DNA of 24,092 bases from Gemmatimonadota bacterium (lineage in GTDB: Bacteria; 4572-55; J002): NCBI GenBank assembly GCA_003697105.1, contig RFFQ01000047.1, positions 1 through 24,092 of the forward strand, in the 5' to 3' direction. A model generated the notes under the pieces. The model was not told where the DNA came from. It saw nothing but the letters and a program-made list of their open reading frames with translations, and did no database searches. Below are positions 1-24,092 of this stretch, in pieces. Both the position numbers and the translations under genes were made by a program. Each line of letters begins with the position of its first letter. Position 1 is the stretch's first letter.

Positions 1-210
1 GGCTTAACGATTGAACCGGTTGCGTTCATTGTGGTGAGTCATGGCAAACCCACCCTGTTACCCCTCGCACAAACAGAAGCCACGTTAAGTAAAGTCATCG
101 ACCTTGTGCCGGATGTGTTGGGTAAATTAGCCAATCTGGGAGGTAAAACCACAGATCAATCCGAACCGGCGGTTGATACCGATTTTGATGAAGATACCAT
201 TGGTGCGTAA
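1..210 (+). CDS. GerW/YtfJ-family protein, C-terminal part (truncated by window edge)
   Basis: An open frame runs in from the left edge and encodes 69 residues before a TAA stop. It begins GLTIEPVAFIVVSHGKPTLL and continues into LVPDVLGKL, the pattern at the end of GerW/YtfJ-family proteins: a hydrophobic strand ending in a short basic turn, then 'LLP', then a 'D-LVPD' amphipathic helix. An acidic tail follows (DTDFDEDT). The family is named for a Bacillus spore germination protein but is also found in many non-sporulating bacteria, where its role is unknown. The glycine-rich N-terminal half lies outside the window. A terminator directly after the stop separates it from ruvX. Family assignment is from motif memory. 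Confidence 0.7.
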   Translation, partial: GLTIEPVAFIVVSHGKPTLLPLAQTEATLSKVIDLVPDVLGKLANLGGKTTDQSEPAVDTDFDEDTIGA

Positions 211-221
211 TTTGTTTTTAC

Positions 222-271
222 CAGCCACTTTCCAGTTGATGTGTTTTAGATCGATTGAAAGTGGCTGTTTT
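222..271 (+). terminator. Rho-independent terminator after the GerW-like gene
   Basis: CAGCCACTTTC (222-232) pairs perfectly with GAAAGTGGCTG (257-267) and is followed by TTTT. The 24-nt loop is long for a terminator, but the 11-bp stem is perfect. A possible TTG start for the next gene (255) lies inside this stem, which argues for the ATG at 300 instead. Confidence 0.7.
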
Positions 272-299
272 ACATTCATTTCGATACCACTTTGAACGT

Positions 300-716
300 A
301 TGAGAACACTTGGGATTGATTACGGGGAAACGCGCATCGGGATTGCCATTAGTGACCCGATGAAACTGTTCGCGCAGGGGTTGGATACGCTCACACCCAC
401 CGGAAAAAAAGACTTGTGGCGGTCATTTTTTGCCATTTTCGATGAGTATTCGGATATCGATCAGGTGGTGGTCGGCTTCCCCTACAATATGGATGGTACC
501 ACCGGCACGATGGGGGAAAAAGTAACGGAGTTTATCGATCAGTTTAAGCGCCGTTTTCCAAAAATTCCGGTTGTTTGCTGGGATGAGCGCCTCACAAGTC
601 AAGCTGCCGAGCGAACCATGCGTGAGGCAAATCGTAAAACCAAAGGTCGCAAACACGAAATTGATAAACTGGCGGCTATCTTTATCCTGCAAAGTTATTT
701 AGATGCCCAACGTTGA
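300..716 (+). CDS. ruvX: Putative pre-16S rRNA nuclease / Holliday junction resolvase RuvX (YqgF)
   Basis: This is a 138-residue RNase H-fold nuclease of the YqgF family, which matures the 16S rRNA 5' end and was first described as a Holliday junction resolvase. Visible motifs are LGIDYGETRIGIA at the N-terminus (catalytic Asp7), VVVGFPYNMDGT in the middle, DERLTSQAAE, and the terminal HEIDKLAAIFILQSYLD with the last catalytic Asp. The length is normal for the family. ATG 300 is preferred because it places the GIDYG motif at the usual distance from the start; the frame extends to a TTG at 255, but that lies within the upstream terminator hairpin. It ends in TGA, evidence that UGA is a real stop in this organism. 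The next gene follows almost immediately. Confidence 0.93.
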   Translation: MRTLGIDYGETRIGIAISDPMKLFAQGLDTLTPTGKKDLWRSFFAIFDEYSDIDQVVVGFPYNMDGTTGTMGEKVTEFIDQFKRRFPKIPVVCWDERLTSQAAERTMREANRKTKGRKHEIDKLAAIFILQSYLDAQR

Positions 717-723
717 GACCATT

Positions 724-1629
724 ATGAAGTTTTTTGTTACAGGCGGTAGCGGATTTTTAGGGCACCATTTGGTACAAAAATTAGTCGAACAACGCCTACC
801 GGTGGTGGGTAGTTTTTTTCAACATGCCATACCGGTGGACTCGCTGAAGCAAGTGCGGGTGGATGTCACCGATCCAAAAGCAGTGTCCGCGGCAATCCAC
901 GCTGCGGAACCCGATGTGATTGTCCATTGTGCCGCACTCGCACAGCCGGATTTCTGCGAGAAACACCCGGAGCGAGCTCGTGCCGTTAATCTGGAAGGGA
1001 CTCGCCATGTACTGGCCGCCGCCAAAGCCGCCCAATTGCGGTTTGTCTATTTATCATCTGATCTAGTCTTTGATGGTGAAAAAGGGTACTACACAGAAGA
1101 TGACCCGCTACCTCCGCCGCAAAACGTCTATGTGGAAACTAAGCAGCGTGCCGAACGCTTAACCTTAGCATACGAAAACGGTTTGGTGATTCGTCCCGCA
1201 CTCATGTACGGCTTTGACGGTGTAAGACCCGGACGAAATTTTTTTGAGATCATGTTTCAGCGTTTTCAACGCGGCGAAGCGGTAAAGTTGTTTGTAGATC
1301 AATACCGTACCCCCTCTCAAGTACGAAATTTGGCGGACGTGATTATCGAACTCGCCCAAACCCGCGAGACCGGCATATTGCATGCGGGTGGCGCCGAACG
1401 CATCTCACGTTACGAGATGGGCATCCGAACATGCAAAATCTTTGGGTTTGACACGGCATTGGCAGTCCCCACCCGTATGGCGGATATTCAACTGGCGGCA
1501 AGTCGACCCCGGGACTGCTCTTTGGATACAACTCGGGTACAACAGATTTTACGACAAACCCATTTGATGACGGTCACCCGCGGACTCCAAGATTTGAAAT
1601 CAATATTTCCTTATTCTGTGGCGTCTTAA
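724..1629 (+). CDS. RmlD-like NAD(P)-dependent sugar-nucleotide reductase (extended SDR)
   Basis: This 301-residue protein is an extended short-chain dehydrogenase/reductase. The N-terminal Rossmann motif is TGGSGFLG (GxxGxxG) and the catalytic YxxxK is in YVETKQRAE. The segment DVIVHCAALAQPDFCEKHPE, with 'AVNLEGT' after it, is typical of the dTDP-4-dehydrorhamnose reductase (RmlD) branch, as is the C-terminal section with SRPRDCSLDTTR. RmlD makes dTDP-L-rhamnose, but no other rml genes are nearby, so the exact substrate is uncertain. The start could also be the in-frame ATG at 703, which overlaps the end of ruvX; ATG 724 places the Rossmann strand directly at the N-terminus. It probably belongs to the operon running through secG. 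Confidence 0.85.
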   Translation: MKFFVTGGSGFLGHHLVQKLVEQRLPVVGSFFQHAIPVDSLKQVRVDVTDPKAVSAAIHAAEPDVIVHCAALAQPDFCEKHPERARAVNLEGTRHVLAAAKAAQLRFVYLSSDLVFDGEKGYYTEDDPLPPPQNVYVETKQRAERLTLAYENGLVIRPALMYGFDGVRPGRNFFEIMFQRFQRGEAVKLFVDQYRTPSQVRNLADVIIELAQTRETGILHAGGAERISRYEMGIRTCKIFGFDTALAVPTRMADIQLAASRPRDCSLDTTRVQQILRQTHLMTVTRGLQDLKSIFPYSVAS

Positions 1630-1642
1630 CCTTGATCTTTCG

Positions 1643-2488
1643 ATGAATAATTTAGCTGCCCGTGTTATCAGTGGGGTCATATTTGTTCCATTCTTTATTT
1701 GGCTTATTCGAACGGGGGAATATTTATTTCTCGGCTTTGTTATCGCGCTGGTTGGTGTCGGGTTGGTTGAATTTTATGGATTTACGGAAGCTAAAGGTGC
1801 TAAACCGAACCGCATTTTAGGACTTTTCTGTGCCACGATGCTCTGTTTGGGGGCATTTTTCCGTATCGATGATATTTTCTCATTGATTCTGACCGCATTT
1901 ATATTTATAATTCCGGCGGAAAAAGTTTTCCGTCAAGAATCCAACAATGCTCTTTTTGATATTGGAGCCACCTTAACAGGTGTCTTATTTGTGGGTTGGC
2001 TCGGGTCGTATTTAATCCGGCTGCGGGAGTTCACCCCGGCGATAGGTTATAGTTATCAAGTCGGTGCGGACGCGGTCTTGTTATGTGTTCTGGTAACATG
2101 GGCATGTGACACATTCGCATATTTTACCGGTAAATATATGGGACGCCACCCGCTCAATAAAATTAGCCCTAAAAAAACATGGGAAGGCGCCATCGGTGGT
2201 TTGGTTTTTGCCGTTTTAGCGGCATTAGCCACTCAATTTTGGGGGTTTTCCAGCTTAAATGCGCATTTGACATGGTGGAACTTGGTTATCATTGGGCTTA
2301 TTGGCGGGATATTTGGCCCGGTTGGCGATCTGACCGAATCCATATTTAAACGCGATGCTAATATTAAAGAATCGGCGACATTTATTCCCGGTCATGGGGG
2401 AGTTTTAGACCGGTTTGACAGCATGCTTTTTACTACGCCGTTCATTTTTTATTACTTAAAGTTTTTTGTGTTTCCTTTCGTTGACTAA
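1643..2488 (+). CDS. cdsA: Phosphatidate cytidylyltransferase (CDP-diglyceride synthase)
   Basis: A 281-residue polytopic inner-membrane enzyme that makes CDP-diacylglycerol from phosphatidate and CTP, the precursor of all phospholipids. Several hydrophobic segments fill the first 230 residues. The conserved region WACDTFAYFTGKYMGRHPL with SPKKTWEG lies at about residues 153-182. The C-terminal family signature S-x-F-K-R...P-G-H-G-G-V-L-D-R-F-D covers residues 233-259. One position departs from the usual pattern: the expected KD is Lys242-Glu243. Everything else in the signature is intact, so it is probably functional. It starts 13 nt after the reductase gene. A strong Shine-Dalgarno just past its stop serves the next gene. 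Confidence 0.95.
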   Translation: MNNLAARVISGVIFVPFFIWLIRTGEYLFLGFVIALVGVGLVEFYGFTEAKGAKPNRILGLFCATMLCLGAFFRIDDIFSLILTAFIFIIPAEKVFRQESNNALFDIGATLTGVLFVGWLGSYLIRLREFTPAIGYSYQVGADAVLLCVLVTWACDTFAYFTGKYMGRHPLNKISPKKTWEGAIGGLVFAVLAALATQFWGFSSLNAHLTWWNLVIIGLIGGIFGPVGDLTESIFKRDANIKESATFIPGHGGVLDRFDSMLFTTPFIFYYLKFFVFPFVD

Positions 2489-2502
2489 AGGAGGAGCAAC
2501 CG

Positions 2503-2805
2503 GTGTTTCCGACAGACGAAATCAAAGCGAAAGTTGCCCAACTACCTGAAGACGAGCGTAAAAAGCACGAAGAGGTGTTAATGCACGCTGATATTATTGC
2601 CGCAGACCTATATATTTATAACCAAGAGTTGATGGATAAGGCAGTAGCAGAGCACAAAGTAGTGGCAATGGCCGGTCATTTGATCAAACGGGCAAATCAG
2701 TTATTTAAAACCAAAATCCCAGAAGGGATGGACCCGAAAATTGCCGTCGGTTACTTCAAAGAAGCACTTAACGTTCATATTGGCAAGGGTCAAAAAATTT
2801 TCTAA
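2503..2805 (+). CDS. Conserved-looking small soluble protein of unknown function
   Basis: A 100-residue protein starting at GTG behind a strong Shine-Dalgarno (AAAGGAGGAG, 2488-2497). I do not recognise a family. It is highly charged, has no signal peptide or transmembrane segment, and looks mostly helical: residues 5-70 form long amphipathic stretches (IKAKVAQLPEDERKKHEE, then HLIKRANQLFKTKI) and the C-terminus reads GYFKEALNVHIGKGQKIF. It contains no cysteine. Codon use matches its neighbours, and it sits 14 nt after cdsA and 21 nt before tpiA, so it is likely to be expressed with them. Nothing in the sequence points to a specific function. Confidence 0.8.
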   Translation: MFPTDEIKAKVAQLPEDERKKHEEVLMHADIIAADLYIYNQELMDKAVAEHKVVAMAGHLIKRANQLFKTKIPEGMDPKIAVGYFKEALNVHIGKGQKIF

Positions 2806-2826
2806 CCCTGAAACACAGGTGGTAAA

Positions 2827-3585
2827 ATGTCTCAACAACGGACGCCAATTATTGCCGGCAATTGGAAGATGAATAAGACCGCCTCCGAAGCGGCAGAACT
2901 GGCAAAGACGCTGGTTCAACTAGACCGGAAACCAAATCGGGAAATTTTACTATGCCCGGCGTTTACTGCTTTACCGGCGGTTTATGCCCACATAAAGGAT
3001 ACTGAGATTCAATTGGGTGCGCAAAATTTGCATTGGGAAAAACGCGGCGCCTATACCGGGGAAATTTCGGCAGAAATGCTGATCGATTGCGGCTGTACCT
3101 ATGTCATCATTGGTCATTCCGAACGACGGCAGTATTTTGGCGAAACAAATGAAACCGTCAATAAACGGATAAATGCCGCATTAAACGCCGGTTTGAAGCC
3201 GATTGTCTGCGTCGGTGAATCCTTAACTGAACGAGAATCTGGTCAAACCGAACAGGTTGTGGCGGATCATATTCGGGGGGGGCTGGCAGGATTGTCTGAA
3301 GCCCAACTTGCTCACGTGGTCATTGCCTACGAACCTGTTTGGGCAATTGGTACCGGCAAAACGGCTACCCCTGATCAGGCGAATGCAGTTCACGCCTATA
3401 TTCGTCAGATACTTACAGACATGTACAATTCAGCGGTCGCCCAGACCATCCGTATCCAGTACGGTGGAAGCGTGAAACCCACGAATGTGAATGAACTGAT
3501 GGCACAACCCGATATTGATGGCGCGCTGGTGGGCGGTGCCAGCCTTGAAGCGGAATCATTTATCAACATCATCAATTTTGAATAG
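2827..3585 (+). CDS. tpiA: Triosephosphate isomerase
   Basis: A full-length 252-residue TIM barrel that interconverts dihydroxyacetone phosphate and glyceraldehyde 3-phosphate in glycolysis and gluconeogenesis. All catalytic landmarks are present: Lys14 in GNWKMNKT, His97 in VIIGHSERR, and Glu169 in AYEPVWAIGTGKTA, which also includes the mobile loop-6 hinge. Phosphate-binding segments IQYGGSVKP and DGALVGGASL close the barrel. It ends 16 nt before secG with a GGAGGA Shine-Dalgarno (3585-3590) between them. The tpiA-secG pairing is common in bacteria. Confidence 0.98.
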   Translation: MSQQRTPIIAGNWKMNKTASEAAELAKTLVQLDRKPNREILLCPAFTALPAVYAHIKDTEIQLGAQNLHWEKRGAYTGEISAEMLIDCGCTYVIIGHSERRQYFGETNETVNKRINAALNAGLKPIVCVGESLTERESGQTEQVVADHIRGGLAGLSEAQLAHVVIAYEPVWAIGTGKTATPDQANAVHAYIRQILTDMYNSAVAQTIRIQYGGSVKPTNVNELMAQPDIDGALVGGASLEAESFINIINFE

Positions 3586-3601
3586 GAGGACAGTTTTAGG
3601 A

Positions 3602-4057
3602 ATGACCTTATTAATTATTCTTCACGTATTGATCTCTTTAGCCCTTATTTTGGTGATCTTGCTTCAATCCGGGAAAGGTGGCGGGCTGGCAGGGACATTT
3701 GGCGGCGGCGAAAGCGCAACGGTGTTTGGCAGCCGCGGAGCTACCACCGCTCTTACTAAAGCCACCACCGGTCTTGCGATTGCGTTTATGCTGGTGGCGA
3801 TGATTATCACCTGGGTTTCGGGTCTCAACAGCGAGAGCAAAAGTGTATTAAAAGAGCGGTTGCAAAGTCAGGGCGTGACCGGTACTCAGGCACCACAGCC
3901 CTTCCAACCCGTGAGCCAACCCCAACCCACCCCCGCTCAAACACCGGCGGCTCAACCGGATGTACCTTCCACTCCCGATGCTCAAGCCACACCGGCTCCG
4001 GCAGAACAACCTGCTGAAACAGAGGCATCTGGTGAGGGGAATAACACGGGAAATTAG
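3602..4057 (+). CDS. secG: Protein translocase subunit SecG
   Basis: A 151-residue SecG, the small subunit of the SecYEG channel. The first transmembrane helix (LLIILHVLISLALILVILLQ) is followed by the diagnostic loop SGKGGGLAGTFGGGES with the FGSRGATT continuation, then the second helix (GLAIAFMLVAMIITWV). The last 50 or so residues form a low-complexity tail rich in Pro, Gln, Thr and Ala, seen in SecG of many FCB-type bacteria. The chosen ATG follows a GGAGGA ribosome binding site; the frame is open further upstream into tpiA (to 3515), but that would add residues with no place in the family. It is the last gene of this operon, before the terminator at 4079. Confidence 0.93.
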   Translation: MTLLIILHVLISLALILVILLQSGKGGGLAGTFGGGESATVFGSRGATTALTKATTGLAIAFMLVAMIITWVSGLNSESKSVLKERLQSQGVTGTQAPQPFQPVSQPQPTPAQTPAAQPDVPSTPDAQATPAPAEQPAETEASGEGNNTGN

Positions 4058-4078
4058 TACATACCCTCCATGCTTATG

Positions 4079-4115
4079 AAAAAGCCTTACGACCTTCAAT
4101 CGTGAGGCTTTTTTT
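4079..4115 (+). terminator. Rho-independent terminator after secG
   Basis: AAAAAGCCT pairs with AGGCTTTTT around a CG-containing inner stem (TACGA / TCGTG region), and the run of seven T residues continues the 3' arm. The A-rich 5' arm and T-rich 3' arm are typical of an intrinsic terminator. Confidence 0.88.
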
Positions 4116-4146
4116 GTACTATTTGGTATAGGTTTCTATTGGCACA

Positions 4147-4983
4147 ATGGCTAAATCGACATCACACTGGAAAATCCAACTTCACGAAATCATTTTTGAA
4201 GCTGATACACCTGCCGGAAAAACGTTCGACATTGTATTGATCATCACCATTTTGCTGAGTGTGTTGGCGGTAATGCTGGAAAGCATCGCTGAAATTCGGC
4301 AAAGCTATGGTCGCCCGTTACGGGTTATGGAATGGGGTTTTACTCTGCTGTTCACTGTGGAATACGTGTTACGGTTACTATGCGTGGGGCGTCCGTGGAA
4401 ATATGCCTTTAGTTTTTACGGGATAGTTGATTTTCTGGCGGTGATTCCCACCTATTTCAGTTTGATTGTACCCGGCACACATTACCTATTGACCATCCGT
4501 ATCCTTCGTATTTTGCGAGTCTTTCGGGTTTTAAAACTGGTCTCTTATTTGGAGGAAGCCCATATTTTGACGAAGGCGCTCCGTTCCAGCCGGCGCAAAA
4601 TTACCGTCTTCATTTATACGGTTCTAATTCTCGTCATATTAGTGGGATCAATCATGTACGTTATTGAAGGTGAAGCCCATGGTTTTACCAGCATTCCCCG
4701 TAGTATTTATTGGGCGATTGTCACCGTGACAACTGTCGGGTATGGAGATATTTCTCCCCAAACCAGTATGGGACAAATGTTGGCGGCGGTGTTGATGATT
4801 TTGGGATATGGTATTATCGCCGTGCCCACCGGTATTGTCACGGTTGAACTCGCCCACGCTTCTGGACCCCCGATTTCCACCCAAGCTTGCCAGCAGTGTA
4901 ATTGGGATCGCCATGATGCCGATGCTCGATTTTGCAAGCGTTGTGGAACCCCCCTATACGATAATGAAAAAAACGAGTCCTAA
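4147..4983 (+). CDS. Voltage-gated potassium channel (6-TM) with a C-terminal zinc ribbon
   Basis: This 278-residue protein has the full voltage-gated ion channel layout. S1 is near residues 28-46, S2 near 62-79, S3 near 90-108, and S4 is RILRILRVFRVLK with a positive charge at every third position (Arg118, 121, 124, 127, Lys130). S5 follows, and the pore helix leads to the K+ selectivity filter TVGYGD (196-201) and S6. After S6, instead of a RCK or cyclic-nucleotide domain, there is a short zinc ribbon with CxxC pairs at 248/251 and 263/266 (CQQC ... CKRC). Expected to sit in the inner membrane and set membrane potential or K+ flux. The stop codon lies within the downstream terminator. Confidence 0.93.
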   Translation: MAKSTSHWKIQLHEIIFEADTPAGKTFDIVLIITILLSVLAVMLESIAEIRQSYGRPLRVMEWGFTLLFTVEYVLRLLCVGRPWKYAFSFYGIVDFLAVIPTYFSLIVPGTHYLLTIRILRILRVFRVLKLVSYLEEAHILTKALRSSRRKITVFIYTVLILVILVGSIMYVIEGEAHGFTSIPRSIYWAIVTVTTVGYGDISPQTSMGQMLAAVLMILGYGIIAVPTGIVTVELAHASGPPISTQACQQCNWDRHDADARFCKRCGTPLYDNEKNES

Positions 4984-4998
4984 ACCGGACTCGCTTTT
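4967..4998. terminator. Bidirectional terminator between convergent genes
   Basis: CGAGTCC (4974-4980) pairs with GGACTCG (4987-4993) around a 6-nt loop. A run of A residues lies on the left (4967-4973) and CTTTT on the right, so it can terminate transcription from both the K+ channel gene (+) and the tetraheme cytochrome gene (-). The channel's TAA stop forms part of the loop. Confidence 0.85.
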
Positions 4999-5041
4999 AA
5001 CATAACCACACCTAATTTATATACTGGAAACTGCCGGCAGG

Positions 5042-5668
5042 TTATTCGCTTTTTTCACCATAAACAGGGTGCGCAATTTTTTGGACGTATTCGGCAAAAT
5101 CAAAGCCTTTAAAATTTGGGCTTTCTTCATTATGGCAAGCCTTACATGTTTCTTCTGTGGGGATTTTCAAACCGATGGACGCCCGAAGCGCATCCTTTTC
5201 CTCACCATCTTCCATTCCGGCAAGTTTTTTCTTATCTTTTAAGGCTTTTACATACTTACCCCCCGCTCCATGGCAGGATTCACAACTGACACCTTCCTCC
5301 ATGCTGTATTTGGATTTAGAGCCTTCTGCCCCACCGAGCACTGCCGCATCCATACCATATCCGGTCACGTGACATTTTAAGCATTGCTCTGCTTTTTGGG
5401 GGTCTTCAATGCCCTTTTCGGCAGCAATCTTTTTGGCTTCTTCCCCACCAAGGGTTTCATACGCTTTAGCATGTCTTTCACCTGCCCAGATGTCGTAAGC
5501 GCTGAATGTGGCGCCTTTATCAGCTACCTTGCCGTTGTGGCACTTCTTACAACTCTCCGCACCCATGTATTCAACCGGAGAACTTTCCTCCGAATTCCCG
5601 TTTGGAATGGAGACGAACATCGCTCCTACCAGTACGCCTGCCAGCAACAAACCTGTAAATCGCTTCAT
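5042..5668 (-). CDS. Periplasmic tetraheme cytochrome c (cytochrome c554-like)
   Basis: A 208-residue protein with a signal peptide (MKRFTGLLLAGVLVGAMFVS) and four CXXCH heme motifs: CKKCH at residue 40, CLKCH, CESCH and CKACH. The opening YMGAESCKKCH, then a long helical spacer with 'WAGERHAKAYETL' and GVSCESCHGAGG, match cytochrome c554-family tetraheme proteins, which shuttle electrons in the periplasm. The ATG follows a strong Shine-Dalgarno (AAGGAGGGT on the - strand, 5672-5680). A promoter with perfect -35 spacing is visible upstream (5784-5756). It is transcribed away from the sensor-kinase operon, with which it shares an intergenic region, so the two may respond to the same conditions. 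Confidence 0.9.
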   Translation of the reverse strand: MKRFTGLLLAGVLVGAMFVSIPNGNSEESSPVEYMGAESCKKCHNGKVADKGATFSAYDIWAGERHAKAYETLGGEEAKKIAAEKGIEDPQKAEQCLKCHVTGYGMDAAVLGGAEGSKSKYSMEEGVSCESCHGAGGKYVKALKDKKKLAGMEDGEEKDALRASIGLKIPTEETCKACHNEESPNFKGFDFAEYVQKIAHPVYGEKSE

Positions 5669-5755
5669 TTTACCCTCCTTAGGTTGATGAAGTGAGTAGA
5701 AATACTGACGTTAATTGAGTATAACAAAACCATTGGCTACCTAGCCAGTTGGGAA

Positions 5756-5784
5756 AATTTACCATAAATAAAAAAAGCTGTCAA
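5756..5784 (-). promoter_or_regulatory. Sigma-70-like promoter for the tetraheme cytochrome gene
   Basis: Read on the - strand: TTGACA (5784-5779), a 17-nt spacer, then TAAATT (5761-5756). The predicted transcription start is about 80 nt upstream of the ATG at 5668. The hexamers and spacing are identical to those of the divergent promoter at 5858. Confidence 0.65.
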
Positions 5785-5857
5785 TGTAATTCTCACGTCG
5801 GTACGGGTAATACTGTAAACTATAATGAACTTTTGTATAGAATATGGAACAAACACC

Positions 5858-5886
5858 TTGACATTACCTTCTCAAAATCGTAAATT
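5858..5886 (+). promoter_or_regulatory. Sigma-70-like promoter for the sensor kinase operon
   Basis: TTGACA (5858-5863), a 17-nt spacer, then TAAATT (5881-5886), about 60 nt upstream of the kinase ATG at 5950. The hexamers match the divergent promoter at 5784-5756, and the two -35 elements are about 73 bp apart. Confidence 0.65.
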
Positions 5887-5949
5887 TCAGAGTAAACCAT
5901 CTATAACTTTGATATTGAACTCGTGATCTACCGGCGGTGAAAATCAGAC

Positions 5950-7461
5950 ATGCTCAAATTACGCATCAGCTATAAGATAATTATTGGCGTTGGGTTTATT
6001 ACCAGTGTCGCCATCATCGTATTTTCGTATTTGATTTTACGCTCCCAATGCCAAGGTATGGTATCCCAACTGCGGTTAAGTGGGTATCAGTTGAGTGAAA
6101 CAATCAAAAGTAGTACACGCCATGATATGTTGACCGCCGATCAGGAAAATGTCCACCGCACCATTGACCAAATTGGGATGCAAAAAGGGATCAATAAGGT
6201 TCGTATTTTCAATAAGATCGGCATGATCATGTATTCGTCCGATAAAGATGAAATTAATACGATGGTCGATAAAAACGCCGAAGCGTGTTATGTATGCCAT
6301 GCGGCGGATCAGCCCTTAGAAAAGCTCTCTATCCCGGAACGGACACGAATATTTAAAGGGAATGATGGGCACCGAAGTTTAGGGATTATCAACCCTATTT
6401 ATAACGAGCCTAGTTGTTGGCAGGGGGACTGCCATGCCCACCCGAAAGACCAAAAAGTATTGGGTGTATTGGATATTACCCTGTCATTAGAAGATACGGA
6501 TCGCTTAATTGCTCTAAACCGGAAGCGGATGGTCATTTTCGGAATCGTCGTGCTCACCCTGGTGAGCGTTATATTATGGCGATTGGTTCAAAAATTAGTC
6601 GGTGAGCCGGTGAAAATGTTAGTTGAAGCCACAAAGGTGATTGCCAGTGGAAATCTCAATCACAAAATCAAAATTAATTCTCGTGATGAACTAGGAGACC
6701 TGGCACAGGCATTCAATGTGATGACAGAAAAACTAGTGGAAGCCCAACATCAGGTTTACCAGCAAGATAAGTTGGCGTCATTAGGGCGTTTAGCCGCCGG
6801 TGTGGCACACGAGATCAACAATCCGCTTACCGGAATCCTGACATACAGTAGTTTTTTGCTCAAACGGAGTGAACACTATCCTGAGATTAAAGACGATCTG
6901 GATGTTATTGTGCGGGAAACAAAACGATGCCGGGACATCGTTAAAGGCTTACTCGATTTTGCCCGACAAGTACCTTCCAAAAAAAGCCATCTCAATATTA
7001 ATGACGTCATCTGCCATAGCCTTGATCTGCTGGAAAATCAACTGTTATTGCACCATATCCACGTCGAAAAAGAGCTTAGCCCCACCGTACCGGATATTAT
7101 TGCCGACGCCAATCAGATGGAGCAAGTATTTATCAACCTGATTGTCAACGCGGCAGACGCCATCGGAGAACAAAAAAACGGTGTCCTCCGCATTAAAAGT
7201 GAAGCTCAGATGATCAATTTCCGAAATTATGTGAAAATTGACCTCAGTGATAATGGATGCGGTATGTCCGAAGACCAACTCTCCAAAATTTTTGAGCCTT
7301 TTTATACCACCAAAGGGCAAAAAGGAACAGGCTTAGGACTCGCTGTCGTCTGGGGAATTATGGAAAAACATGGGGGAAAAATCAAGGTTGAAAGCCAACC
7401 GGGGCAGGGCACCACTTTTACCTTGCTTTTTCCCGTCGATGGCGAACAATCATCACTTTGA
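5950..7461 (+). CDS. Membrane sensor histidine kinase with a periplasmic heme c sensor domain
   Basis: A 503-residue two-component sensor. TM1 (about 8-31) and TM2 (about 195-212) enclose a periplasmic domain of about 160 residues. That domain holds a CYVCH heme motif at 113-117 and a second, wider motif CWQGDCH (CX4CH) at 156-162, so it probably carries one or two covalent hemes. A HAMP linker follows (213-265), then the H-box AAGVAHEINNPLTG with phospho-acceptor His287. The ATPase domain has NLIVNAADAI (N box), DNGCGM (G1), FEPFYTTK (F box) and GTGLGLAVV (G2). It is likely to sense redox state or a gas such as NO or O2 in the periplasm. The adjacent response regulators are the obvious partners. 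A promoter lies at 5858. Confidence 0.93.
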   Translation: MLKLRISYKIIIGVGFITSVAIIVFSYLILRSQCQGMVSQLRLSGYQLSETIKSSTRHDMLTADQENVHRTIDQIGMQKGINKVRIFNKIGMIMYSSDKDEINTMVDKNAEACYVCHAADQPLEKLSIPERTRIFKGNDGHRSLGIINPIYNEPSCWQGDCHAHPKDQKVLGVLDITLSLEDTDRLIALNRKRMVIFGIVVLTLVSVILWRLVQKLVGEPVKMLVEATKVIASGNLNHKIKINSRDELGDLAQAFNVMTEKLVEAQHQVYQQDKLASLGRLAAGVAHEINNPLTGILTYSSFLLKRSEHYPEIKDDLDVIVRETKRCRDIVKGLLDFARQVPSKKSHLNINDVICHSLDLLENQLLLHHIHVEKELSPTVPDIIADANQMEQVFINLIVNAADAIGEQKNGVLRIKSEAQMINFRNYVKIDLSDNGCGMSEDQLSKIFEPFYTTKGQKGTGLGLAVVWGIMEKHGGKIKVESQPGQGTTFTLLFPVDGEQSSL

Positions 7462-7485
7462 ACCAAATGGAGTAACTCTGCCTTC

Positions 7486-8223
7486 ATGGGAAAACCATAT
7501 GATATACTGATTATAGATGACGAAGAGGTGGTGGTCAATGCCACTATTAAAATTATGAGCCTCGAAGGGTTCACGGTGGATAGCGCCTTGGATGCCAAAA
7601 CCGGTTTGGAAAAATTGGCAACACAGCAATATCGTCTTCTACTTACCGATTTAATGTTGCCCGATATGTCCGGCTATGAAGTTATCACGTACATGAAAGC
7701 AAAGGGAATACAAATTCCGATCATTCTGATTACCGGTTATGCGACACTCGATAATGCGGTTAAAGCCATGAAAATGGGGATTTTTGATTTTATTCCCAAA
7801 CCCTTTGAAATTGAGGAACTGCTAGGTGTAACCCTGAGAGCCTGGCGCGTTCAAGCGGACGATATCCCTGCTGACCCACCGTGTCCCTCGCGGCGCTATT
7901 TGGGCAAACATGCTTGGGTAGATATCGATTCCGACGGTAGGGCGCATATCGGTGCTGCGGCACTCTTCCGAAAAACCGTAGGTACGATCAACCATATTCA
8001 TTTCCCGGCAAGGGGTCAGGAGGTAAAACAAGGCGGGCAGTGTTTAAAATTCCAAACGGATGATACCTATCAGCATACCCTTTGGTCACCGCTCAGTGGT
8101 ATCGTGATCGAGACAAATCATACGATTCAACAGCACCCCACTCGCCTAAAAGATGAAAATCCGTGGCTGGTTCAGCTTCTTCCCAGTAACATGGATGCTG
8201 AAATTAAACATTTGACGTTATGA
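7486..8223 (+). CDS. Response regulator with C-terminal GcvH-like (lipoyl-fold) domain
   Basis: A 245-residue protein starting 24 nt after the kinase. Residues 5-122 are a complete receiver domain: acidic pair Asp11-Asp12, phospho-acceptor Asp55 in LLLTDLMLPD, Thr83, and Lys105 in PKPF. Residues 138-240 resemble glycine cleavage H protein: YLGKHAWVDIDSDG, then a hydrophobic core and WSPLSGIVIETN, matching the H-protein 'HEWV' and 'APVSGEVVEVN' signatures. The lipoyl-lysine region (normally ESVKA) reads QTDDTYQHT, with no lysine, so it cannot be lipoylated in the usual way. There is no helix-turn-helix or enzymatic output domain. The fold could act as a docking or protein-protein module; the function is unknown. 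Confidence 0.88.
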   Translation: MGKPYDILIIDDEEVVVNATIKIMSLEGFTVDSALDAKTGLEKLATQQYRLLLTDLMLPDMSGYEVITYMKAKGIQIPIILITGYATLDNAVKAMKMGIFDFIPKPFEIEELLGVTLRAWRVQADDIPADPPCPSRRYLGKHAWVDIDSDGRAHIGAAALFRKTVGTINHIHFPARGQEVKQGGQCLKFQTDDTYQHTLWSPLSGIVIETNHTIQQHPTRLKDENPWLVQLLPSNMDAEIKHLTL

Positions 8224-8280
8224 CCTGCATCATTGGGATTCATTTATATATACTACATTTTAGTCGTCATGGAGGCTATC

Positions 8281-9405
8281 ATGGTTGCCCTAATTGTCAT
8301 TTTATGTATCGTCGCTTTTATCACGGCGGATGTGCTCATCCGAGTGATACTGCAACGCCTCGCTGAAGCTAAATTACGCAAAGAGCGACAAGCGGCGTTG
8401 GAAACCGGTCTCCGCTTGGATTTTGCCGATGAAGCAAAAACACTGAAACGAGTGGAGGTGACCAACCCCAAAGCGAAAATTTTAGCAGTAGATGATGAAG
8501 AGGTTGTCCTCTCCAGTTTTCGGAAGATTCTAGTGCTTGCCGGATATTCTATTGATACTGTGGAAACCGGTCAGGAAGCTTTGATGCTGGTTCAACATCA
8601 TGATTACGATTTCGTCTTCACCGACCTCAAAATGCCAGAGATGGATGGCGTCGAGGTGGTCAAGGGGGTCAAACACCTCCGCCCAGACATCGATGTGATC
8701 GTCATTACGGGCTACGCCACCATTGAAACCGCCGTCGAAACAATGAAATATGGCGCAATGGACTACGTCCAGAAACCTTTCACCGAAGATGAATTGGTCG
8801 ATTTTGTCAATAAGACCTACATCCGGCGCCAAGACCGGTTGGAACGGCAAATCAAACCGAAAATCCATTTAGTGACACCTACCAGCGGTGAATCTCCTGA
8901 CAAACACACCTTTAATGTCCCCGCCGGTATTTTCATCGCTCCCGAACATACTTGGGTCAGCATCCAGCTCAACGGGATGGCCCGCGTAGGGCTTGATGAT
9001 TTTGCACAAAAAATCATCGGTGAAATTGATGACGTGAAACTCCCGAAAATCGATCAAGTTGTGAAGAAGGGAGAACCCCTGTTTACGATCAAACACCTTT
9101 CTAACTCGATTCAATTTTTTGCCCCGATTAGCGGAAAAGTAACCGCTATCAATACAGAATTGATAAGTGATATTGATGCCATCAAATACAAGCCGTACGC
9201 CGAGGGGTGGATTTGTAACATCGAACCGGAACGGCTAACCGAAGAATTGCCTTCCCTGAAAATTGGTGCAGATGCGCTCGCGTGGTATCAACAGGAAGTC
9301 GATACGTATATCGATTTAGTCAAAAAAATCAGTGATCCGGATGCGTTTTGGACCACAATTTCCAAAATGTTTTTTCAGCCAAAAACGGAGTCGGGAAAGG
9401 AGTGA
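8281..9405 (+). CDS. Membrane-anchored response regulator with GcvH-like domain
   Basis: A 374-residue protein with an N-terminal transmembrane helix (VALIVILCIVAFITADVLIRVIL) and a charged, probably coiled-coil linker (25-60). The receiver domain (66-182) has Asp71-Asp72, phospho-acceptor Asp115 in FVFTDLKMPEMDG, Thr143 and Lys165 (QKPF). A GcvH-like domain follows at about 216-330: FIAPEHTWVSIQLNGMARVG, then FFAPISGKVTAIN and PYAEGWICNIEP, close to H-protein. The lipoyl-lysine position reads as serine (IKHLSNSIQFF). ATG 8281 is chosen because GGAGG (8271-8275) stands 5 nt upstream; the frame extends through ATG 8269 to TTG 8233. Membrane anchoring of a receiver domain is unusual and would place it beside the kinase or the FeS/NrfD complex. 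Confidence 0.88.
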   Translation: MVALIVILCIVAFITADVLIRVILQRLAEAKLRKERQAALETGLRLDFADEAKTLKRVEVTNPKAKILAVDDEEVVLSSFRKILVLAGYSIDTVETGQEALMLVQHHDYDFVFTDLKMPEMDGVEVVKGVKHLRPDIDVIVITGYATIETAVETMKYGAMDYVQKPFTEDELVDFVNKTYIRRQDRLERQIKPKIHLVTPTSGESPDKHTFNVPAGIFIAPEHTWVSIQLNGMARVGLDDFAQKIIGEIDDVKLPKIDQVVKKGEPLFTIKHLSNSIQFFAPISGKVTAINTELISDIDAIKYKPYAEGWICNIEPERLTEELPSLKIGADALAWYQQEVDTYIDLVKKISDPDAFWTTISKMFFQPKTESGKE

Positions 9406-9410
9406 GGTAA

Positions 9411-10208
9411 ATGCACCCCCAAAGTAATAGCGAGGGTTACGCCATTTTAACCGACCTGACCAAGTGTATCGGCTGCGAAGCGTGTGTACAAGCTTGCAAA
9501 ACGATCAACGAACTACCACCGGCAGAACATCCTTCTAAACTATCTGCGACCACCTGGACATACATTGATCGTCGGGAGGGTGTGAACATCCGCCGGCAGT
9601 GCCTGCACTGTCTTGATCCGGCCTGTGCCTCTGTCTGTCCGGTGGCGGCATTACATAAAACTGAGACTGGGGCGGTGATATACGATTTCAACCGGTGTAT
9701 CGGATGCCGCTACTGTCTGTTAGCCTGTCCGTTTGAAATTCCCAAATATGAGTGGGATAAAGCGTTGCCGCGGGTGCAAAAGTGCATCCTTTGCTATGAA
9801 AAACGGGTATCCAAAGGCGAAGAACCGGCATGTACCGCCATCTGTCCCACCGGGGCGACCCTTTTCGGCAAACGTAACGAACTTCTCGATGTTGCTCGCC
9901 AACGGATCAAAGATCATCCTGAAATATACGTGAATCATATCTACGGTGTGGCAGAAGCGGGCGGCACATCCGTGCTGTACCTCTCTGATGTACCCTTCGA
10001 GCAGTTAGGGTTTAAAACCGCGCAAACCACCCCCTACCCCCAACTAACATGGAATATCTTACGCCATATCCCCACCGTCGTTAGTGTGGGGGGTGTCGGT
10101 ATGTTGGGCACCTGGTGGATTATCCATCGACGGATGCTGATCGAAAAGGTCAATAACGGCGAACTCTCCGAGGAAGAAGCTTTCGGAAAGCGAGGTGAAA
10201 CCCCATGA
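9411..10208 (+). CDS. Four-cluster [4Fe-4S] ferredoxin subunit with C-terminal membrane anchor (HmcB/HybA-like)
   Basis: A 265-residue electron-transfer subunit. The cysteine pattern for four [4Fe-4S] clusters is complete: CIGCEACVQACK (19-30), CLHCLDPACASVCPV, CIGCRYCLLACPFEIP, and CILCYEKR...PACTAICPTGA. A transmembrane helix near the end (PTVVSVGGVGMLGTWWIIH) resembles the anchor of HybA/FdnH-type subunits. There is no Tat or Sec signal at the N-terminus, so the clusters should face the cytoplasm, as in Hmc of Desulfovibrio. The gene starts 6 nt after the regulator and overlaps the next by 4 nt (ATGA), indicating translational coupling to its NrfD partner. Confidence 0.92.
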   Translation: MHPQSNSEGYAILTDLTKCIGCEACVQACKTINELPPAEHPSKLSATTWTYIDRREGVNIRRQCLHCLDPACASVCPVAALHKTETGAVIYDFNRCIGCRYCLLACPFEIPKYEWDKALPRVQKCILCYEKRVSKGEEPACTAICPTGATLFGKRNELLDVARQRIKDHPEIYVNHIYGVAEAGGTSVLYLSDVPFEQLGFKTAQTTPYPQLTWNILRHIPTVVSVGGVGMLGTWWIIHRRMLIEKVNNGELSEEEAFGKRGETP

Positions 10209-11749
10209 AGATAAAAATTACCTTTTGGCGGGTTATCGCTCTGCTGATTTTACTTGCTGGATTGTACGCTACTTTTCTGCGCTTCACGCGCGGTTTGGGG
10301 GCGGTAACGAACCTTTCGGATCAATTCCCGTGGGGCTTATGGATTGGTTTTGATGTATTGGTCGGGGTGGGGTTAGCCGCCGGGGGGTTCACGATTGCCG
10401 CTATCGTTCATATTTTCAATATCGAAACATACGAGTCGATTAGTCGCCCCACCTTATTGACGGCGTTTTTGGGCTATTTGTTGGTTGCAACTGCTATTAT
10501 GTTCGATATTGGGCAACCGCATCGAATTTGGCATCCAATCATCATGTGGAATCCGCATTCCGTGATGTTTGAAGTCGCGTGGTGTGTCACCCTTTATCTG
10601 ACCGTCCTGGCACTGGAATTTAGCCCGATTGTCTTTGAAAAATTCAATCTCAACGTTCCGCTGAAAGTGATGCGAACCATTTATTTGCCGTTGGTTATTT
10701 TAGGAGTATTGCTTTCCATGCTCCACCAATCCTCACTCGGTACCGTATATGTGATTGTCCCGGATAAACTCTACGGGTTGTGGTATTCGCCGATGTTGCC
10801 GATTTTCTTCTTTATTTCAGCCATCTCGGTGGGACTCGCAATGACGATCTTTGAGTCATTCCTTAGTTACCGTGCCTTTGGTAAACGCCTCGAATTAAAT
10901 ATCCTAGTGGGGTTAGCACGGGTGTTAGTGGTTATCTTAGCCGTTTACCTGATCCTCAAGTTTCAGGATTTACGCTTACGGGGCAATCTACCGCTTGTCT
11001 TTCAACTCACTGAGGAAAGTGTTCTCTTTTGGGGTGAGATCGGCTTAGGCGTGTTCTTACCGATGATCCTGTTGTTTATTCCCCAAGTACGAGTAAAACG
11101 GGCAGGCTTATTTTTCTCCGCACTATTGGTGATAATGGGCTTCATCCTGAATCGACTCAACGTGAGCATTACCGGCATGTTACACAATGAAACATACTTT
11201 CCCAAATGGACTGAAGTCGCCATCACCCTAAGTTTTGTCACGGTTGGTTTCATCGTATTTGCTTTAGCGGTGAAATATCTGGATATTTTCCCAACGGAAG
11301 AAATCGACCCGCATAATCCCCCGCCACTGGAACAGATAGGGCTTTCGGGTCGCGTCATTCTAGGCATGTGGGGAGTCGTGCTCGCTGGATTTATCATCTA
11401 TGGTCTGGCTAAAGATAACCGGCTCGAACACCCGGTTGAAGCTGCCGCCATTGAACGCAAAACCGACCCGCTGCGTGAACTCGAATTTACTAATTTGCCA
11501 GCAGACATCGTCTATGACAAAAGTGATATGGGAACTGTGACATTCAGTCATGAGACACATCTATTGTTGGTAGATAACCCCCAGTGCCAGCCATGCCACC
11601 CCAAGTTGTATGACTATAACATTACCCCCAAACAGCAGACCCCGCTGGTGGGTGACGTTATGCACGAATCTCAATCCTGCGGGCACTGCCATAACGGTAC
11701 GATGGCGTTCAGCATCGAGGAAGAATGTACGCTATGTCATGTAGAGTAA
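10205..11749 (+). CDS. NrfD/HybB-like quinone-interacting membrane protein fused to a triheme cytochrome c7 domain
   Basis: A 514-residue protein. Residues 1-410 form about ten transmembrane helices of the NrfD/HybB/HmcC family, which exchanges electrons with the quinone pool. The HybB-type stretch SMLHQSSLGTVYV followed by DKLYGLWYSPMLPIFFF is clear. After the last helix (ILGMWGVVLAGFIIYGLAK) a linker leads into a roughly 70-residue domain with VTFSHETH and three heme motifs, CQPCH, CGHCH and CTLCH, the layout of class III c7 cytochromes. These hemes must lie in the periplasm, so the C-terminus is outside. Together with the upstream ferredoxin this would link a cytoplasmic FeS chain, quinone and periplasmic cytochromes. 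NrfD-c7 fusion is not the usual arrangement. Confidence 0.9.
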   Translation: MKIKITFWRVIALLILLAGLYATFLRFTRGLGAVTNLSDQFPWGLWIGFDVLVGVGLAAGGFTIAAIVHIFNIETYESISRPTLLTAFLGYLLVATAIMFDIGQPHRIWHPIIMWNPHSVMFEVAWCVTLYLTVLALEFSPIVFEKFNLNVPLKVMRTIYLPLVILGVLLSMLHQSSLGTVYVIVPDKLYGLWYSPMLPIFFFISAISVGLAMTIFESFLSYRAFGKRLELNILVGLARVLVVILAVYLILKFQDLRLRGNLPLVFQLTEESVLFWGEIGLGVFLPMILLFIPQVRVKRAGLFFSALLVIMGFILNRLNVSITGMLHNETYFPKWTEVAITLSFVTVGFIVFALAVKYLDIFPTEEIDPHNPPPLEQIGLSGRVILGMWGVVLAGFIIYGLAKDNRLEHPVEAAAIERKTDPLRELEFTNLPADIVYDKSDMGTVTFSHETHLLLVDNPQCQPCHPKLYDYNITPKQQTPLVGDVMHESQSCGHCHNGTMAFSIEEECTLCHVE

Positions 11750-11851
11750 TCGATATAAATATATTTATGTAACATGATGATATTAAAAATGTTAATACGT
11801 GTAACACACCAACATCAAAACCTGTTTTGGATGATTTCTAATCAAAAAACC

Positions 11852-11880
11852 TTGACTTTAACGAGTTCATGATATATTAT
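11852..11880 (+). promoter_or_regulatory. Sigma-70-like promoter upstream of the UGA-interrupted cytochrome lipoprotein
   Basis: TTGACT (11852-11857), a 17-nt spacer, then TATTAT (11875-11880), five of six matches to each consensus hexamer. The predicted start near 11887 would give a leader of about 200 nt before the ATG at 12087. The preceding 100 nt (11750-11851) are AT-rich, and I see no clear terminator there for the upstream operon. Confidence 0.65.
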
Positions 11881-11886
11881 TCAAGC

Positions 11887-12086
11887 AATAAGCGGAGTTG
11901 AAACTCCACTAATTGGAGTGTCAATTTAAGTAGGGTGTGTCGTTCATTTATCCGGCTTTATAATACCTTGTATGCCACACCATCCCTACTTGAAGATTGT
12001 TACGTTCTAGACCGGTCTTTTCCTGCGTTGAACGGTACCTTCAACGTGTTACGTTCTCTCATTTTTCATGTTAAGGAAGGTGAGTC
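11887..12086 (+). promoter_or_regulatory. Structured 5' leader with competing hairpins
   Basis: The leader contains several inverted repeats. GGAGT (11894-11898) and GGAGT (11915-11919) can each pair with the same ACTCC (11903-11907), so the two hairpins exclude each other; the second is extended by TTGA/TCAA. AAGTAGGGTGTG (11928-11939) pairs with CACACCATCCCTACTT (11976-11991) apart from a 4-nt bulge. AGACCGGTCT (12009-12018) is a perfect palindrome. CGTTGAA/TTCAACG (12026-12046) form a 7-bp stem. GTTACGTTCT occurs twice (11999 and 12048). No T-run follows any of them, so translational or stability control is more likely than attenuation. I do not recognise a known riboswitch class. Confidence 0.5.
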
Positions 12087-13436
12087 ATGATCTTTAAACG
12101 TACGATTTTGTTCGTGGCTGTGATGGCATTAACCCTGTTCATCTGGCTTTCCGGATGTACGGATAAGTATCCTACGGAAGAGGAAAAACAAGATCAGGTC
12201 GCGATGTCCAGTTGTACGACGTGCCACTTGAATGAAACGGTGCTCAAGGAGTTCGTTGGTAGTGATTTAGTACCTCCTCCCGGTTCTGGCGAAGGCTGAG
12301 GTGGTTCAGTGTCGGGGGTCCCGGCATGGAAGACAATTTTTGTGAATGCTGACTTTTTGGAAACCGTGCATGGCAGTATGGCGTGTGAAGACTGTCACGC
12401 CGGTAATCCAAAGAGCTTCACTCTGGAAGGCGCCCACGAAGGGCTGATCGCCCTGCCCAGTGAAAATGCCGTGGCGAGTTGCGGTGGCTGTCACGCTGAT
12501 GTGACCGAGAAGTTTGCCACCAGCTTGCATTATAACCAAGAAGGTTATTTTCACTGGTTTGAGGAACGAGCCGGTTACGACCTGGCAAGTGATGCCCACA
12601 AATTACAGGAATTTGGCGCAGAATGCGGTAGCTGCCATACCTCCTGCGGGGATTGCCATATCGGACGTCCCAAATCGAATGGCGGCGGGTTAGGCAATGG
12701 CGGCCATCTGTTTCAGGGGACGCCAAGCATGACCGACAACTGTACCGCCTGCCACGGCTCACGCGTGGGTGAAGAGTACACCGGTGCGCATACCAGTCAA
12801 GGCATTAAAGCGGATGTGCATTACATCCCCAATGCCAAACGGTGCGAATTCTGCCACAGCGGGGCGGAAATGCACGGTGACGGCAATATCTATGTGGATC
12901 GCTATGATGCGGATATGGTACATGCCGTTAAGTGCGAGGATTGCCATGAGTCAGCGCGTAATGCCAACTTTTACCACACCGTGCACTGGGCAGGTGGAGA
13001 GTCCAGTGGTAATAAGTTGCAATGCCAGGTTTGCCATTCCCAGTCCTACAAGAACTGTAACGGCTGCCATGTGGGTGGCGATGGTATCACTGGTTCATCC
13101 TATCTGACCTTTGAAATTGGTCGGAATTATATGAAGAGTGAACGCCATGATTTTGATTACATGGTAGTTCGCCATATCCCAATTGCACCGGATACCTACG
13201 CCGAATGGGGGGAATCGGATTTAGCCAACTATACGGCACATCCCACGTGGAAGCTCGCTACACCGCATAATATCCAGCGGTGGACCGAACAAACCACGGT
13301 TGAAGAAGGCGAATCCTGCGGCAGTTCCTGCCATGATAGTGACATTTATCTGCGCGAAAGTGACATCGAGCTGTATAACGCCAGCGGTTACGAAGAACTG
13401 GAACGCATCGCCAACCAACCGGTGTTTATGGATTAG
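12087..13436 (+). CDS. Undecaheme cytochrome c lipoprotein interrupted by one in-frame UGA (candidate selenoprotein)
   Basis: A continuous frame of 450 codons broken only by TGA at codon 71 (12297-12299). The 5' part (12087-12299) supplies a lipoprotein signal peptide with lipobox LSGC (Cys24) and heme motif CTTCH (43-47). The 3' part (12309-13436 if started at GTG) has no signal peptide or ribosome binding site. It carries CEDCH, CGGCH, CGSCH, CGDCH, CTACH, CEFCH, CEDCH, CQVCH, CNGCH and a CX3CH motif (CGSSCH). A periplasmic cytochrome cannot mature without export, so the halves belong together: 11 heme sites in a 449-residue lipoprotein. The UGA sits in GEG-UGA-GGS with a SECIS-like hairpin directly after. 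Alternatives are a recent GGA-to-TGA nonsense mutation or a sequencing error. A promoter and structured leader precede it; a terminator follows. Confidence 0.8.
12297..12331 (+). promoter_or_regulatory. In-frame UGA codon and SECIS-like hairpin
   Basis: UGA at 12297-12299. A core stem of 7 bp, TGTCGGG (12310-12316) with CCCGGCA (12320-12326), closes a GGT loop at 12317-12319. It extends downward through G-T, an A/G mismatch, then C-G, T-A and T-A to 12305/12331. The loop begins 17 nt after the UGA and contains G then U, features described for bacterial SECIS elements. No bulged U like that of E. coli fdhF is evident. Confidence 0.5.
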
Positions 13437-13443
13437 TTTACCC

Positions 13444-13479
13444 GACCTCGCGGGAACGCCTTTCGCGAGGTCTATTTTA
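13444..13479 (+). terminator. Rho-independent terminator after the cytochrome lipoprotein
   Basis: GACCTCGCG (13444-13452) pairs perfectly with CGCGAGGTC (13464-13472) around an 11-nt loop, followed by TATTTTA. It lies 7 nt after the stop codon. The remaining 80 or so bases to the next gene are AT-rich, with no feature I can support beyond the Shine-Dalgarno GGAGG at 13555. Confidence 0.85.
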
Positions 13480-13564
13480 TTTATCTTTATCATTATACGG
13501 TGCTACCTAATTTCATTTCGTTTAACCATATATTTATTTATATCTAATATTTTAGGAGGTTTTC

Positions 13565-14602
13565 ATGTTGTCCAAAAAATTATTTCTGGTGCTAATATTA
13601 ACGTTTACGCTAAGCATGTTTATGTTGGGGTGTGATGATGATGACAATGGGAGTGGCGATACCGTCGATGAAACGGCACTGCTGTTAGCCGCCGGTGATG
13701 CCTATTTTGGTAGCTACCTGACCACTGCTGGGGAAAGCCCCAACATCTCCATCACAGAACTCTACGGGTTGCTCACGGATACCGATACCACAAATGATCC
13801 GTATCTTCTGGATTTTCGTTCGGAAAGCGATTTTAACGCGGGGCATATCAACGGGGCGGTGCACATGTCTTTGTCAGAATTACCGGACGCCGTGGATACA
13901 TTGCCGACAGACAAAACGATTGTTACGATCTGCTATATGGGGCAAACCGCCAGCCACGCGGCGGCATTTATCAATTTGATTGCCCAAGACCCAGACTATT
14001 CCGGCTTACATGCGCGTAATTTACTGTTTGGGATGAGTGCGGTCGGTACGCCATCCGGACCGTACATCCAGAATTGGGTCAATACCATTGCCACGGATGA
14101 ATGGGTTGATCAATTGGAGACCACTCCCCACACCGCAACCCAAACCTATGATCTGCCGACCATCAATACGGGGGAAAACACCCTGGCAGAAATTCTGAAA
14201 GCACGTTGGACGGAATATCTGACAAGCAATGGGAATTGGGCAAACCTGACCAACACCGCAGACGTTTTTGTAAACAATAGTAATTATTTTATTATCAACT
14301 ATTGGCCCCAAAGTGAGTATGAAAATCCGGGACACATTCCAGGTGCCTATTGCTTTCCACCCAAAACGTCAATCCAATCGGATGCGGATCTGAACAAACT
14401 GCCATTGGATCAAGACATTATTGTTTATTGCTACACAGGACAAACATCTGCCCAATTAGCGGCATATCTGCGGTTATTGGGCTACAAAGCCTGGAGTCTG
14501 GCATGGGGCGTCAATGGGTTTGCCTATCATGCCTTAGATGGCATTGGGCACCAATACAGTCCTCCGGTAGATGACCATTCTGCCATTTTGTGGACACCTT
14601 AA
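13565..14602 (+). CDS. Tandem-rhodanese lipoprotein
   Basis: A 345-residue protein with a lipoprotein signal (lipobox MLGC, Cys23) followed by CDDDDNGSG; an Asp at +2 could influence membrane sorting. Two rhodanese domains follow. The first has LLDFRSESDFNAGHINGAVH and active-site loop CYMGQTA at Cys123. The second has WPQSEYENPGHIPGA and loop CYTGQTS at Cys289. Both keep the catalytic cysteine, so both could carry persulfide. Rhodaneses transfer sulfane sulfur, which would fit sulfur handling in the periplasm, although the acceptor is unknown. Start ATG has AGGAGG just upstream. The gene sits between two terminators, so it may have its own promoter, but I cannot point to one. Confidence 0.9.
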   Translation: MLSKKLFLVLILTFTLSMFMLGCDDDDNGSGDTVDETALLLAAGDAYFGSYLTTAGESPNISITELYGLLTDTDTTNDPYLLDFRSESDFNAGHINGAVHMSLSELPDAVDTLPTDKTIVTICYMGQTASHAAAFINLIAQDPDYSGLHARNLLFGMSAVGTPSGPYIQNWVNTIATDEWVDQLETTPHTATQTYDLPTINTGENTLAEILKARWTEYLTSNGNWANLTNTADVFVNNSNYFIINYWPQSEYENPGHIPGAYCFPPKTSIQSDADLNKLPLDQDIIVYCYTGQTSAQLAAYLRLLGYKAWSLAWGVNGFAYHALDGIGHQYSPPVDDHSAILWTP

Positions 14603-14620
14603 CCGTTTCATTTCGCAACT

Positions 14621-14654
14621 CCGGGGTCTGGATACCCCCAGACTCCGGTTTTTT
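14621..14654 (+). terminator. Rho-independent terminator after the rhodanese gene
   Basis: CCGGGGTCTGG (14621-14631) pairs with CCAGACTCCGG (14638-14648) with a single G-T wobble, a 6-nt loop, and is followed by TTTTTT. The next gene starts only 15 nt later, so some readthrough or a hidden promoter is needed to express the porin-cytochrome genes. Confidence 0.88.
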
Positions 14655-14668
14655 CAAGGCGGTGAATC

Positions 14669-15871
14669 ATGATGAAAAAGATTATCAGTTTGATATGCCT
14701 GTTGTTGATAGTTGGTCTTTGGACTCAAGGCTGGAGCCAAACGTGGGAAACACGCGGGAAACTTACGACTGCGATTTACGCGTTTGAAGATTCGATTCAG
14801 CACCAGCGGGTTTACGAAACTGTACGGTTTGAAGCAAAACATGACAAATTCCGGTTTAACTTTGCCGGACGTGCCATGATGGATATGAATTCCGACGATG
14901 AAACCGACGATGAGCGGTTGCTCAAGGCGCACAGTGCCTCTATTTCGGGGGATGGGCTGTTCAATGGTCTGTTGGATTTCACGGTGGGACGGCAGTTTTT
15001 GCACCCCGGCTTGGTGTTTGGCAGTCTGGATGGGGTGAATCTGGTTTGGCATCCCATGGAAAAGTTGGATTGGCAGATGTACGGTGGGGTAGAAAGCCAC
15101 CTCTACCGGAGCTTTAAAATCTACAACAGTGATGATGCCACCGTTTACGGAACTGCCCTGCGCTACCGTGATGTGTTCAACTCCACCATTCAATTGGTCT
15201 ATTTCAATAAAAGTACCGCGGATGAAACCCAATGGGAAATCGCCGGAGTGAATCTCAATAATCGCTCTCTGTCGTGGTTGAATCTCTCATTGCAAGCCCA
15301 TAACGATCTGGTCAATGAGCGCCTACACCGGTTGTACGGGCAAGTCCGTCTCATCCCCTCAGAGCGCTACAATCTGGTTTTCCGGTACAAACAGCAATAC
15401 CCGCAAGTTTACGGGGATTCATTCTTTAAAATTTTTGATATTAAACAATATGAGCAACTGAGTTTTGGCGCAAATTACTTTATCACCGCTAAATACGCGC
15501 TCATGGCGGATTATCAGATGGTCAGTTTAGCTGATGGGGAAGGCAATGCCAATCGATTGTATATCACCCTTAGTGATTTGAACGGGTCAATCGGGTTCAT
15601 CTATGAAAGCGGGGATTTGGGTGATGAAACGGGATTTTTGTTTGATTATGGCTATGATGTCACGGAGAAGTTAACCGTATCCGCGAGTGTGGACTTCTCG
15701 CGGTATCGTCTGGAAGAGGTTTATGATTACGAACGCCAAGTTGGAAATGCGTTTAAGCTGGCGTATAAATTCAGCAACAATCTGCGGGCAGATGTCGAAT
15801 ATCAATTTTTGAACAATTATGTGAAATACGAAGACCATCGACTTTTAGCTCACATCCATTTTATGTGGTAA
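14669..15871 (+). CDS. Outer-membrane beta-barrel (porin-like) protein
   Basis: A 400-residue protein with a Sec signal peptide (MMKKIISLICLLLIVGLWTQGWS) and otherwise alternating polar/hydrophobic strands rich in Tyr, Phe and Trp, such as VRFEAKHDKFRFNFAGRAMM, YNLVFRYKQQYPQVYG and LRADVEYQFLNNYV. The last residues are HIHFMW, an aromatic end typical of barrels folded by the BAM machinery. It contains no CXXCH. I cannot assign it to a named porin family. It is followed 13 nt later by an 11-heme periplasmic cytochrome and then a membrane cytochrome; in porin-cytochrome conduits such as MtrAB or Omb/Oma-Omc, a barrel surrounds a multiheme protein to carry electrons through the outer membrane. 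That role here is inference. Confidence 0.82.
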   Translation: MMKKIISLICLLLIVGLWTQGWSQTWETRGKLTTAIYAFEDSIQHQRVYETVRFEAKHDKFRFNFAGRAMMDMNSDDETDDERLLKAHSASISGDGLFNGLLDFTVGRQFLHPGLVFGSLDGVNLVWHPMEKLDWQMYGGVESHLYRSFKIYNSDDATVYGTALRYRDVFNSTIQLVYFNKSTADETQWEIAGVNLNNRSLSWLNLSLQAHNDLVNERLHRLYGQVRLIPSERYNLVFRYKQQYPQVYGDSFFKIFDIKQYEQLSFGANYFITAKYALMADYQMVSLADGEGNANRLYITLSDLNGSIGFIYESGDLGDETGFLFDYGYDVTEKLTVSASVDFSRYRLEEVYDYERQVGNAFKLAYKFSNNLRADVEYQFLNNYVKYEDHRLLAHIHFMW

Positions 15872-15884
15872 AGAAGGTGAACCC

Positions 15885-16751
15885 ATGAAAAAACTTATCT
15901 ATCTTGGAATTTGTGTCCTTTGGGGGATGGGGAGTGTGGCTGCCGCTACCGAAGCCTCGTTTTCACATAAGCTCCATACCGGCATGGGGTTAGGTTGTGA
16001 GACGTGTCATGATGCCGCCTTCACTAGCGAAACATCTGCAGATGATCTCATTCCCAATTTTGATGAGGTCTGCTTGATGTGCCATGAAGCCAGCGATATT
16101 GCAAAAACCCAATTTGAGCCTGTTGCCTTCAAAGCCGATTTCCCGCATAAGAGTCACGCCACCAGCGCAGAGGATTGCATGACCTGCCACCAAGGAATTG
16201 ACCAAAAAGAGGCGACAGATGGCACATATCATCTGCCAACAGGGCAAACGTGCAACGGTTGCCATGCCGGTGCCGACGTTGCCGAGCAAAAAGATGATTG
16301 TTACCAATGCCATAATCTGGAGATGGTGCTGATGCCAGCAAATCACACTGTTGGTTGGAAAAATGGGCACGGTATGACCGTCCACATGGAGACCGCGGCC
16401 TCCTGCGGACACTGCCATAATACCGAAACCTATTGCACCAATTGTCATCAGGGAGATAATCTGGATGCCACAGTTCATCCACTAAATTACCGCAAAACAC
16501 ACGGGATTCGTGCCAAAGGGAATCAGGATAATTGCCAAACGTGCCATCAGGAACAAGCCTTTTGTGTGGATTGTCATCGCTCGGAAATGGTTATCCCCTC
16601 CAACCATACGTACGCTAACTGGGTTAGTGCTGAAGGTGGGCGTCATGCTAAATCGGCACAGTATGACCTCGATAGGTGTATGAGTTGCCATAACGATGCC
16701 TACACCGAATCCGTTTGTATGGGATGTCATGCCACACCATCAGAGGATTAA
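15885..16751 (+). CDS. Periplasmic 11-heme cytochrome c
   Basis: A 288-residue protein with a cleavable signal peptide (ending GMGSVAAA) and eleven CXXCH motifs: CETCH, CLMCH, CMTCH, CNGCH, CYQCH, CGHCH, CTNCH, CQTCH, CVDCH, CMSCH, CMGCH. There is one heme per 26 residues. FSHKLH and FPHKSH are distal-ligand motifs like those of c7/c3 cytochromes, and extra histidines are plentiful (ANHTVGWKNGHG, SNHTYANW), consistent with bis-His coordination. The fold looks like a chain of c7-type units suited to long-distance transfer. It lies between the barrel gene and the membrane 19-heme cytochrome, with gaps of 13 and 15 nt, and is the natural periplasmic link between them. Confidence 0.9.
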   Translation: MKKLIYLGICVLWGMGSVAAATEASFSHKLHTGMGLGCETCHDAAFTSETSADDLIPNFDEVCLMCHEASDIAKTQFEPVAFKADFPHKSHATSAEDCMTCHQGIDQKEATDGTYHLPTGQTCNGCHAGADVAEQKDDCYQCHNLEMVLMPANHTVGWKNGHGMTVHMETAASCGHCHNTETYCTNCHQGDNLDATVHPLNYRKTHGIRAKGNQDNCQTCHQEQAFCVDCHRSEMVIPSNHTYANWVSAEGGRHAKSAQYDLDRCMSCHNDAYTESVCMGCHATPSED

Positions 16752-16766
16752 GGAAATCATTCCATC

Positions 16767-19289
16767 ATGCGAAATACCCTGATTTTCTCCATAGGACTTC
16801 TTATATATTTCGCCGCATTGAGCTGGGCACAGGTGGATGATGACGAGTGCCTGATGTGCCATAGTGATGACAGTGACCCGGCGCTGTACGTGGATGTAAA
16901 TCAATTTATTGATACCGTACACGAGGGGTTTAGCTGTACGGATTGTCACAGCGATATTGAGGAAATTCCCCATGCTGAAGAGGTCGCCCCAGCAAATTGC
17001 GGTTTTTGCCATGACGACGTCGTAACGGCATTTCAGGAGAGTTATCACGGGCAGGTATTGGCACAAGGTGATAAAAACGCCCCGACCTGCGGCAGTTGCC
17101 ATAATCATCACCGGATTCTACCGGCAAGCCATCTCAACGCCCCAACCCATCCCCTAAAAACGGGTGTGATGTGCGGGCAGTGCCATAAACAAGATGGTTC
17201 GGATTGGATTCATCGGGAGGCGAATACCGGTGGTAAGGTCAATTGTATTACTTGCCACACCGCCCATGAGGTACAACCAGCAAGCCATCCGCAATCGACG
17301 ATCAACAGCCGGAAAATGACCCAAACGTGCCGGAAGTGCCATACCCAATTGGAAGAACTCCATGCTGGGAAGGTTCGGGCGGAGGTCTTTCAACGTCCGG
17401 TGGATGAAATACCCGCCTGCACCACCTGTCACCAGCCCCATGCCAGCGCGAAATCAACGGATTTAGCAACTGAAACCTGTTTGGCATGTCATGGCGAGGG
17501 GGCGGATTCTACGCTGTATGTCAACCATGAACAACTCAATGAATCCATTCATTGCAACTTTGATTGTATTGATTGCCACACGTCCATTACCACGTTGCCC
17601 CATGCTGAGAAGCTTCCAGATGCCGATTGTAGCTTTTGCCATGAGGATGCGGTCGCGGATTATGAGATCAGTATTCATGCAGAAGGACGCCGAGCCGGAC
17701 TAGAAGCCGCAACATGTACCGATTGTCACGGAGCGCACGATATTCAAGCGTGCGAGGAGACCAGTGCCCAAGCCAACCGGATGAATTTATCTGAAACATG
17801 TGGGCGTTGCCACTCCCGCCCGGAGGTCATCGCCCTTTTTCACCGGAAAGGTAGCGACCCCATTGAAAATTATAAACAGGGCGTTCATGGTAAAAAACTG
17901 GCAGATGATCCTTCTGCCACCGTAGCTACCTGTATTGATTGTCATGGTAGCCATAAAATTTTGCCGTCAACGAATCCGGAGTCATCATTTAACATTTTAA
18001 ACATCTCGAAAACATGCGGGAAATGCCATAAAGAGGAAAGTGCTGAATATACGGAAAGTATCCACTGGGAGGCGCTCTCTTTCGGACATTATGAATCTCC
18101 AACGTGTAATGATTGTCATGGGGAGCACAATATTATTTCCCCGGAGGCAGAGTACGCGGTAACCCACCCGACACTGGTTTCCACAGAATTGTGCGCCAAG
18201 TGCCATTCCAACGAGCTGATCATGTCCCGGTTTGGGCTGGACCCTACCCGGTTTAATTCCTATATGAAAACGTACCATGGTCTGGCGATTTTGAAAGGTT
18301 CACCGGATGCTGCCAACTGTACCAGTTGCCATGAAGTACATGCCATCCGGGCAGCGAGTGATACATTGTCCAGTGTGCATCCTCGTAATCTGAATGAAAC
18401 GTGCGGGAAATGTCATGAGAATGTGACGGCCAATTTCACCCAAATTGAGATGCACCCCCGCGATCAAAAATCGCGGAATCCGGTCGCTTATCTGATTAAA
18501 ATCATCTATTTCTGGCTGATTGGTCTGACCATCGGTGGAATGGTCCTTCATAATCTTATCATCTTTTTGTATTACGTGGTGAATAAATGGCGTAAAGAAC
18601 GGAGTCAACGACTGGTTCAACGGTTTCACCTAATTGATGTGATCAACCATTTACTGCTTATCGTGAGTTTTACCGTACTGGTGGTGACCGGCTTTGCGCT
18701 CAAATTTCCCGAAGATTTATGGGTAAAAGCACTGGTACTCCTGGGCTTGACCGAGCCGATCCGTGCATCATTACACCGAATGGCGGCGGTGATCCTTGTG
18801 ATCAGTGCCATCAGCCAAGCCCTCTATTTTATCCTGCACCCCAGAGGACGACACGATTTGCGGGCACTGCGCCCAACGATTAATGATCTAACCGGATTCT
18901 TCAAAAACATGATGTACTACTTGCGCTTGCGCAAAGATAAACCCAAATTCGACCGGTACGATTATACCGAAAAAGCCGAATATCTAGCACTGATTTGGGG
19001 GACTGCTGTGATGGCAATCACCGGATTTATCCTCTGGTTTCCGGCAATTTTTATGGCATATCTGCCCAGTTGGGCGTTTGAAGTGAGTGAAGTCGTCCAT
19101 TATTATGAAGCATGGTTGGCAACACTGGCGATCCTCATTTGGCACGGCTTTTTTGTCTTTCTACACCCCGAAAAATATCCGTTAAGTTTAACGTGGATTG
19201 ATGGCAAAATCACTGAAGACGAGTTTGAGCATCATCATGCCTTAGAAGCTGAGCGATTAAAAGCGAAAGAGACGAAAGAATCCGAATGA
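16767..19289 (+). CDS. 19-heme cytochrome c fused to a cytochrome b561-like membrane domain
   Basis: An 840-residue protein. After a signal peptide (MRNTLIFSIGLLIYFAALSWA), residues 25-550 hold 19 CXXCH motifs. The region is internally duplicated: CLMCHSDDSDPALYVDVNQF...CTDCH...IPHAEE...CGFCHDD recurs as CLACHGEGADSTLYVNHEQL...CIDCH...LPHAEK...CSFCHED. From about residue 572 come roughly five transmembrane helices resembling the FdnI/cytochrome b561 fold: histidines in VINHLLL, LHRMAA, VHYYEAWLA and LIWHGFFVF could ligate two b hemes. Such a protein can draw electrons from quinol and pass them directly into its own periplasmic heme wire, or run in reverse. It is the largest gene of the porin-cytochrome cluster and ends at the edge of a decayed region. 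Confidence 0.92.
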   Translation: MRNTLIFSIGLLIYFAALSWAQVDDDECLMCHSDDSDPALYVDVNQFIDTVHEGFSCTDCHSDIEEIPHAEEVAPANCGFCHDDVVTAFQESYHGQVLAQGDKNAPTCGSCHNHHRILPASHLNAPTHPLKTGVMCGQCHKQDGSDWIHREANTGGKVNCITCHTAHEVQPASHPQSTINSRKMTQTCRKCHTQLEELHAGKVRAEVFQRPVDEIPACTTCHQPHASAKSTDLATETCLACHGEGADSTLYVNHEQLNESIHCNFDCIDCHTSITTLPHAEKLPDADCSFCHEDAVADYEISIHAEGRRAGLEAATCTDCHGAHDIQACEETSAQANRMNLSETCGRCHSRPEVIALFHRKGSDPIENYKQGVHGKKLADDPSATVATCIDCHGSHKILPSTNPESSFNILNISKTCGKCHKEESAEYTESIHWEALSFGHYESPTCNDCHGEHNIISPEAEYAVTHPTLVSTELCAKCHSNELIMSRFGLDPTRFNSYMKTYHGLAILKGSPDAANCTSCHEVHAIRAASDTLSSVHPRNLNETCGKCHENVTANFTQIEMHPRDQKSRNPVAYLIKIIYFWLIGLTIGGMVLHNLIIFLYYVVNKWRKERSQRLVQRFHLIDVINHLLLIVSFTVLVVTGFALKFPEDLWVKALVLLGLTEPIRASLHRMAAVILVISAISQALYFILHPRGRHDLRALRPTINDLTGFFKNMMYYLRLRKDKPKFDRYDYTEKAEYLALIWGTAVMAITGFILWFPAIFMAYLPSWAFEVSEVVHYYEAWLATLAILIWHGFFVFLHPEKYPLSLTWIDGKITEDEFEHHHALEAERLKAKETKESE

Positions 19290-19402
19290 TGAGATACATC
19301 TTAACTGGAGATGAAGACTGTTTTATGTGCCACGCTGACCCGGAATTGGTTACCGAACGAGATAGGCAGGAAATCTCATTACCCGTAGATTCAAAACATT
19401 AG
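19289..19402 (+). pseudogene. Truncated start of another multiheme cytochrome gene
   Basis: A 37-codon frame overlapping the stop of the 19-heme gene by one base. It encodes DEDCFMCHADPELVTERDR and then EISLPVDSKH before TAG. This resembles the opening of the upstream gene (DDDECLMCHSDDSDP...LYVD) and the common start 'CLMCH-DPEL...-SLYVD' of related cytochromes. It has lost a signal peptide and everything after the first heme. The best reading is the remnant of a second, related cytochrome gene cut off by the rearrangement that left the transposase relic beside it. Confidence 0.6.
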
Positions 19403-19612
19403 GTATTGAAAGCCCGTTTTGGTCTGAAATAAAAGCGCCCACCGGCGTACACCACGCTTCGGAATATTATTCAGGGTGTCAATAAGATGTTGAATAATGA
19501 GACGATGAATGCCGGCAGCGAGTTGAAAACCTATTTCATCGGTGGGGTTTGAGGGAGGTTTTCCTTTTTGGTTGGGTACGGTTTTATTCTGTTCATTGAG
19601 AGCAGTTCGCAA
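19391..19612 (-). pseudogene. Decayed C-terminal fragment of a transposase (IS1634/IS4-like)
   Basis: The - strand frame reads LRTALNEQNKTVPNQKGKP, then NPT, FQLAAGIHRLIIQHLIDTLNNIPKR. This matches the pattern near the C-terminus of IS1634-type DDE transposases ('...ETLPNQKGKPTQRPTLRWVFQLLEGIH...'), with the expected conserved block after 'NPT' partly lost. No catalytic residues, inverted repeats or N-terminal parts remain, so it is a dead fragment. The family call is from memory of the motif. It marks an old insertion next to the truncated cytochrome. Confidence 0.5.
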
Positions 19613-19713
19613 CCGGCATAACTACGATTATTTTGATTATCTATGTAATGTTGTTCGTGTATGGTTTAGGTGATGTTTTTTCAAGGTGTGACTTTTATCA
19701 AGGAGGGTGTGTG

Positions 19714-19749
19714 ATGAAATGGCTGTTGCCTAGCATATTCGGTGGTTGA
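19714..19749 (+). other. 11-codon ORF with strong ribosome binding site
   Basis: AAGGAGG (19700-19706) stands 7 nt before ATG, opening an 11-codon frame (MKWLLPSIFGG, TGA) directly followed by an intrinsic terminator. It may be a functional micro-ORF or leader peptide, or merely the start of a gene whose body was deleted, with the terminator brought close. The rest of 19403-19700 shows no intact gene. Confidence 0.3.
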
Positions 19750-19757
19750 GCGGATTG

Positions 19758-19791
19758 AAAACCGGAGACATTTATGAGTCTCCGGTTTTTT
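19758..19791 (+). terminator. Strong Rho-independent terminator before the 18-heme gene
   Basis: AAAACCGGAGAC (19758-19769) pairs perfectly with GTCTCCGGTTTT (19778-19789) around an 8-nt loop, with two more T residues. It isolates the 18-heme gene from transcription entering from the left. Confidence 0.9.
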
Positions 19792-19812
19792 AGTTAAAGT
19801 GTACACAAATAA

Positions 19813-19841
19813 ATGACTTAGTAAATTTTTATTATTATAAA
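19813..19841 (+). promoter_or_regulatory. Possible promoter of the 18-heme cytochrome gene
   Basis: ATGACT (19813-19818), a 17-nt spacer, then TATAAA (19836-19841): four and five of six matches. The start would fall a few bases before the AGGAAAGG ribosome binding site (19852), a very short leader. A promoter is expected here because a strong terminator lies just upstream, but this exact site is tentative. Confidence 0.35.
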
Positions 19842-19867
19842 CTCTTTGAATAGGAAAGGTAGTGGGA

Positions 19868-21883
19868 ATGAGCGAAAAAAAAGTAAAGAAACCCCGCAAC
19901 TGGAAAAAAATTGGGCTGATATCGGGTGCGGGGCTGGTGTTATTCGTGCTGTTGTTTGCCGGTTCGGTGCATTATACTTCTAAACCGTCGTTTTGCCGGA
20001 CCTGCCATTACATGGAATCCTTTTATCAGAGTTGGAAAGAGTCTTCTCATAGCAATGTCACGTGTACAGATTGTCACTATCCACCAGGACTAAAGTACAA
20101 ACTTCGGGGCAAAATGGAAGGGTTAGTGCAAGTGGTCAAGTACACAACCCATGCCTACCGGAAATCCAAACCGTGGGCAGAAATCCCTGATGAAAGTTGT
20201 TTGCGTTCCGGCTGCCACCAGCGGCAGTTACTGGAAGGAAAGGGAGAAGAAGAGTTCAAAGGGGTTCATTTTAGCCATAAACCCCACCTAACCCAGCTCC
20301 GGCGCGGTAAAAAACTGCGTTGTACCAGTTGCCATTCCCAAATTGTTCAAGGATCACACATGGTGGTGACGGAAAACACCTGTTTTGTCTGCCACTTTAA
20401 GAAAGGGGAAAAATACGAGGAACATAGTGAATGCCGGTTATGCCATACCGATGCGCGCATGTTGGCAAACTCGCAGGCAGGCACCCTCCGCTATGACCAT
20501 ACAATGGTCATCGAAAACAAAATGAACTGTCAGGAATGCCATAGCGAGACCATTTCCGGTGACGGCGCCGTACTTAAAGAACAATGTTTTGTCTGTCACT
20601 TTGAAAATGAACGGCTCGCCCGCTTTAACGATACGGATTTTCTACATAAAACCCACATCACCGACCACAAAGTTGAGTGTTTCCAATGCCATTTGCCGAT
20701 TGAACATAAAATTTCCCACCGGGATATTGAGGCCGTGTCGGATTGTAAAACCTGCCATGAGCACACACACGTCCCTCAAAAAGATTTGCTAGCAGGTATT
20801 GGAGGAAAAGGTGTGGAATCCAAACCAAACCCGATGTTTGAAATCGGGTTGAATTGCCGGGGGTGTCATATTTTACACGGATATTCCACTAACGAACTGG
20901 AAGAAGTCACCTACAAAGCCGATCCGCAAGCATGTGAGAAGTGTCATGGTAAAGGGTTCGGAAATTTGATGAAACAATGGGAAACCATCACCGAAGCCAA
21001 AATCAACCGGTTAGAAAAATGGTACCAAACCGTTCGCACCAAGACCCGCACAGGGGATCGACAAACCGAGATCGATGAACTTCTGGCGGCCGCTGAATTT
21101 AATATTGATCTAGTTAAGCAAGGCAAAAGTGTCCATAATGTGAGCTATGCCGACGCCCTGTTAAACACGGCGTATGACAATATGAGCACCGCTTTGCAAC
21201 TTGCCGGATCCACCTACCAATTACCGGCATCATTTAAGGAAACCTCCCAAAAAGTGCCATCAGATTGTGCCGCGTGCCATGCTAGTCTGCCAGTGAATGA
21301 GGTCAACATTTGGGGAATTTCATTCTCCCATGAGCGCCACGTGGTAAAACACGACTTACCCTGCCAAAAATGTCACTCCAACATGAGACAGCACGGTGAA
21401 TTGATTCTCAACCGGAAAAAGTGTTTGAATTGCCATCACCAAGAACAAAAGGAAAAAACTTGCAAGGATTGCCATGAAGAAGCCGACGCCTTCTTCTACG
21501 GAACCACAACACTCGTCGCAGATGCGGAACCCGACCTGATGGCAGAGGTGCTGGACTGCTATTCTTGCCATTCTGGGAAAGGCGGTAAAATTGTTCGTCC
21601 CAGCGGGCAAACCTGTATCGATTGCCATGACGATGGATATGACGAACTGCTCGAAGAGTGGCAAGGGAACATCCAAACCCTATTGAGTGAAATCACAACA
21701 CTGCGGAAACAGGTTAATGTGAAGGCGCTCAACGAATCACAGAAAAAACAATTAACCCGCATCGATCAGAAAATTGCGGCAGTAGATCAAGATGGAAGTT
21801 CCGGAATGCACAACTATTTTCTGATCGATTCCATGCTCACCCAAGTCAAGGAGGAATTGCAAGCATTACAACCCAGCAGCTAA
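19868..21883 (+). CDS. 18-heme NapC/NirT-anchored cytochrome c
   Basis: A 671-residue protein. The N-terminus has a lysine-rich cytoplasmic tail and one transmembrane anchor (14-34), followed by FCRTCHYMESFYQSWKESSH and CTDCHYPPG, the NapC/NirT quinol-oxidising signature. I count 18 heme sites: 17 CXXCH (CRTCH, CTDCH, CTSCH, CFVCH, CRLCH, CQECH, CFVCH, CFQCH, CKTCH, CRGCH, CEKCH, CAACH, CQKCH, CLNCH, CKDCH, CYSCH, CIDCH) and one CX4CH (CLRSGCH). A motif-free helical stretch (about 365-460, MKQWETITEAKINRLEKW) separates the first 12 from the last 6, and the C-terminus is also helical. ATG 19868 is chosen over GTG 19862 by its spacing from AGGAAAGG. It probably takes electrons from quinol into the periplasmic cytochrome pool. 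Confidence 0.9.
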   Translation: MSEKKVKKPRNWKKIGLISGAGLVLFVLLFAGSVHYTSKPSFCRTCHYMESFYQSWKESSHSNVTCTDCHYPPGLKYKLRGKMEGLVQVVKYTTHAYRKSKPWAEIPDESCLRSGCHQRQLLEGKGEEEFKGVHFSHKPHLTQLRRGKKLRCTSCHSQIVQGSHMVVTENTCFVCHFKKGEKYEEHSECRLCHTDARMLANSQAGTLRYDHTMVIENKMNCQECHSETISGDGAVLKEQCFVCHFENERLARFNDTDFLHKTHITDHKVECFQCHLPIEHKISHRDIEAVSDCKTCHEHTHVPQKDLLAGIGGKGVESKPNPMFEIGLNCRGCHILHGYSTNELEEVTYKADPQACEKCHGKGFGNLMKQWETITEAKINRLEKWYQTVRTKTRTGDRQTEIDELLAAAEFNIDLVKQGKSVHNVSYADALLNTAYDNMSTALQLAGSTYQLPASFKETSQKVPSDCAACHASLPVNEVNIWGISFSHERHVVKHDLPCQKCHSNMRQHGELILNRKKCLNCHHQEQKEKTCKDCHEEADAFFYGTTTLVADAEPDLMAEVLDCYSCHSGKGGKIVRPSGQTCIDCHDDGYDELLEEWQGNIQTLLSEITTLRKQVNVKALNESQKKQLTRIDQKIAAVDQDGSSGMHNYFLIDSMLTQVKEELQALQPSS

Positions 21884-21953
21884 TTTCCCGCTAAGACCCA
21901 TACTGGGCGATATTTCAGCGAGCCATCATTCTTTTGAGGGAGCCGAATACCGC

Positions 21954-21999
21954 TGATACGGTGACAGTGGGTTTGTGGAGAACTCCTGTCACCGTATCA
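21954..21999 (+). repeat. Perfect 14-bp inverted repeat between cytochrome genes
   Basis: TGATACGGTGACAG (21954-21967) and CTGTCACCGTATCA (21986-21999) are exact reverse complements, with an 18-nt loop. ACCG and CGGT extend the pairing after small mismatches. There is no T-run, so it is not a classical terminator; it could be an mRNA processing or stabilising hairpin, or a protein binding site. A second hairpin, CACCATCC with GGATGGGTG, lies at 22024-22046. The 208-nt gap 21884-22091 holds no gene. Confidence 0.7.
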
Positions 22000-22091
22000 C
22001 AACGGTTTCAGCGCACGACCGATCACCATCCCGCTCAGGATGGGTGTTGAAGACCTACCCAACCATCATCAAGCCAGGAGGTGACTTTTAG

Positions 22092-22838
22092 ATGAAGCAA
22101 TCGCTTATGAAATTGCCCGAACCTTTTATCCGGCTGTTACTTGTTTTTATTGTTTTTGTAGGTTTTACGGTAGTCACCTGGGCATATGTCATCCCGCCAT
22201 CCCTGAAGGATCGCGCCTACCATAAATCAACAACTATTGAACGCGAGATGGCAAAACCGATTTCCTATGCCGGCTCGAGTATCTGTTTTGATTGCCATGA
22301 AGACACGTATGACACAAAAAGATCGGGAGCCCATTTGAATCTCTCTTGCGAAACGTGTCATGGGCCTTCGTGGTTACATTCAGAAGACCCCCTTGAAGTG
22401 ACACCAGAAGTACCCCGCGACCGACAAGGTTGCGCCCGCTGTCATGAGTACGATACCGCCCGTCCAACGGGTTTTCCGCAGGTCAATGTGGCAGCGCACA
22501 ATCCCGATGACCCATGCATTTCGTGCCACAACCCACATGATCCCGAACCATTAGTTACACCAGAAGAATGTGAATCGTGCCATGCCGAAATTGCCCGAAC
22601 CAAAGCCGTCTCTCCTCACTCCTCCCTTGAATGTGTGACCTGTCATGAAACGCCAGAAGCGCATAAAATTACCCCTCGGGTGGTTCGACCCTCTAAACCC
22701 AACGCCAGAAGCGCCTGCGGTCAGTGCCATGCAGAAAATGCCGAGAATCCCAAAGCCCCCAAAATTAACATAACCACGCACGAAGAAAAATATGTGTGTT
22801 GGCAGTGTCACTATCCCCATATGCCGGAGGTGAACTAA
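22092..22838 (+). CDS. Membrane-anchored octaheme cytochrome c
   Basis: A 248-residue protein with an N-terminal membrane anchor or uncleaved signal (FIRLLLVFIVFVGFTVVTWAYV, about 12-33) and eight CXXCH motifs: CFDCH, CETCH, CARCH, CISCH, CESCH, CVTCH, CGQCH, CWQCH. Several are followed by 'NPHDPE' or 'HYPHMPE'-like segments where the second His may be a distal ligand. It leads a translationally coupled set with a Tat ferredoxin (1-nt overlap, TAATG) and a NrfD protein, so it is likely to be the cytochrome subunit of a quinone-linked complex of the Hmc/Qrc/alternative complex III type. A GGAGG Shine-Dalgarno (22077-22081) precedes its ATG. Confidence 0.9.
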   Translation: MKQSLMKLPEPFIRLLLVFIVFVGFTVVTWAYVIPPSLKDRAYHKSTTIEREMAKPISYAGSSICFDCHEDTYDTKRSGAHLNLSCETCHGPSWLHSEDPLEVTPEVPRDRQGCARCHEYDTARPTGFPQVNVAAHNPDDPCISCHNPHDPEPLVTPEECESCHAEIARTKAVSPHSSLECVTCHETPEAHKITPRVVRPSKPNARSACGQCHAENAENPKAPKINITTHEEKYVCWQCHYPHMPEVN

Positions 22839-23575
22839 TGGATCGACGAAATTTTTTAGGAAAGTTTACCGCCAGTGTCATTGCGTCTGGCGGTATTATC
22901 GGATGGTTGTTAAGCGGCTCTAAAGCCAAAGCCGCAACGCCGGAAGGATACAACCCCCAAGACCATTACTACGGAATGGGAATCAATATTGACCAGTGCA
23001 TCGGCTGTGGGCAGTGCATGGAAGCCTGTCGCACAGAAAATCATGTACCGACTGATTTCTTCTGCCGAACATGGGTGGAACGGTACACCTTCAAAACCGA
23101 TGGGGAAGTGCTGGTAGAGAACATCGCCCATAATCCCGAAGCGATCACCGAAAAAGATATTTTACGGAGTTTTTTCGTCCCCAAATTGTGTAATCAGTGT
23201 GAAAACGCTCCCTGTGTTCAGGTTTGCCCCGTAGAAGCCACTTTTAAAACAGAAGATGGCGTCATCCTTGTGGATGAAAATCGCTGCATCGGCTGCCGTT
23301 ATTGCGTCCAAGCGTGCCCATACGGTGCCCGTTATATTCATCCGGAGAAACATGTCGCTGATAAATGTACGTTCTGCTACCATCGGATAACAAAAGGGTT
23401 ATTGCCCGCTTGTGTGGAAGTTTGCCCCACCCAAGCCCGTGTCTTTGGTGATATGAAAAAAGGTGCAAGTCCATTGGCTCGGTTACGCCGGATGTTTAAA
23501 ACCCACGTGCTAAAACCGGGTTTGAATACACAACCCAAAGTTTTTTACGCCAATCTTGATGGAGAAGTCAGATGA
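22838..23575 (+). CDS. Tat-exported four-cluster [4Fe-4S] ferredoxin subunit (NrfC/TtrB-like)
   Basis: A 245-residue protein starting at ATG 22838, directly behind GGAGGTGA; the open frame reaches to 22796 but that would overlap the cytochrome. The N-terminus MDRRNFLGKF, followed by a hydrophobic stretch and AKA, is a twin-arginine signal, so the protein is periplasmic. Four cluster motifs are intact: CIGCGQCMEACR, CNQCENAPCVQVCPV, CIGCRYCVQACP, and CTFCYHR...PACVEVCPT. Proteins of this family relay electrons between a cytochrome or catalytic subunit and a NrfD membrane partner. It overlaps the next gene by 4 nt (ATGA). Confidence 0.93.
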   Translation: MDRRNFLGKFTASVIASGGIIGWLLSGSKAKAATPEGYNPQDHYYGMGINIDQCIGCGQCMEACRTENHVPTDFFCRTWVERYTFKTDGEVLVENIAHNPEAITEKDILRSFFVPKLCNQCENAPCVQVCPVEATFKTEDGVILVDENRCIGCRYCVQACPYGARYIHPEKHVADKCTFCYHRITKGLLPACVEVCPTQARVFGDMKKGASPLARLRRMFKTHVLKPGLNTQPKVFYANLDGEVR

Positions 23576-24092
23576 ATCCAGCCCATACCGAAAAATTTGC
23601 CGAATTATTGAAGCAAGTCTCAGGGTATATCTATCCCAACGAGATTGAAATCTACTGGTCAGTTTTGATCGTGGTTTACCCCTTTGTCACAGGGCTTGTT
23701 GCCGGCGCATTCATCTTAGCCTCGTTAGTGAAAGTGTTTAACATTAAAGAAGTTCAACCCACGTATCGCCTCTCCTTACTGACCGCTCTGGCATTTTTAC
23801 TGGTTGCCCCCTTACCGTTACTCATGCATTTGGGGCATCCGAGCCGGTTTTACGAAATTCTGCTAACCCCCAACCCCACATCTGCCATGGCAATGTTTGG
23901 CTTTGTTTACGCCTGGTATTTAATGGTCGTCCTACTCTTGGAAATCTGGTTCGTGTACCGTAAAGATATGGTCCGGTGGGCGGAAACCGCCAAATTCCCG
24001 CTCAATTGGGTTTACCGCGTGCTGACACTATTCTCCAAAGATACCTCGGAGAGCACCCTTGCCTTTGATCAAAAAGCCGTAAAAGTTATCAC
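23572..24092 (+). CDS. NrfD/PsrC-like membrane subunit, N-terminal part (truncated by window edge)
   Basis: The first 173 codons of a polytopic membrane protein, running off the right edge. Transmembrane segments are visible at about residues 30-60 (VLIVVYPFVTGLVAGAFILA), 74-95 (LLTALAFLLVAPLPLLMHLG) and 115-140 (MAMFGFVYAWYLMVVLLLEIWF). The stretch LGHPSRFYEILLTPNPTSAM is the family hallmark near the quinone site in NrfD/PsrC/ActC proteins. It is coupled by an ATGA overlap to the Tat ferredoxin and should anchor it and exchange electrons with quinone. It is a different lineage from the HybB-like protein at 10205. Confidence 0.92.
   Translation, partial: MNPAHTEKFAELLKQVSGYIYPNEIEIYWSVLIVVYPFVTGLVAGAFILASLVKVFNIKEVQPTYRLSLLTALAFLLVAPLPLLMHLGHPSRFYEILLTPNPTSAMAMFGFVYAWYLMVVLLLEIWFVYRKDMVRWAETAKFPLNWVYRVLTLFSKDTSESTLAFDQKAVKVI

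Follow-up and report, generated by a model that had tools for sequence, protein, structure and literature searches.

Multiheme c-type cytochromes that contain selenocysteine (Sec) are a known kind of protein: one was predicted in Geobacter in 2007 (Fujita et al., PMC1914089) and is named ExtKL (PMC5877670, PMC6148476). ExtKL, or MccSep (NF040886; GSU2937-2936; PDB 9wt8, 9wta-9wtc), is an exported multiheme cytochrome with one UGA-encoded Sec; five hemes are followed by a C-terminal non-heme domain that holds Sec in the motif AGHxIPDG-U-P, and the cluster in which the gene lies in Geobacter also encodes a porin-like protein and a lipoprotein of the rhodanese type. The PDB entry 9wt8 and its relatives (MccSep, U325A) match, with an E-value of about 1e-204, a protein that scores above the ExtKL cut-off. 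Loss of extI impairs selenite/tellurite reduction, and the ext cluster has been linked to selenite/tellurite, not to sulfur (PMC5877670). Another cytochrome of the selenite/tellurite reduction operon is ExtM (NF040943).

The octaheme tetrathionate reductase (OTR) family (TIGR04315; PDB 1SP3), with eight hemes, includes Sec forms with the motif NNF-U-I. The OTRs of Desulfobacterota often have one in-frame TGA, NNF-U-I..SNWC, between hemes 1 and 2 (loci L148, L151, L154, L155, L157, L159-L163, L165 and L167), and the OTR of L146 has NNFC, so that a Sec/Cys pair is found in the OTR family as well. Both Sec-OTR and ExtKL are included among the 119 prokaryotic selenoprotein families of a 2026 review (PMC13188914). 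A functional precedent of interest here is SoxY, in which the Cys of a C-terminal GGCGG carries sulfur substrates (PMC6067878).

The locus described here comes from a 24,092-nucleotide stretch of DNA of a Gemmatimonadota bacterium (contig RFFQ01000047.1, hereafter the window) and encodes a cytochrome of a different architecture, which is absent from the 119 families of the 2026 review (PMC13188914). A literature search that included Caldithrix found nothing on this gene, and none of the papers searched uses the term "selenocytochrome". The original prediction, made from the sequence alone, of a candidate selenocytochrome stands with respect to Sec, but a Sec-containing multiheme cytochrome is a kind known since the 2007 description of ExtKL; this particular family, its Sec-bearing arm and its near-obligate pairing with a rhodanese appear to be undescribed in the literature and databases searched.

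The cytochrome gene and its in-frame UGA

The features of the locus are collected in Table 1. Judging from the sequence, what looks like a broken cytochrome gene is very probably intact, with its stop codon read as Sec. Translation of positions 12087-13436 with TGA as U yields a single frame of 449 residues with exactly one in-frame UGA. This re-translation reproduces, with correct coordinates, the predicted order of a lipoprotein signal, a first heme, the UGA at 12297 and ten further hemes; the single CX3CH motif is C411-H416, and the other ten hemes are of the CXXCH type. The 3' part had been said to lack an export signal, and indeed the ORF that starts at GTG 12309 has no signal peptide when taken alone. 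The predicted product of the joined frame is an exported, lipid-anchored cytochrome whose 11 heme motifs can be counted directly. The distance from heme 1 to Sec is 25-31 residues in relatives, with one outlier of 42, and only about nine non-motif histidines are conserved in the family alignment, compared with 11 hemes.

Table 1. Features of the cytochrome locus, in positions of the window
Positions	Strand	Feature	Basis or detail
12073..12080	+	Shine-Dalgarno-like AAGGAAGG before the 5' ATG	sequence
12087..13436	+	gene of the 11-heme c-type cytochrome lipoprotein	449 aa with one UGA read as predicted Sec; stop TAG
12147..12158	+	lipobox L-S-G-C (Cys24)	sequence; Cys nearly invariant in 77 relatives
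12213..12227	+	heme motif 1, CTTCH (C43)	28 residues N-terminal of Sec
12297..12299	+	in-frame UGA, residue 71 (predicted Sec), GEG-U-GGS	translation with TGA=U; homologues
12305..12331	+	SECIS-like hairpin: 8-bp stem 12309-12316/12320-12327, GGU loop 12317-12319, 3-bp outer stem	folding
12384..13334	+	ten later heme motifs (CXXCH in nine cases, CX3CH in one)	motif reading; the greater part (model residues 89-426) aligns with OTR
13565..14602	+	exported tandem-rhodanese lipoprotein, active-site Cys in both domains (CYMGQTA, CYTGQTS)	sequence, domain matches
14669..15871	+	predicted outer-membrane beta-barrel (porin-like)	fold from sequence; no Pfam match
15885..16751	+	c7/c3-type multiheme cytochrome	domain matches; gene order

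Predicted Sec decoding and conservation of the UGA site

A search of the genome for selA, selB, selC and selD finds all four, above the respective family cut-offs: selA (L027), selB (L001), a tRNA-Sec with the anticodon tca (L110) and selD (L118). An in-frame UGA is also found in selD (ACAG-U-ASK), at the position known to hold Sec in SelD proteins, and provides the genome with another Sec codon independent of the first. In a set of 50 genomes with the cytochrome, SelB, counted only when above cut-off, is present in 28 of the 30 genomes with the UGA form as opposed to 4 of the 20 with a Cys or EIR form (Fisher p = 1.2e-7); the two UGA-type hosts (those of L045 and L093) show no SelB above cut-off, possibly because these MAGs are incomplete.

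The first protein search covered 60 other genomes, with the closest relative at 52% identity; five relatives have one TGA and a sixth gene has a TGA in its second matched piece, all six at the same place as the UGA of the window. When the genomes of about 85,000 species were scanned, 559 relatives were identified, the best 80 of which were read and, together with the gene of the window and four others, make up a set of 85 genes. Most members come from MAGs, and phylum labels are not always reliable. The column of residue 71 contains UGA in 65 genes, Cys (TGC or TGT) in 18 and the replacement EIR in two near-identical genes (L043 and L076), proportions that pertain to the best 80 of the 559 relatives and may differ in distant members. 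Gly, the residue expected if the UGA were a mutated GGA, occurs at this position in none of the 85 genes. The motif G-U/C-G-G is found in all UGA and Cys genes but one, with G at each of the positions -1, +1 and +2 in 82 of 83; several Cys members read GGCGG, and GxGCGG is also present among them. Of the stop codons, only UGA is used at the site, never UAA or UAG.

Selenoproteins are classically recognized by homologues from other lineages that have Cys in place of Sec. In a maximum likelihood tree inferred with residue 71 masked, Cys arises in two places, namely, in a Bacteroidota/Ignavibacteria/Chlorobi group that mostly lacks SelB and in the pair L033/L037, which is nested inside a UGA clade. 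Given the UGA and Cys homologues, the sel genes and the covarying hairpin described below, the support for the predicted Sec at residue 71 is as strong as sequence data allow; all of the originally proposed checks that could be run favor Sec at UGA 12297, and the Cys members indicate that the site is a chalcogen site that is not uniquely occupied by Sec.

Several relatives depart from the common pattern. The two EIR genes (L043, 4916-6214, and L076, 8004-9302) have no rhodanese gene nearby, probably a joint loss of the arm function and its partner. A relative in genome G021, which appears to be divided between two contig ends (L023/L015), has no Gly-rich arm and reads APSINTADFLVTQGFF between heme 1 and heme 2. 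The proteins of L083, L094 and L103 are nearly identical and carry three phylum labels, and L033, assigned to an "Actinomycetota" bin, falls within a KSB1/Calditrichota clade; the labels or bins of these MAGs look wrong.

The SECIS-like hairpin

The original prediction included a GC-rich hairpin with a GGU loop that begins a few bases 3' of the UGA, and folding, an excess over recoded sequences and compensatory changes all agree with this element. In the window, the hairpin has a folding z-score of -2.0 relative to shuffled sequences. When amino acids were kept fixed, synonymous codons redrawn and pairs counted in 1000 simulations, the gene of the window formed 7 of 7 core pairs compared with 3.3 expected (P = 0.001). 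The UGA genes have a mean of 5.37 of 7 pairs compared with 3.56 expected (Wilcoxon 6e-11, a pooled value that is only indicative because related sequences are not independent), and their total of 349 pairs exceeds that in every one of the 1000 simulations (maximum 255). The Cys genes, with 2.89 pairs compared with 2.61 expected under the same recoding, have no significant excess.

Counting from the U of UGA, 45 of the 65 UGA genes share the register i+j = 44 with the loop at +18; in 13 of the 65, the best hairpin lies a few bases 3', in register 50, and the remainder are in between, so that the form of the SECIS is not uniform. Among the register-44 genes, the pair 16-28 is C-G, G-C or U-G, and the pairs 19-25, 18-26, 17-27 and 15-29 vary on both sides, yet are paired in 44-45 of 45. 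In L093, where GGEVEAVPPW replaces the usual GGSVPPLEAW, the stem is kept with its pairs reversed. The Cys member L033 retains an 8-bp hairpin, which is probably a fossil of a recent loss of Sec. No Rfam family matches the hairpin stretch, and the SECIS assignment therefore rests on covariation and the synonymous-recoding tests, which indicate that in UGA members the hairpin is kept by compensatory changes and exceeds what synonymous codon choice would produce.

Family affiliation and predicted fold

Searches of NCBIfam, Pfam and PHROGs for a family of the window protein returned only generic matches to cytochrome c7/c3 and MtrC-like domains. The ExtKL/MccSep profile NF040886 (cut-off 250 bits) fails to match the window protein at E-values up to 10 or any of the 77 aligned members at 1e-3. 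A profile comparison with ExtKL (probability 93, 185 columns) aligned only the signal and heme motifs, not the Sec sites, and was not read as membership. No match among the 77 members was found for NF049953 (GUxG) or for the remaining selenoproteins of the 2026 table whose short motifs are comparable. ExtM (NF040943) is weakly matched by 46 of the 77, with a best E-value of 7e-13; the best score, about 48 bits, does not approach the 800-bit cut-off; the Sec arm was not seen in the one ExtM-like ORF that was read (L143). TIGR04315 is matched by 1 of the 77 members, with an E-value of 2.8e-4, far under its cut-off of 375 bits.

An hmmsearch of PDB sequences with the family profile gives 1sp3 as the top match (E-value 1.4e-4). 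An AlphaFold model built from the 77-row alignment has a mean pLDDT of 89.5, with lower values of about 66-76 in the arm region. Foldseek yields nothing significant for this model in PDB; when Foldseek candidates were aligned with VIA-align, 1SP3 took the top rank with Z 8.6, compared with 3.4 for the next row, and an rmsd of 4.4 across 265 residues (model 89-426). These results are moderate evidence that the protein consists of an OTR/ExtM-like core to which an N-terminal heme and the Sec arm have been added. The moderate similarity to OTR in sequence and predicted core fold is accompanied by differences, i.e., 11 hemes instead of eight, and the extra N-terminal heme with its arm. Compared with ExtKL, Sec lies on a Gly-rich arm that follows the first of 11 hemes, and the two Sec sites do not align. 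By its Sec site and heme plan, the family is, at the sequence level, distinct from both ExtKL/MccSep and Sec-OTR, and it falls short of every NCBIfam cut-off.

The probable rhodanese partner and genomic neighborhood

A profile built from the rhodanese lipoprotein of the window (13565-14602) was run on the 85 loci and detects a rhodanese on the same strand in 81, downstream of the cytochrome in 74 and upstream in 7. The rhodanese lies within 1.5 kb in 80 loci, and in the 81st (L094) it overlaps one unbroken frame. It is absent from four loci: L083, where the contig ends, L100, which is cut on the upstream side, and the two with EIR genes. The porin-like gene and the c7-type cytochrome stand beside the cytochrome/rhodanese pair in the same order in a subset of relatives. 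The UGA arrangement, almost always with a rhodanese gene as neighbor, is found again and again in bacteria of many phyla, most of them uncultured.

Elsewhere in the window lie two modules of the NrfD/Fe-S type, which are polysulfide-reductase-like, along with several additional multiheme cytochromes. It also encodes two proteins (7486-8223 and 8233-9405) in which response-regulator receivers are fused to GCV_H domains, with no lipoyl lysine visible by eye, beside a histidine kinase. The union of a carrier-protein fold with signaling is unusual; in other systems, LbpA proteins, which are GcvH-like, take part in sulfur oxidation. The sensor part of a histidine kinase at 5950-7461 contains the heme-like motifs CYVCH and CWQGDCH and is possibly a c-heme redox sensor for the cluster.

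Proposed function and alternatives

The Sec, its arm, the heme count and the pairing with the rhodanese are established at the level of comparative sequence analysis, and the partnership of the two proteins is indicated by genome adjacency; the OTR-like fold match is moderate. It is highly likely that the gene encodes a Sec cytochrome with a functional rhodanese partner, the detailed chemistry being a separate matter. UGA 12297 is very probably decoded as Sec by the SelA, SelB, tRNA-Sec and SelD of the genome itself, directed by the downstream hairpin, which places Sec71 (Cys in some relatives) in the GxG-U-GG segment, a flexible arm rich in Gly that separates heme 1 from the OTR/ExtM-like core. 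In the proposed mechanism, the cytochrome would work with the adjoining tandem-rhodanese lipoprotein: the rhodanese would load sulfane sulfur from polysulfide, thiosulfate or a Se/Te analogue, the arm would receive it as a selenosulfide or persulfide and offer it to the heme chain for reduction to sulfide or selenide or, in the reverse direction, sulfide would be oxidized. Electrons would travel by way of the heme chain and neighboring cytochromes, to or from either the cell exterior or the NrfD/Fe-S membrane modules of the cluster.

A carrier arm for sulfur or selenium fits because a Sec/Cys on a flexible Gly loop is combined with a sulfur-transfer neighbor and eleven hemes. The nearest functional precedent is SoxY, given that its GGCGG Cys carries sulfur and that several Cys members of the present family read GGCGG. 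The analogy pertains to a Cys/Sec between glycines as a proposed sulfur carrier; the arm of SoxY is C-terminal, whereas here an internal loop is joined to a cytochrome, and the likeness is one of motif. For rhodanese-fed sulfane chemistry on the arm, a proposal in its chemistry, substrate and direction alike, the chances appear to be slightly short of even. Still more tentative is the most far-reaching form of the proposal, a fused counterpart of SoxY and of rhodanese/polysulfide-reductase systems, in which a Sec swinging arm in the cytochrome takes sulfane sulfur or selenium from the rhodanese and couples its reduction or oxidation directly to the heme wire as a widespread, undescribed respiratory module. 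The observations that weigh against the Sec cytochrome with a rhodanese partner include the EIR genes, which lack Sec and Cys, the G021 relative, which lacks the arm, and the two UGA-type hosts with no SelB above cut-off.

The substrate could instead be selenite/tellurite (or Fe/Mn minerals), with the rhodanese engaged in selenium handling, as proposed for the Geobacter extHIJKL. In the ext cluster, too, a Sec cytochrome accompanies a rhodanese lipoprotein and a porin (PMC5877670), the rhodanese profile finds an ExtH-like ORF in an ext cluster (E-value 5e-12), and there are the weak matches to ExtM. The Sec cytochromes of the two systems, however, are not orthologous and differ in their Sec sites; the porin profile detects no similarity among the ORFs of the ext clusters examined, and genes for selenite reduction would rarely be kept as a main respiration across so many lineages. 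This substrate is a serious contender, although on balance rather unlikely.

A slightly less probable alternative is that Sec/Cys71 serves as a ligand of heme iron or another metal, or as a structural or redox-sensing residue of an electron conduit, with the rhodanese as a mere maturation or repair factor. Such a role would be compatible with the replacement of Sec by Cys, the location of the residue between heme motifs and the shortage of conserved non-motif histidines; the flanking glycines and the lower pLDDT suggest a mobile arm, not a fixed ligand, and the rhodanese is gone where the residue is gone (L043/L076), a single evolutionary case.

That UGA is a true stop between two proteins of a conserved operon, a one-heme lipoprotein and a downstream 10-heme protein, as raised for ExtKL by Fujita et al. 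2007 (PMC1914089), is very improbable here: the Cys versions are one uninterrupted protein across the same site, the 3' ORF lacks an export signal, yet its hemes need periplasmic attachment; of the stop codons only UGA is used; and SelB co-occurs. The plain alternatives of the original prediction, a nonsense mutation or sequencing error that turned GGA or TGC/TGT into a stop in a pseudogene or misread gene, would require a single base change in a MAG-type assembly of 199 contigs but have a negligible chance and are in practice excluded for the family, because the same UGA column recurs in 65 genes (that of the window included) from dozens of independently sequenced genomes, e.g., as exactly one TGA in 12 of 12 clear members of the even Chloroflexota sample, some on multi-megabase contigs, and is accompanied by a position-specific covarying RNA hairpin.

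Implications

The Sec cytochrome with its rhodanese partner adds an apparent selenoprotein family to the 2026 inventory of 119 prokaryotic families (PMC13188914), from which it is missing. Annotation of UGA as a stop splits or mis-calls the gene, which is thus easily missed in many uncultured phyla. The nested Sec-to-Cys replacement in L033, with its surviving hairpin, is probably a clear-cut example of Sec lost recently. Counting ExtKL and Sec-OTR, three different types of multiheme cytochromes appear to use Sec, and in two of the three an exported rhodanese is encoded alongside. This suggests a common heme-wire chemistry of sulfane sulfur or selenium, which is directly testable because there are Cys versions that E. 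coli could express. As far as comparative genomics can indicate, these observations point to an enzyme family, so far undescribed, that contains selenium, wires electrons and acts on sulfur (or selenium).
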